Assembly: GCA_947463785.1 (NCBI GenBank)
Contig: CANHRG010000001.1
Location: forward strand, 248,001 to 312,000
Source: Sphingobacteriaceae bacterium
GTDB lineage: Bacteria > Bacteroidota > Bacteroidia > Sphingobacteriales > Sphingobacteriaceae
DNA length: 64,000 nucleotides
Direction: 5' to 3'
Part shown: positions 1-64,000 of the stretch, one piece after another
Position numbering within the stretch: the stretch's first letter is position 1
Layout of the letters: every line of letters starts with the position of its first letter
Program-made: the position numbers and the translations under genes
Notes under the pieces: model-generated
What the model was told of the DNA's origin: nothing
The model's input: only the letters and a program-made list of their open reading frames with translations
The model's database searches: none

Positions 1-291
1 CTACACGAGCAACGCATGAAAAATTCGGATGATTATAACTACTTGTTGGACGATATCAAGGAGTTTCGTAAACGTGAAGATGAAAATTCGGTAAGTATTA
101 GCGAAGCCAAGCTTAAAGCCGAGCGAGAAAGTCAGGAAACTAAAAACCTGGATCGTGAAAATAAAAGACGAGCTTCAAGAGGTTTGCCGGCCTTAAAGAA
201 AGGCGAAGCCAAGCCGAAAGATGATTATGATTTTATTGAGGATGAGAGCCTCAAAATCATGGCCGATTTTATTCCTTACGTAAAAGCTTAA
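1..291 (+). CDS. Carboxy-terminal processing protease (Prc/Tsp family), C-terminal end only
   Basis: The reading frame is open from the first base of the window, so this is the 3' end of a longer gene; about 96 residues remain. They are highly charged, with RENKRRASRGLPALKKGE followed by DDYDFIEDESLKIMADF. That basic stretch and the acidic end match the C-terminal domain (DUF3340) of periplasmic tail-specific proteases, which cleave proteins from the C-terminus using a Ser-Lys dyad and a PDZ domain. The catalytic and PDZ parts lie outside the window, so activity cannot be judged. The gene ends at a strong bidirectional terminator. The identification rests only on the tail motif. Confidence 0.72.
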   Translation, partial: LHEQRMKNSDDYNYLLDDIKEFRKREDENSVSISEAKLKAERESQETKNLDRENKRRASRGLPALKKGEAKPKDDYDFIEDESLKIMADFIPYVKA

Positions 292-294
292 ACG

Positions 295-324
295 AAAAAG
301 CCCTCAAGATTGAGGGCTTTTTTT
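295..324. terminator. Bidirectional intrinsic terminator
   Basis: GCCCTCA and TGAGGGC arms around a 4-nt loop, flanked by A and T runs. It serves the protease gene on the plus strand. The stop codon of the minus-strand ABC exporter lies inside its T-run, so it serves both converging genes. Confidence 0.9.
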
Positions 325-2077
325 AGGTTTCTGCAGTAAATTTTTCTCCAATCTGTTGTCGCCACATGGCGTAATAAAGTCCTTTTTCCAACAAGAGTTC
401 GTCGTGTTTGCCCGCCTCTACAATCCGACCTTTTTCTAAAACAAAGATCCTATCGGCATGCATAATGGTAGACAAACGGTGGGCAATGAGAATGGTGATG
501 TGATTTTTGAATACCGATACATCTCGAATGGTTTCGGTAATTTCCTCTTCGGTTAACGAATCTAAAGAAGAGGTAGCCTCGTCAAAAACCAACAGGTCGG
601 GCTGCCTGAGCAAAGCTCTTGCAATGGATAGTCGTTGCTTTTCACCACCGGAAACTTTTACGCCACCCTCACCAATAACGGTGTCTAACCCTTTGTCGGC
701 CCGAGCTAATAAAGATTGACAAGCTGCTTTTTGTAGCACCTCCATACATTCAGCATCGCTGGCGGTTGGGCGTACAAACAATAAATTTTCGCGAATTGTT
801 CCCGAAAAAAGTTGGGTATCCTGCGTCACAAACCCAATTTTTTCTCGGAGTTCATCCAAGTCGATTTGTTCACTCGTTAAATCGTTATAAAGTACTTTTC
901 CTGATAAAGGCTGATACAATCCGACTAAAAGTTTAACCAATGTGGTTTTACCCGATCCCGATGGACCTACGAAGGCAATGGTTTCTCCTTGTTGAGTTTT
1001 AAACGAAATTCCATTTAGGGCATTGCGGTTAGCGCTCAAGTGTTTGAAAGCCACATCTTGAAATTCTAAGGATTGAATTTGTCCTAAATTTTTCGGCTTT
1101 AGTGGCTTTTGTTCTTTAGGCATACTCAAAATTTTATGGAAATTACCCAAAGAAACTTCGGCTTCCCGCCAGGCAATAATCACGTTACCCAATTCCTGCA
1201 AAGGGTTAAATAAGAAGAAGGAATAGAACAAGAAGGTGAAGTATTTTCCTGCTGAAATCTCCTGATCAAAAATCAGAACCATCAATACTACCACCATGGC
1301 ACTACGTACAAAATTTACTGTGGTGCCTTGCAAAAAGGCCATACTCCTTACGTATTTTACTTTTTTTAATTCCAGGCCTAAAATTTTGTATGTGGTATTG
1401 TTCAGGCGCTCAATTTCTTGTTTGGCTAAGCCCAAACTTTTCACCAGTTCGATATTGCGCAAGGATTCGGTAGTTGAACCAGCCAGCCCCGTAGTTTCTT
1501 TCACAATATTTTTCTGTACCGTTTTGATTTTTCTACTCAGCAACCAACTCGTTATGGCGATAATAGGTACGGCAGCAAAGTAAACCAAGGTTACTTTATA
1601 GCTTACATTGAGTGAATAAACCACTACAAATATCATCCCCACCAAACTGGTAAACAAAATACTGATGAAGGTGATGATAAATTTTTCGGTATCTGTACGT
1701 ACTTTTTGTAAAACGCCCAGCGTTTCGCCGCTGCGCTGGTCCTCAAAGGTTTGGTAAGGCATTTCTAAGGAATGTTTCAGACCATCCGCGTACAGTTGAG
1801 CTCCTAATTTTTGTACAATGATGTTGGTATAATAGTCTTGCAGGTTTTTAGCAATACGTGACACCATAGCTGCACCCACAGCCAATCCAATCAGACCCAA
1901 AATACCCTGTATATAGCTTACACGATCCAGGCTGCCCCGCTTCTCCAAAAAGTTATCGACGATTTTACCCGTGATGTGTGGATCGAGCAGTGAAAAAATC
2001 ATGTTGATGGCTGCCAGTAAAAGCGCCAGCATCAACAGGCCCTTGTAATTTTTTAGGTATTGGAATAGAATTTTCAT
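323..2077 (-). CDS. ABC exporter, fused membrane and ATPase domains (MsbA-like)
   Basis: A half-transporter of about 584 residues. Residues 1-310 hold six hydrophobic segments (type I exporter membrane domain). The nucleotide-binding domain follows, with Walker A GPSGSGKTT near residue 370, signature VSGGEKQR near 472, Walker B LLVFDEATS near 493 and the switch histidine in IAHRLST. Such proteins act as homodimers in the inner membrane and export lipids, drugs or peptides; the substrate cannot be read from sequence. The start at 2077 (MKILFQYLK) is preferred over an in-frame ATG at 2119, because the extension is not family-like and overlaps the promoter/terminator just upstream. It lies downstream of frr but has its own TAnnTTTG box. 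Confidence 0.9.
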   Translation of the reverse strand: MKILFQYLKNYKGLLMLALLLAAINMIFSLLDPHITGKIVDNFLEKRGSLDRVSYIQGILGLIGLAVGAAMVSRIAKNLQDYYTNIIVQKLGAQLYADGLKHSLEMPYQTFEDQRSGETLGVLQKVRTDTEKFIITFISILFTSLVGMIFVVVYSLNVSYKVTLVYFAAVPIIAITSWLLSRKIKTVQKNIVKETTGLAGSTTESLRNIELVKSLGLAKQEIERLNNTTYKILGLELKKVKYVRSMAFLQGTTVNFVRSAMVVVLMVLIFDQEISAGKYFTFLFYSFFLFNPLQELGNVIIAWREAEVSLGNFHKILSMPKEQKPLKPKNLGQIQSLEFQDVAFKHLSANRNALNGISFKTQQGETIAFVGPSGSGKTTLVKLLVGLYQPLSGKVLYNDLTSEQIDLDELREKIGFVTQDTQLFSGTIRENLLFVRPTASDAECMEVLQKAACQSLLARADKGLDTVIGEGGVKVSGGEKQRLSIARALLRQPDLLVFDEATSSLDSLTEEEITETIRDVSVFKNHITILIAHRLSTIMHADRIFVLEKGRIVEAGKHDELLLEKGLYYAMWRQQIGEKFTAET

Positions 2078-2084
2078 CGTACTG

Positions 2085-2129
2085 CAAAAATAGCAAAGGG
2101 AATGAGGTATTACCTGCACTCCCTTTGCT
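2085..2129 (-). promoter_or_regulatory. frr terminator fused to the promoter of the ABC exporter
   Basis: On the minus strand, AGCAAAGGGA pairs with TCCCTTTGCT (2092-2129). The stem runs directly into TATTTTTG (2085-2092), a match to the Bacteroidota -7 element TAnnTTTG. The T-rich terminator tail therefore seems to double as the -7 box of the exporter gene, 8 nt before its start codon. No clear -33 TTG was found. Confidence 0.55.
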
Positions 2130-2152
2130 TATGACGTTTAGATTACGGCAGA

Positions 2153-2716
2153 TTAAACCGTCATGATATCTTTTTCTTTGTTTTCGGCTTCTTTATCAAC
2201 TTTTACAATGTAGGCGTCGGTTAGTTTCTGAACTTCAGCTTCGCCGGTTTTCATCTCGTCGTCAGAAACTCCTTCGGATTTTAATCTCTTAATCTTTTCG
2301 TTGGCGTCTTTACGGATGTTGCGAATGGCAATTCGTCCCTTTTCAGCTTCTTCTTTAACTTTTTTCACCAAATCACGACGACGTTCTTCGGTTAATGGAG
2401 GTACATTTAAGCGGACAATGGTACCGTCGTTTTGCGGATTCAAACCAATATTGGCCTCCATAATTGCCTTCTCAATTTCAGGGATCAATGTTTTCTCCCA
2501 AGGTTGAACCACCAGTGTACGGGCATCCGGAGTATTTACATTGGCTACCTGGCTTAGTGGAGTTGGATTGCCGTAATAATCTACCATAATGCCATCCAGC
2601 ATGGAAGGCATGGCCTTACCGGCACGGATTTTAGCAATTTCATTTTCACAATGCTCAATGGCTTTGTCCATGTGCAGCTTAGCATCGTCTAATACTTTTT
2701 TAATCAGTTCGCTCAT
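2153..2716 (-). CDS. frr: Ribosome recycling factor
   Basis: Full-length (187 residues; family usually about 185). It splits the post-termination ribosome with EF-G in the cytoplasm. The sequence fits throughout: the N-terminal helix with KIRAGKAMPSMLDGI, the central VDYYGNPTPLSQVANV segment, and the C-terminal helical bundle RRDLVKKVKEEAEKGRIAIR. It follows pyrH, the usual pyrH-frr order, with 68 nt between them. That gap holds both a hairpin terminator and a TAnnTTTG box, so frr may be transcribed separately from pyrH. Confidence 0.97.
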   Translation of the reverse strand: MSELIKKVLDDAKLHMDKAIEHCENEIAKIRAGKAMPSMLDGIMVDYYGNPTPLSQVANVNTPDARTLVVQPWEKTLIPEIEKAIMEANIGLNPQNDGTIVRLNVPPLTEERRRDLVKKVKEEAEKGRIAIRNIRKDANEKIKRLKSEGVSDDEMKTGEAEVQKLTDAYIVKVDKEAENKEKDIMTV

Positions 2717-2735
2717 AGTATTCGTATTCGAAAAG

Positions 2736-2778
2736 CAAAAATAGTAAAGCCCTACAGAATTTTAATTATTGGGCTTTA
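2736..2778 (-). promoter_or_regulatory. pyrH terminator fused to the frr promoter
   Basis: Read on the minus strand, TAAAGCCC pairs with GGGCTTTA (2745-2778), then the sequence continues CTATTTTTG. TATTTTTG at 2736-2743 matches TAnnTTTG and lies 20 nt before the frr ATG. Same design as the frr/exporter junction. Confidence 0.5.
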
Positions 2779-2784
2779 TTTAAT

Positions 2785-3489
2785 TTATTTTACAAGAGTA
2801 CCCACCGGTTCACCTTTGGTTAGTTTCATCAAATTACCCGGCTTGTTCATATCAAATACAATAATGGGTAAATTGTTTTCTTGGCAAAGGGTGAAAGCAG
2901 TCATATCCATCACATTCAAGCCTTTTTTGTACACTTCGTCAAAAGAAATTTGATCAAAACGGGTTGCGGAGCTGTCTTTTTCCGGATCGGCGGTATAAAT
3001 TCCATCTACACGGGTTCCTTTCAATACTACGTCGGCATTAATTTCAATGGCACGTAAAGAAGCGGCTGTATCTGTGGTAAAATACGGGTTACCGGTTCCG
3101 GCACCAAAAATCACGATCCGGCCTTTTTCTAGGTGACGAACGGCCCGACGACGAATAAAGGGTTCGCAAATCTGCTCCATTTTAATGGCTGTAAGTAGTC
3201 GGGTTTTACAACCTACTTTTTCTAGGGCATCCTGCAAAGCCATACTGTTAATTACGGTTGCCAGCATGCCCATATAATCTGCTTGTACCCGATCCATTCC
3301 GGCTTTTTCGGCACTTAAACCGCGGTAAATGTTTCCGCCACCAATAACAATGGCAATTTCTATACCTTCGGCATGAACGGCTTTAATATCTTTAGCATAC
3401 TGGGCAACACGGTCAATATCAATTCCGTATTGTTTTTCGCCCATGAGGGCTTCGCCACTTAGTTTTAACAGGATGCGTTTGTATTTCAT
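2785..3489 (-). CDS. pyrH: UMP kinase
   Basis: Phosphorylates UMP to UDP in pyrimidine nucleotide synthesis; bacterial UMP kinase is a cytoplasmic hexamer of the amino-acid kinase fold. The 234-residue length is normal. Visible motifs are the N-terminal [10 protein letters not shown], the glycine-rich [25 protein letters not shown] and the nucleotide-binding [10 protein letters not shown]. It lies between tsf and frr in the common rpsB-tsf-pyrH-frr order. A terminator separates it from tsf, and TATTTTTG at 3507-3514 on the minus strand suggests its own promoter. The start codon at 3489 gives the canonical [13 protein letters not shown]. Confidence 0.97.
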
Positions 3490-3546
3490 GATGCTGGGAG
3501 GTTTATCAAAAATAAAATAATTCTGTAAGCTTTACATAGGCTCAAA

Positions 3547-3576
3547 AAAAATCCCCGTCGGTTAGACGAGGATTTT
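3547..3576 (-). terminator. Terminator after tsf
   Basis: AAAATCC-CGTC / GACG-GGATTTT hairpin with one mismatch, followed by a T-run on the minus strand. It closes the rplM-rpsI-rpsB-tsf unit before pyrH. Confidence 0.8.
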
Positions 3577-3583
3577 AAATGAA

Positions 3584-4423
3584 TTAAGCTCCCAATTGAA
3601 CTCGCTTGAATGCGGTAACGGTTAATCCTTTAGCTACACCGTCTAAGAATTGTGCGATTGTTTTTGACGAATCTTTCACGAATTCCTGATTCAATAAAGT
3701 AGATTCTTTGTAGAACTTGTTCAATTTGCCTTGAGCAATTTTCTCAACCATATCTTCTGGTTTACCTTCGGCACGAATTTGCTCTTTCGCAATTTCCAAC
3801 TCACGCTCAATGGTACGTGCATCTACATCACCTTTATCAATGGCTACCGGGTTCATGGCCGCAATTTGCATAGCTACGTCTTTACCAGCTTCATCAGCGT
3901 CAGCTGCATTAGCGCTTAAAGCAACCAATACACCTAAACGGTAGTTACCGTGGATGTAAGCAATCACTTTTTCTCCGGTTACGGTTTCGTATTTAGAAAC
4001 TCCAATTTTTTCACCGATTTTACCAGTTTGATCTAAGATCTGATCAGCTAATTTAGTTCCGTTTAAGTTTAAAGCGGTTAAATCTTCGATAGAGGCAGGG
4101 CTATTGGCAATAGCTAAATCAGTAATGCTTTCCGCGAAAGCGATGAAATCAGCATTTTTAGCAACGAAATCGGTTTCGCAGTTTACTTCTACTACTACAC
4201 CACGTTTACCATCGGCAGTAGTTTTAGCAATTACTACACCTTCGTTTGACTCACGGTCTGAACGACTGGCAGCTACTTTAGCACCTTTTTTACGTAAATA
4301 ATCGATAGCAGCTTCGAAATCGCCATTGGCTTCGGTTAATGCTTTTTTACAATCCATCATACCGGCTCCGGTTTGCTGGCGTAATTTGTTTACATCTGCT
4401 GCAGAAATTTGTACTGTAGACAT
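3584..4423 (-). CDS. tsf: Elongation factor Ts
   Basis: Guanine-nucleotide exchange factor for EF-Tu. It opens with the UBA-like region containing VNKLRQQTGAGMMDCKKAL, followed by DYLRKKGAKVA and the EF-Tu-contacting VEVNCETDFVAKN. The 279-residue length is in the usual range. It is downstream of rpsB, as in nearly all bacteria. The 93-nt rpsB-tsf gap contains a repeat-based hairpin with a T-run (4445-4502) that may reduce read-through into tsf. Confidence 0.97.
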   Translation of the reverse strand: MSTVQISAADVNKLRQQTGAGMMDCKKALTEANGDFEAAIDYLRKKGAKVAASRSDRESNEGVVIAKTTADGKRGVVVEVNCETDFVAKNADFIAFAESITDLAIANSPASIEDLTALNLNGTKLADQILDQTGKIGEKIGVSKYETVTGEKVIAYIHGNYRLGVLVALSANAADADEAGKDVAMQIAAMNPVAIDKGDVDARTIERELEIAKEQIRAEGKPEDMVEKIAQGKLNKFYKESTLLNQEFVKDSSKTIAQFLDGVAKGLTVTAFKRVQLGA

Positions 4424-4444
4424 ATTCGTTATGTTTTTAAAAAA

Positions 4445-4502
4445 TTGCGGGTTGATTATTACGTGTTGGTTTTGAAATAACTCGCAATAAAATAACCCGC
4501 AA
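4445..4502 (-). promoter_or_regulatory. Hairpin with tandem repeat between rpsB and tsf (candidate attenuator)
   Basis: On the minus-strand mRNA, TTGCGGGTT (4494-4502) and AACCCGCAA (4445-4453) form a perfect 9-bp stem followed by six T residues. A second near copy of the 5' arm, TTGCGAGTTATTT (4475-4487), follows the first (TTGCGGGTTATTT, 4490-4502) and could compete for the same partner. It resembles a terminator or attenuator that adjusts tsf relative to rpsB. Confidence 0.6.
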
Positions 4503-4516
4503 CTTGTAATGATTAA

Positions 4517-5353
4517 TTATTCTTCTGTATTCTCGGCGGCCTCTGCTTTAGCAGTAGTTTTACGGGCACGTTTTGCAGGAGCTGCATCAGCTGCCTCTTC
4601 AGTACCTTCGTCTACTTTTGCTTTAGCGGCTGCACCTTCTTTATCTGCTTCTTCTTCTTTTTCACGTTTACGCTCATCTAAACCTTCCTGAATAGCTTTG
4701 ATAATGATATCGGTGATCAGGGTGATTGATTTAGTTGCATCGTCGTTTGCCGGAATCGGGAAGTCGATGTTTGAAGGATCTGAGTTGGTATCAACCATCG
4801 CGAAAGTCGGGATGTTTAATTTCAAAGCCTCAGATACAGCAATGTGCTCTTTCTTAACGTCAACCAGGAATAATGCTGCAGGTAAACGATTCAAATCAGC
4901 AATACCTCCTAATAAGGTTTCTAATTTGATACGCTCACGCTGAATCATTAATTTCTCTTTCTTTGATAATACATCGAAAGTACCGTCTTTAGTCATTTTA
5001 TCGATGTTAGACATCTTTTTGATGGACTTACGTACGGTTGCGAAATTGGTTAACATACCACCTAACCAACGCTCGGTTACGAAAGGCATGTTTACAGCTT
5101 TAGCTTGATCGGCTACGATATCTTTCGCTTGCTTTTTGGTAGCTACGAATAATACTTTACGGCCTGATTTCACGATTTGTTTAATCGCGGCAGCAGCTTC
5201 TTCTACTTTAGTTAAGGTTTTATTTAAATCGATAATGTGGATGCCATTGCGCTCCATGAAAATGTACGGTGCCATTTTCGGATCCCATTTGCGGGTAAGG
5301 TGACCAAAGTGTACACCTGCATCCAATAAGTCTTGATATGTTGTTCTTGCCAT
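4517..5353 (-). CDS. rpsB: 30S ribosomal protein S2
   Basis: Binds the small-subunit head/body junction and is needed for assembly of functional 30S. Hallmarks are [19 protein letters not shown] at the N-terminus, [10 protein letters not shown] and [12 protein letters not shown]. At 278 residues it is longer than the roughly 240 of E. coli. The extra part is a low-complexity tail rich in Glu, Ala and Lys, ending in [17 protein letters not shown], which is probably disordered. It sits 18 nt after rpsI in the rplM-rpsI-rpsB-tsf operon. Confidence 0.97.
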
Positions 5354-5371
5354 TGTTTGATCCTCCTGAAA

Positions 5372-5758
5372 TTAACGTTTACTGAATTGGAAGCGCTTAC
5401 GTGCTTTCTTACGACCTGGTTTTTTACGCTCAACCATACGGTCATCGCGGGTCATAATGCCTTTAGCTCTCAATGAAGGTTTAGTTTCCGGATCTAATTC
5501 AACAATTGCTTTTGCAATTGCTAAACGAACGGCTTCTGCCTGCCCTTTGATACCACCACCGGCAACGTTAACTTTCACATCGAATTTTCCAGCTGAACCA
5601 GAAACTTCAGTGCTTTGCATCACGATGTATTGCAATGGTAAGGTAGGGAAGTACTCTTTGTAGTCTTTACCGTTTACGGTAATGTTACCGTTGCCCTCGG
5701 TTAAGTAAATGCGGGCAACAGCAGTTTTTCTTCTTCCTGAAGTGTTTGTTGTTGACAT
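5372..5758 (-). CDS. rpsI: 30S ribosomal protein S9
   Basis: Small-subunit protein whose C-terminal tail reaches the P-site tRNA. The 128 residues carry the typical GRRKTAVARIYL start, NVAGGGIKGQAEAVRLAIAKA in the core, and the basic ending GRKKARKRFQFSKR with the conserved terminal Lys-Arg. It is 16 nt downstream of rplM and 18 nt upstream of rpsB, so it is clearly part of one transcript with them. Confidence 0.97.
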   Translation of the reverse strand: MSTTNTSGRRKTAVARIYLTEGNGNITVNGKDYKEYFPTLPLQYIVMQSTEVSGSAGKFDVKVNVAGGGIKGQAEAVRLAIAKAIVELDPETKPSLRAKGIMTRDDRMVERKKPGRKKARKRFQFSKR

Positions 5759-5774
5759 TTCTTTTCTCCTTTAA

Positions 5775-6218
5775 TTAAAGTTTAATGGTTTTAGGATTTT
5801 GAGCGGCGTGCGGATGCTCATTACCTGCATATACATACAGGTTTTTGTATAATGCACGGCCCAAACGATTTTTAGGTAACATTCCGCGAACGGCTTTTTC
5901 TACTACACGCTCTGGATGTTTTGCCATTAACTCCTTAGGAGAAATGAAACGCTGACCGCCTGGGTAGCCGGTGTAAGAAACATATTCTTTTTCATTGAAT
6001 TTGTTTCCGGTCAGTTTTACCTTGTCTGCATTGATAACGATGACGTTATCACCGCAGTCTACGTTTGGGGTAAACGTAGGCTTGTGCTTTCCACGGATCA
6101 TCATTGCGATCTTAGAAGACAAGCGCCCCAAAATCTCGCCTTGAGCGTCAACAACTACCCATTCCTTGTTAACGGTCTTTTTGTTGGCAGAGACAGTTTT
6201 GTAACTTAACGTATTCAC
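5775..6218 (-). CDS. rplM: 50S ribosomal protein L13
   Basis: Early-assembling large-subunit protein of 147 residues. Recognised by WVVVDAQGEILGRLSSKIA, the central GDNVIVINADKVKLTGNK and RGMLPKNRLGRAL. First gene of the leftward rplM-rpsI-rpsB-tsf transcript. A strong Bacteroidota promoter lies 56-86 nt upstream and the short leader contains a small hairpin, which might serve autogenous control by L13 (inference). Confidence 0.97.
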   Translation of the reverse strand: MNTLSYKTVSANKKTVNKEWVVVDAQGEILGRLSSKIAMMIRGKHKPTFTPNVDCGDNVIVINADKVKLTGNKFNEKEYVSYTGYPGGQRFISPKELMAKHPERVVEKAVRGMLPKNRLGRALYKNLYVYAGNEHPHAAQNPKTIKL

Positions 6219-6253
6219 TTGCTTTGATTTAATTAATTAAACAATTACTTCTT

Positions 6254-6270
6254 TCCTCGAAAAATGAGGA
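6254..6270 (-). promoter_or_regulatory. Hairpin in the rplM leader (candidate ribosomal-protein leader)
   Basis: TCCTC and GAGGA arms with a 7-nt loop, placed right at the expected 5' end of the rplM mRNA. L13 leaders that bind the protein are known in other bacteria, but the match here is only positional. Confidence 0.35.
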
Positions 6271-6273
6271 CTG

Positions 6274-6304
6274 CAAAGATAGGCGAATTCGTTTAATTTT
6301 CAAA
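6274..6304 (-). promoter_or_regulatory. Promoter of the rplM operon
   Basis: On the minus strand TTTG, 19 nt, TATCTTTG: a full match to the Bacteroidota housekeeping promoter pattern. Predicted transcription start near 6268, giving a leader of about 50 nt. Confidence 0.85.
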
Positions 6305-6431
6305 TCATTACTGAGCTTTTCAAAAAATTTACGGTCAACGATTTAGGATATGTGAGTAAAGTCGGGGTTGAAAGCGCAATAAAATCCTTAAATTGAAGTT
6401 ATAATCTGATGATTAACCTAATTAAATTGTT

Positions 6432-6851
6432 ATGAATACAAAGAACTTTACTCTTGCAGGTATTGCCGGTGGTATTACCTTTTTTATGCTGGGCTGGTTG
6501 GTTTATGGTGTTATTTTAATGGATACCATGAAATCGTTTGCTGGCAGCGCCACGGGTGTTGACCGTGGTGAAGACATGTTACTTTGGTCTATATTTTTAG
6601 GCAATTTGGCAACGGGGTTTTTACTTTCTTTCATTTTTACCTGTTTGGGCACCATCAATAACCCCACTGCGGGTGCCAGGGCTGGTTTTTGGATTGGATT
6701 ATTAATGGGAGCCGGATTTGACTTCACCCTCTACGGCACCAGTAACATATCTACCTTAACTGGCGTGTTAATCGATATTGCGGTATTTGCAATTCTTACT
6801 GCACTTACCGGCGCTGTGGTAGCCTGGGTTATTGGTAAGGCTAAAGCTTAA
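6432..6851 (+). CDS. Small integral membrane protein, function unknown
   Basis: I do not recognise a characterised family. The 139 residues contain four hydrophobic segments (about 8-32, 50-72, 84-101, 110-135) rich in Gly and Ala, with few charged residues and no soluble domain. TNYGT-like polar loops such as LYGTSNIST separate the last helices. It stands alone between the leftward rplM operon and the leftward GH3 gene, so no operon partner suggests a role. Codon use looks like that of its neighbours. Likely a conserved Bacteroidota inner-membrane protein. Confidence 0.75.
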   Translation: MNTKNFTLAGIAGGITFFMLGWLVYGVILMDTMKSFAGSATGVDRGEDMLLWSIFLGNLATGFLLSFIFTCLGTINNPTAGARAGFWIGLLMGAGFDFTLYGTSNISTLTGVLIDIAVFAILTALTGAVVAWVIGKAKA

Positions 6852-6865
6852 TTTGCCCGCCCTAT

Positions 6866-8584
6866 TTATAAACCATCTCCGTTTTTATAAACTGGACTGA
6901 TGCTTACTGGCAATTTGCCTTTGGCCGAAATTTGACCAGAAATTACCTTTACTGCCGCTTTTTGCAGTTCATCGCTGTTTTGGTAATTCATTACTAGGCT
7001 TGCGGCGTTTGCTAATCCCGGTAGGTTGATGAGCGTATACGGGTTGGCAAACACGGCAATTACCGAGTTTTTTTGTGCCATTTCTTGGACGAATGCAAGT
7101 ACTTCAGGGCTAAAATCCAATACCGGTGCCGGTCTTTTTCGTGTATCGTGAATGCTGATAATGAGTTGCTCATTCTCGGTTATAGCTTGGCGAAGGGTAT
7201 TGATAGTTTCAATACCAGCCTGCTTGTTTAAGTTTAAGAGTTGGCTGTTGGGGAACTGTTTTTGCAAGTCGGTTTGAAATACAGTGGTGTTTCCTGTGCC
7301 TATGCTCAATATTTTTGTTGGGTTACTTTTACCGAGCGATTCGATACCTTTTTTACTGTTCAACAAGGTTACCGCTGCGTCTGCCAAATGCTGGTTTAAG
7401 GCTTTTGCTTCTGGGCGATTCAATTGAGAAATTATGTGTTCGCTGGCGATTTTTTGTTCTTGGTGCAATCCAGCCCAGTATTTAGCGGCCAACACTTTTT
7501 TTACGCTTTGATTCACCTGTTCCCAGCTGATTCGTTTGTGTCGAATTGCTTTTCGAATTAGTTTGATGGCTCGTTTTGAATTTTCGGAGAGTTCAAGTAC
7601 ATCGTTACCGGCGATTAATGCCCTTACATCCGCTTCACCATCTGGGAAGAATTTTACCACTCCTTTCATTCCCATTGCATCTGAAAATACCAGACCCTTA
7701 AATCCTAATTCCGTTTTTAAAATGCCATTTACAATGGCTGGCGACAAGGTAGAGGGCAGGTTCGGTGTTTGATCTAAGGCCGGAATGTTCATGTGGGCTA
7801 CCATTACGCCCGAAGCCTGTTTTTTGATCAGTTCTTTAAACGGAAACATCTCGAGCGTATCGAGCCGATTTTTATCGAAATTTAGTTGGGGAAGGTCATT
7901 ATGCGAGTCTACATCCGTATCACCATGCCCTGGAAAGTGTTTTAAACTTACCAAGATGCCTTCATCCTGCAACCCTTTCATATAGGCAGCAGCTTTCTCT
8001 GCCACCCGGTATTTATTATCGCCAAATGAACGAAATCCAATAACTGGATTTTTAGGATTGTTATTGATGTCTACATCGGGTGCAAAATTGATGTGCATCC
8101 CTAATAACTGAAAATCTTTAGCCACTTCACGACCCATTTGTTCGATCAAAGTATTGTCTTGAATGGCTCCTAGAGTCATTTGATAAGGATAAGCAATCGT
8201 ACTATCTAAGCGCATCCCCAAACCCCATTCGGCATCCATGGCAATGAGTAAAGGAACCTTGGCCTTTTGCTGGTAGTGCCGGGTAAGCACCGCTTGTCTG
8301 CCTGGTCCTCCTTGAAAAAAAACCAAGCCACCAATCTTTTCTTTTCGGATCACTTTTGCAATCGAATCCTCGTAAGCTTTACCCTTATCGGTATGGGCAC
8401 GAACGAAGAAAAGCTGTGCAATACGCTGTTTGCGACTCAAACGTTTAAATACCGAACCGACCCAGGGTTTAGGTTGTTCTAAACTCTCAATAAAGGAAAT
8501 TTTGGTTTGAGCTTGAAGGTTTTGCAAACTCAAGCAACACCCCAAACTGAGTATTAATAAGCGCAAGAAAGTAGATTTTTTCAT
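6866..8584 (-). CDS. Exported glycoside hydrolase family 3 (NagZ-like beta-N-acetylhexosaminidase)
   Basis: About 572 residues with a signal peptide (MKKSTFLRLLILSLG, cleavage likely after LQAQ). The GH3 catalytic domain has DAEWGLGMRL, KHFPGHGDTDVDSHNDLP near residue 213, the NagZ-type His/Asp loop, and nucleophile aspartate in VFSDAMGM near 297. Family members remove N-acetylglucosamine from peptidoglycan fragments. The C-terminal 200 residues form the second GH3 domain. Many Bacteroidota homologues carry an extra beta-lactamase-like domain; this one does not. The start at 8584 is chosen over an ATG at 8617, which lacks a signal-peptide-like beginning. Confidence 0.88.
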   Translation of the reverse strand: MKKSTFLRLLILSLGCCLSLQNLQAQTKISFIESLEQPKPWVGSVFKRLSRKQRIAQLFFVRAHTDKGKAYEDSIAKVIRKEKIGGLVFFQGGPGRQAVLTRHYQQKAKVPLLIAMDAEWGLGMRLDSTIAYPYQMTLGAIQDNTLIEQMGREVAKDFQLLGMHINFAPDVDINNNPKNPVIGFRSFGDNKYRVAEKAAAYMKGLQDEGILVSLKHFPGHGDTDVDSHNDLPQLNFDKNRLDTLEMFPFKELIKKQASGVMVAHMNIPALDQTPNLPSTLSPAIVNGILKTELGFKGLVFSDAMGMKGVVKFFPDGEADVRALIAGNDVLELSENSKRAIKLIRKAIRHKRISWEQVNQSVKKVLAAKYWAGLHQEQKIASEHIISQLNRPEAKALNQHLADAAVTLLNSKKGIESLGKSNPTKILSIGTGNTTVFQTDLQKQFPNSQLLNLNKQAGIETINTLRQAITENEQLIISIHDTRKRPAPVLDFSPEVLAFVQEMAQKNSVIAVFANPYTLINLPGLANAASLVMNYQNSDELQKAAVKVISGQISAKGKLPVSISPVYKNGDGL

Positions 8585-8594
8585 AGTCAAAAGA

Positions 8595-9695
8595 TCAGTC
8601 GGCAAGGGAAACGCCAATTAATTTTCCAATGCCAAAGGTAATAGCTGCTGCTGCTAAACCAAACAACACTTGTCTGCATCCAGAATACCAAACGTTGCGC
8701 CCGGTGAATAACGTGATAGCCGCACCAATGAGAAATAAACCAATACCACTCGCCAAAATGCTCAGCAAAATAGCTGGAGTGCCGCTTGTAAACATAAAAG
8801 GTGCTACGGGAATAATCGCTCCGCAGAAAAAGAATACGAATGAATAGCTGGCCGCTTCGGCTGCCGATCCTTTCAGCTCTTCAGCATTGATACCCAACTC
8901 TTCTTTTACCAGCACCTCATGCGCATGCTCTTTATCCTGCATAATTTCTGTTGCCATGGCATTTGCTTGTTCTTCGGGGATGCCTTTTGCCATGTAAATT
9001 AATGCAAGCTCTTTTCGTTCTCCTTCCGGATTGTTTTCCAACTCTTCCATTTCTATTTCCATTTGGTTCTCATACAACTCCTGCGAACTTTTTACTGAAA
9101 TCCACTCACCCAAAGCCATAGAAAGTGCTCCAGCTAACATGCCCGCCAAACCTGCCAATAACACGCCGCCTTCTCCGGAAGTAGCCCCAGCCACCCCCAT
9201 TACCAAACTAAAATTAGAAACCAATCCATCGTTACCTCCCAAAACTGCTGCCCTTATGGCATTTCCGCCCACAGAGCGGTGTCCTTTTTCAAATTTGGAG
9301 ATATACGTACCAGCTTTGGTATTGCTTTGTTTTTCAAGTACCGAACGTAATATTTTTACATGATTTGTTTCGCTACCGCTGATCTGGAGTTTATTTTTTT
9401 CCTTAGTATGTATGACTGCTCTGGAAAGACCTTTCTCGGTATCCATCAGTACGCCAAGTACGTAATCGTATCCAAAAATTTTTCCAATCAGGTTGAAGGT
9501 TCTTGCCCTCCACGACGGTCTCAAAAGCTCTTCCGTAGCTATGCCAGCTTTGTGTGCAAAAACTTCAGCATGACTTCTCTCAATGGCCGCCATTTCTGTA
9601 AAAACACGAGCAATGGTTGAATCTTCTTCATGTTCCGCCAGTTTTTGGTAGAGATAGGCGGCATCAACTTCGGTTTGAACGCTGGTGTTTTTCAT
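8595..9695 (-). CDS. Ferritin-like / VIT1 fusion, MbfA-type iron (manganese) transporter
   Basis: About 366 residues. Residues 1-150 form a rubrerythrin/ferritin-like helical domain with Glu/His metal ligands (KLAEHEEDS, ERSHAEVFAHKA, DTEKGLSRAV). The rest is a VIT1/CCC1 membrane domain with GGNDGLVSNFSLVMGVAGA and five hydrophobic segments. The fusion matches MbfA, an iron exporter of the inner membrane in rhizobia. Export of iron under excess or peroxide stress is inferred. The start at 9695 (MKNTSVQTEVDA) is favoured over 9791, because the 32-residue extension would overlap the small upstream gene and lacks homology-like features. Confidence 0.88.
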   Translation of the reverse strand: MKNTSVQTEVDAAYLYQKLAEHEEDSTIARVFTEMAAIERSHAEVFAHKAGIATEELLRPSWRARTFNLIGKIFGYDYVLGVLMDTEKGLSRAVIHTKEKNKLQISGSETNHVKILRSVLEKQSNTKAGTYISKFEKGHRSVGGNAIRAAVLGGNDGLVSNFSLVMGVAGATSGEGGVLLAGLAGMLAGALSMALGEWISVKSSQELYENQMEIEMEELENNPEGERKELALIYMAKGIPEEQANAMATEIMQDKEHAHEVLVKEELGINAEELKGSAAEAASYSFVFFFCGAIIPVAPFMFTSGTPAILLSILASGIGLFLIGAAITLFTGRNVWYSGCRQVLFGLAAAAITFGIGKLIGVSLAD

Positions 9696-9697
9696 TT

Positions 9698-9895
9698 TTA
9701 GTGGATGTTTAGGGAACGGATATACAAACCGGTCACCAGTAAAATCAACAAAAAGTTGATGCTTAGGCTTAAAGAAATGCTGAAAAGCCACACCATAGCT
9801 GGATTTTGCATTCGTTTACCCAGCATTTTTCTAAAAAAGGTAATCCCCAATACATTGAGTAGGATGTAGCAGCTGATAGCGATTTTCCAAAGCAT
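9698..9895 (-). CDS. Small two-helix membrane protein upstream of mbfA-like gene
   Basis: 65 residues with two hydrophobic helices (about 3-20 and 36-59) joined by a basic loop, FRKMLGKRMQNP. No family recognised. Its stop codon lies two bases before the start of the ferritin/VIT1 gene, so the two are probably co-transcribed and translationally coupled. That tight spacing is the main reason to treat it as real. It could be an accessory subunit of the transporter or a small unrelated membrane protein. Confidence 0.5.
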   Translation of the reverse strand: MLWKIAISCYILLNVLGITFFRKMLGKRMQNPAMVWLFSISLSLSINFLLILLVTGLYIRSLNIH

Positions 9896-10084
9896 GATTA
9901 AAATAAGCGAATCTGATTGGCAATTACAAGCTTCTTTTTGTATGAAAAAGGGGACATTTTTTGTCTTTTGAGGACGGTGGGTTAAGAGCTAATCGTTCTA
10001 AATCATTCAAATCCCGAAAGATTTCGCAAATCAAGAGAGTTGGCACAAAAATTTCATCTGCTAATCAAACTAAATACACCAAAA

Positions 10085-10723
10085 ATGAAAAAATTACTTT
10101 TTGTTTCCATACTAAGCCTTGGGTTTGCCATAGTGGCAAATGCCCAGCACATGCAAGCAGGTAAAGGTGCTTATTTTGGCTTTAAAGCCGGATTAAACGT
10201 ATCTAATGTGATCAAATCTGGCACTTCAGATTTCAAGTCTCAGTTTAAGCCAGGTTTTGCCGCCGGAATTTTTGTGGATATTCCTATTGCTGAGACCATT
10301 TCTTTTGCACCTGAATTATTGTACTCTCAAAAAGGTTATCAAAGCTCCGGCAATTTGCTGGGCGGCGACTACAATTACAAAGTAACCACCAATTTTGTGG
10401 ATGTGCCGTTATTGGCTAAATTTTGGCCAGGTTGGGAAGGTTTTACCGTTTACCTCGGCCCGCAGGTTTCTTTTCTGACTTCAACTACCGAGAGTTTTAA
10501 AAGTGGAACTACAGAATTCAGAACCACTATCGAGGAACGAAATAAAAATCTAAAAAAGAGCCTTGTTGGCGGTGTAATTGGTTTGGGTTATGAAGCAGGC
10601 GATCAACTCGGAATCTCCGCACGTTATGCCTTAGATTTTCAAAAAATTAATGCCGATGGAACCGCAGAAGTGCCTGCTTACAAAAATCAGGTAATTCAGC
10701 TGGGCTTAAGCTATCAATTCTAA
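10085..10723 (+). CDS. Outer-membrane beta-barrel protein (PorT/OmpW-like fold)
   Basis: 212 residues with a clear signal peptide (MKKLLFVSILSLGFAIVANAQ). The remainder alternates polar and hydrophobic residues as in small outer-membrane barrels, with GFKAGLNVSNV, GFAAGIFVDIPI, SFAPELLYSQKGY and a terminal aromatic residue in LGLSYQF. This pattern is typical of the Bacteroidota outer-membrane barrel domain PF13568. The role is unknown. The start at 10085 places the signal peptide at the N-terminus, unlike an ATG at 10040. It is a single-gene unit ending in a strong terminator. Confidence 0.85.
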   Translation: MKKLLFVSILSLGFAIVANAQHMQAGKGAYFGFKAGLNVSNVIKSGTSDFKSQFKPGFAAGIFVDIPIAETISFAPELLYSQKGYQSSGNLLGGDYNYKVTTNFVDVPLLAKFWPGWEGFTVYLGPQVSFLTSTTESFKSGTTEFRTTIEERNKNLKKSLVGGVIGLGYEAGDQLGISARYALDFQKINADGTAEVPAYKNQVIQLGLSYQF

Positions 10724-10745
10724 GTTCATTACCCATCTACCTGTG

Positions 10746-10780
10746 AAAAAACCCGCTTTGGTTTTCTTAGCGGGTTTTTT
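10746..10780 (+). terminator. Terminator after the beta-barrel gene
   Basis: AAAAACCCGCT and AGCGGGTTTTTT arms with an 11-nt loop and a six-T tail. Confidence 0.9.
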
Positions 10781-10898
10781 CATGATTCATTCACCCTTTT
10801 TTTCATACTGCCTATCCCCTCAAAAGTGCTACTCGTCGCAAAAGGGTCCTTTCATTGTTCCTTATCGCGTAAAATTGCTTGATTAAACAACTAATTCT

Positions 10899-11894
10899 AT
10901 GAAAACAATTGTCTTTAAACTGCTAAGCATTAGTATTGTAGGTTTGCTGATTAGCATGAGTGCTTGTAAGAAGGATAAAAAACCTCAAATTTCGCAATTA
11001 ACAACTAATGAGATTACTGGATCAAACATTATTGAAGCTGCCGGTGGTGGCACGATTACCAATAACGGAGGTGCGGCAATTTCACAAACAGGTTTAGTTT
11101 GGAGTAGTACTAATGAAAACCCCACATTAAGTACAAATGAAGGTAAAACTCAGGAAGGCAGTCAAAATGATGTATTCTCGAGTAATTTAACACAATTAGT
11201 TGAGAATAAAACCTATTATGTGAGGGCATATGCAACCAATAGTGCAGGTACGGGATATGGAGCCGCAAGATGTATTGTTGCTGACATCGATGCAAATCTT
11301 TACCGTACAGTTAAAATCGGTTCCCAAGTGTGGATGTTGGAAAATTTAAAGACTGCTCACTTTAAAAATGGTACGCAACTAACGTATGAGCAGATTAACT
11401 GGACAAGTGTTTCCACGCCTGCTTTTTGTTGGTACGCAAATGATATTAATGATGCCAATACATATGGCTTACTCTATAATTGGTATGCAGTAAATGATGT
11501 TAATGGTTTAGCACCCGAAGGCTGGCATGTTCCAACTGTTCAAGAGTGGCAAGCCCTGATAACAGCGCTTGGGGGTGATGCAAATTCTGCTGGGGAAAAA
11601 TTAAAAGAAGCAGGAAATGCTCATTGGCAACAATTTCAAGGCATTAATCCAACAAATGCTTCCGGTTTTACTGCACTTCCCGGTGGCTACAGAAGACACG
11701 ATAATGGTGCCTATGCCACTTTGGGTCAATACGGACATTTTTGGGCTTTTGGTGAAGATCCGATGCTAGGTAAAATTTTCTTTAATCGACTAGATTATAA
11801 CTCTAATATTTTCAACTCCTATACAGTGGATTACTTAGTAGGTGGTAAGCCAACAAAAAACTATGGTTTATCTGTACGTTGTATTAAAGATTAG
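10899..11894 (+). CDS. FISUMP-domain lipoprotein
   Basis: 331 residues. The signal peptide ends in a lipobox (SMSAC, Cys23) followed by KKDKK, so it is probably a lipoprotein. Residues 35-125 look like a fibronectin-like domain (ISQTGLVWSSTN, YYVRAYATNSAG). Residues 130-331 match the Fibrobacter succinogenes major paralogous domain: VKIGSQVWMLENLK, CWYANDI, YGLLYNWYAVND, PEGWHVPTVQEW, GFTALPGGYR and the terminal GLSVRCIKD. Its molecular function is unknown; such proteins are surface-associated. A paralogue of the same architecture lies at 45808-46854. Confidence 0.85.
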   Translation: MKTIVFKLLSISIVGLLISMSACKKDKKPQISQLTTNEITGSNIIEAAGGGTITNNGGAAISQTGLVWSSTNENPTLSTNEGKTQEGSQNDVFSSNLTQLVENKTYYVRAYATNSAGTGYGAARCIVADIDANLYRTVKIGSQVWMLENLKTAHFKNGTQLTYEQINWTSVSTPAFCWYANDINDANTYGLLYNWYAVNDVNGLAPEGWHVPTVQEWQALITALGGDANSAGEKLKEAGNAHWQQFQGINPTNASGFTALPGGYRRHDNGAYATLGQYGHFWAFGEDPMLGKIFFNRLDYNSNIFNSYTVDYLVGGKPTKNYGLSVRCIKD

Positions 11895-11911
11895 TTATAT
11901 CGATTTTATAC

Positions 11912-11943
11912 AAAAAGCCCATCCAAAACGGATAGGCTTTTTG
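11912..11943. terminator. Bidirectional terminator between FISUMP gene and nrdJ
   Basis: AAAAAGCC-ATCC and GGAT-GGCTTTTT arms with a short loop, between two converging genes. Confidence 0.85.
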
Positions 11944-11965
11944 TATGTTAGAGTGGGTTATGAAC

Positions 11966-14900
11966 TTATGAACAACCTCCCTGAGTACCGCAGTTCAGAC
12001 ATTTGTAGCAGGTACCTGAACGCACCATGATGTGTCCGCAGTTGGTACAAGCAGGGGCATCAGATTGACCACCGCCTGAGATGTCTAGTACAGGCTTCAA
12101 AGTTTTATCTGCTACAGTTACAGTTTCAGCAACCTTTGGGGCATCTTCAAACTTATTGTCCTGAGGGTTTACATCGGTATCCTGAATTTGAGGATTACCC
12201 AATACTACTTTTTTCTCAGTGATTACGTGAACTAGGTCTTGACGATCTAAGTATTCGTAACCCAGCATGCGGAAGATGTAATCGATGATGGAAGTAGCCG
12301 ATTTGATATTCTCGTGTCCGGTTACCATACCTGATGGTTCGAAACGAGTAAACGTAAATTTATCTACAAACTCTTCTAGTGGCACACCGTATTGTAAACC
12401 TACCGAAACAGCGATGGCGAAAGAGTTCATCAATGAACGGAAAGTTGCCCCTTCTTTGTGCATGTCCACAAAGATTTCGCCTAAAGTTCCGTCTTCGTAT
12501 TCACCAGTGCGTACGAAGATGGTTTGTCCGCCAACCGCAGCTTTTTGAGTGAATCCGGTACGACGGGCTGGCATGCTTTTCTTTTCTACCACCGATGACA
12601 ACTGACGTTTGAAATGTGTATCGGTTGACTTATCCAAGATAGCACGAGCCGCTTCTAATACTTGCTCTGGAGTTAGATCGCTCAGTTTTACATTTGCTGC
12701 TTCGCCCAATACCTCTTCAACGGTATCCAATTGCTCCTCTTTGGTATCGGCTTTGGTTGATAAAGGTTGAGATAGTTTACAACCATCACGGTAAAGCGCA
12801 TTGGCTTTCGTTCCTAATTTCCATGATAATTCGTAGCAATCTTTAATTTCTTCAACAGTAGCCTCGTTTGGCAAGTTGATGGTTTTAGAGATCGCTCCCG
12901 ATAAGAATGGTTGTGCAGCAGCCATCATTTTAATGTGGCCATGTGCATGGATGTAACGCTCACCTTTGGTACCGCATTTGTTTGCACAATCAAACACTGG
13001 GTAGTGCTCTTCTTTTAAGTAAGGCGCACCTTCAATGGTCATGGTACCGCAGATGTATTCGTTTGCTTCAGCAATTTGCTGACGGCTGAAACCTAAGGCT
13101 CTCAACAAGTTGAAATCGTGAGCGCTGTATTGCTCGGCCTTGAAACCCAAACGTTTTAAGCAATCTTCACCTAAAGTCCATTGGTTAAATACGAAACTGA
13201 TTTCGAAAGCAGAAAGTAAAGACTTATCGATTTTTTCGATTTCATCTTGGGTAAAGCCTTTATCTGCTAAAGTAGCTGCATTGATGTGTGGAGCTCCTTG
13301 CAAGGTTGCAGAACCTTTGGCGTAGTTTACAATCGCCTCGATTTCGCTTTCAGCATAACCTAAATTGCGCAAAGCAGATGGTACACATTGGTTGATGATT
13401 TTGAAGTAACCACCACCTGATAATTTTTTGAATTTCACTAAGGCGAAGTCGGGCTCAATACCGGTAGTATCGCAATCCATTACCAAACCGATGGTTCCGG
13501 TAGGAGCGATAACCGTGGTTTGTGCATTACGGTAACCGTGTTTTTCACCTAATTCTACTGCTTTGTCCCAAGCATTGCAGGCTGCAGACAATAAATAGTC
13601 TGGGCAATCTTTAGGATCAATGCCTTGAGGTTTAATTTCTAAACCTTCGTAAGCATCTGTTGCGTTATAAGCAGCATAACGATGGTTACGCATTACACGC
13701 ATCATGTGTTTCTTGTTGTCTTCAAATCTGCGGAAAGCGCCCAATTCTTTGGCCATTTCAGCAGAAGTTGCGTAAGCTGTACCAGTCATGATAGCCGTGA
13801 TGGCACCACCAATAGCACGAGCTTTGTCGCTATCGTAAGGAATACCACCTACCATTAGCATAGAACCTAAGTTGGCATATCCCAAACCTAAAGTGCGGTA
13901 ATCGTAAGATAGTTGAGCTACTTCTTTTGATGGGAACTGTGCCATCAAAACAGAAATCTCTAATACTACAGTCCATACACGGCAAGCGTGCTCAAATCCT
14001 TTTACATCAAACACCAATGTTTCAGGGTTGAAGAAGTGAGCCAGGTTGATTGAGGCCAGGTTACATGCGGTATTATCCAAGAACATGTATTCTGAACATG
14101 GGTTTGAAGCATTAATACGTCCTCCTTCAGGGCACGTGTGCCATTCGTTGATGGTGGTATCGAACTGTACGCCCGGATCGGCGCAAGCCCAAGCCGCAAA
14201 TGCAATGTCTTGCCATAATTTATCGGCTGAGATGGTTTTCACTACATCGCCTTTGATACGGCCGATCAGATTCCAGTTGCTACCATTTTCTAAAGCCTGG
14301 AAGAAGCTGTTCGGGATACGAACTGAGTTGTTTGAGTTTTGTCCTGAAACGGTACGGTAAGCTTCGCCTTCGTAATCAGAAGAGTAGCCGGCTGCGATTA
14401 AGGCAGCTACTTTTTTCTCTTCTTCCACTTTCCAATTTACAAATCCTTCAATTTCTGGGTGATCTAGGTCTAAGCAAACCATTTTGGCTGCACGACGGGT
14501 AGTTCCACCTGATTTAATCGCTCCTGCGGCACGGTCACCAATTTTCAGGAATGACATCAAACCAGAAGAATAACCACCACCCGATAATTTTTCGTTTTCG
14601 CCACGAATCTGAGAGAAGTTTGTACCTACACCAGATCCATATTTGAAGATACGGGCTTCACGAACCCAAAGGTCCATGATACCGCCTTCATTTACTAAAT
14701 CGTCATTTACAGATAAAATGAAACAAGCATGGGGTTGTGGACGCTCATAAGCTGAGGTTGATTTGCTCAACACTTCTGTTTCAGGATCCACATAATAGTG
14801 TCCTTGCGGCTTTCCGGTAATACCGTAGGAGCTATGTAAACCTGTGTTGAACCATTGCGGAGAGTTTGGCGCAGCCAACTGTCCTACGATGGTGTACACC

Positions 14901-15280
14901 AACTCGTCGTAAAAAATATCTGCATCCGCCTTGCTGGCAAAGTATCCGTAACGAACACCCCATTGTCTCCAGCAATCTGCCATACGATGTGCTACTTGTT
15001 TGATGCTCTTTTCAGAACCCAAACTACCATCGGGCTGTGGAACTCCGGCTTTGCGGAAATATTTCTGAGCCAAGATGTCTGTTGCTACCTGACTCCAAGT
15101 TCCTGGGACTTCTACATCATTCATTTCGAACACTGCGTCTCCCGACGGATTACGAATTACAGACGATCGCTTTTCGTATTGGAAAAGATCGTAAACATTC
15201 ACCCCTTCTTTGGTGAAATAGCGCTGAAAGCTTAGGCCCTTACCGGAGGCTTTTGCTTTACTTGTAGAAGTTTTACCCAT
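11966..15280 (-). CDS. nrdJ: Adenosylcobalamin-dependent ribonucleotide reductase (class II)
   Basis: 1104 residues, typical of the large class II enzyme that reduces ribonucleotides with a radical made from adenosylcobalamin, independent of oxygen. Seen: [22 protein letters not shown], substrate-site [10 protein letters not shown]-like [20 protein letters not shown] with an active-site Cys, NPCSE near residue 392 (N-x-C-x-E motif), and [19 protein letters not shown]. The C-terminus carries a zinc-ribbon-like CTNCG and CYKCLNCG pair that re-reduces the active site. It has its own promoter (15348-15378). No class I or III subunit and no cobalamin riboswitch is seen nearby. Confidence 0.95.
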
Positions 15281-15347
15281 GCTTAAGTTAAATATTAATG
15301 TTATCGAGATTGTTTGACCCTTGAGAAAAATCTTGGGGGTTTTTCTT

Positions 15348-15378
15348 CAAATTTATCTTTTCAGTATCGTGCCCTCAA
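15348..15378 (-). promoter_or_regulatory. Promoter of nrdJ
   Basis: Minus strand: TTG (15376-15378), 20 nt, TAAATTTG (15348-15355). The predicted transcript starts near 15341, giving a leader of about 60 nt. The inner arm of a 13-bp inverted repeat begins 4 bp upstream of the TTG. Confidence 0.7.
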
Positions 15379-15381
15379 TTT

Positions 15382-15474
15382 GAGTTTTCCACAGTTTTTG
15401 CAGCAATCTTTCATTCCAAAAAATTTTTTTGCTTAAAAAACTGATTATGAATTAATTATCGCTGTGGAAAACTC
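15382..15474. repeat. 13-bp perfect inverted repeat with DnaA-box-like cores upstream of nrdJ
   Basis: GAGTTTTCCACAG at 15382-15394 and its exact reverse complement CTGTGGAAAACTC at 15462-15474, 67 nt apart. Each arm contains TTTTCCACA, one base from the DnaA box TTATCCACA. The spacer and right flank are very A/T-rich. The 15281-15639 gap holds no gene. Confidence 0.75.
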
Positions 15475-15589
15475 CCAAAAAAATGATTAAAAATCATAAT
15501 TTTTTCAAAAATTCAAGTTGAGCCCTAGGCTGATATTTTTGGTGTATTTTGTACATTAAGTATCGGCCAGTTTTCTACTAGTACAAACA

Positions 15590-15619
15590 AAAAAACCACG
15601 AAAATCTTCGTGGTTTTTT
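15590..15619. terminator. Terminator downstream of pyk
   Basis: AAAAACCACGAA and TTCGTGGTTTTT arms with a 4-nt loop; T-run on either strand. It closes pyk on the minus strand. Confidence 0.9.
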
Positions 15620-15639
15620 ACTATTCAGTTTTAGCGGTA

Positions 15640-17070
15640 TCAATCAATTGAAGTGACTTTCACCATATTGGTTTTACCTTTCTTTTCAATCGGAATGGCC
15701 GCTGTATTAATAACCACGTCGCCAGGTTTAACAAGCTTTTCTGCTTTTAGTAGTGCGTTCACTTCACTAATGGTTTTATCTGTGCTTTCAAATTTATCGT
15801 AATAGAACGCTTTTACTCCCCAAACCAAACTTAAGGCATTTAATAAGTTTTGGTTACTGGTAAAGATGAAGGTACTGGCTTGAGGTCGATGACTGGATAT
15901 TTCAAAAGCAGTATAACCGGAATAGGTCATGGAAACAATGCCTACCGCATTTGTTTTTTCGGCTAGGTATACAGCAGATCCGCATATTGCATCAGACATG
16001 TAATTCGGTGCTTTTTCATCCAGCACCTTTGGCGTATTGAATTTATAGGCCTGATCTTCTACATTGGCAATAATTTTCGACATTGTTTCAATCACAATTA
16101 CCGGAAATTCGCCAACCGAGGTTTCTCCACTTAACATCACGGCGTCGGCCCCATCTAAAACAGAGTTGGCTACGTCGTTTACCTCTGCACGAGTTGGTCG
16201 AGGTGTGGTGATCATGCTCTCGAGCATTTGAGTGGCCACAATTACCGGCTTGGCTGCTGCACGACATTTTTTGGCAATCATTTTTTGCAACACCGGAACT
16301 TGCTCCATAGGCATCTCTACGCCCAAGTCTCCACGGGCCACCATTACTCCATCGGTTACTGAAATAATTTCGTCGATGTTTTCAATGGCTTCTGGTTTTT
16401 CAATTTTGGCAATTACGCGGGCCGGTTTTCCGCTGGAACCAATAATGCGTTTCAATTCTACAATATCATCTGCCGAGCGCACAAAGGAAAGTCCAATCCA
16501 TTCGATATCGTTTTTTAAGGCGAACTCTAAATTGCTCAGATCTTCTTCGGTTAAACTTGGGAGCGAAACTTTAGTGTTGGGTAGATTTACACCTTTACGT
16601 GAAGTAAGGATACCTCCATGCACAACTTCGCAAAGCACCTCATCTTTATTATTACTCTCTAGTACGCGAAGCTGTAATTTACCGTCGTCTAGTAATATAA
16701 TTTCACCTTGGCGAACATCTTTAGGAAAAGTTTCGTAAGTAAGGTATACGCGTTGTTCATCACCAATTTGCTCTTTCGTGGTAATGGTAATTTTGTTGCC
16801 ATTTACCAAATTAATACCACCATCTTTTACAATACCGATTCGAATTTTTGGACCTTGAAGATCGGCCAGAATACCCACATTGGTTTTGTATTTCTTATTG
16901 ATCTCACGAATAACGTCGATGGTTTTTTGATGAACTTCTTGACTGCCGTGAGAAAAGTTTAATCGACATACGTTAACTCCTGCTTTAATCATACTCAACA
17001 ATACTTCTTTGGAAGAAGAAGCAGGTCCGAGTGTGGCAACAATTTTGGTTCGGTTATGAACAGGTTTCAT
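15640..17070 (-). CDS. pyk: Pyruvate kinase
   Basis: Converts phosphoenolpyruvate and ADP to pyruvate and ATP in glycolysis. At 476 residues it is of normal length. Motifs: RTKIVATLGPASSS, CRLNFSHGS, ADLQGPKIRIG, the active-site IEKPEAIENIDEII, DGVMVARGDLGVE, and ATQMLESMI with TRAEVNDVANSVLDGADAVM. The C-terminal domain resembles the usual allosteric region, but the effector cannot be read. It follows the IPExxxVDY gene by 56 nt; a small GTGTAT/ATACAC hairpin (17097-17111) sits in that gap. Confidence 0.96.
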   Translation of the reverse strand: MKPVHNRTKIVATLGPASSSKEVLLSMIKAGVNVCRLNFSHGSQEVHQKTIDVIREINKKYKTNVGILADLQGPKIRIGIVKDGGINLVNGNKITITTKEQIGDEQRVYLTYETFPKDVRQGEIILLDDGKLQLRVLESNNKDEVLCEVVHGGILTSRKGVNLPNTKVSLPSLTEEDLSNLEFALKNDIEWIGLSFVRSADDIVELKRIIGSSGKPARVIAKIEKPEAIENIDEIISVTDGVMVARGDLGVEMPMEQVPVLQKMIAKKCRAAAKPVIVATQMLESMITTPRPTRAEVNDVANSVLDGADAVMLSGETSVGEFPVIVIETMSKIIANVEDQAYKFNTPKVLDEKAPNYMSDAICGSAVYLAEKTNAVGIVSMTYSGYTAFEISSHRPQASTFIFTSNQNLLNALSLVWGVKAFYYDKFESTDKTISEVNALLKAEKLVKPGDVVINTAAIPIEKKGKTNMVKVTSID

Positions 17071-17126
17071 CTGTGTGGTATTAGATCTTTAAACTAGTGT
17101 ATTTTATACACCATATATTGGGAATG

Positions 17127-17546
17127 CTAAAATAGGAGATTTTCTTTGGATTTCAACTTTTTAGGTTCTACCTCAACGGCTGCAATAACATCAGGTATCC
17201 CTTTAATCTGTTTTAACCAAAGCGCTAAATCCTCATCGTCAATAAAATTCTTAATTAACAAAAAATAGTCTACGCCATTCATCTCCGGAATCAATATTCC
17301 TTCCGACCCTTTATTACTCAATACATAAAATTCGGTTTCCTGGTTTTCCGGAAAGTAAGCATATCGGTTAAATGACCGATTTAGTTTGTCGGCACTAAAA
17401 AAAAGATTTAACTCTTCAGTACGAACAAAATCAACCCCAAGCGCCTTATTGATATGATAACACAATCGATAGTCTTTCAAGGAGCAGGTGATGGCTATCA
17501 GAACGAAATCAAAATCTAATTCGAATTTTAACGTTATCTTATTCAA
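17127..17546 (-). CDS. IPExxxVDY family protein (non-ATG start or small frameshift)
   Basis: 139 residues, carrying the family signature ILIPEMNGVDYFLLI. The family is conserved in Bacteroidota, usually near acpP and pyk as here; its function is unknown. The frame begins after a TGA at 17553-17555 and its first usable start is TTG at 17546. An ATG at 17554-17556 is in another frame and ends quickly as MNSFE-stop. Removing one T from the TTTT at 17545-17548 would join that ATG to the long frame. So either TTG is the start, or the sequence has a one-base insertion. Confidence 0.75.
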   Translation of the reverse strand: MNKITLKFELDFDFVLIAITCSLKDYRLCYHINKALGVDFVRTEELNLFFSADKLNRSFNRYAYFPENQETEFYVLSNKGSEGILIPEMNGVDYFLLIKNFIDDEDLALWLKQIKGIPDVIAAVEVEPKKLKSKENLLF

Positions 17547-17631
17547 AAGAGTTCATTTTATACGGATACGGTATGCAAAAATACCATACTTTAGAGTGAA
17601 ATTAGTAGACCTAAAGTCAAAAACAAAAAGG

Positions 17632-17662
17632 TTTGATATTTAATATTATTTATTTTTCTTTG
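17632..17662 (+). promoter_or_regulatory. Promoter of acpP
   Basis: TTTG, 19 nt, TTTCTTTG: one mismatch to the TAnnTTTG element, good spacing. Predicted leader of about 28 nt before acpP. Confidence 0.65.
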
Positions 17663-17696
17663 CACAGAATTATTTAACCCTTAAATCATTAAAACT

Positions 17697-17933
17697 ATGT
17701 CTGATATCGCATCAAGAGTCAAAGCAATCATCGTAGAAAAATTAGGTGTTGACGAAGCAGAAGTTACTCCGGAAGCTTCTTTCACTAACGATTTAGGCGC
17801 TGACTCATTAGACACCGTAGAGCTAATCATGGAATTTGAAAAAGAATTCAATGTTGCAATTCCTGATGAGCAAGCTGAAACCATCGGTACTGTTGGTCAA
17901 GCTATCGCCTATTTAGAGAAAAACGTAAAATAA
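17697..17933 (+). CDS. acpP: Acyl carrier protein
   Basis: 78 residues, acidic. It carries the growing acyl chain on a 4'-phosphopantetheine attached to the serine of [10 protein letters not shown] (Ser37). Helices I-IV and the terminal region [18 protein letters not shown] fit AcpP. It is the first gene of a rightward lipid cluster; fabF starts 15 nt after its stop. Confidence 0.98.
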
Positions 17934-17948
17934 TCTGCCCCACATACC

Positions 17949-19202
17949 ATGGAGCTTAAAAGAGTTGTAGTAACAGGTTTAGGTGCACTTACTCCGATTG
18001 GAAATACTGTTCCGGAGTACTGGAATAGTTTGATCAACGGAGTAAGTGGCGCCGCACCTATTACGCATTTCGATGCAACAAAATTTAAGACCCAATTTGC
18101 ATGTGAAGTCAAAAACTTCGATCCTGAACACTTCATGGACCGGAAAGATGCCCGTAAATTAGACCCCTTTGTTCATTATGCCCTGGCTTCAACCGATGAA
18201 GCTGTAAAAGATGCAAATCTGGACTTTGAAAACCTGGATACTAATCGCATTGGTGTAATTTGGGGATCGGGTATTGGTGGATTAAAAACCTTTATGGATG
18301 AAGTGGCAGCATTCACCAATGGTGACGGAACGCCACGCTTCAATCCATTCTTTATTCCAAAAATGATTCTGGATATTGCTCCAGGTCACATTTCAATCAA
18401 ATACGGTTTAAGAGGACCAAACTTTTCTACCGTTTCTGCTTGTGCTTCCTCAACCAACGCATTAATTGATGCATTCAATTATGTACGCTTAGGTAAGGCC
18501 AATATCATTATCTCTGGTGGTTCTGAGGCCATTATTTACGAAGCAGGTATGGGTGGATTTAACGCCATGCATGCCCTTTCCACCCGTAACGATGATCCTA
18601 AAACCGCTTCTCGTCCTTTTGACAAGGATCGGGATGGTTTTGTTGCCGGAGAAGGTTCAGCAACGCTGATTTTGGAAGAATTGGAACACGCAAAAGCACG
18701 TGGAGCCAAAATTTATGCCGAGTTGGTGGGTGGCGGCATGAGTGCCGATGCCAATCACATTACAGCGCCACATCCGGAAGGGTTGGGTGCGAAATTAGTG
18801 ATGACTAGCGCCCTGAGTGATGCCGGATTAACTACCGCCGATATTGATTACATCAACGTTCACGGTACGTCCACACCGCTTGGAGATATCAGCGAAACAA
18901 AAGCCATCAAGAGCCTTTTTGGTGAAGATGCGTATCGCCTAAATATCAGTTCAACCAAATCAATGACTGGCCACTTGCTCGGTGCTGCTGGTGCTGTTGA
19001 GGCCGTTGCATCGGTATTAGCTGTGCAAAATGACATCATTCCACCAACCATCAATCATTTTACCGACGATCCTGAAATTGATCCGAAGCTAAATTTAACT
19101 TTCAATAAGGCTCAAAAACGTGAAGTTAGAGCGGCATTGAGCAATACATTCGGGTTTGGCGGTCACAATGCCTCTGTGATATTCAAAAAATATCAAGCCT
19201 AA
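17949..19202 (+). CDS. fabF: Beta-ketoacyl-ACP synthase II
   Basis: Elongates fatty acids by condensing malonyl-ACP with acyl-ACP. The 417 residues carry the Cys-His-His triad: Cys165 in VSACASSTNA, His305 in NVHGTSTPLGD and His342 in KSMTGHLLGAAGAVEA, plus the C-terminal NTFGFGGHNAS loop. The order acpP-fabF-rnc is common in bacteria. It is presumably co-transcribed with acpP. Confidence 0.97.
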   Translation: MELKRVVVTGLGALTPIGNTVPEYWNSLINGVSGAAPITHFDATKFKTQFACEVKNFDPEHFMDRKDARKLDPFVHYALASTDEAVKDANLDFENLDTNRIGVIWGSGIGGLKTFMDEVAAFTNGDGTPRFNPFFIPKMILDIAPGHISIKYGLRGPNFSTVSACASSTNALIDAFNYVRLGKANIIISGGSEAIIYEAGMGGFNAMHALSTRNDDPKTASRPFDKDRDGFVAGEGSATLILEELEHAKARGAKIYAELVGGGMSADANHITAPHPEGLGAKLVMTSALSDAGLTTADIDYINVHGTSTPLGDISETKAIKSLFGEDAYRLNISSTKSMTGHLLGAAGAVEAVASVLAVQNDIIPPTINHFTDDPEIDPKLNLTFNKAQKREVRAALSNTFGFGGHNASVIFKKYQA

Positions 19203-19265
19203 TCCGCTGTTATCACAATAATTCCTAATTTTAGTTTTTAGACTTTCCCCTGAACAACGGTTTAA

Positions 19266-19994
19266 ATGCCTTTATTTCAAGTTTATAAACTCTATTTCTC
19301 TCCTCAGCGAAAACTGGTAAAAACCCTGAAAAATCTCTTGGGTTTTGTGCCCGGAAACATCAATTTATACCGCATGGCGTTTAGGCACCGTTCTGTTGCT
19401 GTTTCTCTAAAAAACGGGGTTAAAAGCAGCAACGAGCGGCTCGAGTTTTTGGGAGATGCTGTTTTAGGGACGGTAATTGCTGAATTGTTATTTAAAATAT
19501 ATCCGTATAAAGACGAGGGTTTCCTTACTGAAATGCGTTCCAAAATTGTAAGTCGGGTTCATCTCAACCAATTATCGAGAAAGTTGGGTTTGGATCAGTT
19601 GATTGAGTTTGATGCTCGTACCGTAAATTTCCCAACTAAACAAGGTTCCTTGTTGGGCGACGCCTTTGAGGCGCTGATTGGTGCTATCTATTTGGATAAA
19701 GGCTACGAATTCACCAAATCGGTAATCATTAACCGTATTGTAAACCCTCATATCGATATTCATACCTTAGAACTGACTGAAACCAATTTTAAAAGTAAAT
19801 TGATTGAATGGTGTCAGCGTCATGGTAAAGATTTTACGTTTGAATTGATTGCCAATCAGGAAGATGAACACACCAAGTTATTTACCATCAATGCTTTGGT
19901 AGATGGCGAAATTGTTGGACAAGGACGTGATTTTAACAAAAAAAATGCGGAAAAATTGGCTGCCGAAAAAGCTTGCCAGACTTTAGAACTCTAA
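19266..19994 (+). CDS. rnc: Ribonuclease III
   Basis: Cleaves double-stranded RNA, including rRNA precursors. 242 residues: endonuclease domain with signature NERLEFLGDAVLG near residue 58 and second acidic pair in GSLLGDAFEALIGAIYLD; double-stranded RNA-binding domain from about 170 with NFKSKLIEWCQ and KKNAEKLAAEKAC. The N-terminal 25 residues (MPLFQVYKLYFSPQRKLV) extend beyond the E. coli form, which is usual in Bacteroidota. It lies 63 nt after fabF and 7 nt before the acyltransferase. Confidence 0.96.
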   Translation: MPLFQVYKLYFSPQRKLVKTLKNLLGFVPGNINLYRMAFRHRSVAVSLKNGVKSSNERLEFLGDAVLGTVIAELLFKIYPYKDEGFLTEMRSKIVSRVHLNQLSRKLGLDQLIEFDARTVNFPTKQGSLLGDAFEALIGAIYLDKGYEFTKSVIINRIVNPHIDIHTLELTETNFKSKLIEWCQRHGKDFTFELIANQEDEHTKLFTINALVDGEIVGQGRDFNKKNAEKLAAEKACQTLEL

Positions 19995-20001
19995 AAAATC
20001 C

Positions 20002-20748
20002 ATGAAACTATTCGGTAGACTTTTTTCTTTTCTCTTGATGATTTGGTGCTTCATCGTTTTTGCCGCCATGATGTTGGTTATGTTTCCTTTTGTGATTGCA
20101 ATTAACCTGATTTTTAGCGGCAAACGAGCCCAAGCCTTATCCTTTGTATGTTTACGCATTTGGGCCGGCGTTTTCCTCGTACTCGGTTTATTCCGATTGG
20201 TAATCAAAAATAAACACTACTCCGACCCCAAGGGCTCTTACATTTACGTTTGCAACCACGGTTCTTATTTAGATGCCATTGCCATTGTATTATCAGCCCC
20301 TCAGGCTTTTAAACCATTGGGTAAAAAAGAATTGGTAAAAATCCCAATTTTCGGCTGGATGTATCGAAACTTAGTGGTGATGGTTGACCGTAGCAGTCCT
20401 GAAAGCCGTGCAAAAAGTGTAGAAGCACTAATTGCCGATCTCCGTTCAGGGCAATCGCTGTTCATTTTTCCGGAAGGAACCATGAATCGGAGTGATGAAC
20501 CTTTGGGACCATTTTACGATGGTGCTTTTCGTATTGCTATTGAAACCCAAACACCCATTGCCCCTATGGTGCTCATCAACGCCAGTAAATTACTGCACCG
20601 CGACCATCCAACCCGCATTAAACCCGGTACCATGACGATGGTTTTTATGCCACCTGTTCCAGTAGCTGGCATGGTAATGGACGACCTTCCGAAGTTGAAA
20701 CAGCAGGTTAAACAACTGATGGAGGAACAGATTTTAGCCTACGCATAA
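20002..20748 (+). CDS. 1-acyl-sn-glycerol-3-phosphate acyltransferase-like protein (PlsC family)
   Basis: Transfers an acyl chain to a lysophospholipid at the inner membrane. 248 residues: two N-terminal hydrophobic helices (about 6-33 and 45-64), the acyltransferase motif NHGSYLD (His-x4-Asp), then FPEGTMNRSDE and a PMVLINA strand. These are the four PlsC blocks. The exact acceptor lipid is uncertain; ornithine-lipid acyltransferases share the fold. Placement after acpP, fabF and rnc supports a phospholipid role. Confidence 0.88.
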   Translation: MKLFGRLFSFLLMIWCFIVFAAMMLVMFPFVIAINLIFSGKRAQALSFVCLRIWAGVFLVLGLFRLVIKNKHYSDPKGSYIYVCNHGSYLDAIAIVLSAPQAFKPLGKKELVKIPIFGWMYRNLVVMVDRSSPESRAKSVEALIADLRSGQSLFIFPEGTMNRSDEPLGPFYDGAFRIAIETQTPIAPMVLINASKLLHRDHPTRIKPGTMTMVFMPPVPVAGMVMDDLPKLKQQVKQLMEEQILAYA

Positions 20749-20783
20749 ACAGTCGAGAAGCATTTTTATGCTATCTTTACACG

Positions 20784-21659
20784 ATGATTAAATCGATGAC
20801 CGGCTTTGGTTTGGCCTCACGAGATACGGAGAACGCCAAATTTACCGTAGAGATCAAATCTTTGAATAGCAAGTTCCTGGAACTTTCTTTGAAAATGCCC
20901 AAAGCATATTCGGAGAAAGAATTGTTTTTGCGCAACGAGTGCAGCAAACTGATTGAACGTGGTAAGGTTTATATAAGCCTTACGGTAGAGAACCTTAATG
21001 GCGAAACAAAATCTGCGCAAATTGACCGTGAAAAACTAGCCGATTATTACCACCAATTGAAATCTGCAGCTACCGATTTGGGTGCAGAAAGTCAGAATTT
21101 ACTACAAATAGCCCTTAATTTACCGGAGGTAATTTCTTACCAGGAAGAAGCCGGATCGGAAGAAGAATGGGCGCTTATTTATCAGACCTTTTTAGATGCC
21201 CTGAATAATTTCCAGTCTTTCAGATCGGATGAAGGTCAGGTTTTAAAACACGATATTGAACACCGTATCCAACACATTTTGTCTACTTTAGATGAAGTAG
21301 CTAGGTTGGAAGTGAATAGAGTTCCCGCTATCAGAGAACGCTTAAGTCATTTGCTGCAGGAGCATGTGGGTAAGGAGCATGTTGATCAGAACCGTTTCGA
21401 ACAGGAGTTGATATATTACATCGATAAACTTGATATCACCGAAGAAAAAATCCGTCTGAAAAGCCATTGCGACTATTTTATAGAAACACTGAATCATCCG
21501 GATGCCAATGGAAAGAAATTAGGTTTTATTTCTCAAGAAATTGGCCGGGAAATTAATACCATTGGCTCTAAAGCCAACGATGCACAGATCCAACAATTGG
21601 TGGTAAATATGAAAGAGGAGCTGGAGAAAATTAAAGAACAATTGCTTAACGTATTGTAA
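20784..21659 (+). CDS. YicC/YloC family endoribonuclease
   Basis: 291 residues beginning MIKSMTGFGLAS, the family hallmark. The middle contains EIKSLNSKFLELSLKMP and the C-terminal part has LDITEEKIRLKSHCDYF and GKKLGFISQEIGREINTIGSKA, also diagnostic. The E. coli member is an RNA endonuclease linked to stress and stationary phase. It lies immediately before gmk (1 nt gap), the usual arrangement, so the two are probably co-translated. Confidence 0.93.
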   Translation: MIKSMTGFGLASRDTENAKFTVEIKSLNSKFLELSLKMPKAYSEKELFLRNECSKLIERGKVYISLTVENLNGETKSAQIDREKLADYYHQLKSAATDLGAESQNLLQIALNLPEVISYQEEAGSEEEWALIYQTFLDALNNFQSFRSDEGQVLKHDIEHRIQHILSTLDEVARLEVNRVPAIRERLSHLLQEHVGKEHVDQNRFEQELIYYIDKLDITEEKIRLKSHCDYFIETLNHPDANGKKLGFISQEIGREINTIGSKANDAQIQQLVVNMKEELEKIKEQLLNVL

Positions 21660-21660
21660 G

Positions 21661-22233
21661 ATGCAGGAAGGTAAACTACTCATATTTTCAGCTCCGTCTG
21701 GTGCAGGTAAAACCACCATAGTGCATCATTTATTAAAAAAAATTCCCCAATTGGCCTTTTCAGTTTCGGCTACCACACGTGAAAAAAGGGGCAACGAAAT
21801 ACATGGTAAAGACTATTATTTCATTACCAAAGAAGAGTTTTTACACCGGATTGCCCAAAAGGAGTTTGTAGAGTTTGAGGAGGTGTATACAGACAATTTT
21901 TACGGCACCCTGCGTTCAGAAATAGAACGATTATGGGCCGAAGGTAAACACGTGATCTTCGATATTGATGTGGAAGGTGGCTTGCACCTAAAAAAGAAAT
22001 TCGGAGATCGTGCTTTGGCAGTATTTGTTCAGCCTCCTTCTCTAGAAGTACTTATCCAGCGTCTTAGAGGTAGAGCAACGGATAGTGAAGAAAAACTGAA
22101 TGAACGAATTAGTAAAGCTGAAAAAGAATTGGCCTATGCCAATAAATTTGATACCATTTTGCCCAATCACGATTTAGAAACCGCTTGTGCCAATGCCGAG
22201 AACTTGGTTAGTGGTTTTTTGGCTAAAAAATAA
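21661..22233 (+). CDS. gmk: Guanylate kinase
   Basis: Phosphorylates GMP to GDP. 190 residues with P-loop SAPSGAGKTTIV (about 9-20), FSVSATTREKRGNE for GMP binding, and HVIFDIDVEGG. Length is typical. It starts one base after the yicC-like stop and is followed by nadD after 5 nt, making a compact yicC-gmk-nadD unit. Confidence 0.97.
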   Translation: MQEGKLLIFSAPSGAGKTTIVHHLLKKIPQLAFSVSATTREKRGNEIHGKDYYFITKEEFLHRIAQKEFVEFEEVYTDNFYGTLRSEIERLWAEGKHVIFDIDVEGGLHLKKKFGDRALAVFVQPPSLEVLIQRLRGRATDSEEKLNERISKAEKELAYANKFDTILPNHDLETACANAENLVSGFLAKK

Positions 22234-22238
22234 CCCTT

Positions 22239-22811
22239 ATGAAAATAGGTTTATTCTTCGGTTCGTTTAATCCTATTCATACCGGCCATTTGATCATTGC
22301 GAATTACATGGCCAATTATACCGACTTGGATCAGGTGTGGTTGGTGGTTTCGCCGCATAATCCGCATAAGCAAAAATCAGACCTCATTAGCAGTTACGAT
22401 CGATTAGAAATGGTGCGTTTGGCAACAGAAAATGCACAAAATATCCGCGTAAGCGACGTTGAATTTCAACTTCCGCAACCTTCCTACACTGTGGATACCC
22501 TGGCACACTTGAACCAGCGTTATCCTGAACATCACTTCTCATTAATTATGGGATCAGATAACCTGGTATCATTACCAAAATGGAAAAATTACGAAGTCTT
22601 ACTTCGCGATTACCGCATATTGGTGTACCCAAGGCCCGGTACTTCGCAAACAGAGCTGAGCAAACATCCATCGGTCGTACTTACCGATACTCCACTCATG
22701 GAGATCTCAGCTACCTTTATTCGAAAAGCTATTCAGGAAAAGAAAAATGTACAGTATTTTGTACCTGATGCGGTTTGGCAATTTATCGACAGTAAGCACT
22801 TATACCGTTGA
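22239..22811 (+). CDS. nadD: Nicotinate-nucleotide adenylyltransferase
   Basis: Joins ATP and nicotinate mononucleotide in NAD synthesis. 190 residues, starting MKIGLFFGSFNPIHTGHLI with the (H)xGH nucleotidyltransferase motif, then PHNPHKQK, LIMGSDNLVSLPKW and the C-terminal ISATFIRKAI, a variant of the ISSTxIR signature. It is downstream of gmk and probably on the same transcript. Confidence 0.95.
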   Translation: MKIGLFFGSFNPIHTGHLIIANYMANYTDLDQVWLVVSPHNPHKQKSDLISSYDRLEMVRLATENAQNIRVSDVEFQLPQPSYTVDTLAHLNQRYPEHHFSLIMGSDNLVSLPKWKNYEVLLRDYRILVYPRPGTSQTELSKHPSVVLTDTPLMEISATFIRKAIQEKKNVQYFVPDAVWQFIDSKHLYR

Positions 22812-22887
22812 TTGTAAATTTACCTAGTAATCTCTGTAAGAAACACATTTTTAGTCATCTTTAGACACGCAATTCCAGAACTAAATT

Positions 22888-25074
22888 ATGTTCCAAATCA
22901 ATTTTAAGCAGGCTTTTACTGTATTGATGTTGTCTGCCTGTTCATTTTCTATGCAAGCGCAAACAGCAGCAGACACTACAAAATTGAAAGAAGTAGTAAT
23001 CGTGGCTTCTCGCTTTCCTGAAAATAAAGAAGATGTAGCTCAACGAGTACAAGTAGTTAAAGCTACTCGTATTCAGCAATTAAATGCGGCTAATGCTGCC
23101 GATGTTTTGCAGCAAACACCCGGAGTTTTTGTGCAAAAAAGCCAGTTAGGCGGGGGTAGCCCTGTGCTTCGGGGTTTTGAAGCCAGTAGAATATTGTTGG
23201 TGGTAGATGGAGTACGAATGAATAACGCCATTTACCGTTCTGGCCATTTACAGAATGTATTAACTCTAGATAATGAAGCAATCGATCGAATTGAAGTAGC
23301 CTTTGGTCCAAGCTCGGTATCGTATGGAAGTGATGCCTTGGGTGGCGTAATTCATGCTTATACTCAACAGGCCCAATTGAATAAGAAGAGTATTTCTGCT
23401 TTCAGCCGTTATGCTAGTGCTGCACAAGCCTTCACTGGCGGGTTTTCGGTAAATGTAGGTAAGGATAAGTGGGCCAGCTTGACCCGGTTTACCTATTCTA
23501 ATTTTAACGACCTGCGGCAGGGTTCCAGAGGTTACAAAACAGCCAATTGGAAAAGTTTATACACCGTATCGGGTACCAATGGGCAGGATATTGTGGGGCT
23601 TAACCCCGATCCGGATGTACAGTGGGGTTCGGGCTATAACCAAACCGATTTGATGCAGAAAATCTTGTACAAAGCCAGCAATCGGGTAAGTCATTTAGTA
23701 AATATTCAGTATTCCAATTCTTCAAATGTTCCGCGTTACGACCGTTTGGCCCAGCTTCAAAACAATCAACCTCGTTTTGCCGAATGGTACTATGGTCCAC
23801 AGAAACGCTTTATGGCTGCTTACCAATTGCAATTGAGAAGCTTTAAAGGTTGGTTCGATCAGTCTAATGTTACATTCGCTTATCAGGATATCGATGAAAC
23901 TCGTCACGATCGTAGATTAAACAATCCGGCCTTGAATAACCGTATTGAAAATGTAGGCGTCTTTTCGTTGAATGCTGATTTTGATAAAAAATGGGGAGAA
24001 CAGGAGTTAAGTTACGGAGTGGAGTACACCCATAACAATGTAAACTCTAGCGCTTATAAACTTTTAGTAAATACCGGGTTAACCGGACCCTTAGATACCC
24101 GTTATCCGGATGGAGGTTCAACACTGAATACGGCAGCAGCTTTTTTAGCACACCGGTGGGAAATTAATGATCAATGGTTATTAAGTAGCGGCTTGAGATT
24201 AAATTGGGTGCAATTAAACGCTACCTTCAACGACAAAACCTTTTTTCCATTTCCATTCAATACAGTTAAACAAAATCATGTGGCTTGGAGCGGCAATGTA
24301 GGTTTGATTTACAAACCAGGCCGCGAATGGAATTTGGCTCTATTGAGCTCAACGGGTTTTCGGGCTCCAAATGTAGACGATTTAGCCAAAGTTTTTGAAA
24401 GCGTTCCGGGCTCACTGATTGTACCTAATCCCAATTTAAAACCCGAATACACCTATAATCTGGAGTTTTCGGTAGATATAGGTTTCGCCGGAAAGGCAAA
24501 TGTACATTTCAATACCTTTTACACCTGGTATCGCGACGCCATAAGCACCCAAGCCTTTACCTATAACGGCCAAAGCCAGGTAATGTACAATGGGCAATTA
24601 AGTAAGGTTACTGCCAATGTGAATGCTTCTAAAGCGTATGTGTATGGATTTTCGGGAGGTTTAGATTTAAAATTAAGTTCAGCACTTTGGTTTAAAAACG
24701 ATTTTACCTATACCTATGCTCGTATTACGTCCACTAGTCCCGTTCAGCCGTTAGACCATATTCCTCCGTTTTTGGGTTCTAGCCGCTTAAGCTATGCTGG
24801 CAAGCAGTATGAAGCAGAGTTTTTTGTACAATTTAACGGTGCAAAAAAGTTGGCCAATTACAATCCTAACGGAGAAGATAACCTGGCTCAAGCCACGCCT
24901 AACGGTATGCCTTCATGGTATACGCTAAATCTGAGAACAGCGTACCAGTTGAGCAAACATTTCAAGGTGCAAGCAGCACTGGAAAATATCTTAGATCAGA
25001 ACTATCGGGTATTTGCTTCCGGAATTTCGGCTCCAGGCCGTAACTTTATCCTCAGTTTAAGAAGCAACTTTTAA
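22888..25074 (+). CDS. TonB-dependent outer-membrane receptor, haem-receptor (HmuR)-like
   Basis: 728 residues with a signal peptide (ending SMQAQ). A TonB-box-like KEVVIVASRF is followed by a plug domain: VLQQTPGVFVQKS, GGGSPVLRGFEASRILLVVDGVRMN and SSVSYGSDALGGVI. The remaining 550 residues form the 22-strand barrel, ending in LENILDQNYRVFASGISAPGRNFILSLRSNF. The plug resembles Porphyromonas haemin receptors. The substrate is inferred, not proven. No SusD partner or carboxypeptidase-like N-terminal domain is present, so it is not a Sus-type system. Confidence 0.82.
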   Translation: MFQINFKQAFTVLMLSACSFSMQAQTAADTTKLKEVVIVASRFPENKEDVAQRVQVVKATRIQQLNAANAADVLQQTPGVFVQKSQLGGGSPVLRGFEASRILLVVDGVRMNNAIYRSGHLQNVLTLDNEAIDRIEVAFGPSSVSYGSDALGGVIHAYTQQAQLNKKSISAFSRYASAAQAFTGGFSVNVGKDKWASLTRFTYSNFNDLRQGSRGYKTANWKSLYTVSGTNGQDIVGLNPDPDVQWGSGYNQTDLMQKILYKASNRVSHLVNIQYSNSSNVPRYDRLAQLQNNQPRFAEWYYGPQKRFMAAYQLQLRSFKGWFDQSNVTFAYQDIDETRHDRRLNNPALNNRIENVGVFSLNADFDKKWGEQELSYGVEYTHNNVNSSAYKLLVNTGLTGPLDTRYPDGGSTLNTAAAFLAHRWEINDQWLLSSGLRLNWVQLNATFNDKTFFPFPFNTVKQNHVAWSGNVGLIYKPGREWNLALLSSTGFRAPNVDDLAKVFESVPGSLIVPNPNLKPEYTYNLEFSVDIGFAGKANVHFNTFYTWYRDAISTQAFTYNGQSQVMYNGQLSKVTANVNASKAYVYGFSGGLDLKLSSALWFKNDFTYTYARITSTSPVQPLDHIPPFLGSSRLSYAGKQYEAEFFVQFNGAKKLANYNPNGEDNLAQATPNGMPSWYTLNLRTAYQLSKHFKVQAALENILDQNYRVFASGISAPGRNFILSLRSNF

Positions 25075-25077
25075 GCT

Positions 25078-25683
25078 ATGGGTAAAGAAGACGGAACCAT
25101 TTTAAAACTGAAACTCCCTACCGATCCGCAATGGGTAAAAAATGTGGTAGAGAGTAATATCGAAGAGATTTTAATCGATCATGCTTTTTGTGAGCAAAAG
25201 GCAGCTAGTAATGCCATTACGCTTATTGTTCAAAATCCTAATCTATCTGATTTGGTTCAAGAAATGGCACTGTTGGTGCAAGAGGAAATGGACCATTTTA
25301 AACGGGTGCACGATATCATCTTAGAACGCGGATTTGTTTTAGGTAAAGAGCGCAAAGACCATTACGTAAATGAACTGTATCAGTTTATTACCAAGGGCGG
25401 CGGCCGCGAACAGCAATTGGTTGACCGATTGTTATTCTCGGCTATGATTGAGGCCCGCAGTTGCGAACGGTTCAAAGTAATGTCTGAGCATATTAATGAC
25501 AAACAGCTCTCTGAGTTTTATTACGAATTGATGATTAGCGAAGCCGGTCATTACACCATGTTTCTGAAACTGGCCAAAAAATATGCGCAAACTATTGATG
25601 TAGATAAGCGCTGGAAAGAGTTTTTAGATTACGAAGCGGAAGTGATACAACGGTACGGCAAAACCGAATCCATTCACGGTTAA
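25078..25683 (+). CDS. miaE: tRNA-(ms2io6A37)-hydroxylase (MiaE-like)
   Basis: A 201-residue di-iron protein of the ferritin-like fold, predicted to hydroxylate the isopentenyl-modified A37 of tRNAs. Metal ligands are visible in IDHAFCEQKAA, VQEEMDHFKRVH, MIEARSCERF and ISEAGHYTMF, as in MiaE. It starts 3 nt after the receptor gene, so it is probably co-transcribed, though the roles look unrelated. Its stop overlaps the converging RsmI-like gene by 4 nt. Confidence 0.85.
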   Translation: MGKEDGTILKLKLPTDPQWVKNVVESNIEEILIDHAFCEQKAASNAITLIVQNPNLSDLVQEMALLVQEEMDHFKRVHDIILERGFVLGKERKDHYVNELYQFITKGGGREQQLVDRLLFSAMIEARSCERFKVMSEHINDKQLSEFYYELMISEAGHYTMFLKLAKKYAQTIDVDKRWKEFLDYEAEVIQRYGKTESIHG

Positions 25684-26393
25684 GCCTTTTTATAGAGCAA
25701 GAAGATAGCCGGACGCTTGTGCAGTTCCGGCTTTTCTTTTTTCCAGTTGGCTAAAGTTTTGCTCTGTATAAATTCGCTTGGAGCAGTGATATCGCAGGCA
25801 ATGCAAAGCTGTGTTTGCGGATGGCAACTCTTCAACATATCGTCCAATACTTGATTATTTCTGAATGGTGTTTCAATGAATAGTTGCGTTTGATTAAAAC
25901 GTTCTGCTAAGTTTTCCAATTCTTTTAATCGTTTACTACGGGCAGCCTTATCAATTGGTAAGTAACCGTGAAAAGCAAAACTTTGTCCGTTAAAGCCCGA
26001 AGCCATCAGCGAAAGCAAAATAGAACTCGGCCCAACCAGTGGAATAACCTGTATACCCAATCGATGCGCTTCGGCCACCAGATCTGCTCCCGGATCGGCA
26101 ATGCCCGGACAACCCGCTTCGCTCATTAGGGCAATATCTTGTCCTTCTTTTAATGCTTTAAAATAGGTTGATAAGCTCTGCTTTTCGCTATGCTTACCAT
26201 AAACCTCAATTTTTAATTCACTCTGCGCAGTTTGCAGCCCCATTTCTTTCAGCCATTTGCGTGCAGTTTTTTCATTTTCTACTACGTAATGCTTAATCCG
26301 ATTGATGATTTCTGAATGCAATGCAGGCAAAACCCGACTTGCTGTTTCATCGGCAAGGGGAACTGGCAAGAGGTATAATTTTCCGAAAGCCAT
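25680..26393 (-). CDS. RsmI-like SAM-dependent methyltransferase (tetrapyrrole-methylase fold)
   Basis: 237 residues. Motifs are LYLLPVPLADE at the N-terminus, MSEAGCPGIADPGADLV, the SAM-site VPLVGPSSILLSLMASGFNGQSFAFHGYLP and IETPFRNNQVLDDM. These match the RsmI-like group, in which RsmI 2'-O-methylates 16S rRNA C1402. Bacteroidota often encode a second, diverged RsmI paralogue, and this shorter variant could be that one, so target RNA is uncertain. It sits 5 nt after the aminotransferase gene on the same strand. Confidence 0.82.
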   Translation of the reverse strand: MAFGKLYLLPVPLADETASRVLPALHSEIINRIKHYVVENEKTARKWLKEMGLQTAQSELKIEVYGKHSEKQSLSTYFKALKEGQDIALMSEAGCPGIADPGADLVAEAHRLGIQVIPLVGPSSILLSLMASGFNGQSFAFHGYLPIDKAARSKRLKELENLAERFNQTQLFIETPFRNNQVLDDMLKSCHPQTQLCIACDITAPSEFIQSKTLANWKKEKPELHKRPAIFLLYKKA

Positions 26394-26398
26394 CCAGC

Positions 26399-27655
26399 TT
26401 AGTTCAGTTTTTCGAGGGCAGCTTTCAATCGAGGGAGCATTTCTTCAATGTCTTTTACGGTACAACCGCCAACCGATGCTCTGAACCAGTTTACTTCCGT
26501 TCCGGTGCCAAAGGCAGAAAAGGGAACCAAAGCCATTTTTGCTTCTTTAATTAGGTAAAAATTAATATCGGCACTGGTTTTCAGTACTTCACCATCTGGT
26601 GTGGTTTTACCCGCATAATCAATTTTTACGGTGAGGTAAATGGCACCCATCGGGTCAATGGCATCCACCTCAAAGCCCTCCGCTTTTAATTGCTTTATAC
26701 CTTGGTACAGTGTGTCTAAACCTTTTTGAAGTTGGAGTTTAAAAGCGTTTAAATAGGTATCAACTTCTACCGCATCTTTTAAAAACTTAGCGGTAGCCAG
26801 TTGTTCGGCCTTAGGCGACCATGCCCCAACGTGTCCTAAAATGGAACGCATTTTAGCCACAATAAATTCGGGTCCAAATGCCCAACCCACACGAACACCT
26901 GTAGCCGCAAAACATTTTGAAATCCCATCAATGTACAACACGTATTCTTTTAACTCCGGACGTAGACTTACCGGATCCACATGTTTCTTATTATTGAATG
27001 TGAGTAAGGAATAAATTTGATCGTATAAAATGTACAAAGGCTTTTCGCCTGCCTTGCGCTGTTTATTTTCGGCAATTACCAAATCACAAATTTTTTCGAG
27101 CTCCTCTTGTCCAAACATGGTGCCGGTTGGATTAAGTGGTGAGCAAAGGGCCAGTAAACTTGCTCCGGATAGATGCGGTTTTAGCTCCTCAGCAGTTGGC
27201 ATGAATAGATTTTCGGGCTGCGTAATTACAGCCACACCGGTTGCGCCCGATAAATGGCAATAGTGGTTATTGTTCCAAGATGGTGCCGGGTAAACCACCT
27301 TATCGCCCGGATCAACCAAAGCCAGGTAAGCCGCATAAATAAGGGGTCTTGATCCACCAGCAATTAGTATTTGATTGGTTTCGTACTCTAGTTGATACCG
27401 TTCTGCTAAAAATTCAGAAACACTTTCTCTTAGTGCCGTTACCCCGTCGGCAGGTGGATAATTGGTATGATTGGCATGATAGGCATCAATAATACCGTGT
27501 TTCAATCCGTTTGGAATAGGGAAAATGGCAGGGTCAAAATCCCCAATGGTTAAGTTGGCAATTTTTTCACCCTTTCTTTTTAGCTCATTAATTTCGGTTC
27601 CGATCTTGATAATTTCAGATCCTTTTAAGGTTTGGGCTAATAGAGAAACGCTCAT
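26399..27655 (-). CDS. Pyridoxal-phosphate aminotransferase, class I/II
   Basis: 418 residues of the aspartate-aminotransferase fold. Visible: AGGSRPLIYAAYLALV, SPLNPTGTMF with the conserved Asn, ILYDQIYSLL, the PLP lysine in DGISKCFAATGVRVGW, and the substrate Arg near the C-terminus in NWFRASVG. Substrate cannot be assigned firmly; aspartate or another amino acid is likely. It is transcribed ahead of the RsmI-like gene with a 5-nt gap. Confidence 0.85.
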   Translation of the reverse strand: MSVSLLAQTLKGSEIIKIGTEINELKRKGEKIANLTIGDFDPAIFPIPNGLKHGIIDAYHANHTNYPPADGVTALRESVSEFLAERYQLEYETNQILIAGGSRPLIYAAYLALVDPGDKVVYPAPSWNNNHYCHLSGATGVAVITQPENLFMPTAEELKPHLSGASLLALCSPLNPTGTMFGQEELEKICDLVIAENKQRKAGEKPLYILYDQIYSLLTFNNKKHVDPVSLRPELKEYVLYIDGISKCFAATGVRVGWAFGPEFIVAKMRSILGHVGAWSPKAEQLATAKFLKDAVEVDTYLNAFKLQLQKGLDTLYQGIKQLKAEGFEVDAIDPMGAIYLTVKIDYAGKTTPDGEVLKTSADINFYLIKEAKMALVPFSAFGTGTEVNWFRASVGGCTVKDIEEMLPRLKAALEKLN

Positions 27656-27812
27656 GTTTTTTAAAGATGTCGTTGTAAAGATAGATATTAATAAAATCTA
27701 TTTGAAAATACCCGTTGAATTCTGATAGCTGATTTTGCATAAATGCAATTAAGCTGACATTACGAGTCAAAATCAGCTAAATACTACTGCTTTTATGTAC
27801 CTTTAAATTCCT

Positions 27813-30800
27813 ATGCAGCCCATCAATAAGTATAACGAAAATTTCAAACAGGCGCTTCAAACACTCAATGCGAATCAGCTTAAAGCGGTAAGCCAAATTG
27901 AAGGCCCTGTGCTGGTAATTGCCGGTCCGGGAACGGGTAAAACCCAAATTTTGGCGGCACGTATTGGTAAAATTTTGTTAGATACAGATGCCAAACCGCA
28001 CAATATTTTGTGTTTAACCTATACCGATGCCGGTGCAGTGGCCATGCGCAAGCGTTTATTCGAGTTTATTGGTCCGGAGGCCTACCGGGTAAACATCTAT
28101 ACATTTCACGCTTTTTGTAATGATATTATTCAGGAGAACCTGGATTATTTCGGCAAACTGGAACTAGATGCGATTTCTGATCTGGAACGCATCGATCTGT
28201 TTAAAAAGTTAGTAGATGGTTTTGATAAAAATCATCCGCTGAAACGTTTCCGAGGTGAGGTGTATTATGAAATCAAGCGTTTACAAAACCTGTTTTCGGC
28301 TATGAAGCGTGAAGACTGGACGCCGGAATACATCAGTCAGAAGATAGATGCGCACATTCAATTAATTCTAGAGGCAGAGCCCGGTAGTGAATATTACAAA
28401 GACTATCGATACGTCCGCAAAAGTGGGAATAATAATCCGGGAGATTGGAAACCTAAATTTGCTGATTTAAAGGAGAACCATGAAAAGCTACGTGCCGCTG
28501 CCAACGAGTTTCCGCATTACCAAAAATTGATGCGCCAGGCTGGTCGTTACGATTACGACGATATGATACTCTGGGTGCTCAATGCCTTTAAAAACGATCA
28601 GAATTTTCTGCTCAACTATCAAGAGCGTTACCAGTATGTGTTGGTGGACGAATATCAGGATACCAGCGGTTCGCAAAACGAATTAATCAATTTACTGATT
28701 AGCTACTGGGACAGCCCCAATATCTTTGTTGTAGGCGATGACGATCAGTCGATTTTCCGCTTTCAGGGTGCTAATGTGCAGAACATTCAGCAGTACCATT
28801 CTCGCTACGAGAAAGAGCTGTATCAGGTTATGTTAACGGATAACTACCGATCATCTCAACATATTCTAGATACAGCCCGGGTATTGATTGAAAATAATCA
28901 AGAAAGGATCAAATTACCCGGATTGAGTAAGGTTTTAACCGCTCAAAATAACAGCTATGCCGACTCGATTATCCGACCTGAAATACGTGCCTACCAAACA
29001 CCCTTTCATGAATTTGCCGCAATTACCCTCCAAGTAGAATCGCTAATAGCTGAAGGAGTACCGCCGCAGGAAATCGCCGTAATTTACAAGGAACACAAGG
29101 CGGGGCAGGAGCTAGCCCGTTATTTTCAGCGCAAGGGTATTCCGGTGAGTGCCAAAAAGAAAGTGAATATTCTTACTGAACCATTCGGTAAAAAGATCAT
29201 TAACCTGTTGCGTTATATCGCCCTTGAAAATCAATTTCCATACAGCGGCGATGTGCTCCTATTCGAAATCATGCATTATGATTTTTACGAAATCGCCCCA
29301 ATGGATGTTGCCCGCATCAGCGTAGCTGTGAATCACTTTAACTACAACAACGAAGAAAAAACCTCCATACGCCGCCAAATAGCACAGATCGGCAAAGGAG
29401 AATTATCCGGCGAAAGCCAGCAACAAATTAAACGCCTGAGTGAGGATCTGGAATATTGGATTAAAGAGGCATATAACCTCACCCTCCACAATTTGTTTGA
29501 GAAGATGATGGTGAGGGGTGGAATTTTGGCGTATGTGTTGAAATCGGATCAAAAAACCTGGTTGATGCAGGTGCTGACTTCACTCTTTAATTTTTTAAAG
29601 GAAGAAACGCGTAAAAACCCCGATTTGAGTTTACGTGAATTTGTAAATCTGCTCGATCTTTTGGAGGAAAACGAGCTTCCTCTGGAGTTGAACCAATCGG
29701 TGTTTAACGAAACCGGCGTTAATTTCCTCACTTGCCACGGCTCAAAAGGTTTGGAGTTTGACCACGTGTTTTTGATGGGTAGTACCAAAACTATTTGGGA
29801 AGGCAAGCGCAAAAATACAAGCGGCGAATACAAATTGCCCGAGACCATTTTCTCCTCCATGCCTACTTCGAGTGATGAGGAGGAGTTACGACGTTTGTTC
29901 TACGTGGCCCTAACCCGTGCCCGAAGGGCATTGTACATTTCTTTTGCCGAAGAAAGTGAAACCGGGAAACCGTTGGAGTCGACAGTATTTATAGGGGAGA
30001 TATTGGCTGCCACCGAACTGCAGATACAAAAAACGGAGCTTCCAGAATCGAGCTTATTCGACTTCTTTGCCATTCAATTCCAGCAAGAAGAAAACCTGAG
30101 CCCGGGTATGGTAGATGGTCCGTTTATCAATCATTTACTCGAAAAATACACACTCAGCGTAACGCACCTGAACAACTATTTAGAGTGCCCCTTAAAGTTT
30201 TATTTCCAAAACCTTATTCAGGTCCCTTCGGGTAAAAACGAATACATGACCTTCGGTTCGGCGGTACACTGGGCCTTGGATAAGTTGTTTCGAAAATTAG
30301 CCGACAACGGCAATGAATTCCATAGTCAGGAGCAGTTTTTAGCCGATTTTAACTGGTACATGAACCGTAATCGCGAAGCATTTACCGATGAGCAGTTTAA
30401 GCGCCGGATGGAATACGGAGAAAAAATCTTACCAGACTATTACCAGCGCTACGTGAATGAATGGGTGAAAAACAGCCTTACCGAATACAAGATCAAAAAC
30501 GTGGAGGTTGACGGTATACCTGTAAAAGGAGACTTAGATAAAATTGAACTGAACGGCAACCGGGTAACCATTGTGGATTACAAGACCGGTAATTATGAAA
30601 AAGCCAAGGATAAACTCAAAGCACCATCAGACAAAATACCATTAGGGGGTGATTATTGGCGCCAAGCGGTGTTTTACCATTTGCTTGTTAAAGCCGATGA
30701 GCGCCACAATTGGGAAGTTGAAAGCGTTGAATTCGACTTTTTAGAACCAGTTAAGGACACCTATATTAAACAAAAAGTTGTGATTGTGCCCGAACACTTA

Positions 30801-30965
30801 CAAGTGGTGAGAGGGCAAATTGCCGAGGTTTATGCCAATATCAAACAACATCGTTTTACCGGCTGTGGCAAAGAAGATTGCAACTGGTGTACATTTGTGC
30901 GCAGTAATTTTCGAGAACCTTCCGATATTTTAAACCAGCCCTCGGCCGAAGAAAATGAAGAATAA
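27813..30965 (+). CDS. UvrD/Rep-type helicase fused to a PD-(D/E)XK nuclease with Cys cluster
   Basis: 1050 residues. Helicase motifs: Walker A GPGTGKTQ (38-45), LCLTYTDAGAVAMRKRL, DEYQDTSGSQNELI near 275, GDDDQSIFRFQGA, and CHGSKGLEFDHVFLMG. C-terminal nuclease domain: GDLDKIEL (about 906) and VDYKTGNY (about 920). A cysteine in LECPLKFY (about 791) plus CGKEDCNWC (about 1016-1024) gives the four-Cys pattern of AddB/Cas4-type Fe-S nucleases. This predicts single-protein DNA-end processing for recombinational repair. No addA/addB partner lies beside it. Confidence 0.88.
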   Translation: MQPINKYNENFKQALQTLNANQLKAVSQIEGPVLVIAGPGTGKTQILAARIGKILLDTDAKPHNILCLTYTDAGAVAMRKRLFEFIGPEAYRVNIYTFHAFCNDIIQENLDYFGKLELDAISDLERIDLFKKLVDGFDKNHPLKRFRGEVYYEIKRLQNLFSAMKREDWTPEYISQKIDAHIQLILEAEPGSEYYKDYRYVRKSGNNNPGDWKPKFADLKENHEKLRAAANEFPHYQKLMRQAGRYDYDDMILWVLNAFKNDQNFLLNYQERYQYVLVDEYQDTSGSQNELINLLISYWDSPNIFVVGDDDQSIFRFQGANVQNIQQYHSRYEKELYQVMLTDNYRSSQHILDTARVLIENNQERIKLPGLSKVLTAQNNSYADSIIRPEIRAYQTPFHEFAAITLQVESLIAEGVPPQEIAVIYKEHKAGQELARYFQRKGIPVSAKKKVNILTEPFGKKIINLLRYIALENQFPYSGDVLLFEIMHYDFYEIAPMDVARISVAVNHFNYNNEEKTSIRRQIAQIGKGELSGESQQQIKRLSEDLEYWIKEAYNLTLHNLFEKMMVRGGILAYVLKSDQKTWLMQVLTSLFNFLKEETRKNPDLSLREFVNLLDLLEENELPLELNQSVFNETGVNFLTCHGSKGLEFDHVFLMGSTKTIWEGKRKNTSGEYKLPETIFSSMPTSSDEEELRRLFYVALTRARRALYISFAEESETGKPLESTVFIGEILAATELQIQKTELPESSLFDFFAIQFQQEENLSPGMVDGPFINHLLEKYTLSVTHLNNYLECPLKFYFQNLIQVPSGKNEYMTFGSAVHWALDKLFRKLADNGNEFHSQEQFLADFNWYMNRNREAFTDEQFKRRMEYGEKILPDYYQRYVNEWVKNSLTEYKIKNVEVDGIPVKGDLDKIELNGNRVTIVDYKTGNYEKAKDKLKAPSDKIPLGGDYWRQAVFYHLLVKADERHNWEVESVEFDFLEPVKDTYIKQKVVIVPEHLQVVRGQIAEVYANIKQHRFTGCGKEDCNWCTFVRSNFREPSDILNQPSAEENEE

Positions 30966-30997
30966 AAAGCTGACATCCAGATTTCAAACAATACAAT

Positions 30998-31005
30998 TAT
31001 ATTTG
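30998..31005 (+). promoter_or_regulatory. Probable -7 element of pdhB
   Basis: TATATTTG matches TAnnTTTG, 28 nt before the pdhB start codon. No clear -33 element. Confidence 0.45.
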
Positions 31006-31033
31006 CCTTCCTAATATTGAATTTGATAGCAAC

Positions 31034-32020
31034 ATGAGAGAATTACAATTCAGAGAAGCACTCCGCGAAGCGATGAGTGAGGAAATGAGAAAAGATGAAA
31101 AAATCTTTTTAATGGGTGAGGAAGTAGCGGAATACAATGGAGCTTATAAAGTAAGCCAAGGTATGCTGGACGAGTTTGGAGCAAAGCGAGTGATTGATAC
31201 GCCTATTGCCGAACTTGGTTTTGCAGGTATTGCCGTTGGTGCAGCCATGAATGGTTTAAAGCCAATTGTGGAGTTCATGACGTTTAACTTTTCTTTGGTT
31301 GCTATCGACCAAGTGATCAACTCTGCAGCTAAAATGCTTTCCATGAGTGGTGGTCAAATTCCAATTCCAATGGTTTTTCGTGGTCCTACCGGTAATGCCG
31401 GTCAGTTGGCTGCACAGCACTCTCAAAACTTTGAGAACTGGTATGCAAATTGCCCAGGTTTAAAAGTAGTAGTACCTGCAGATCCGGCAGAAGCTAAAGG
31501 ATTGTTGAAATCGGCCATCATTGATCCAGACCCGGTTATTTTTATGGAGTCTGAAGTGATGTATGGAGATAAGGGCATGGTTCCGGAAGAAGAATATTAT
31601 TTGCCAATTGGTAAAGCTCGAATAGTAAAAGAAGGTAGCGATGTAACCATCGTTACTTTTGGTAAGATGTTGAGCCGCGTGGTAATGCCTGCAGTAGAAG
31701 AATTGACCAAAGAGGGTATTAATGCAGAGGTAATTGATTTACGCACTGTTCGTCCAATCGATTATGCCACTGTAATTAATTCTATCAAGAAAACAAACCG
31801 CATGGTGTTTGTAGAAGAGGCCTGGCCACTGGCTTCAATTTCTACCGAAGTAAGTTTCCGTGTACAGCGTGAAGCCTTTGATTATTTAGATGCGCCAATT
31901 ATCCGTATCACCTCTGCCGACGTACCGTTGCCTTATGCACCAACCTTGATTGCTGAGGCTTTGCCAAATGCGGAACGTGTAATCAAAGCAGTAAAAGAAG
32001 TTTTGTACGTTACCAAATAA
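31034..32020 (+). CDS. pdhB: Pyruvate dehydrogenase E1 component, beta subunit
   Basis: 328 residues. With the alpha subunit it decarboxylates pyruvate using thiamine diphosphate and passes acetyl groups to E2. Recognised by REALREAMSEEM, MGEEVAEYNGAYKVS, DTPIAELGFAGIAVGAAM, FRGPTGNAGQLAAQHSQ and VEEAWPLASISTEV. pdhA and E2 are not adjacent; in Bacteroidota the subunits are often scattered. The transcript ends in a strong terminator. Confidence 0.95.
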   Translation: MRELQFREALREAMSEEMRKDEKIFLMGEEVAEYNGAYKVSQGMLDEFGAKRVIDTPIAELGFAGIAVGAAMNGLKPIVEFMTFNFSLVAIDQVINSAAKMLSMSGGQIPIPMVFRGPTGNAGQLAAQHSQNFENWYANCPGLKVVVPADPAEAKGLLKSAIIDPDPVIFMESEVMYGDKGMVPEEEYYLPIGKARIVKEGSDVTIVTFGKMLSRVVMPAVEELTKEGINAEVIDLRTVRPIDYATVINSIKKTNRMVFVEEAWPLASISTEVSFRVQREAFDYLDAPIIRITSADVPLPYAPTLIAEALPNAERVIKAVKEVLYVTK

Positions 32021-32042
32021 GGGTTTATACTAACCAAGTAAT

Positions 32043-32075
32043 AAAACCGCTCCAGATTTCTGAAGCGGTTTTTTT
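32043..32075. terminator. Bidirectional terminator between pdhB and the Lrp gene
   Basis: AAAACCGCT and AGCGGTTTT arms, 12-nt loop, T-run after the stem; between two converging genes. Confidence 0.88.
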
Positions 32076-32076
32076 G

Positions 32077-32556
32077 TTAGTAGCTTAATTGGATTTGCCT
32101 ACGTATGCTTTCCTCCAAAGAAATGAAGGTTTCGGTACGCTGAATTCCGGGTACGGCTTGAATGCCGTCATTCAGTACTTTACGTAAATGATTGGTATCG
32201 CGGCAAACAATTTTGGCAAACATGCTATAAGCCCCTGTGCAGTAATGCAACTCTACAATTTCTTTCACTTGTTTTAAGCGTTCAACCGCATCGTTGTACT
32301 GGGATCCTTTTTGTAGGAAAATGCCCAAGAAGGCGCAAATGTCGTAGCCAATTTTTTGAGCGTTAATATTGAGTTGTGAACCCTGAATAATTCCCAGTTC
32401 TTGCATCTTTTTCATTCTGACATGCACCGTTCCCCCTGAAACAATCAATTTTTTGGCGATTTCGGTATACGGCATGGTGGCATCTGTCATTAACAAGGAT
32501 AAAATATCCTTGTCCAGATTATCAATTTCTAAATTTTGAGTCTTTTTTTCCGACAT
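32077..32556 (-). CDS. Lrp/AsnC family transcriptional regulator
   Basis: 159 residues. Helix-turn-helix near the N-terminus (LDKDILSLLMTDATMPYTEIAKKL, then IVSGGTVHVRMKKM), followed by the ligand-binding RAM domain (CAFLGIFLQKG, HYCTGAYSMFAKIVCRD, ETFISLEESI). Such proteins bind amino acids and regulate metabolism genes; the effector is unknown. The upstream gap contains an A/T-rich palindrome (32580-32603) and the promoter of a divergent small RNA, so it could control itself, the RNA, or both. Confidence 0.9.
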   Translation of the reverse strand: MSEKKTQNLEIDNLDKDILSLLMTDATMPYTEIAKKLIVSGGTVHVRMKKMQELGIIQGSQLNINAQKIGYDICAFLGIFLQKGSQYNDAVERLKQVKEIVELHYCTGAYSMFAKIVCRDTNHLRKVLNDGIQAVPGIQRTETFISLEESIRRQIQLSY

Positions 32557-32579
32557 TTTTTAATTAGTTATCATCAAAT

Positions 32580-32603
32580 ATGATAAATATTTACAAATAT
32601 CAT
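32580..32603. promoter_or_regulatory. Palindrome upstream of the Lrp gene (candidate operator)
   Basis: Nested inverted repeat: ATGATA/TATCAT outside, ATATTT/AAATAT inside. It lies 24 nt before the Lrp start and 28 nt upstream of the small-RNA -33 element, a natural place for auto-regulation. Confidence 0.4.
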
Positions 32604-32630
32604 AAAAATATAGATTTAATATTATAATTA

Positions 32631-32661
32631 TTGCAATAAAAATGCGCTTATAGTATCTTTG
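32631..32661 (+). promoter_or_regulatory. Promoter of the tRNA-like small RNA
   Basis: TTG (32631-32633), 20 nt, TATCTTTG (32654-32661): a full consensus Bacteroidota promoter with no protein gene downstream on this strand for over 4 kb. Predicted start near 32666. Confidence 0.75.
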
Positions 32662-32665
32662 TAGC

Positions 32666-32826
32666 AGAAATTTATACAGATTTCTACATGTGGCAAGCTT
32701 AAACAAAGTAGGTAAGCGTTACACAACGCCGGGGTTCGATTCCTCATCCACAGCAACCTTATTCTATTAGGTTTATAATTGGTTAGTTTATAAAAGCTCC
32801 TGACGCCCGTCTAGGGGCTTTTTTCA
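32666..32826 (+). ncRNA. Small RNA with tRNA-like acceptor, D and T arms but a reduced anticodon region
   Basis: A complete unit of about 160 nt between a consensus promoter and a terminator. It opens with hairpin AGAAAT/ATTTCT (32666-32685). From 32688 the geometry follows a tRNA: acceptor strand with TGTGG (32689-32693) pairing to CCACA (32748-32752), two linker bases, D stem GCTT/AAGC (32697-32700, 32714-32717) enclosing GTAGGT, and T arm GGGG-TTCGATT-CCTC (32731-32745) abutting the acceptor. Only 13 nt lie between D and T stems (a tRNA needs about 22), forming GCGTT-ACAC-AACGC instead of an anticodon arm. Hairpin AACCT/AGGTT follows. It could be a novel RNA or a decayed tRNA. Confidence 0.55.
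32792..32826 (+). terminator. Terminator of the tRNA-like RNA
   Basis: AAAAGCTCC and GGGGCTTTT pair (one G-T) around an 13-nt loop, followed by T residues. It has no coding gene to terminate on the plus strand. Confidence 0.8.
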
Positions 32827-32845
32827 TTTTTAGATTAGAGGCATA

Positions 32846-32876
32846 AAAAAAGCCACCCTGAATGGGGTGGCTTTTT
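32846..32876. terminator. Terminator after the amidohydrolase pair
   Basis: AAAAAGCCACCC and GGGTGGCTTTTT arms around a 6-nt loop; 17 nt past the stop codon of the leftward gene. Confidence 0.9.
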
Positions 32877-32892
32877 CAATTGGTGTGTATGT

Positions 32893-34215
32893 TTATTGTA
32901 AACCGTATTTTTCGCTGTAGCGTCTATACAGTTGCTTGTGCAAGTTATCGAGGTTGATGTTTTTACCCTTGATAAATGCAGCTTCTACTTTGTTACCCAG
33001 CATATCTAGCGCATCGCCAGCCGAGATAAATAGGTTGGCATCTTTACCCAGCTCTAAACTTCCGGTGGTTTGATCTATACCCAGAATTTTGGCATTGTTT
33101 AAACTGATCAAAGAAACGGCTTGTTCTTTACCCAATCCATAAGTCGCAGCGGTTCCAGCCTCAAAAGGCAGGTTGCGTTGACGCCAGTAGCCTACACCGG
33201 TTAGTCCTACCAATATGCCTTTATCTTGCAATATTTTGGGCATTTTGTAAGGCAAATACACATCGTCTTCAACTTTATTAGGTAAGGTTTGTGTTTCTAC
33301 CAGGATTACAGGTACTTGATTTTCGCGAAGAAGTTCACTCACTAAATAGGCCTCTTCTCCACCAACAATTACCGCTTTGATGCTGAATTTTTTGGCAAAG
33401 TTTACAGCCTGCACAATTCCTCGGTTATCGTTTACATTCACAAATAATTTTTTGCTTCCGTTAAACAAACCTTTCATTGCTTCGAAACGAGCATTAACTT
33501 CGGCAGGTTTTGGCAATTGCGCATAGGCCTGAGCTTCGGTAAAGTATTTTTCCAGATCAGCCAAGGCTTTTTGATTGGCTTCTTTTTGATCAACGGCAGG
33601 TGCAGCAGCAAAGCCACCGAATCCTCCGAAACCACCAAAACTTCTAATTACCGGCCAGTTGATGTGGATAGCTACATCTTTTTTGTAGGCGGCATCTTCC
33701 CAATTCCATCCATCCAGCATCATTACAGATGATTGCCCGGTAACTAAACCACCTTGTGGGGTAGGCTGAGTTAACAGAATACCGTTTGAACGAACAGTAG
33801 GAATTACTTTAGAATCTGTATTGTACGCAATCAGTGAACGCACATGTGGATTCACTTCGCCCACTTCGGTAGCATCGTCGGTACTTTTTGCGCCACTGGC
33901 AATCTCTGTCAGACCGATGGTGTTTACTGGAGCAATAAATCCAGGATACACATGTTTACCTGTGGCATCAATAAGCTGAGCTTGTGCATTAGCCGGGGCT
34001 GAACCTTCGCCAATGGCGGTAATTTTTCCTGCACTGAAAGCCACATAGCCTTTATTAATTACTTGGCCGTTTCCAACGTGGATGGTAGCTCCGCTAATAA
34101 TAACCGCTTGGGCTTGTGCCTTTGCCGGTAGAATAGTAGCCTGACCGAAGGCCAAGGTAGTGCCCAGCATCAAGCCGGTAACACTTACGATATATTTTTT
34201 CATATTCATATCCAT
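32893..34215 (-). CDS. Exported amidohydrolase-family protein lacking metal ligands (probable pseudoenzyme)
   Basis: About 440 residues with a signal peptide (MKKYIVSVTGLMLGTTLAFGQ); three in-frame ATGs at 34215, 34209 and 34203 make the start ambiguous, 34203 giving the cleanest signal. The beta-sandwich parts (AQAVIISGATIHVGNGQVI; ELGKDANLFIS) are amidohydrolase-like. The barrel lacks catalytic features: the HxH after strand 1 is replaced in YPGFIAPVNTIGL, and the usual metal-binding Asp near strand 8 is missing. It follows the 1006-residue relative by 5 nt, so the two proteins probably work together in the periplasm or outer membrane. Confidence 0.8.
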   Translation of the reverse strand: MDMNMKKYIVSVTGLMLGTTLAFGQATILPAKAQAQAVIISGATIHVGNGQVINKGYVAFSAGKITAIGEGSAPANAQAQLIDATGKHVYPGFIAPVNTIGLTEIASGAKSTDDATEVGEVNPHVRSLIAYNTDSKVIPTVRSNGILLTQPTPQGGLVTGQSSVMMLDGWNWEDAAYKKDVAIHINWPVIRSFGGFGGFGGFAAAPAVDQKEANQKALADLEKYFTEAQAYAQLPKPAEVNARFEAMKGLFNGSKKLFVNVNDNRGIVQAVNFAKKFSIKAVIVGGEEAYLVSELLRENQVPVILVETQTLPNKVEDDVYLPYKMPKILQDKGILVGLTGVGYWRQRNLPFEAGTAATYGLGKEQAVSLISLNNAKILGIDQTTGSLELGKDANLFISAGDALDMLGNKVEAAFIKGKNINLDNLHKQLYRRYSEKYGLQ

Positions 34216-34220
34216 TTGAA

Positions 34221-37200
34221 TTATTGGTAACGATTTGCTGTAACGAACTGATCTTCTTCTAATGTTTCACATTCGTACAGGCGTTGACGTTGCATCATAG
34301 GGCGTTGGGTAGCAGATCCGCCGGTTTTGGTCTCGATCATTTTTTGTATTAAACGACCTTCTTCTGCTTTCAAGGCTTTTTGTTTGGCCGCATCTTGCTC
34401 CAAGTCCCAATAGGCGATACCGTCTACAAAAGTTTTCTCAGCTTTTGCATAGATTGATAAAGGGTTAGCAGACCACAATACCAAGTCGGCATCTTTACCC
34501 GCTTTAATACTACCTACACGGTTATCGATGTGTAACATTTTAGCCGGATTTAAGGTTACGAGCTTCAAGGCATCTTCTTCGCTCATGCCACCGTAAGTAA
34601 TGGCTTTAGCCGCTTCCTGGTTCAAACGACGAGCCATTTCTGCATCATCCGAATTGAATCCGGTTAATACGCCAACCTGGTGCATTAATTTTCCATTGTA
34701 TGGGATCGCTTCAGATACTTCGTTTTTATACGACCACCAATCAGAGAAGGTAGAGCCCGCAATACCTCTTTTCGCCATTCCATCAGCTACTTTATAACCC
34801 TCCAAAATGTGGGTGAACGTGTTGATCTTGAAGCCCATTGAATCGGCTACGTGCATCAACATGTTAATTTCTGATTGCACATACGAGTGGCAGGTAATGA
34901 ACCGCTTGTTGTTCATGATCTCTACCAAGGCATCCAGTTCCAAATCACGGCGAACATTGTTTCCTTTTACAGAGCGTGCTGCCTGATATTCTTTGGCACG
35001 GGTAAAGGCGTCTACAAATACTTGTTCAACACCCATACGGCTTTGAGGGAAACGGGTATTTCCCGGGATAGGGAAATTACTTTGTTTCACGTTTTCTCCT
35101 AAGGCAAACTTGATGAAACCATCGCTGCCTTCGAATTTCATTTCTTCTGGTGTTTTACCCCAACGAAGTTTAATTACTTGGGTTTGACCACCAATTGAAT
35201 TGGCCGAACCGTGTAAAATATGTGAGGTAGTTACTCCACCAGCCAATTGACGGTAAATATTGATGTCTTCTGAGTTAACGATATCGGCAATACGAACTTC
35301 AGAAGTTACCGATTGTGCACCTTCATTGATACCACCCGAAGCGGCAATGTGTGAGTGCTCATCAATGATACCCGGACTAAGGTGTTTGCCGGTTGCATCA
35401 ATTACTTTCGCAGTTGGAGCAGTTAGGTTTTTGCCTACTGCTTTAATTTTTCCGTTTTCAATCCAAACGTCAGTATTCTCTAATCGACCTTCTTTTTCAT
35501 TGGTCCAAACTGTTGCGTTTTTAAAGAGTACGCTTTCTGCTTTTGGAGCTTCTGTGTACCCAAAGGCCAAGAACGGATAAGTTACAGCACCAAAATTTTG
35601 AGCTGGTTTTGCCGCTTCTTTTCTAGCTTCTGGCTCTTTAAATGCCTCTTTAAACGTTGCAGTCCACTGACCAGCAGTGCCATCTGGTTGAATAATTTCA
35701 CCTTTAAATGTTGTGGGCGATACGTTGGCAATGTAGCCACTTAAACGATTTGTACCCGGAGTTTTTCCTTTATAATCAAAGGTTAAGCTCATTAAATCGC
35801 CATTGCGGCTAAAATTAGCCTTGGCTTTTACACTATCTGGTAAATGCTCCAGATTTGCATCGTAAGCACCGGCGCTACCACCAATCTTCAGGTTGAAATC
35901 ACCCAAGCCATCTACTTTCATGGTGTAAGTGCCACGTAGGTCGTTGACATTCATTTTAGCAACTACATACTGGCGACCTTCTACCCAGTTCTCGTAAATC
36001 ACATTGTCTTTTTTGAACAAGTTGTCTGAACTAATGATGAAGTTGGCCAGTTTACCAGCAGCAAGGCTACCTACCTGGTTGCTTACTCCCAACATTTCTG
36101 CAGGAATGGTGGTTAATGATTTTAAGGCTTGTTTTTCAGAAAGGCCACGTTCAATGGCTGTTCTCAAATTGGTCCAGAAATCGCGTGAAGCTTCTAAACC
36201 TGTAGCTGTAATCGCAAAGCGGATACCGGCTTTTTCTAAGGCTGCCGGATTACCTGGAGCCAATTCCCAATCTTTCAATTGAGTTAAACTCACATTGCGG
36301 GCATCGTTAGGATCTTCTACATCAAAAGCTTTAGGGAAGGTTAATGGTACAATTAAACTACCACCAGTAGCTTTTACGGCATCAATACGTTGGTATTCTT
36401 TACCATCGGTTTTGAAAATGTATTGTTTTCCAAACTCATCACCAATTTTGTCGGCTCTCAACACACTCAAGGCATCCGAAACTTCAAAAATTTGAGGTAA
36501 ACCTTGTGTTTGGTTAAACAGGTCGAGCGAGATATTGTACTCTGATTTTTGGTTTTTATACCAGTTTGCATCGTAGTATGCCTGACGCAATAAGGCGATT
36601 GATCCCATCAGTGAAGAAGGATAATTGTTATTTGAGCTTCCTTTATTAAATGAATAATGAGCTGCAGCCTGATCTTTCAGAATTACCTCATGCTCATTTT
36701 CGTCAGCCAGGGTAACTACTAACGAAGTACCGCGGGCAATACCATCTCTGCTGATGGACTGAACCGTACCAAATCCGTTCTTTTTATAGTCTTCGGCACG
36801 TTTAGCATCAACTGCAAAAACATTTTTTGCACTTGTTTCTGGTCTAATAGCCTCATTCCAATAGTAGGCTCCAGGTTTTGTTGTGGTAAAAACCTGGCGG
36901 GCTTGCAATTGCTGACGATTGGCACCACCTCCAGCGGTAGCCGCAGCAATTCCATACGAGCTAAAGGCATCAACCAAGGATGGATAAATGTATTTTCCTT
37001 TCAGATCTACGGTTATGTAGCCTTTCGGAATTGCAATACCCTGACCAACGGCCTCAATAACCCGGTCTTTTACCAATAATGTACCATTACTAATGGTCTG
37101 ATCAGCATTTACAACAATAGTTGCATTGGTAAATGCATACAAACCTGGCCGTTTATCCCAAGAGCCATTCACCGGAAAAGTTTCCTGTGCCATACCTCGG

Positions 37201-37241
37201 ATTCCTGCCAGGAGTAAGCAGAGAAGTAAGATTTTTTTCAT
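34221..37241 (-). CDS. Exported tandem amidohydrolase-family protein, second half catalytic
   Basis: 1006 residues with a signal peptide (ending GIRGMAQ). The N-terminal half (about 30-430) is an amidohydrolase domain in which HxH is lost (YIYPSLVDAFSSYG). A beta-rich insert follows (about 430-560). The C-terminal half (about 570-960) is complete: DEHSHIA near 628, histidines in ITCHSYV (about 782) and NTFTHILEG (about 808), and Asp in TGFNSDDAEM (about 866). This suggests one active metal-dependent hydrolase, such as an imidazolonepropionase- or dipeptidase-like enzyme, plus a degenerate copy. Substrate unknown. Confidence 0.83.
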   Translation of the reverse strand: MKKILLLCLLLAGIRGMAQETFPVNGSWDKRPGLYAFTNATIVVNADQTISNGTLLVKDRVIEAVGQGIAIPKGYITVDLKGKYIYPSLVDAFSSYGIAAATAGGGANRQQLQARQVFTTTKPGAYYWNEAIRPETSAKNVFAVDAKRAEDYKKNGFGTVQSISRDGIARGTSLVVTLADENEHEVILKDQAAAHYSFNKGSSNNNYPSSLMGSIALLRQAYYDANWYKNQKSEYNISLDLFNQTQGLPQIFEVSDALSVLRADKIGDEFGKQYIFKTDGKEYQRIDAVKATGGSLIVPLTFPKAFDVEDPNDARNVSLTQLKDWELAPGNPAALEKAGIRFAITATGLEASRDFWTNLRTAIERGLSEKQALKSLTTIPAEMLGVSNQVGSLAAGKLANFIISSDNLFKKDNVIYENWVEGRQYVVAKMNVNDLRGTYTMKVDGLGDFNLKIGGSAGAYDANLEHLPDSVKAKANFSRNGDLMSLTFDYKGKTPGTNRLSGYIANVSPTTFKGEIIQPDGTAGQWTATFKEAFKEPEARKEAAKPAQNFGAVTYPFLAFGYTEAPKAESVLFKNATVWTNEKEGRLENTDVWIENGKIKAVGKNLTAPTAKVIDATGKHLSPGIIDEHSHIAASGGINEGAQSVTSEVRIADIVNSEDINIYRQLAGGVTTSHILHGSANSIGGQTQVIKLRWGKTPEEMKFEGSDGFIKFALGENVKQSNFPIPGNTRFPQSRMGVEQVFVDAFTRAKEYQAARSVKGNNVRRDLELDALVEIMNNKRFITCHSYVQSEINMLMHVADSMGFKINTFTHILEGYKVADGMAKRGIAGSTFSDWWSYKNEVSEAIPYNGKLMHQVGVLTGFNSDDAEMARRLNQEAAKAITYGGMSEEDALKLVTLNPAKMLHIDNRVGSIKAGKDADLVLWSANPLSIYAKAEKTFVDGIAYWDLEQDAAKQKALKAEEGRLIQKMIETKTGGSATQRPMMQRQRLYECETLEEDQFVTANRYQ

Positions 37242-37364
37242 TTGATTTTTTGTGTTTTAGCATTCTAATATAATGGTTAAACATTTATGTGTCTGCATGA
37301 AGCGGTAACTTTATCGTTACGACGGTGCAAAGTTTAGGGCCATTAGCTCACCCGATTCTCGGTT

Positions 37365-37372
37365 TAATTTTG
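37365..37372 (+). promoter_or_regulatory. Probable -7 element of the 37403 membrane-protein gene
   Basis: TAATTTTG matches TAnnTTTG, 30 nt before the start codon. Confidence 0.4.
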
Positions 37373-37402
37373 TTTATTTGAACTGATCAAAAAGAAAAAC
37401 TT

Positions 37403-37849
37403 ATGTATTCGTTCTTATTAAAATTTCATTCAGGTTTCAGATACCTGGTTTTGCTGCTATTGGTATTAACCATTGTTCAGGCTTTGGCAGGATGGTTTGG
37501 CAAAAAATCGTATACAGAAACTAACCGTAAATTGAATTTATTCGGTTTGATTTTTGCCCATATTCAATTATTGGTCGGATTGATTCTTTATTTCTATAGC
37601 CCATTTGTAAAATTGACTGAGATGGCTGCTACTATGAAAGATGCCAGCTTACGGTATTGGACTGTGGAGCATTTGGGTATGATGATTTTTGGTGTAGTAT
37701 TGATTACCGTTGGTCATTCTAAATCTAAAAAAGCTACAGATGCTGTTCAGAAGCACCGAACCGTAGCTATTTTTTATGGCTTAGCCTTGTTGGTTATCTT
37801 GGTTGCCATTGTACAAAGTGGTCGTCCAATTTTAGGTTCGGCTTCTTAA
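37403..37849 (+). CDS. Four-helix membrane protein, cytochrome-b-like, function unknown
   Basis: 148 residues with four hydrophobic helices (about 12-32, 45-65, 88-107, 121-141). Histidines at helix edges (LKFHSGFRYLVL, FAHIQLLVG, TVEHLGMMIFG, VGHSKSK) resemble haem-ligating positions, and Bacteroidota homologues are often called cytochrome B, but haem binding is unproven. It is a single-gene unit, divergent from the amidohydrolase pair, with a terminator directly after it. Confidence 0.7.
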   Translation: MYSFLLKFHSGFRYLVLLLLVLTIVQALAGWFGKKSYTETNRKLNLFGLIFAHIQLLVGLILYFYSPFVKLTEMAATMKDASLRYWTVEHLGMMIFGVVLITVGHSKSKKATDAVQKHRTVAIFYGLALLVILVAIVQSGRPILGSAS

Positions 37850-37869
37850 ATTTACTCTTAAATCATATC

Positions 37870-37896
37870 AAAAAGGGGCTTAATGCCCCTTTTTTG
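37870..37896 (+). terminator. Terminator between the membrane-protein gene and hflX
   Basis: AAAAGGGGC and GCCCCTTTT arms around a 5-nt loop with a T-run. The hflX -7 box begins 4 nt after it. Confidence 0.9.
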
Positions 37897-37899
37897 TTG

Positions 37900-37907
37900 T
37901 ACCTTTG
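37900..37907 (+). promoter_or_regulatory. -7 element of hflX, giving a near-leaderless mRNA
   Basis: TACCTTTG fully matches TAnnTTTG. The hflX ATG is only 9 nt after the box, so the mRNA should start within a few bases of the start codon. Confidence 0.65.
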
Positions 37908-37916
37908 CACTTCTAA

Positions 37917-39104
37917 ATGGCAAGGCAAAAATTCTACGATACCGGTATTAAACCAGAGCGGGCAGTTTTGGTGGGGGTAGTTACGCCCGGCCAAACCGAA
38001 ATGCAAACTCGTGAATACCTAGAGGAACTCCAGTTTTTGGTGGAAACTGCCGGTGGTGAAACGGTGAAAACCTTTACCCAGCGTATGCAGCGGCCAGACA
38101 GGGCAACTTTTGTAGGTATCGGTAAACTGGAAGATATTAAGGCGTACGTAAAGGCTGAAGAAATTGATATTGTGGTTTTTGATGACGAATTGTCTCCCTC
38201 ACAGCTTCGCAACGTTGAAAATGAATTGCAGGTTAAAATCTTGGATCGAAGTAATTTAATCCTCGATATTTTTGCCAAACGTGCCCAAACCTCGCAGGCT
38301 AAAACCCAGGTAGAGCTGGCTCAGTTGCAATATATGCTACCGCGATTAACTCGTATGTGGACTCACTTGGAACGACAAAAAGGGGGTATCGGGATGCGTG
38401 GTCCGGGGGAAACTCAAATTGAGACCGACCGTCGTATCATCTTGCAAAAGATTTCGCTGTTAAAAGAACGCCTCAAAGAGATCGATAAACAAAACGAAAC
38501 CCAGCGTAAAAATCGTCATCAATTGGTGCGTGTAGCCTTGGTGGGCTATACCAACGTGGGTAAATCAACTATCATGAACATGATCTCCAAATCGGAGGTG
38601 TTTGCAGAGAACAAACTGTTTGCTACGCTTGATACCACTGTCCGAAAGGTGGTAATTGAAAATCTGCCCTTTTTGTTATCCGATACTGTTGGGTTTATCC
38701 GCAAACTGCCACACCACTTGGTAGAGTGTTTCAAGTCAACCTTGGATGAAGTTCGCGAAGCCGATATTCTAATACATGTAGTAGATATTTCGCATCCTAA
38801 TTTTGAAGATCACATGGATACCGTGAACGAAACCCTAAAAGATTTGGGAGCTATTGATAAAGAAATTATTACCGTTTTCAATAAAATAGATGCCTATAGA
38901 CCGCTTAGCCGAGATGAGCAAGAAGAAGTGGAACCGCTTACTTTAAGCGATTTTGAAAACAGCTGGATGGCTAAAAATAGTTCACCCGCTATTTTCATTT
39001 CCGCCTTAAAGAAAGAAAACCTCGAGTCCTTTCGCTCACTCTTGTATGAAAAAGTAAAAGCGATCCATACCCATCGTTATCCTTACGATAAACTTTTGTA
39101 TTGA
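37917..39104 (+). CDS. hflX: GTPase HflX
   Basis: Ribosome-associated GTPase that splits stalled or stress-inactivated ribosomes. 395 residues: N-terminal HflX domain (RAVLVGVVTPGQ, TFVGIGKLEDIKAYV, LDRSNLILDIFAKRAQT), linker RGPGETQIETDRR, then the G domain with GYTNVGKST (about 213-221), DTVGFIRKLPHHLVECFKST and NKID. All are diagnostic. The mRNA seems to be nearly leaderless. It is a separate unit from rbfA, 58 nt downstream. Confidence 0.95.
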   Translation: MARQKFYDTGIKPERAVLVGVVTPGQTEMQTREYLEELQFLVETAGGETVKTFTQRMQRPDRATFVGIGKLEDIKAYVKAEEIDIVVFDDELSPSQLRNVENELQVKILDRSNLILDIFAKRAQTSQAKTQVELAQLQYMLPRLTRMWTHLERQKGGIGMRGPGETQIETDRRIILQKISLLKERLKEIDKQNETQRKNRHQLVRVALVGYTNVGKSTIMNMISKSEVFAENKLFATLDTTVRKVVIENLPFLLSDTVGFIRKLPHHLVECFKSTLDEVREADILIHVVDISHPNFEDHMDTVNETLKDLGAIDKEIITVFNKIDAYRPLSRDEQEEVEPLTLSDFENSWMAKNSSPAIFISALKKENLESFRSLLYEKVKAIHTHRYPYDKLLY

Positions 39105-39162
39105 TATTTTTCAGAATTTATTTGATTAACTTAGAAAGGCCCCTCCACTAATACCCGAACAA

Positions 39163-39537
39163 ATGGAAAGCAAACGTCAACAAAAATTTGCCGGAGTTAT
39201 ACAAGAAGATCTGGCACAAATATTTCAACGTGAAGGCATGAATTTTTTGCCCAACACCTTAGTTACGATCACAAAAGTTCGGGTTACCCCCGATTTGGCT
39301 ATTGCCCGAGTATTTCTCAGCTTTTTCAATAATGAAAACAATCAATTGGCGTTGAATACTATCAAAGCGCATGCTGCTGAGATCCGTTACAAATTAGGTG
39401 CCCGAATAAAAAATCAAGTACGCATTGTGCCTCAACTGGAATTTTTTGTGGATGATACCAATGCCTATGTAGAAAAAATGGATCGGTTGTTTGAGCAAAT
39501 CAGCAAGGAGCCTCGTCAAAATGAAGAGACTGAATAA
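39163..39537 (+). CDS. rbfA: Ribosome-binding factor A
   Basis: Assists late maturation of the 16S rRNA 5' end on the small subunit. 124 residues with KH-like fold features: ESKRQQKFAGVIQEDLAQIF, VTITKVRVTPDLAIARVFLSFF, and IRYKLGARIKNQVRIVPQLEFFVDDT. Length is normal. The downstream trhA-like gene starts inside its last codons (17-nt overlap), implying translational coupling. Confidence 0.94.
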   Translation: MESKRQQKFAGVIQEDLAQIFQREGMNFLPNTLVTITKVRVTPDLAIARVFLSFFNNENNQLALNTIKAHAAEIRYKLGARIKNQVRIVPQLEFFVDDTNAYVEKMDRLFEQISKEPRQNEETE

Positions 39538-40174
39538 ACACCTTCGCGAACCAGCGAATTTCTACACACATGTGGTGCCTGCCATTTGGGCTATACCCGG
39601 TGCATTACTACTATTTTATCAATCTACAAGCACTGCACAACGCTTTGCAGCAGTAGTTTATGGCATTTGCACGGTAGTTTTATTCGGTATTAGTGCAACT
39701 TACCACGGGTATCCCAAATCGGAAAAACAAGTTCGTTTTTGGCAAAAATTTGATCATTGTTGCATTTACCTCATGATTGCCGGCTCTTATACGCCAACCA
39801 CACTTCTGGTTTTTGAAGGTTGGATTCGCTGGACGTTATTTTCAGTGGTTTGGCTGATTGCGCTCACAGGTTGTACCATCAAAATTTTCAATCGCCTTCA
39901 ACACCGTGGACTCTCGTTGTTTATCTACATCTCTATGGGTCTTTTGATAGTGCCATTACTGAGTAAAATGGCCGAAAAATTACCTTTTGATGCCATTATG
40001 TGGTTATTGGTAGGCGGTGTATTTTATATTGGAGGTACCTTCTTTTACTATCAGGATAAAGCCTACAATCGTTTTGTACACAGCCACGAGGTTTGGCATG
40101 TGTTTGTAGTGGCAGGCGCATTAAGTCATTACGTTTACAATTACGCTTATCTGTTTACTCCACACTTAGCTTAA
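39521..40174 (+). CDS. PAQR/hemolysin III family membrane protein (TrhA-like)
   Basis: 217 residues with seven hydrophobic helices. Family hallmarks are EPANFYTHVVPA at the start, SATYHGYP, KFDHCCIYLMIAGSYTP and, near the end, HSHEVWHVFVVAGALSHY; the His/Asp residues are predicted zinc ligands as in PAQR proteins. E. coli TrhA keeps membrane fluidity in balance; a true haemolytic role is doubtful. The start at 39521 is chosen because the motif begins there; an earlier ATG at 39491 lies deep inside rbfA. It overlaps the converging SNF2 gene by 9 nt. Confidence 0.87.
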   Translation: MKRLNKHLREPANFYTHVVPAIWAIPGALLLFYQSTSTAQRFAAVVYGICTVVLFGISATYHGYPKSEKQVRFWQKFDHCCIYLMIAGSYTPTTLLVFEGWIRWTLFSVVWLIALTGCTIKIFNRLQHRGLSLFIYISMGLLIVPLLSKMAEKLPFDAIMWLLVGGVFYIGGTFFYYQDKAYNRFVHSHEVWHVFVVAGALSHYVYNYAYLFTPHLA

Positions 40175-43051
40175 AATTTCTCGAATATCATCGGCACTTA
40201 AGATTTTGCTAAAATCGTCCTCGGTGGTGATGAGTGCTGCGGCTACTTGTTTTTTGCGGTTTTGCAAGGCTAAAATCTTTTCTTCTACCGTTTCTTTACT
40301 AATGAATTTATAGATGAACACATTTTTGGTTTGGCCAATGCGGTGCGTACGGTCTATGGCTTGTTGCTCTACAGCTGGGTTCCACCAAGGATCAAGCATA
40401 AACACGTAATCGGCTTCGGTTAGATTTAAACCAACGCCCCCAGCCTTCAAAGAGATGAGAAAGAGCTGAATCTCTTTTTCTTGCTGAAAACGTTCAACAA
40501 TTTCTCCGCGATTTTGGGTTTGGCCATCCAAATACGCATAGGCAATTTTCTCCCGGTCAAAATGTTTGCGGTAAATATCCAGCTGACGAACAAATTGGGA
40601 GAAGATCAACACCTTGTGTCCGTTAGCCAAAATATGATCCAAGGTATGAATCACGTTTTCAAATTTGCCCGATTCTCCTTCAAATTGCTCATCAATTAGG
40701 GCCGGGTGATTGGCAACCTGCCGTAACTTGGTAAGTCCTTGCAATACTTGCACTTGCTTTTTGGAAAAAGTGCCATCCTCTAAACTCTGTAACAATTCAT
40801 TCCGGTATTCCGATTTAATTTGCTCGTAGCGTTCGGCCTGCTCTGCACTCATCTGACAATAAAACACATGTTCGGTTTTAGGTGGCAACTCTGTTGCTAC
40901 TTGCATTTTGTTTCTGCGGAGCACAAAGGGCTTTATGAGCGCCTGGAGTTTTTGCGCCTTTTCTTCATCCTTTTTCTTTTCAATCGGATACACAAACTCT
41001 TCTTGGAAATACTGCTGTGAACCGAGCAAGCCCGGATTAATAAACGACATCTGCGTCCATAAATCATTGACCGAATTTTCTACCGGAGTGCCACTCAAAA
41101 TGAGGCGGTATTTGGATTTAAATTGTTTAATGGCTTTAAAAGCCTTGGATGCTGCATTTTTGATATTCTGACTTTCGTCGAGGATGATGTACTGAAAAAA
41201 AAGTGAACTCAATACCTCTACATCCACCCGGCTGATGCCGTAGGTGGTAAGCACCAGGTCATACTTGGCAAAATGAGCAATATCCTTGTTTCTAAAAGGA
41301 CCGGTATAGACCAATAATTTTAAATCGGGGGCGAATTTTGCCGCCTCTCGTTCCCAATTGTAAATTAAGGAGGTGGGCATAATGATTAGCGAAGTTGCGC
41401 CACCAGCTGGATGCTCTTCTTTAACTTTTTCCAAAAGAGCTAGTGTTTGAACAGTTTTCCCCAAACCCATATCGTCGGCTAAACAGCCACCAAAATTATA
41501 CTCCCGTAAAAAGTTGAACCAATGGTAGCCTGCTTCCTGATACGGACGTAACTTACCTTTAAAACCTTTCGGTAATCCTACTTCTTCAATCCCGTTAAAA
41601 TCACTAAGCTTTTGGAGTTTTCGATCCATGCTAATGCTGGCTAACTCTGAGCTTGCGAAATCATTTACCAAACCCACGTGATGCTTTTTTAGTCGTAGTT
41701 CTTTATTTCCCTCACTAAAATGAAGCAGATTGGCATATTGGGAAAACCACCTTTCGGGAATAATAGCAATTTCGCCAGAAGGCAACACAAACTCCCGGAT
41801 TTTATTAAGGATATGATTTTTAAGTTGAATAAATGGAATTTCATAAGGCCCGAACCATACCGTTGCGTGGATATCGAACCAATCGTTGTTCTCGTTGATT
41901 GCCAAATCAATTCGGCTGCTACCGAAGACGAATCGTTTTTCTCCTTCAGACTGCTCTACTACAAATCCGTTTTCCACCAACCAATCGTGCTGATCATTCA
42001 GCCACTCCAACACATCATGTGGCCCAACCGTCTCCTGGCTTTTCGTCAATTCCAAATGAGTGAATAAACCTCCGGATGCACTAAGTCCCCGATCAATTAA
42101 ACCTTGCAGTTTTCTCTTTTCCCAATCCAGAGATCGTTTAATGCGATGGAAGACATACTGATCGGCTTGCTTTTCTAAGCGCACAGAAACCTTTTTGCCT
42201 TGATCGGCAGGAAAAACATAGTTGCCGTACTTGAAATACAGTTGCAATTGTGCCGATCCACTGCCCGAATGCAAAACCTTTAACACAGGCTGGGCTTCGT
42301 ACTTTTCGGTTCGAATTTCAAAACCTTCTGCATAAACCGAATGTTTTTCAATAAGCGGAGCAACAAATTTTTCGAAATAGGCTTTTTCGGAAGATCGGGG
42401 TATGGCAATGAAGCGTTTCTGTAAAAAGGGTTGTAGTTTTTTTCCCTCCAGATCATCTTCAAAAAAATACAAGGTGTCTTCCAGCAATAACCAGGCAGGT
42501 TGATTGCAAACTACCTGAGCATCTTTAAACATGAACTCAATACGTAAACCCTGATACTTGATGGTGGGAAAATAGCGGGTTTCGGTTTCATTTCGCCTGA
42601 AATGAAACAGTACACTTGCTGCTTCTTTAGCTATTTTAATCGGTTTTTCTACCGGCCAACCCTCTTTGCCCATCAAAAACAGAGGTTTGTCTCCAATTCG
42701 CCCCAAGGCCTCAATTAATTTTTTCTCAATCTTAGGCCGGATGACCTCAAAAAACTTTTCGTCAAAAATCTTGCTAAAAAACTCAACAGGACGAATGCTC
42801 TTTTTATGGTAACGTTTTATGACTTGTCCCTGCTCAACCTCCTCCAATAGCTTGATGAGCTGGTAGTCTGTTTCATCTAAAAAACGATCAAATTCTTTGG
42901 CTGTATTGCTGAAAAGCCGCTGATAGGTAAGCGAAAAACTCCCATTGGGATTTAACTGAACTATGTGCGGTTCAATTAAATAACCCAAGAAATCGTGTTT
43001 GCATAAAGCGTACACGAGTTTGCACGGTTTCTCACTTTGTATGCGAAGCAT
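40166..43051 (-). CDS. SNF2-family ATP-dependent helicase/translocase
   Basis: 961 residues. The N-terminal 450 residues are a bacterial SNF2-associated region without a recognised enzyme domain. The motor follows: DDMGLGKTVQTLALL near 520, TYGISRVD, DESQNIKNAASKAFKAI near 623, SGTPVENSVNDLWTQMSF, and helicase C-terminal motifs with ISLKAGGVGLNL, DPWWNPAVEQQAIDRTHRIGQ. Such proteins move on duplex DNA and help transcription or repair; the target is unknown. No SWIM zinc-finger is evident. A palindrome lies just upstream (43095-43118). Confidence 0.92.
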   Translation of the reverse strand: MLRIQSEKPCKLVYALCKHDFLGYLIEPHIVQLNPNGSFSLTYQRLFSNTAKEFDRFLDETDYQLIKLLEEVEQGQVIKRYHKKSIRPVEFFSKIFDEKFFEVIRPKIEKKLIEALGRIGDKPLFLMGKEGWPVEKPIKIAKEAASVLFHFRRNETETRYFPTIKYQGLRIEFMFKDAQVVCNQPAWLLLEDTLYFFEDDLEGKKLQPFLQKRFIAIPRSSEKAYFEKFVAPLIEKHSVYAEGFEIRTEKYEAQPVLKVLHSGSGSAQLQLYFKYGNYVFPADQGKKVSVRLEKQADQYVFHRIKRSLDWEKRKLQGLIDRGLSASGGLFTHLELTKSQETVGPHDVLEWLNDQHDWLVENGFVVEQSEGEKRFVFGSSRIDLAINENNDWFDIHATVWFGPYEIPFIQLKNHILNKIREFVLPSGEIAIIPERWFSQYANLLHFSEGNKELRLKKHHVGLVNDFASSELASISMDRKLQKLSDFNGIEEVGLPKGFKGKLRPYQEAGYHWFNFLREYNFGGCLADDMGLGKTVQTLALLEKVKEEHPAGGATSLIIMPTSLIYNWEREAAKFAPDLKLLVYTGPFRNKDIAHFAKYDLVLTTYGISRVDVEVLSSLFFQYIILDESQNIKNAASKAFKAIKQFKSKYRLILSGTPVENSVNDLWTQMSFINPGLLGSQQYFQEEFVYPIEKKKDEEKAQKLQALIKPFVLRRNKMQVATELPPKTEHVFYCQMSAEQAERYEQIKSEYRNELLQSLEDGTFSKKQVQVLQGLTKLRQVANHPALIDEQFEGESGKFENVIHTLDHILANGHKVLIFSQFVRQLDIYRKHFDREKIAYAYLDGQTQNRGEIVERFQQEKEIQLFLISLKAGGVGLNLTEADYVFMLDPWWNPAVEQQAIDRTHRIGQTKNVFIYKFISKETVEEKILALQNRKKQVAAALITTEDDFSKILSADDIREILS

Positions 43052-43094
43052 TTTGGGGCAAAATTTTCAGAAGGTAGCGTAGAAAAAACTTTAA

Positions 43095-43118
43095 ATATAT
43101 GGCCATTTGGCCAGATAT
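43095..43118. promoter_or_regulatory. 24-nt palindrome between dapF and the SNF2 gene
   Basis: ATAT, one base, TGGCCA, two bases, TGGCCA, one base, ATAT. It lies about 44 nt upstream of the SNF2 start. No T-run follows, so an operator is more likely than a terminator. Confidence 0.4.
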
Positions 43119-43149
43119 CCAATTTTGAACAGGCTTATTTGAAAGATTT

Positions 43150-43935
43150 TTAGGCCTGGATGTCGCCTTCAAAGACGAACTCGGCAGGGCCTTCTAAAAA
43201 GATGTCGGTAAATCGTTCCCCATCATAATGGAACTTCACTTGCAAATCGCCCCCACGAGCATGTATAGTTGTAAGAATATTCCCCGTTTGTTGCTTGTGT
43301 TTTGCCATGGCCAACGCTACCGCCGTAACTCCGGTGCCACAGGCCAGCGTCTCATTTTCTACACCGCGTTCGTAGGTTCTAACCGCATAAGCCTCATTTC
43401 GGGCTTCGATAAAATTCACATTAATGCCCTTTTCCCGATAGGTCGAATTGTTTCGGATGGCTTTACCTTTTTCAAACACATCCAGCTTATCGAGGTCATT
43501 ACTTAGTTCAATGTAGTGAGGAGATCCGGTATTCAGCACCCAGGCTTCTCCGTCTTTTTCCACTTGGTCTACATCTATCATTTGCAGACTCACCCAATTA
43601 CCCTCGGCACTAATGCTAGCGTAATGCGGTCCGTCTACGGCTAAAAAGTTAGCCTCACTCTCAATAATCCCTAATTTTTTTGCAAAGGCAACCATGCATC
43701 GGCCACCGTTTCCACACATGCTGCTGGGCAGCCCATCGGCATTGTAATACACCATTTCAAAATCAAAGTTCGGATGAGATTGGAGCAGCATCAATCCGTC
43801 GGCACCAATGCCAAACCTACGGTCGCAGACTTGCTGGATCCAGCTCGGATTCTGGTGATCAATGCGATTATCGCGGTTATCGAAAACCACGAAATCGTTA
43901 CCTGCACCCTGATATTTATAGAAATGGATTTTCAT
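43150..43935 (-). CDS. dapF: Diaminopimelate epimerase
   Basis: Converts LL- to meso-diaminopimelate, for lysine and peptidoglycan synthesis. 261 residues with both catalytic cysteines: Cys74 in SSMCGNGGRC and Cys199 in ETLACGTGVTA. The N-terminal FYKYQGAGNDFVVFDN is also diagnostic. It stands as its own unit, upstream of the SNF2 gene on the same strand with about 100 nt between. Confidence 0.96.
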   Translation of the reverse strand: MKIHFYKYQGAGNDFVVFDNRDNRIDHQNPSWIQQVCDRRFGIGADGLMLLQSHPNFDFEMVYYNADGLPSSMCGNGGRCMVAFAKKLGIIESEANFLAVDGPHYASISAEGNWVSLQMIDVDQVEKDGEAWVLNTGSPHYIELSNDLDKLDVFEKGKAIRNNSTYREKGINVNFIEARNEAYAVRTYERGVENETLACGTGVTAVALAMAKHKQQTGNILTTIHARGGDLQVKFHYDGERFTDIFLEGPAEFVFEGDIQA

Positions 43936-44084
43936 GAATCTACTACAAGATTACACAATTTGTACCAAAGCTTTTCAACGTGTTTTGCAAGCGAATCCTA
44001 TAAATACGTCACAATGATGTCGTTTTAACAATATTTAACAATTTTTACGGTTTTAGGAATTAGGAATTACCCTAGTTCTGGTAT

Positions 44085-44092
44085 TAAATTTG
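44085..44092 (+). promoter_or_regulatory. Probable -7 element of the HtrA gene
   Basis: TAAATTTG matches TAnnTTTG, 28 nt before the start codon. A GGAATTA direct repeat lies just upstream (44056-44069). Confidence 0.4.
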
Positions 44093-44120
44093 ACTAACAA
44101 AATCGATAAGGATTAGTATT

Positions 44121-45629
44121 ATGAAAACTATAGAGATGAAAAAATTTGGATTACTGTTTTTAACTGCGTGTTTGGGCGGGGCCTTTACACTTGGCGCCTA
44201 TAAATTGGCCGAAAATAAATTTGTTGGCGGTGCTTCACTAGAAGATAAACAGCAAGTGTATTTTGCCAATAATCCCTACGAGGTTACTTCTTCAACCGGC
44301 GATTTGGATTTTACTCAGGCTGCAGCAGCAGTTACACCGGCTGTAGTACACATTAAAACCACGTATTCGGGTTCTAATCAGCAGGGTATGGGTATTGATC
44401 CGTTCGAAGATATGTTTAGAGATTTCTTCGGCAACCGCCGTCGATCTTCCGGACCTGTCATGGCTTCAGGCTCAGGCGTTATATTGTCAGACGATGGTTA
44501 TATCGTAACCAATAACCACGTGGTTGAAAACGCCGATAAAATTGAGGTGGTGTTGAACGATAAACGTTCGTTTCAGGCCAAGGTAATTGGTCGGGATGCA
44601 AATACCGATTTGGCACTCATTAAGGTATCTGCAAAAGGTCTGCCTATTGTAAAAATGGGTAATTCAGACGATGTACGGGTAGGTGAATGGGTTTTGGCAG
44701 TGGGTAACCCGTTCAACTTGACTTCTACGGTTACCGCCGGAATTGTGAGTGCCAAAGGGCGTTCCATCGGTATTTTGGGAGACGGACAAGATCCATCTAT
44801 TTCTAAAAGTCGACCGATTGAGGCCTTTATTCAAACCGATGCCGCCATTAACCGCGGAAATAGTGGAGGTGCTTTGGTAAATACCAAAGGAGAATTGATT
44901 GGTATCAACGCCGCCATTGCTTCACAAACTGGAAATTACGAAGGTTATGGCTTTGCCATTCCGATTAACTTGGCTAAAAAGGTAATGGACGATTTCCAAA
45001 AGTTTGGAACCGTACAAAGAGGCTTTTTAGGCGTATCTATAGGTGAAATAACTGCTGAGCTAGCCGAAGAAAAGGGTCTGAAATCAACCCGAGGTGTGTA
45101 TGTTGCCTCTGTTGTTGATGGAGGTGCAGCTGCATCAGCCGGCTTAAAAGAAGGAGATGTGATTGTTAAAATCGAAGGTGTAGCTGTAAATGCTTCCTCC
45201 GAATTACAAGAGCAAATCGGTCGTCATCGTCCTGGAGATAAAATCACAATTGCCTATGTACGTGGTGGAGTTGAAAAAACAACCAGCGTGGTACTTAAAT
45301 CGGATGAAGGCCTAAAACTGGCAAGCAGTAGTAAGTCGACCGAAGAAGTGTACAATAAACTAGGTGCAAGTTTTGCGCCAGCTGGAGAGAGTACCAAGAA
45401 AAAATACGGTATCAACAACGGTTTGGTAGTTACCGAGGTGCGTCCGGGTGGTTTGTTCGAACAAATCGATCTACCCAAAGGTACCATCATCACCGGGATG
45501 AACGGTAGAGCCGTAGCTAAAGTAGACGATATCGATGCGGCGCTTTCCAACCGTAAGAACGACATGTTGCAGATCACGGGTATCAGTCCCGACGGATCCA
45601 GAATAAACTATACCTTTCAGGTGAGATAA
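44121..45629 (+). CDS. HtrA/Deg family periplasmic serine protease
   Basis: 502 residues. An N-terminal hydrophobic segment (about 8-27) is either signal or anchor. The trypsin-like domain has His133 (TNNHVVENADK), Asp163 (ANTDLALIK) and Ser248 (RGNSGGALVN). Two PDZ domains follow, about 300-390 (GFLGVSIGEIT, VYVASVVDGGAAASAGLKEGD) and 415-500. DegP/DegQ-like enzymes degrade misfolded envelope proteins. An alternative start is MKKFGLLF at residue 6. It ends in a strong terminator and stands alone. Confidence 0.94.
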   Translation: MKTIEMKKFGLLFLTACLGGAFTLGAYKLAENKFVGGASLEDKQQVYFANNPYEVTSSTGDLDFTQAAAAVTPAVVHIKTTYSGSNQQGMGIDPFEDMFRDFFGNRRRSSGPVMASGSGVILSDDGYIVTNNHVVENADKIEVVLNDKRSFQAKVIGRDANTDLALIKVSAKGLPIVKMGNSDDVRVGEWVLAVGNPFNLTSTVTAGIVSAKGRSIGILGDGQDPSISKSRPIEAFIQTDAAINRGNSGGALVNTKGELIGINAAIASQTGNYEGYGFAIPINLAKKVMDDFQKFGTVQRGFLGVSIGEITAELAEEKGLKSTRGVYVASVVDGGAAASAGLKEGDVIVKIEGVAVNASSELQEQIGRHRPGDKITIAYVRGGVEKTTSVVLKSDEGLKLASSSKSTEEVYNKLGASFAPAGESTKKKYGINNGLVVTEVRPGGLFEQIDLPKGTIITGMNGRAVAKVDDIDAALSNRKNDMLQITGISPDGSRINYTFQVR

Positions 45630-45647
45630 GCACTGGTTTAAACTAAC

Positions 45648-45675
45648 AAAAAGCCTCCAAACTGGGGGCTTTTTT
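45648..45675 (+). terminator. Terminator after the HtrA gene
   Basis: AAAAAGCCTCC and GGGGGCTTTTTT arms (one G-T pair) around a short loop and T-run. Confidence 0.88.
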
Positions 45676-45807
45676 GGTTTATAACGGTTTATCCTGTATT
45701 TTCTTTACCCTGTCTCTGGTTTAGTACCTTTCGTCAGAAAAAGCATCCTGATTATCTATTAGCTAAATAATTTTCCACTTAGGTTTTACTTTAAGGATGG
45801 TGGAATA

Positions 45808-46854
45808 ATGAAAAAGAATTATTTTTTTAGCTTTTTGGTTTGCACGATAGTACTAAACCTGGCATCTTGTAAAAAAGACCAGCCTAAAGCAATCACAGAG
45901 TTGAGCATTGTCACCAATGATATTGATCCGGCAAATATCACAGATAGCGAAGTATTATTTTCAATTCAACTAATTGCTGATGGCAACTCTCCTATAACAG
46001 CTTTTGGTTATTGCTGGAGTCGTATCAATTCGAGCCCAACCATTGATGACGTTGATCATATGGTAGTATATAATAATGCTAAAATAGGTTTTACATATAA
46101 TAGTAAATTGGATAAACTTAATCCCTACGATACCTATTATGTACGGGCCTTTGCTACCAATGAGGCTGGTAAAACCGCTTATGGCGAAACTAAAACTTTT
46201 AAAACCAAGCCTGGTACCTTTACGGATATAGATGGCAACCTTTATCATACCATTACCATCGGAGACCAGGTATGGATGCAGGAAAACTGGAAATGCCAGA
46301 AAATGAGTAAATCCTCAGCCATAATAACTATAGTAAGCGATAATAACGTTTGGAAAACAACGGTTTCGCCAGCCCTATGTTGGTATAGTAACGACAACAC
46401 CAATACGGCTAAAAATACATATGGTGGTTTATATAACTGGTATGCCATTACAAATCAAGATTTTGCACCCAATGGTTGGCATGTACCTTTATTTAGTGAG
46501 GCCAGTAAGCTTGCTACTAATTTGGGGGGCACAGATGTTGCAGGTGGAAAACTGAAAGATATTAAACTTACAGCCAATGGGGGAACCTGGGTAGCTCCAA
46601 ATACTGGTGCAACCAATGAAAGTAATTTTACTGGACTTGCAGCCGGCTTCAGACTTGATGATAGCTCATTCAATGGCTTAGGTATCGTGACCGAATATTG
46701 GCTTATATCCACCGATTCGTCTTTCCCTTATGCAGCGTTTTCTTTGCACAATAATGAAGCAAAAGTTCATGTATATTGGTATTCCAATAACCAATCCACA
46801 GCTAGGTTAGGCGGAAGTGTAAGATTACTCCGCGACACCCCTGCCAATTTCTAA
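45808..46854 (+). CDS. FISUMP-domain lipoprotein, second copy
   Basis: 348 residues with a lipobox (NLASC, Cys21) and following KKD. Same layout as the protein at 10899-11894: a fibronectin-like region (ISAFGYCWSRINSSP-like, YYVRAFATNEAGKT) then the FISUMP domain (TITIGDQVWMQENWK, CWYSNDNTN, YGGLYNWYAI, PNGWHVPLFSEA, FTGLAAGFR, GGSVRLLRD). It is single-gene and somewhat more A/T-rich than its neighbours. Function unknown; probably cell-surface. Confidence 0.84.
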   Translation: MKKNYFFSFLVCTIVLNLASCKKDQPKAITELSIVTNDIDPANITDSEVLFSIQLIADGNSPITAFGYCWSRINSSPTIDDVDHMVVYNNAKIGFTYNSKLDKLNPYDTYYVRAFATNEAGKTAYGETKTFKTKPGTFTDIDGNLYHTITIGDQVWMQENWKCQKMSKSSAIITIVSDNNVWKTTVSPALCWYSNDNTNTAKNTYGGLYNWYAITNQDFAPNGWHVPLFSEASKLATNLGGTDVAGGKLKDIKLTANGGTWVAPNTGATNESNFTGLAAGFRLDDSSFNGLGIVTEYWLISTDSSFPYAAFSLHNNEAKVHVYWYSNNQSTARLGGSVRLLRDTPANF

Positions 46855-46860
46855 GTTTCT

Positions 46861-46885
46861 AAGCCCCGCAAAATTCGCGGGACTT
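46861..46885. terminator. Probable terminator between converging genes
   Basis: AAG-CCCGC and GCGGG-CTT imperfect hairpin, followed by TTGTTGTTT. Weaker T-run than the others. Confidence 0.5.
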
Positions 46886-46894
46886 GTTGTTTAG

Positions 46895-47353
46895 TTATAC
46901 ACCAAATTGTTTCAAATGATGATCCAGGTGCTTGTAAATCAGGTTATTCCACTGCAATTCAGTTAAATAGCCCAAAGTTGCTTGTTTTCTTTTTACCAAT
47001 TCGTTCGCTCCTAAATCGCGACAGCGTTCTATATACTCAATCAGTCGATTTTTTTCCTTTTCAAAGTCTCTTTGGTCTGTAATCACAAACGCCGGAGCCG
47101 TAGGTAAAGAAGGTTTGTACGGCACTTCATTTACCATACTTTTTTTGAAAAATAATCGCAACAACCATTTCATTACAAATGGTGTTTTGTCATCTCGGTC
47201 GTTAAAGATTTGTTCGTAAGGTATGCAACAATGTCCGAGCATTTGCGAAACATTCATCTTCCCCCATAGCGCTTTGCTCTGAGGATTTAACTGCTGAATT
47301 CTGTGGATGATACTGTCTACATCCTTTTGGTTAAAAATTGATGGGAAGGCCAT
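46895..47353 (-). CDS. DUF1569 family protein (DinB-like fold)
   Basis: 152 residues. It resembles DUF1569: KMNVSQMLGHCCIPYE near residue 33 and the terminal HLDHHLKQFG, whose histidines would match the metal site of the DinB/YfiT four-helix fold. The biochemical role of the family is not established. It lies downstream of the phosphatase-like gene (31 nt), on the same strand, so they may be co-transcribed. Confidence 0.75.
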   Translation of the reverse strand: MAFPSIFNQKDVDSIIHRIQQLNPQSKALWGKMNVSQMLGHCCIPYEQIFNDRDDKTPFVMKWLLRLFFKKSMVNEVPYKPSLPTAPAFVITDQRDFEKEKNRLIEYIERCRDLGANELVKRKQATLGYLTELQWNNLIYKHLDHHLKQFGV

Positions 47354-47384
47354 TTTTGATAGAATATAAGTTGAGTACCCCGTC

Positions 47385-47888
47385 CTACTTTTTCGGTTTT
47401 AAAGATGGTTCACCATAGTTTTGGTGCTTCAGTTTTAATTCTCCTTTTTTACGGCAAATCACAAACAGATTATCGTAGTCGTCGTCCTTTATTTCTTCCA
47501 ATCCGGGCTTTAGTCCAAGGTTTTTGAGCAGTGGAAGTAAGGTATTGCTGTGCCCAACAATTAGTGTACTTTTTTTATACCCCAATGCTTTTTGAACAAT
47601 ACTAGCTGCGGTATCTGGGCTGTATAACGTAATGGCTAAGCCCGCCTTTTGGGCAATAGGTTTCGCAGTTTGTAAAGTACGGCTATAGTTGGTGGAATAA
47701 ATGTAGCCTAAACTTTTAGCCGAAATGGCCTTGCATAAGTCTTGGGCTCTAACTTGCCCCTCAATGGTTAAATCGGGATTACCGGCCGGTAAGCTTGCTT
47801 TTTCAGCATGACGAACCAGGTACACTTTTGGTCCCTGACAGGCCAAGAGCGTGCTCAAGATCAGGAATACGAATAGCTTGTGTTTCAT
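47385..47888 (-). CDS. Histidine phosphatase-family lipoprotein
   Basis: 167 residues. The signal peptide ends in lipobox LLAC (Cys17). The catalytic core follows with VYLVRHAEKA, the phospho-histidine motif RHxxK, and the second histidine in LIVGHSNTLLP. The fold is the phosphoglycerate-mutase/SixA type. A lipid-anchored periplasmic phosphatase is predicted; the substrate is unknown. It is divergent from sdhC and shares the intergenic region with that promoter. Confidence 0.85.
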   Translation of the reverse strand: MKHKLFVFLILSTLLACQGPKVYLVRHAEKASLPAGNPDLTIEGQVRAQDLCKAISAKSLGYIYSTNYSRTLQTAKPIAQKAGLAITLYSPDTAASIVQKALGYKKSTLIVGHSNTLLPLLKNLGLKPGLEEIKDDDYDNLFVICRKKGELKLKHQNYGEPSLKPKK

Positions 47889-47989
47889 GCTTTAAAGGTA
47901 AAAAAACCACCCGCAAACTTGCAATAAAAGTCAAGCGTAAATTAGAATGTTTCTAAATAAACAAAAAGACGTTAGAAGCACTTCTTTTG

Positions 47990-48021
47990 TTGGATTTTTA
48001 TGCACTTATTAGATACATTTG
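47990..48021 (+). promoter_or_regulatory. Promoter of the sdhCAB operon
   Basis: TTG, 21 nt, TACATTTG: a full consensus. It ends 31 nt before the chosen sdhC start and shows that the in-frame ATG at 47987 cannot be the start. Confidence 0.78.
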
Positions 48022-48052
48022 CTCACCAAAATCACAAAAAAACGAAACGATA

Positions 48053-48826
48053 ATGAGTAAATTCAAGAATACCTTCTCATCGTCTCTGGGAAAGAAACTA
48101 ATCATGGCCCTAACCGGCTTGTTTTTATGTACTTTCTTGGTTATACACTTAATTGGTAATTTACAGCTTTTCAAAGCTGATGAGGGTAAGGCATTTAACG
48201 ATTATGCCTATTTCATGACCCACTTTACACCAATCAAAGTTGTTTCTTATTTGCTGTACACGTCAATTATTGTACATGCTGTATACGCCTTGATGTTAAC
48301 CATCGGCAACCGCAAAGCCCGTGGAACTAACTATGGCGCTTATGCTGGTTCAGCAAATAGTCCATGGACCTCACGTAATATGGGCATTTTGGGAACCATT
48401 TTGTTAATTTTCATTGTGGTGCACATGCAGAATTTTTGGGCAGAGTACCATTGGGGAGCAATGCCTGGAGTAGAATACCGTACCAACATATTGACTCAAG
48501 AAACTACGCAAACCGATTTGCCAGCCGGCTCGGTTACAGAATACACCAAATTTGTAGAAAACGGAGTTGAAATTACCCGTGCCAAAGATTTATACAAGGT
48601 TACTGCATCTGCGTTCAAAAATTGGTGCTTGGTAGCTTTATACGTTTTTGCTATGGGTGCATTGAGTTTTCACTTGGTACACGGTTTCCGTAGTGCCTTC
48701 CAAACCTTAGGTTGGGATCATAACCGTTACGTAGGATTAATCAAGTGCATTGGTGTTTGGGGCTTCGGCGTATTAATTCCGCTAGGATTTGCCGCCATGC
48801 CGCTGTACTTTTTCTTTTTAAAATAG
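48053..48826 (+). CDS. sdhC: Succinate dehydrogenase/fumarate reductase cytochrome b subunit
   Basis: 257 residues with five hydrophobic helices, as in the single-subunit dihaem anchor (B-type) of Bacteroidota. Candidate haem-ligand histidines are in VIHLIGN, SIIVHAVYA, VVHMQNFW and SFHLVHGFR. N-terminal MALTGLFLCTFLVIHLIGN is typical. The protein anchors SdhA and SdhB to the inner membrane and passes electrons to the quinone. A 22-residue upstream extension (from 47987) is rejected because the promoter lies inside it. Confidence 0.93.
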   Translation: MSKFKNTFSSSLGKKLIMALTGLFLCTFLVIHLIGNLQLFKADEGKAFNDYAYFMTHFTPIKVVSYLLYTSIIVHAVYALMLTIGNRKARGTNYGAYAGSANSPWTSRNMGILGTILLIFIVVHMQNFWAEYHWGAMPGVEYRTNILTQETTQTDLPAGSVTEYTKFVENGVEITRAKDLYKVTASAFKNWCLVALYVFAMGALSFHLVHGFRSAFQTLGWDHNRYVGLIKCIGVWGFGVLIPLGFAAMPLYFFFLK

Positions 48827-48868
48827 TTTTACACATCCGGTTTTAACCGATAAAAAATACATTCTGAG

Positions 48869-50803
48869 ATGAAGTTAGATGCTAAAATTCCAGAAGGACC
48901 ATTAGCCGAAAAATGGTCGAAACACAAGTTTAACCTCAAACTGGTTAACCCTGCCAACAAACGAAAATATACCGTAATTGTGGTGGGAACTGGCTTGGCA
49001 GGTTCTTCTGCGGCTGCTTCGTTAGCCGAATTGGGTTACAATGTAAAAGCATTTTGTTACCAAGATTCGCCACGCCGTGCACACTCTATTGCAGCACAAG
49101 GTGGTATCAATGCGGCTAAAAACTACCGCAACGATGGCGACTCCGTTTACCGTTTATTTTACGATACCATTAAAGGTGGCGACTACCGTGCCCGTGAAGC
49201 AAACGTGTATCGTTTAGCTGAAGTTTCAGTCAATATTATCGATCAGTGTGTGGCACAAGGTGTGCCTTTTGCCCGCGAATACGGCGGTTTGTTAGATAAC
49301 CGTTCGTTTGGTGGTGCACAGGTTTCTAGAACTTTTTATGCCCGTGGTCAAACCGGACAGCAATTACTATTGGGCGCCTATTCAGCCTTAAACCGTCAAA
49401 TTCACGAAGGTAAAGTGGAGATGTTTAGCCGTCACGAAATGTTGGATGTTGTGGTGGTAGACGGTCAAGCTAAAGGTGTGGTGGTTCGTGACATGGTAAC
49501 TGGTGAGATTGAAACCCATGCCGGACATGCGGTATTGTTGTGTACCGGTGGTTACGGAAACGTATTCTACCTGTCTACCAATGCTATGGGTTGTAACGTA
49601 ACAGCTGCCTGGAGAGCGCACAAACGTGGTGCGTACTTCGGTAATCCTTGCTTTACCCAAATTCACCCAACGTGTATTCCGGTAACTGGCGATCACCAGT
49701 CGAAACTGACTTTGATGTCAGAGTCATTGCGTAATGATGGCCGTGTTTGGGTGCCAAAAACCAAAGAATTAGCAGAACAAATTCGTTCAGGAAAAATCAA
49801 GGCTTCCGAGATTAAGGAAGACGACAGAGATTACTTCTTGGAGCGTAAATATCCATCATTTGGTAACCTCGTTCCTCGTGATGTGGCCTCTCGTAATGCC
49901 AAAGAAATGGTAGACGAAGGCCGCGGAGTGGGGTCATCCGGCGTAGCCGTATACCTAGACTTTGCCGACGCCATTCAGCGTTTGGGCGAAGATGCGGTAC
50001 GAGCGAAATACGGTAACCTGTTTGATATGTATTATCAAATTACCGATGAAAATCCGTACAAAGAGCCGATGCGTATTTACCCTGCTGTCCATTATACCAT
50101 GGGTGGTTTATGGGTAGATTACAACCTGCAAACTACCGTTCCGGGATTGTATGCTTTGGGTGAAGCCAACTTCTCTGACCACGGTGCCAACCGTTTAGGT
50201 GCTTCGGCTTTGATGCAAGGTTTGGCCGATGGTTATTTTGTGATCCCTTATACTTTGGGTGATTATTTAGCTACCATTGGTCCGAAAGCAGTGGATGAAA
50301 AACATCCGGCATTTGCCGAAACTAAAAAAGCTGTAGAAGACCGTATCAAGCAATTGTTATCGCTGAAAGGAAATAAAACGGTAGACGAATACCACCGCGA
50401 ATTGGGTAAGATCATGTGGGAATACTGCGGAATGGCCCGTAGCGAAGAAGGCTTGAAAAAAGCTAAAAAGATGATTCAGGAGCTGAAAGCCGATTTCTGG
50501 AAAAATGCGATCGTATTGGGTAAGAACGAAGAGTTTAACCAGTCTTTAGAAAAAGCCGGTCGTGTAGCCGATTTTATTGAATTAGGCGAACTGATGATCG
50601 ACGATGCCCTGGATCGTACAGAATCATGTGGTGGTCACTTCCGTATAGAAAGCCAAACCGAAGAAGGCGAAGCCAAACGTGACGATGAAAAGTATGCATA
50701 CGTTGCTGCTTGGGAATTCAAAGGCGAAGGTCAGCCGGAGGCCCTGCACAAAGAAGAACTAAAATTCGAAAACGTTAAACTGACTCAGCGCAGTTACAAA
50801 TAA
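48869..50803 (+). CDS. sdhA: Succinate dehydrogenase/fumarate reductase flavoprotein subunit
   Basis: 644 residues. FAD-binding [10 protein letters not shown] near the N-terminus, the covalent-flavin His region [13 protein letters not shown] (His in [11 protein letters not shown]), the substrate-site HPTCIP and [14 protein letters not shown], and [14 protein letters not shown], then [20 protein letters not shown]. Oxidises succinate to fumarate in the TCA cycle or the reverse. Lies 42 nt after sdhC. Confidence 0.96.
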
Positions 50804-50833
50804 CAAATATCCACAGTTAAAAAAGATATCAAT

Positions 50834-51601
50834 ATGAGTGGAACTATGAATTTAAAGCTGAAAGTATGGCGCCAGCCGAACAGCGAGGCTAAAGGTAGTT
50901 TTGTAAACTACGATGCTGCCAATGTTTCTCCGGATATGTCTTTCCTCGAAATGCTCGATGTAGTGAATGAGGATTTGGTAAAAAAAGGCGAAGACCCGAT
51001 TCACTTTGATCACGATTGCCGCGAAGGTATTTGTGGTATGTGTTCATTGCACATCAATGGCCGTCCGCACGGACCGAAACAAGCCATTACCACCTGCCAG
51101 TTGCACATGCGTAGCTTTCAGGATGGCCAAACTGTTACCATTGAGCCTTGGAGAGCTAAGGCCTTCCCGGTAATCAAAGATTTGGCGGTTGACCGCAGTG
51201 CTTTCGATCGCATTCAGCAGACTGGTGGTTTCGTATCGGTAAACACCGGCGGTGTGCCCGATGCCAATGCTATTGCCATTCCGAAACCAGTGGCTGATGA
51301 GGCTTTCAACTCGGCTACTTGTATTGGTTGCGGTGCCTGCGTGGCGGCTTGTAAAAATGCTTCCGCGATGTTATTCGTATCGGCTAAGGTTTCTCAGATG
51401 GCATTATTGCCACAAGGACAGCCCGAGCGTTACCGTCGTGTGCAAGCTATGGTGACACAAATGGACGAAGAAGGTTTTGGTAGCTGTACCAATACGGGTG
51501 CCTGTGAAGCCGAATGTCCGAAGGAAATTAAGATTACCAATATTGCCCGCATGAACCGCGATTTCTTTACCGCGAAGTTTTTTAAGCAGGAAGAAGTTTA
51601 A
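50834..51601 (+). CDS. sdhB: Succinate dehydrogenase/fumarate reductase iron-sulfur subunit
   Basis: 255 residues carrying three Fe-S sites: [2Fe-2S] CREGICGMC with TTCQLHM, then [14 protein letters not shown] and [15 protein letters not shown] for the [4Fe-4S] and [3Fe-4S] clusters. It moves electrons from SdhA to SdhC. It lies 30 nt after sdhA and the operon ends in a strong terminator. Confidence 0.96.
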
Positions 51602-51620
51602 GCGGACAATAGATTCAATA

Positions 51621-51654
51621 AAAAAGCCTCCCCGAATTTCGGGGAGGCTTTTTT
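51621..51654. terminator. Terminator after sdhB
   Basis: AAAAAGCCTCCCCGAA and TTCGGGGAGGCTTTTT arms, a long near-perfect stem with T-runs on both strands. Also fits the converging plug-domain gene. Confidence 0.92.
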
Positions 51655-51669
51655 GTTAATAAACTGCTT

Positions 51670-51912
51670 TTATTTCTTAGTGGTAATTTCTACTACTCCT
51701 TTTTTTGCTTTTCTGCCATATTTGGAGATGGCATCTTTGCCTTTAAGTACGCTTACAGAAGCAATAGCTTCAGGGCTTATTTTTTCTAATTCGGCTTTAT
51801 TGATGGCTTTGCCATTCAGAAAGTACAACGGATCTTTAGAGAAGGTAGTTGCCTGTATGTTAGTTGCTGAGGCTAGTAAAAGGCTGAATGCAAAAATTTT
51901 GATCAGTTTCAT
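51670..51912 (-). CDS. Small exported protein resembling a lone TonB-receptor plug segment
   Basis: 80 residues: a signal peptide (MKLIKIFAFSLLLASATN, cleavage after IQA) and about 58 mature residues. PLYFLNGKAI and ISPEAIASVSVLKGKDAISKYG, then KGVVEITTKK, mirror the plug strands of SusC-like receptors (PLYVVDG, IEVLKD, A-IYG, NGVVLITTK). No barrel, TonB box or partner is present. It could be a stand-alone domain like those at the C-termini of some BlaR-type peptidases. Start at 51912 chosen for the signal peptide over 51951. Convergent with sdhB. Confidence 0.68.
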   Translation of the reverse strand: MKLIKIFAFSLLLASATNIQATTFSKDPLYFLNGKAINKAELEKISPEAIASVSVLKGKDAISKYGRKAKKGVVEITTKK

Positions 51913-51986
51913 TTTAGTTAATTGTTGATGAATTGATTTTAAATATAGCAAACAGAATGCGTAATTTTCAGCCCTAATCTATTTGA

Positions 51987-53390
51987 ATGAAAATCGCCTT
52001 CCATGGTGCTGCCCGTAATGTAACCGGCAGTAAGCACCTCATTACACTTAAAGACCAGACACGTATTTTATTAGATTGTGGCATGTTTCAGGGCCGTTCG
52101 GTCGATACCGCTTCATGGAATGCCCACTTCGGTTTTGATCCAACTTTGGTAAATTACCTGATCCTATCGCATGCACACATTGATCATTGTGGTTTGATCC
52201 CAAAATTGGTTGCCGAAGGTTTTGAAGGAGCTATTTTCTGTACTCCTGCTACGTTCGATTTGGTGAAAATCTTACTGATGGATTCGGCCAAAATTCAGGA
52301 GCAGGATGCTTTTTATCTGAATAAACATCGGGCAAAACGTGGTGAGGCTCCCATTAAACCCCTGTATACCGATGACGATGTGGAACAAGCACTTCGGCAA
52401 TTTAAACTGGTAAATTACGAAGTGGAGCATCGTCTTAATCCGGATGTGACTTTACGATTTACGGATGTTGGACATATTTTGGGTAGCGCTGCCGTTCACT
52501 TGGCGATTCAGGAAGACGATAAAACTACCCGAATTACGTTTAGCGGTGATGTGGGTCGCTATGGCGATTTGCTATTGAATTCACCTCAAACCTTTCCGCA
52601 AGCAGATTATGTACTGATCGAGTCTACCTACGGCGACTCTTTTCACGATAGTATAGCGCCAACCGAAGATCAGTTACGTCAGATTATCGAAGAAACCTGT
52701 ATTCAAAAGGGAGGCAAGGTGATTATTCCTGCATTTAGCGTTGGTCGGACTCAGGAAATCCTCTACAATTTGAATGCATTAGAATTGAAGGGATTGTTGC
52801 CCGATGTTCCGTTTTACGTAGATAGCCCACTATCTGAAAAAGCGACTATGGTGGTAAAAAAACATCCAGAAGTGTACAATAGCGGTGTAAAAGAGGTTAT
52901 GAAAAATGATCATGACCCGTTTGACTTCAAGGGACTGAGTTTCATCGAGTCTGTAGAAGATTCGATGGCTTTAAATGATGACCCAGCTCCTTGTGTTATA
53001 ATTTCGGCATCTGGAATGGCCGAAGCCGGAAGGGTGAAACATCACATCAAAAATACTATCAGTAACCCCAACAATACCATTCTAATTGTAGGCTATTGTG
53101 AACCCAATTCATTAGGTGGGAAATTAATGGCCGGTCAGGAAGTAGTACATATTTTTGGTGATGACTACTGGGTTAATGCAGAGGTTCGTACTATAAGATC
53201 TATGAGTGCGCATGGCGATCGTAACGATTTGATTCATTTCTTATCTTGTCAGGATCCAAAACAAGTTAAAACACTTTTCTTGGTCCACGGTGAATACGAA
53301 GTGCAGCAAAATTTCAAAGCTACCTTACTTGAAAAAGGTTTTCAAAAGGTCGAAATTCCCGATAGGCATCAGGAATTTGAACTCCAATAA
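51987..53390 (+). CDS. Metallo-beta-lactamase fold, beta-CASP RNA exonuclease-like protein
   Basis: 467 residues. N-terminal MKIAFHGAARNVTGSKHLI, zinc motif SHAHIDHCGLIP, FTDVGHILGSAAVHL, FSGDVGRYGDLLL, then the beta-CASP region with IIPAFSVGRTQEILY, and GYCEPNSLGGKLMAG with SAHGDRNDL. This is the CPSF-73/Ysh1-like group that processes RNA as an endo- or exonuclease. The cellular RNA target is unknown. It is divergent from the plug-like gene and ends in a very strong terminator. Confidence 0.9.
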   Translation: MKIAFHGAARNVTGSKHLITLKDQTRILLDCGMFQGRSVDTASWNAHFGFDPTLVNYLILSHAHIDHCGLIPKLVAEGFEGAIFCTPATFDLVKILLMDSAKIQEQDAFYLNKHRAKRGEAPIKPLYTDDDVEQALRQFKLVNYEVEHRLNPDVTLRFTDVGHILGSAAVHLAIQEDDKTTRITFSGDVGRYGDLLLNSPQTFPQADYVLIESTYGDSFHDSIAPTEDQLRQIIEETCIQKGGKVIIPAFSVGRTQEILYNLNALELKGLLPDVPFYVDSPLSEKATMVVKKHPEVYNSGVKEVMKNDHDPFDFKGLSFIESVEDSMALNDDPAPCVIISASGMAEAGRVKHHIKNTISNPNNTILIVGYCEPNSLGGKLMAGQEVVHIFGDDYWVNAEVRTIRSMSAHGDRNDLIHFLSCQDPKQVKTLFLVHGEYEVQQNFKATLLEKGFQKVEIPDRHQEFELQ

Positions 53391-53421
53391 AAAAAGCCCT
53401 GTGCATGCACAGGGCTTTTTT
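53388..53421. terminator. Bidirectional terminator, nearly perfect palindrome
   Basis: AAAAAAGCCCTGTGC and GCACAGGGCTTTTTT arms meeting at a central AT, shared by the beta-CASP gene and the converging M28 peptidase. Confidence 0.93.
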
Positions 53422-53432
53422 GTGTAAAACAC

Positions 53433-54995
53433 TTACTGTCTTGGTGCAGCTGGTTTTGGTAATTCTTTTCGAGGTAAAAGTTCAGCACGTTGTGCAGAGT
53501 GGTATACAAACGAAGCCACAATCGTAGCCGCTTGTTTCAAATCATCTTCAATCAACCGATCGTACGTATCCATATTGGTGTGGTGGGTACGGGTGTTGTA
53601 CTCAATGCCATCCTGTATGAACTGGAATCCCGGAATTCCTACAGCATCAAACGATAAGTGGTCGGTACCGCCGGTGTTGCGTAAGGTAAGTGTTTTAGCG
53701 CCCATATCGTTAAATGGTGCTAACCACTCTTTAAAAATCGGACCGATAGCTTCATTTCCCTGCAAATACACCCCACGAATTTTACCGGTTCCGTTATCTA
53801 AATTGTAATACGCCGTTACTTTAGCTTGCTCTGGCTTCAATTCCATGGTTTTTGGATCGCCAAAATGATTTAATACGTAATTCCGAGAACCGTATAAACC
53901 TTGTTCTTCCGAACTCCATAAAGCTACACGTATGGTACGCTTAGGCTTGAAGCCCGCAGCTTTTAAAATACGCATGGCTTCCATCATTACCGCAGATCCG
54001 GCAGCATTATCGGTTGCACCGGTGGCAGCGTGCCATGAATCGAGGTGAGCGCCAATCATTACCACCTGATCTTTTAATTTTTTATCTGTTCCAGGAATTT
54101 CTCCAACAACATTATAACCTTGCAGATCGTCATCTACAAAACGGGTTTTGGTGTCGGCTTCAAATTCTACTTGCTGTCCTGCTTTTAACAAACGAACAAT
54201 GCGCAAATAATCTTCTTGAGAAACCTCTAATTCTGGAGCCACTGGTTTAGCATCAGCTGCATAAGAAGCACCGTTGCTCGTAAAGAAAGTTCCGTGTGTG
54301 CCACGGCCGCTGCTCAATATTAATCCAACACCTTCGTTAATAAATAATTCGCCAAGCTGAGCTCTTAATGCTCTTTGCTTGATTAAGGCGGCCATTTGTT
54401 GTTGGTTAGGACCTCCGCCTGCATTTGCAGCTCTTGGTGCCATCGGTTCGGCCATCTTGGCTAAATCTTCATCGCTGTATCGGCTACCATCCGACTTAAA
54501 ACTGGTATTAATGCTCGAATTAACATCTAAAATAACCACCTTGCCTTTCAGTGTTCCTTTGTATTTATCTAAATCTGCAACACTATCTACCTTAATTAAA
54601 ACCACCGGAGCTTTTAGTAAGCCATTGGTTCCCGGAGTCCAGGCTTTTGGTGAAGCGATGATGGCATGATAATACGGTGCAGTAATTGCTGCATAGTTCT
54701 TTTGAATTTCCCAGCCTCTTCCAAACTTGCCCCAAGGTTCAATAGCCACATTTTGCAAACCCCAAGATTTTAGGGCATTTGCTGCCCACTCTTGTGCTTT
54801 TTTCAATCCCGGGGAGTTAGAGAGTCTCGGTCCGGAAACGTCGGTTAAATAAAATGCGGTTTGCATTACTTGCGACTTATTTAGCCCTTCCTCTTTGATT
54901 TTTTGGACAGCGGTCAAGTCTACCGGTTCTTGTTGTGCCCAAGTGTTGGTTGCCAGTGCAATTCCAACCAAGGCAGCAATTAACGTTCTTTTCAT
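53433..54995 (-). CDS. Exported M28 family zinc peptidase with PA-type insert
   Basis: 520 residues with a signal peptide (ending TNTWAQ). Zinc-site sequences in order: GAHLDSWHAATGATDNAAG, SSEEQGLYGSRNY, NLDNGTGKI and GGTDHLSFDAVG. A PA-like domain precedes the catalytic part. Predicted to be a periplasmic or secreted aminopeptidase or carboxypeptidase. It is divergent from another M28 gene at 55139; the two differ in architecture. Specificity unknown. Confidence 0.9.
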   Translation of the reverse strand: MKRTLIAALVGIALATNTWAQQEPVDLTAVQKIKEEGLNKSQVMQTAFYLTDVSGPRLSNSPGLKKAQEWAANALKSWGLQNVAIEPWGKFGRGWEIQKNYAAITAPYYHAIIASPKAWTPGTNGLLKAPVVLIKVDSVADLDKYKGTLKGKVVILDVNSSINTSFKSDGSRYSDEDLAKMAEPMAPRAANAGGGPNQQQMAALIKQRALRAQLGELFINEGVGLILSSGRGTHGTFFTSNGASYAADAKPVAPELEVSQEDYLRIVRLLKAGQQVEFEADTKTRFVDDDLQGYNVVGEIPGTDKKLKDQVVMIGAHLDSWHAATGATDNAAGSAVMMEAMRILKAAGFKPKRTIRVALWSSEEQGLYGSRNYVLNHFGDPKTMELKPEQAKVTAYYNLDNGTGKIRGVYLQGNEAIGPIFKEWLAPFNDMGAKTLTLRNTGGTDHLSFDAVGIPGFQFIQDGIEYNTRTHHTNMDTYDRLIEDDLKQAATIVASFVYHSAQRAELLPRKELPKPAAPRQ

Positions 54996-55138
54996 GATTT
55001 GGTTTATTATGCTTTATAAACAAACTTATTTATAATTCTGAATTATTGTCTTACCTTGATTATAACATTTTCATTATAAAGTATCACCTGGATTTTTTAT
55101 TCCTATTTTAAGCATCCTAAAACAATCGAATTAGAGCA

Positions 55139-56485
55139 ATGAAAAAAATCATTTTCTGTTTGGCGCTAGGTTTTGCGCTACAAACACAGGCCCAAACTAC
55201 CGCTAAAACTGATCCTGTTATACAGTCTATGGTAAGCGATGTTTCGGCAAAAAACATCGAAGCCATCGTTCGAAAATTAGTTTCTTTTCAAACCAGACAT
55301 ACCTTAAGTGATACCCTAAGTACTAAAACAGGCATTGGTGCAGCACGTAACTGGATCAAAGCAGAGTTGGAGAAGTATGCCGCTGCATCTGGTGGCCGAT
55401 TGAGAGTGGAATTTGATGCGTTCACCCAAGCGGCAGATGGTCGCAGAGTTACGGTTCCTACCCTGATGAAGAATGTGTTGGCTATTTTACCAGGTACTGA
55501 TCCGGAGGATGACCGGGTATTTATTGTTTCTGGGCATTACGATTCTAGAGCATCTGATGTGTTAGATAGTAAAAGTTTTGCACCAGGTGCAAACGACGAT
55601 GCTTCGGGTACTGCTGTAGCCATGGAATTGGCCCGAGTGATGAGTAAGCAATCGTACAATTGTACGCTCATTTTTGTAGCGATGGTAGGTGAAGAGCAAG
55701 GTTTATATGGCGCAGCTAATCTGGCTAAACGAGCTAAAGAGGCCAAATGGAACGTTGCCGGAATGATTACCAATGATATTGTGGGCAATACCTATGGTTT
55801 GGAGACCGATTTAAAAGATAACCGTACTGTTCGGATTTTTAGTGAGGGAGTATCTCAGACTGAAACCACAGCTCAAGCGGGTACCAGAACCAATATTGGT
55901 TCAGAGAATGACGGCATTGCCCGTCAGTTTGCCCGCTATTTAAAAGAAGTTGGTGAGCGTTATGTTGATCAATTGGATGTGAAACTGATTTATCGTCGCG
56001 ATAGGTATTTGAGAGGCGGTGATCATACTCCGTTTTCACAACAAGGATTTGCAGCCATCCGGGTAACCGAAATGAATGAGAATTTTAACCGCCAACACCA
56101 GAATGTGCGTACTGAAAACGGAGTTGATTATGGTGATTTGCCTGATTTTGTGGATTATAACTATACCCAGAAAGTAGCCCGAATGAATCTGGCCGCTCTA
56201 GCCAATTTAGCTGCTGGTCCACGCGAACCCCAACAGGTTAAAATGCAAACCAGCGAGTTGACTAATAAAAGTACATTGAAGTGGGAAACTCCAAAAGGAG
56301 AAAAACCGGTAGGGTATTATGTAGTAATGAGAGAAACCAGTAGTTCTGTTTGGGAGAAAAAGTTCTTTGTTACTGAGAACCAAGTCACCTTAAACTATTC
56401 AAAAGACAACTACTTTTTTGGGGTACAATCGGTAGATGCCGATGGTCATGAAAGTATGGTGGTTATTCCTTTACCTGGCCGTTAA
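55139..56485 (+). CDS. Exported M28 family zinc peptidase with C-terminal fibronectin-like domain
   Basis: 448 residues, signal peptide MKKIIFCLALGFALQTQAQ. Metal ligands are seen in SGHYDSR, GANDDASGTAVAMEL, GEEQGLYGAANL, TNDIVGNTYG and GGDHTPFSQQG. The last 90 residues (LKWETPKGEKPVGYYVVMRE) look fibronectin-like. Secreted aminopeptidase is likely. Its stop codon directly abuts the stop codon of a small converging membrane-protein gene. Confidence 0.9.
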   Translation: MKKIIFCLALGFALQTQAQTTAKTDPVIQSMVSDVSAKNIEAIVRKLVSFQTRHTLSDTLSTKTGIGAARNWIKAELEKYAAASGGRLRVEFDAFTQAADGRRVTVPTLMKNVLAILPGTDPEDDRVFIVSGHYDSRASDVLDSKSFAPGANDDASGTAVAMELARVMSKQSYNCTLIFVAMVGEEQGLYGAANLAKRAKEAKWNVAGMITNDIVGNTYGLETDLKDNRTVRIFSEGVSQTETTAQAGTRTNIGSENDGIARQFARYLKEVGERYVDQLDVKLIYRRDRYLRGGDHTPFSQQGFAAIRVTEMNENFNRQHQNVRTENGVDYGDLPDFVDYNYTQKVARMNLAALANLAAGPREPQQVKMQTSELTNKSTLKWETPKGEKPVGYYVVMRETSSSVWEKKFFVTENQVTLNYSKDNYFFGVQSVDADGHESMVVIPLPGR

Positions 56486-56674
56486 TTACCAGTTGAAAAG
56501 TGCATAAACGCATTTTACAACCGTTTGGTAAGTTGGCATCTGGAAATGAATGCTTGCGCTGTATTTTTCGGTAGGAATTTCAATACGCGTAGTGCTGGCT
56601 AGATACAGCAAGCCTAGCATTACGGGAATGAGAACTAAAATAAAAGGAGAGGTATTGCCTTTATTCTTTTTCAT
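56486..56674 (-). CDS. Small single-helix membrane protein
   Basis: 62 residues with one hydrophobic helix (about 10-27) following KKNKGNTSP, then a short soluble tail with PTEKYSASIHFQMPTY. No family recognised. Support comes from a basic start, a clean transmembrane segment, and a gap it fits exactly, with its stop codon next to that of the M28 gene. It may be a small conserved protein or a chance frame. Confidence 0.45.
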   Translation of the reverse strand: MKKNKGNTSPFILVLIPVMLGLLYLASTTRIEIPTEKYSASIHFQMPTYQTVVKCVYALFNW

Positions 56675-56769
56675 TAGGTCGAATTTTATACAAAGAACGG
56701 TTAAAACTTTGGAATTCGTATGTTAAATAATGTAAAATTTTTGTCGAGAATTACTCGCTGATAGCCAAT

Positions 56770-56800
56770 AAAAAAAGCCCACTTTTTGTGGGCTTTTTTT
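56770..56800. terminator. Terminator downstream of metK
   Basis: AAAAAAGCCCAC and GTGGGCTTTTTTT arms around a 5-nt loop; T-runs on both strands. Confidence 0.92.
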
Positions 56801-56821
56801 ATTTCTTGAGGTTTTGCAGCA

Positions 56822-58075
56822 TTAAATGCCGAAAGCCGCTTTGATTTTCTCTACATAATCCAATTTTTCCCAAGTAAATAGCTCCACTTCTAGCGTTTTG
56901 CTATCACCATTTGCACCTTGGAATGTTTTCTTAACCACTTCGTTTTTACGGCCCATGTGTCCGTAGGCAGCGGTTTCAGAATAAATCGGATTGCGCAATT
57001 TTAAACGAGTTTCAATTCCGTAAGGTGTCATGTCGAAAATTTGCTCGATCTTTTTAGCAATTTCTCCGTCGTTCAACCCAACTTTTGCAGTTCCGTAGGT
57101 ATTCACGTAAATCCCCATCGGATTTTTTACACCGATAGCATAAGAAACTTGTACTAAAATTTCGTCGCAAACACCGGCTGCAACCATGTTTTTAGCGATA
57201 TGACGGGTAGCGTAAGCAGCTGAACGGTCTACTTTAGATGGATCTTTCCCAGAGAATGCACCACCACCATGGGCACCTTTTCCACCATAGGTATCCACAA
57301 TAATTTTACGTCCGGTAAGACCGGTATCCCCGTGAGGGCCACCAATTACAAATTTCCCGGTAGGATTAATGTGATAGGTAATTTGGTCGGTAAACAGAGC
57401 CTGAAGTTCAGGTTTCAATTGTTTTTTCACGCGAGGGATCAAAATAGAAACGATGTCTTTTTTAATTTGTTCCTGCATGGCCTTTTCTTCAGCAAAATCA
57501 TCGTGCTGTGTAGAAACCACAATGGCATCGATACGAATTGGGCGGTGATCGTCGCTGTACTCAATGGTAACCTGCGATTTTGCATCGGGACGCAAATAGG
57601 TAATTTCTTTGTTTTCGCGACGCAGTGCGGCTAACTCGATCAAAATTTTATGTGAAAGATCTAGCGCAAGCGGCATGTAATTTTCGGTTTCGTTGCTGGC
57701 ATAACCAAACATCATACCTTGGTCTCCGGCTCCTTGATCTTGTTTATTTTGACGTTCGACACCCTGGTTAATGTCGGCCGATTGCTCGTGGATGGCAGAA
57801 AGCACACCACATGAATCGGCCTCAAACATGTACTCCGATTTGGTATAACCGATTTTACGGATTACCTCACGACTAATTTTTTGAACATCCAGATAGGTAT
57901 TCGACTTCACTTCACCGGCTAAAACCACTTGTCCGGTAGTTACCAGCGTTTCACAGGCTACTTTAGCGTCTGGATCCCAGGCTAAAAAGTTATCAATTAG
58001 GGCGTCAGAAATTTGATCGGCCACTTTATCCGGGTGACCTTCAGATACTGATTCAGAGGTAAATAGATAAGGCAT
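56822..58075 (-). CDS. metK: S-adenosylmethionine synthase
   Basis: Makes SAM from methionine and ATP. 417 residues, with [17 protein letters not shown] at the start, [10 protein letters not shown], the metal/ATP segment [40 protein letters not shown] and the terminal [16 protein letters not shown] riboswitch (58144-58195) lies in its leader, so expression should fall when SAM is plentiful. The promoter is at 58208-58215. Confidence 0.97.
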
Positions 58076-58143
58076 AGTATTCCAGTTCTAAATAAAAACA
58101 AAATAAAATGCAGAAAAATGGACTATTAAAGGAAGTGTAATTT

Positions 58144-58195
58144 AGTTTTTTAGCACTTTTTTTAACGTGGTTGCAATCAACGCAAATCGATCCAC
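58144..58195 (-). promoter_or_regulatory. SAM-II riboswitch aptamer upstream of metK
   Basis: In minus-strand RNA the conserved core appears in order and spacing: GUGG (58192-58195), GAUUU, 6 nt, AUUGCAA, CCAC (closing P1), GUUAAA, then GCUAAAAA exactly 16 nt after GCAA, as I recall the consensus. Pairing of the pseudoknot is preserved with changed bases (G-C and U-A at positions where the classic sequence has C-G and C-G). It starts a few bases after the predicted transcription start and ends 68 nt before metK. The family is best known from Alphaproteobacteria. Confidence 0.88.
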
Positions 58196-58207
58196 TTTTT
58201 TGCACTG

Positions 58208-58215
58208 CAAAAGTA
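58208..58215 (-). promoter_or_regulatory. -7 element of metK
   Basis: Minus strand TACTTTTG, a TAnnTTTG match. Predicted start near 58201, which puts the riboswitch right at the 5' end of the mRNA. Confidence 0.55.
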
Positions 58216-58286
58216 TAACAATTTTTAAAATCTTAGATATTTGAACGTAATTTGTGACCATTAGTCGAAACCTAAAACCTGTTCTT

Positions 58287-59159
58287 TTGAAAAAAACAGT
58301 TCTGTTCATCATTAACCCAATATCGGGAGGAAAATCGAAATTGCACGTGCCTGAGTTAATTGCTCAGAACCTCGATCTAGTACAATTTGAGTACACATAC
58401 CGGTTTACTGAGGGTGTGGGCCATGCACGTGAGTTAGCTAAAGAAGCCGTACAAAAGGGTATCGATATTGTGATTGCAGTAGGTGGTGACGGAACTATAA
58501 ATGAAATTGCTTCTGTTCTTTCGGGTACAGATAAAATTTTAGGCATTATTCCGATGGGTTCTGGAAATGGGCTCGGAACTTCACTAGCCATTCCATTTGA
58601 TGTAGCTAAAGCGATTGGGGTATTGAACCGCATGCAGGTAATGACCATAGACTCTGCCACACTGAATGGACATCCATTTTTTAATGTAAGTGGTATTGGT
58701 TTCGATGCGGAAATCAGTGCTCGCTTTGCTCGGGATAAATCGCGTGGATTGTGGGGTTATGTAAGAAATACCATTGCTGAAATCATACATTACCGCCCAA
58801 AATGGTACAAGTTAACTATTGACGGCATTGTGTACCATCGGCAGGCGTTTATGATTAGTTTGGCCAATTCTACTCAATATGGAAACAATGCACACATTGC
58901 CCCCGAAGCCTCACTAACCGATGGTTTATTGGATTTTTGTGTAATTAAACCTTTTGAATTATACCTGTTCCCGATTTTAGCCTATCGTTTGTTTAGCAAA
59001 ACAGCACACCGTTCTAAATTCATCGAAATTTTTAAGGCTCGTGAAATTAAAGTTGAACGAGATGAACCTGGGCCTGTACATTTAGATGGAGAACCTGTGC
59101 AAATGGGTACTGAACTGCTTATCTCCCTCAAGCCTGCCACGTTAAAGGTGATTCATTAG
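58287..59159 (+). CDS. Diacylglycerol/lipid kinase family protein (YegS/BmrU-like)
   Basis: About 290 residues. DGK catalytic features: [42 protein letters not shown], and C-terminal [11 protein letters not shown]. Predicted to phosphorylate a lipid alcohol at the membrane. No in-frame ATG exists near the start. TTG at 58287 gives [10 protein letters not shown] and fits the fold; a GTG at 58254 would add 11 residues but lies at the likely promoter. Divergent from metK. The stop is followed 1 nt later by the SUI1 gene. Confidence 0.85.
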
Positions 59160-59160
59160 T

Positions 59161-59505
59161 ATGTCTAAAAAGTCGAAACAATGGGGTGGTATCATGTATT
59201 CCACCGATCCGGATTTCAGTTTTGAGCCTGAACAAACGGAAACTCAGGAAACATTGCCTCCGCAGCAGCAGGATTTGCGGGTACAGCTAGACCGTAAACA
59301 ACGCGGAGGTAAATCGGTAACCCTGATTACCGGTTTTGTGGGTACAGATTCAGATTTAGATGCTTTGGGTAAAAAACTAAAGCAAAAATGTGGCGTAGGA
59401 GGATCGGTTAAAGATGGTGAGATTTTAATCCAGGGAGATTTTTGCCAAAAAATCATCCAAATCCTTTTAGCCGAAGGCTATAAAGTGAAAAAAATTGGGG
59501 GTTGA
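59161..59505 (+). CDS. SUI1/eIF1-like translation factor (YciH family)
   Basis: 114 residues. The C-terminal 70 form the SUI1 fold: [50 protein letters not shown]. The N-terminal 40 are polar and probably flexible. E. coli YciH resembles eIF1 and can affect start-codon selection in vitro; the physiological role is unclear. It begins one base after the lipid kinase stop, so the two are probably coupled. Confidence 0.92.
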
Positions 59506-59622
59506 CCGAACTCCTATTTATTCTTTTAACTGACTTTAAATCAGTTGTTTGAATCTTAGTGTCTCGTTTACAATTAGTCCAAATTCAAACCATTTTTCTT
59601 TCGAAAACGTTTTAGTTCTTCC

Positions 59623-59630
59623 TAATTTTG
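59623..59630 (+). promoter_or_regulatory. -7 element of pckA
   Basis: TAATTTTG matches TAnnTTTG, with TTTC 20 nt upstream as a weak -33. It places transcription near 59637 and supports the ATG at 59659 as start. Confidence 0.5.
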
Positions 59631-59658
59631 GCGATTGTCTATAACCAAAAACTCATTG

Positions 59659-61263
59659 ATGAGTAAAATACCTATGAAAGCTCCCGATTTGGCCTACCTT
59701 GGTTTGCAAGGTCGCAACACTATTTTTTATCAACTAAGCCCCGAAGAATTAATTGAACATGCCATTAAAAATGGTGAGGGTAGCTTAGCCAGTTCTGGCG
59801 CTTTAGCCATTGATACCGGTGAATTTACAGGTCGTTCACCCAAAGACCGTTTCATTGTTGCAGATGATATTACTGAAAAAGCGGTTTGGTGGGGCGATAT
59901 CAATATTAAATTCGATGCTCAAAAGTTCGATCAGCTTCAACAAAAGCTTACTGCATATTTACAAGATAAGTCGATCTATGTTAGAGATGCCGCTGCTTGT
60001 GCAGATATGGATTATCGCTTAAGCATACGAGTAATTACCGAAAAGGCATATCAGAACTTGTTTTCCCATCATTTATTCATCAGACCAGAAGCTAATCAAT
60101 TGGGTGAAACTCCCGAATGGACTATTTTGGCTGCACCGGGATTTAAAGCAAATCCAGAAGTTGACGGAACTCGTCAGCACAATTTTGCCGTCATCAATTT
60201 TACTAAAAAGATGATTTTAATTGGCGGAACGGGCTATACCGGAGAAATTAAAAAAGGTATTTTCTCAGTTTTGAATTTCTTGCTTCCGCACAAACACCAG
60301 GTTTTATCCATGCATTGTTCTGCCAATGAGGGTAAAGATGGGGATACTGCCATCTTCTTTGGTTTATCCGGAACCGGAAAAACTACCCTTTCTGCCGATC
60401 CTTCAAGAGATTTGATTGGAGACGATGAACACGGCTGGGGGGCACAAACCGTATTTAATTTCGAAGGTGGCTGCTACGCTAAGTGTGTAGGCCTAACAGC
60501 TGAAAAAGAACCTGAGATTTTTAAAGCTGTAAAATTTGGATCCCTTTTGGAGAATATCAATTTCTTTGAGGGTACCCGTGCTGTAGATTTTGACAATATT
60601 GAGAAAACCGAAAATACCCGGGTTTCTTACCCAATACAGTACATTAGCCATGCCAAGCTTCCGTCTATTGGAGCTATTCCAAAAAATATATTCTTTTTAA
60701 CTGCTGATGCTTTTGGCGTTTTGCCACCAATTTCACAATTAAGTCCGGAACAGGCCATGTATCACTTTATTTCTGGTTATACGGCTAAAGTGGCTGGTAC
60801 TGAGGCAGGCATTAATGAGCCACAAACCACTTTTTCGGCATGTTTTGGTAAAGCCTTTTTGCCGCTCCACCCTACAGCTTACGCCCAATTATTGGGTGAG
60901 AAGCTAAAAAAACACCAGGCTAAAGTTTGGCTGGTTAATACAGGTTGGACCGGTGGACCGTACGGAATTGGGCACAGAATGAAGCTTAGCTACACTCGGG
61001 CCATGATTACTGCAGCCCTATCCGGAGAACTTAGTCAGGTGGAGTTTGCAGAGCACCCCGTTTTTGGTTTAATGATTCCTAAAACTTGTCCGAATGTGCC
61101 TGCAGAACTACTTGATCCTAGAAATACTTGGACGGATAAACACGCATACGATCAAAAAGCAGCAGAATTGGCGCAAGCTTTTGTCAAAAACTTTACGCAG
61201 TTTGCTGATTTCGCTAGTGCCGAAATTTTATCGGCTGCACCCCGAGTTGAGGTATCTGCTTAA
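59659..61263 (+). CDS. pckA: Phosphoenolpyruvate carboxykinase (ATP)
   Basis: Converts oxaloacetate and ATP to phosphoenolpyruvate in gluconeogenesis. 534 residues from the ATG. FTGRSPKDRFIV, P-loop GLSGTGKTTLSAD near 235-247, GDDEHGWG (metal/ATP), FNFEGGCYAKC, and WLVNTGWTGGPYGIGHRM. TTG at 59635 is in frame but would be upstream of the predicted transcription start. A hairpin with weak T-run lies just after the stop. Confidence 0.96.
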   Translation: MSKIPMKAPDLAYLGLQGRNTIFYQLSPEELIEHAIKNGEGSLASSGALAIDTGEFTGRSPKDRFIVADDITEKAVWWGDINIKFDAQKFDQLQQKLTAYLQDKSIYVRDAAACADMDYRLSIRVITEKAYQNLFSHHLFIRPEANQLGETPEWTILAAPGFKANPEVDGTRQHNFAVINFTKKMILIGGTGYTGEIKKGIFSVLNFLLPHKHQVLSMHCSANEGKDGDTAIFFGLSGTGKTTLSADPSRDLIGDDEHGWGAQTVFNFEGGCYAKCVGLTAEKEPEIFKAVKFGSLLENINFFEGTRAVDFDNIEKTENTRVSYPIQYISHAKLPSIGAIPKNIFFLTADAFGVLPPISQLSPEQAMYHFISGYTAKVAGTEAGINEPQTTFSACFGKAFLPLHPTAYAQLLGEKLKKHQAKVWLVNTGWTGGPYGIGHRMKLSYTRAMITAALSGELSQVEFAEHPVFGLMIPKTCPNVPAELLDPRNTWTDKHAYDQKAAELAQAFVKNFTQFADFASAEILSAAPRVEVSA

Positions 61264-61291
61264 ATCGCATGTTAAATTTTAGTTGCGATTT
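61262..61291 (+). terminator. Hairpin after pckA
   Basis: AAATCGCA and TGCGATTT arms with 14-nt loop; no strong T-run, so a weak or processing-type terminator. Confidence 0.4.
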
Positions 61292-61366
61292 GGATTTCCC
61301 GAAAAAAATAGTTTTCATTGTGAAAGATTGTCTCAGATAATTTTTTCAGTAACAAAATTGCATACA

Positions 61367-61398
61367 TTGATAATTGTTTATTGAAAATTATATCTTTG
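61367..61398 (+). promoter_or_regulatory. Promoter of the exbB operon
   Basis: TTG, 21 nt, TATCTTTG: full consensus. It gives a leader of about 65 nt, mostly A-rich, before exbB. Confidence 0.8.
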
Positions 61399-61471
61399 AA
61401 ATCCGTTTTAAAAAAAACTTAAAACCAATTAATTTATAATTCATCAAAACCAAAAACTAAAATTTAAAAAA

Positions 61472-62299
61472 ATGGCAACCGCAACCAAAGCAACAACTGC
61501 TAAAAAAGAGAATTCTGGTTCAAACATTTTTGCTAGTATGTCTATCGTGATTTGCATCCTTGTAGGTGTAATCTTGTGGAAATTCGTAATGGGTAGTCCT
61601 GGTAACTTCGAAGGTGGAGATCCAGAAAATGGTCACCCACTTCCTGGTAACTATTTCGGAATGGTTTACAAAGGTGGTTACGTTGTACCTGTGTTAATGG
61701 GTTTATTCTTAATGGTTGTTGTATTCTCTTTTGAGAGATACTTTGTAATCAACAAAGCTGCCGGAAAAGGTAACGTTGATGCATTCGTTAAGAAAGTACA
61801 ATCTTTATTAAGCGCTGGTAACATTGATAGCGCTATTGCAGAATGCGACAAACAAGAAGGTTCTGTAGCAAACGTGATCAAATCAGGTTTGAAAAAATAC
61901 AAAGAAATGGAAACCGAAAAAGGCATGGATACTGAGCAGAAATGTTTAGCAATTCAAAAAGACATTGAAGAAGCAACTGCTTTAGAAATGCCGATGTTAG
62001 AACAAAACCTTACTGTAATTGCTACTTTGGTTTCTATTGGTACCTTGATGGGTCTATTAGGAACAGTAACAGGTATGATCAAAGCGTTCTCAGCTTTGGC
62101 AACTGCTGGTGCTCCAGACCAATCTCAATTAGCAAACGGTATTTCTGAAGCCTTGATCAATACTGCAACTGGTATTGCAACTTCAGCTGTGGCTATCGTT
62201 ATGTACAACTTGTTTACTTCTAAAATCGATAAATTGACTTATTCTATCGATGAAGCAGGTTTCTCAATTGTACAAACCTACGCTAGTACACATAAATAA
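61472..62299 (+). CDS. exbB: MotA/TolQ/ExbB proton channel protein
   Basis: 275 residues. Hydrophobic helices near 20-42, 70-92, 175-200 and 225-245, with the channel motif LVSIGTLMGLLGTVTGMIKAF, typical of ExbB/TolQ. Helical cytoplasmic domain between (CDKQEGSVANVIKSG, EMPMLEQNL). It uses the proton motive force to energise TonB. It leads the exbB-exbD-exbD-tonB cluster. A strong hairpin separates it from exbD, and may set the ExbB:ExbD ratio. Confidence 0.94.
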   Translation: MATATKATTAKKENSGSNIFASMSIVICILVGVILWKFVMGSPGNFEGGDPENGHPLPGNYFGMVYKGGYVVPVLMGLFLMVVVFSFERYFVINKAAGKGNVDAFVKKVQSLLSAGNIDSAIAECDKQEGSVANVIKSGLKKYKEMETEKGMDTEQKCLAIQKDIEEATALEMPMLEQNLTVIATLVSIGTLMGLLGTVTGMIKAFSALATAGAPDQSQLANGISEALINTATGIATSAVAIVMYNLFTSKIDKLTYSIDEAGFSIVQTYASTHK

Positions 62300-62317
62300 T
62301 AGTTTTTGATTTGATTT

Positions 62318-62347
62318 AGTCCCGGGATCCATTCCCGGGACTTCTTT
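62318..62347 (+). terminator. Partial terminator between exbB and exbD
   Basis: AGTCCCGGGA and TCCCGGGACT, a perfect 10-bp stem with 5-nt loop, followed by TCTTTT. The T-run is short, so read-through into exbD is likely. Confidence 0.6.
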
Positions 62348-62391
62348 TCAAAACGTTAAACAAGTACCGTTCAACAGCAAAAACATAAGTA

Positions 62392-63006
62392 ATGCCTAAA
62401 GTAAAAGTTCCTAGAAAAAGCACTGCGATTGACATGACGGCCATGTGCGATGTGGCTTTCTTGTTGTTAACATTCTTTATTTTAACAGCAACTGCACGTC
62501 AGCCAGAGCCCCTGCCTGTTGATACCCCGGCTTCAACTGTAAAAATCAAATTGCCGGAAACCGATATCGCAACCTTAACTGTAGGTCAGGGAAAAATTTT
62601 CTTTGGCGTAAAAGGACAGCAGATTCGCATCAACATGTTGGATCGCATTGCTCAGAAATACAATTTGCAATTTACTGAAGATGAGAAACGACGTTTCTCA
62701 GTAATCGAATCTTTTGGTGTTCCGGTAGGTAATCTAAAGCAATTAATTGCCTTGAGTGGCGATGAGCGTAACCAACCCGGCCTTCAAATAGGTATTCCTG
62801 CCGATTCTACAGACAATCAATTGAATGAATGGATTTTGGCAGCCCGTTATGCAACCAAAGAGTTAAATAACGCGGATCTTCGCTTTAGTATTAAAGGCGA
62901 TTCGAGAGAAGAATACCCTGAAATCAAAAAGGTAATCGATATTCTTCAGAAGCAAAACATTAACAAGTTCAGCTTGATTACTTCATTAAGACAAGCGGAG
63001 CAGTAA
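62392..63006 (+). CDS. ExbD biopolymer transport protein, copy 1
   Basis: 204 residues. One N-terminal helix with the essential Asp in TAMCDVAFLLLTFFIL, then a periplasmic domain (RINMLDRIAQKYNLQF, FSIKGDSREEYPEIKKVIDIL). It is longer than proteobacterial ExbD (about 140), as usual in this phylum. It is followed by a second exbD after 29 nt, so this probably forms a heteromeric channel. Confidence 0.9.
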   Translation: MPKVKVPRKSTAIDMTAMCDVAFLLLTFFILTATARQPEPLPVDTPASTVKIKLPETDIATLTVGQGKIFFGVKGQQIRINMLDRIAQKYNLQFTEDEKRRFSVIESFGVPVGNLKQLIALSGDERNQPGLQIGIPADSTDNQLNEWILAARYATKELNNADLRFSIKGDSREEYPEIKKVIDILQKQNINKFSLITSLRQAEQ

Positions 63007-63035
63007 AAATCGTAAACAATACAAAATATTAAACG

Positions 63036-63587
63036 ATGGCAGAATTAGATACCTCCTCGGGTGGCGGGAAAAAAGGTGGGAAAGTTAGAAGTAAGAAGCA
63101 ATCTACCCGTGTAGATTTAACCGCAATGGTTGACTTGGCTTTCTTGCTAATCACTTTCTTCATGCTAACCACCACCTTGGCGAAACCTCAGGCCATGGAC
63201 TTGGCAATGCCTGATAAAGATAAAGACAAGCCAGAGTCTAAATTGGAAATTGCCGATAACCGTACCATGACCATCTTATTGGGTCAAAATAACCGTATTG
63301 AGTGGTATATGGGATTGGTAGATAATCCTAAAACTCCAACGGTTGATAATTATGGACGTAATGGCATCCGTAAAGCAATCATCGAGAAAATCAAAGAAGT
63401 ACGAGGTATTACCGGAGATCCAAAAAAAGGCTTGATCGTATTGATTAAACCTAGCAAAAAATCGAACTACAGAAATTTAGTCGATATTTTGGACGAGATG
63501 AAGATCACCGGAGTGCCAACTTATGCGATAGTTGATATTACCAATCCGGAAATCGAGTTGATGAAACGCGACGGGATTTACGAATAA
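63036..63587 (+). CDS. ExbD biopolymer transport protein, copy 2
   Basis: 183 residues: a basic, glycine-rich N-terminus (SGGGKKGGKVRSKKQ), membrane helix with Asp in TAMVDLAFLLITFFMLTT, and periplasmic domain ending KKSNYRNLVDILDEMKITG. Diverged paralogue of the preceding gene, kept as a tandem pair in many Bacteroidota. It precedes tonB by 52 nt. Confidence 0.92.
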   Translation: MAELDTSSGGGKKGGKVRSKKQSTRVDLTAMVDLAFLLITFFMLTTTLAKPQAMDLAMPDKDKDKPESKLEIADNRTMTILLGQNNRIEWYMGLVDNPKTPTVDNYGRNGIRKAIIEKIKEVRGITGDPKKGLIVLIKPSKKSNYRNLVDILDEMKITGVPTYAIVDITNPEIELMKRDGIYE

Positions 63588-63639
63588 GTTTTCGTAAATT
63601 AAGGTAAGATTTTAGAACATAGATTAACAGAAAATAGAG

Positions 63640-64000
63640 ATGTTAGGATCTAAATTAGATATTTTTAAACCTGAATGGCTCGAAGTCGTTTTCAACGGTC
63701 GTAATAAGGCTTACGGTGCTTACGAATTGCGTAAAGAAAACCCTAAGACTACTACCCGTGCGGTAATTACCGGAACAGTATTAATTGTTGTTTTGGTAAC
63801 AGCTCCGATGATCATCAGATACATTGCCGGAATTTTACCAGACGATACCGAGCAATTTAAACAAACGGAGGTTGTTTTGGCCGCTCCGCCGCCAATTGAT
63901 AAAGATACGCCTCCTCCGCCACCAGAACCACCAAAACCAAAAGTGGATCAGGTGCGTTTCCCACCTCCGGTAGTAGTACCGGCAGAAAAGGTACGTGACG
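63640..64000 (+). CDS. tonB: Energy transducer TonB, N-terminal part (cut by window end)
   Basis: 120 codons are present. It starts MLGSKLDIFKPEWLEVVFNG and has RNKAYGAYELRKENPK, typical of Bacteroidota TonB. One membrane helix follows (about 46-66), then a proline-rich stretch (DKDTPPPPPEPPKPK, PPPVVVPAEK) that spans the periplasm. The C-terminal domain that contacts receptors lies beyond 64000. It ends the cluster of exbB-exbD-exbD and would energise TonB-dependent receptors. Confidence 0.9.
   Translation, partial: MLGSKLDIFKPEWLEVVFNGRNKAYGAYELRKENPKTTTRAVITGTVLIVVLVTAPMIIRYIAGILPDDTEQFKQTEVVLAAPPPIDKDTPPPPPEPPKPKVDQVRFPPPVVVPAEKVRD

Follow-up and report, generated by a model that had tools for sequence, protein, structure and literature searches.

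The small RNA encoded between an asnC-type regulator gene and an amidohydrolase pair in the stretch of Sphingobacteriaceae DNA analysed here (64,000 nucleotides, hereafter the window) is a reduced, still-constrained and genus-specific form of a conserved, structured and AsnC-linked tRNA-like RNA family found across the class Bacteroidia. It is not an ordinary tRNA in decay, nor is it an intact carrier. Judging from sequence comparison, we give somewhat better than an even chance to what we regard as the best explanation, namely that the full-length RNA of the relatives serves as a dedicated amino-acid carrier, of which the window RNA would be the reduced form.

The window locus and its conservation within the genus

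The asnC-type gene and the amidohydrolase pair flank a short plus-strand transcription unit with no protein gene between them (Table 1). The promoter, the strong U-tailed terminator and the hairpin 5' of the tRNA-like part, all described in an earlier note made from the sequence, were recovered at this locus, and the five-pair acceptor, the mini-hairpin and the T arm of that description are present in the minimum-energy fold and kept within the genus. The fold was moderately better than those of shuffled sequences (z = -2.1 for 161 nt and -0.7 for the 72-nt core), and the case for the window RNA therefore rests on conservation. ARAGORN and Rfam gave no match to the RNA at the locus: Rfam, under curated and relaxed thresholds, returned merely terminator-like chance matches, and no tRNA match appeared at E up to 10. 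Another strong hairpin, bordered by runs of A and of T, follows at 32844-32877 and probably terminates transcription in both directions, serving the amidohydrolase gene as well. The sole Rfam match above the cut-off in the window was a SAM-II riboswitch (58140-58201, minus strand, 58 bits).

Table 1. Coordinates of the small RNA transcription unit, its parts and its divergent neighbour in the window
Feature	Position	Strand	Basis or remark
asnC-type (Lrp/AsnC family) regulator gene	32077..32556	-	Divergent from the RNA; Pfam AsnC_trans_reg and HTH_AsnC-type
Promoter TTG-N20-TATCTTTG, Bacteroidota-type	32631..32661	+	Sequence motif
5' leader hairpin AGAAATTT-ATAC-AGATTTCT	32666..32685	+	Fold
Reduced tRNA-like domain	32689..32753	+	Fold, genus comparison, orthology to the long-form RNA
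Acceptor strands	32689-32695 and 32746-32752	+	Five pairs, 32689-32693 with 32748-32752
Middle hairpin GCGTT-ACAC-AACGC	32716-32729	+	Minimum-energy fold
T arm GGGG-TTCGATT-CCTC	32731-32745	+	Minimum-energy fold
Discriminator G73	32753	+	
Linker CAACCTTATTCTATTA	32754..32769	+	CAACCTTATTC invariant in the genus
3' module (box, then terminator)	32770-32825	+	
17-nt box GGTTTATAATTGGTTAG, opening the 3' module	32770..32786	+	One copy per genome in the window's genus
Terminator hairpin, C-rich loop and U tract	32792..32825	+	Fold, genus comparison

The neighbouring regulator, previously read as Lrp, scored 179 bits against the NCBIfam AsnC model (cut-off 227) and 59 bits against Lrp. The seven neighbour proteins scored across the class reached 149-187 bits with the AsnC model, below the same cut-off, and about 42-84 bits with the other models of the superfamily. 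By these profile scores, the neighbour of the RNA is AsnC-like, not Lrp.

The other five genomes of the genus also have the RNA at this place (6/6 in total), with the acceptor, the middle hairpin and the T stem rebuilt from different bases; the promoter and the terminator are kept in all six as well. Pair 5 of the acceptor is G-C or A-U, and so is pair 7, which is mismatched in the window; the middle hairpin occurs as GCGTT/AACGC, AGGGT/ACCCT or GAAAAG/CTTTTC. The linker, the box and the terminator loop are nearly invariant; the loop GACGCCCGTC itself does not vary, and the outer stem of the terminator covaries. The 5' leader hairpin differs in sequence between species and showed no conservation. 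The 4-bp D stem proposed earlier did not survive this comparison, as sister species carry AGTTTTTAACAGGTGAG or ATTTTAACAGGTAAG at that position and share the D-loop-like AACAGG core alone. The suggestion of a conserved tRNA mimic held in spirit, given retention in every genus genome with pairing-preserving changes.

The 3' module, in which the 17-nt box precedes a terminator whose loop is C-rich, has a wider distribution of its own. Sphingobacteriaceae genomes have as many as about 20 copies each, behind many different promoters (L010, L011, L015, L029 and others), most of them elsewhere without a tRNA-like part, while each genome of the window's genus holds exactly one copy, at this locus. 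The module was confined to Sphingobacteriaceae in a 60-genome sample (a backwards control pattern gave 0-2), and the box was absent from 23 genomes of other families. The multicopy module is likely an undescribed paralogous sRNA family. The FopS/GibS sRNAs of Bacteroides (RF04319, PMC11697453) are also multicopy and carry a short single-stranded box and a terminator hairpin. The 3' module shares with them its copy number, the order of conserved box and terminator hairpin, and a Bacteroidota promoter, but here it is fused to a tRNA-like domain, and the resemblance is one of layout. Identity with FopS was rejected, as the module copy searched gave no match to the Rfam FopS model; on the window that model gave 19.6 bits (cut-off 56), covering the downstream hairpins only.

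These features bear on the present role of the window form, which might be a processing platform in which the acceptor/T-arm hairpin, as a minimal RNase P type substrate, releases a FopS-like 3' sRNA. The acceptor and T arm are exactly what survives in the genus, the 3' module is the most conserved stretch, and Sphingobacterium-like genera keep only the promoter and the 3' module at the locus. Against this, the module mostly occurs elsewhere without a tRNA-like part, the T loop of one genus locus (L006) has changed to TTCAACT, and the window carries two mismatches at the base of its acceptor. We consider such a platform possible but rather unlikely; taken as what the window form does today, it would be compatible with descent from a full-length carrier.

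Full-length relatives across Bacteroidia

A long form of about 110-150 nt lies in the same intergenic region at no fewer than 120 loci, often as tandem duplicates, in records titled as Sphingobacteriaceae genera (Pedobacter, Mucilaginibacter, Arcticibacter, Hufsiella, Desertivirga, Pelobium, Solitalea and others), Sphingobacteriales or Bacteroidetes bins. Among the Sphingobacteriaceae loci listed, asnC is divergent at 99 of the 108 with enough sequence, and its start usually lies about 173 nt from the D arm. Some long-form loci also have the amidohydrolase on the far side, as in the window. The shared intergenic region, the divergent asnC and, at times, the same amidohydrolase indicate that the window RNA is orthologous to the long form. 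The promoter motif TTTG-N17-21-TANNTTTG precedes 101 of 113 long-form relatives, compared with 7 of 2260 shuffles.

Covariance model R1, built from ten sequences, reached well beyond Sphingobacteriaceae. When a second model (R2) was run on 345 Bacteroidia genomes, two clearly separated score groups were obtained, the first comprising matches of about 110-200 nt with E < 1e-16 in 59 genomes of 19 families, and the second comprising matches of 80-90 nt, mostly near 55-62 bits. Such weaker matches in the window genome were ordinary tRNA genes, with tRNA-Leu the best. In a phylum-wide sample of 198 genomes, no group-one match fell outside the class Bacteroidia. The gene is divergent from an asnC orthologue at 15 of 19 loci in other families and at 22 of 31 loci in another set, which overlaps the first in part and takes in Sphingobacteriaceae. 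The relatives search and covariance modelling, both envisaged in the earlier note, yielded orthologues as well as compensatory changes.

Across 40 diverse sequences, 97.5% of cells were paired (51-59% in slid controls), and 18 pairs had changed on both sides, in 120 such cells compared with 31 in shuffles; the alignment behind these counts was fitted to the model and some bias is expected, yet the contrast with the controls is large. Covariation supports a cloverleaf with a 7-bp acceptor, a D arm of Leu type, a 5-bp anticodon arm with a 7-nt loop, and a T arm, in which U33 is mostly present and G18-G19 and the T loop are kept. Sphingobacteriaceae have variable regions of 32-76 nt, and those of other families reach 128 nt. 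Outside Sphingobacteriaceae the anticodon stem covaries; in the Sphingobacteriaceae set, which was mostly gathered with a pattern covering that arm, it is invariant and has a fixed U-U mismatch. The lack of an anticodon arm, reported earlier, is true of the window form but not of a general or primitive state, the loss being specific to the window's genus.

The family appears to be absent from Rfam, ARAGORN called no tRNA at the long-form loci, and the Rfam tRNA model gave 34.3 bits for one long form under permissive filters only. No earlier description was found in the open-access papers searched, and the RNA family is apparently undescribed. It may have been overlooked because it is seemingly missing from Rfam and passed over by a standard tRNA finder.

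The Leu-type D arm and a weak match of model R1 to ordinary tRNA-Leu could point to a decayed tRNA-Leu gene in the window, and decay of an ordinary tRNA had been the plain alternative of the earlier note. This reading is extremely unlikely. Compensatory changes occur within the genus, the tRNA-Leu genes of the window genome are located elsewhere, and the relatives hold at the same locus a conserved full-length RNA distinct from tRNA-Leu, which refutes decay as a complete explanation. Simple decay is wrong because this non-ordinary RNA exists apart from the normal tRNA-Leu and tRNA-Asp genes. The long form resembles tRNA-Leu and other class II tRNAs (RF00005) in its Leu-type D arm, long variable arm and normal T arm; it differs from them in having G73 in place of A73, a GUC anticodon, a mostly pyrimidine position 37, the variable-region lengths given above, its own promoter beside asnC and a negative ARAGORN result. 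LeuRS mimicry, suggested by the D arm, was discarded on account of the G73 discriminator (not A73) and of a neighbour that resembles AsnC and not Lrp. Like tmRNA, the RNA has a tRNA-like acceptor, a D-like region and a T arm without ordinary decoding; no tmRNA match was returned by ARAGORN or Rfam, and there was no sign of a tag reading frame.

Several loci depart from the common arrangement. Two tRNA-like units stand in tandem at L062, L066, L093 and other Pedobacter or Mucilaginibacter loci, and the downstream unit can have the acceptor TGTTGGG/CCCAACA, a compensatory change, together with a longer variable arm. Extra copies occur near a riboflavin synthase-like or HscA-like gene (L032, L035, L036, L038, L039, L041, L068, L096), with up to five in tandem at a spacing of about 370 nt. 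In genome G016, the tRNA-like gene looks split (L266 and L013; contig C10, 326.9 kb and 356 kb), the 5' half adjoining asnC and the 3' half standing some 29 kb away within that contig, an arrangement that would fit the integration of an element into the gene. The Sphingobacteriaceae anticodon arm contains ACACCTCCTT (e.g., L033 near 1525-1535), which we take to be the 16S rRNA 3' tail (anti-Shine-Dalgarno); mimicry of this tail as a general function was dropped, since other families show CCCTC, CCGCC or CCAGC.

Identity bases and co-occurrence with GatB

Ordinary tRNA-Asp has G1-C72, and a decoding tRNA is expected to carry a purine at position 37. Identity bases of the long form were counted in three alignments that included its most diverged members. 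At the acceptor end, U1-A72 was found in 163/164 sequences, G2-C71 in 164/164 and G73 in 166/166; in the anticodon loop, G34 was found in 162/165, U35 and C36 in 165/165 and C38 in 164/166, and position 37 was mostly T or C, with G in a minority and A once, in place of the canonical purine. The strong determinants of AspRS are G73, G34, U35, C36 and C38 (PMC9976931), and all are near-invariant in the roughly 165 long forms. Bacterial GatCAB recognises U1-A72 on tRNA-Asn (PMC4206432), the pair that the long forms carry. Against a carrier, U1-A72 stands throughout in place of G1-C72, a pair said to aid the placing of the acceptor end in E. coli AspRS, and G10 is kept in Sphingobacteriaceae and absent from most other families. 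The AspRS determinants together with the GatCAB pair thus make the long form a chimera of Asp anticodon and Asn acceptor, and on these bases it is predicted to be charged with Asp and then amidated to Asn.

In tRNA-dependent asparagine synthesis, a non-discriminating AspRS and GatCAB act on tRNA-Asn, as in Bdellovibrio, Deinococcus and Staphylococcus (PMC4206432). The long form would use the same order of enzymes and shares U1-A72 and G73 with that substrate, but it has the Asp anticodon GUC, a separate gene and a very long variable arm. Owing to the GUC anticodon, an ordinary discriminating AspRS could charge it.

The same anticodon, together with the usual U33, the kept G18-G19 and T loop, and a score of 34 bits with the Rfam tRNA model, would also suit a working tRNA-Asp isoacceptor that has an unusual variable arm and functions on the ribosome, or an Asp donor for non-ribosomal transfer. 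We regard either as very unlikely, given the predominant pyrimidine (sometimes G, A once) at position 37 and the fixed U-U mismatch in the Sphingobacteriaceae anticodon stem; moreover, an Asp-RNA with U1-A72 would be a substrate for GatCAB, and the window genome already has an ordinary tRNA-Asp(GUC). The long form does not look fit for decoding. In the window genome, the only tRNAs starting with U1 are tRNA-Asn, tRNA-Gln and one initiator-like tRNA-Met.

Were GatCAB to act on the RNA, every genome carrying the RNA would have to encode the enzyme. In this test, made after the hypothesis had been formed and with GatCAB scored by GatB, GatB was present in 40/40 RNA-bearing genomes compared with 18/40 others (p = 8e-9) and, when counted by family, in 17/17 with the RNA compared with 17/29 others (p = 0.0015). 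Within Sphingobacteriaceae, GatB was found in 11/11 genomes with the RNA and 0/7 others, two of the seven belonging to the window's genus. In the AsnC tree, the five other GatB-less genera form one clade and the window's genus another, unplaced one, so the GatB-less Sphingobacteriaceae represent about two loss events. The tRNA-like part is gone from the five-genus clade, in which three genera keep just the promoter and 3' module at the locus and the other two keep nothing. GatB is likewise missing from the window genome, where the RNA lacks the anticodon arm, the variable arm and the conserved D stem and retains G73 alone of the strong AspRS determinants; across the window's genus, U1-A72 remains in 3/6 genomes and G2-C71 in 1/6. 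Also counting against a carrier, 18 GatB-bearing genomes are without the RNA.

A second prediction, that RNA-bearing genomes would lack an asparagine synthetase and GatB-less genomes would have one, was not cleanly borne out. An AsnB-superfamily protein exceeded the cut-off in 33/40 RNA-bearing genomes and none did in 7/40, while AsnA was rare (4/80 genomes, including 2/40 of the RNA-bearing ones). Eight AsnB-type proteins from RNA-bearers scored 261-293 bits, compared with a cut-off of 499 for housekeeping AsnB. In the window genome the prediction failed, as neither AsnA nor AsnB was found over the cut-off. Synthetase presence is no clean test because the AsnB superfamily holds many polysaccharide-type paralogues, and these results neither prove nor refute the carrier idea. 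The window genome is reduced (1.8 Mb) and, with GatB, AsnA and AsnB all missing at these cut-offs, the organism is probably an asparagine auxotroph.

Proposed function and significance

The direct basis for a carrier is the structure, homology, synteny, near-invariant identity bases and GatB co-occurrence described above. That the RNA is charged and amidated, that it stays off the ribosome, that AsnC controls it and that the window form now serves as a small RNA are our inferences. AspRS would charge the full-length RNA with Asp, as proposed on account of the GUC anticodon, C38 and G73, and GatCAB would amidate the RNA-bound Asp to Asn, as proposed because the acceptor opens with U1-A72 as in tRNA-Asn, in contrast to the G1-C72 of tRNA-Asp. 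Asn placed at Asp codons would be harmful were the carrier to decode, and the very long variable arm and mostly non-purine base 37 may keep it off the ribosome. The AsnC-type regulator probably couples transcription of the RNA to asparagine availability. In the window's genus, with GatB gone and the anticodon and variable arms lost, the RNA would no longer be chargeable by the AspRS/GatCAB route. The acceptor/T-arm hairpin, the 17-nt box and the terminator most likely persist as a small RNA, in which the tRNA-like top half is most likely a processing or stabilising element.

The full-length RNA could instead be a sensor or regulator which, charged with Asp and perhaps amidated, reports Asp/Asn or GatCAB status and regulates asnC or other genes. 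Its tight linkage to an AsnC-type gene at a conserved intergenic distance, its own promoter and, in Sphingobacteriaceae, its fusion to a 3' module resembling an independent sRNA would all agree with such a role. We nevertheless think it unlikely: tandem or extra copies occur away from asnC, and a carrier explains the identity bases and the dependence on GatB equally well.

Taken as a whole, the proposal is of an undescribed, non-decoding class of transfer RNA across Bacteroidia, an Asp-anticodon/Asn-acceptor chimera through which a discriminating AspRS would feed GatCAB for asparagine under AsnC control, and which would have been dismantled with the loss of GatCAB in the window's genus, its top half being re-used in a small RNA. 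We advance this fuller account tentatively, with a little less than even confidence. If true, it would mean that bacteria own a tRNA for metabolism instead of decoding, and it would show how asparagine could be made on RNA without mistranslation in cells that have an ordinary AspRS, and account for the retention of this RNA next to an asparagine-type regulator in many Bacteroidia that have GatCAB. The window's genus would then offer a natural experiment on the fate of such an RNA once its enzyme has been lost.
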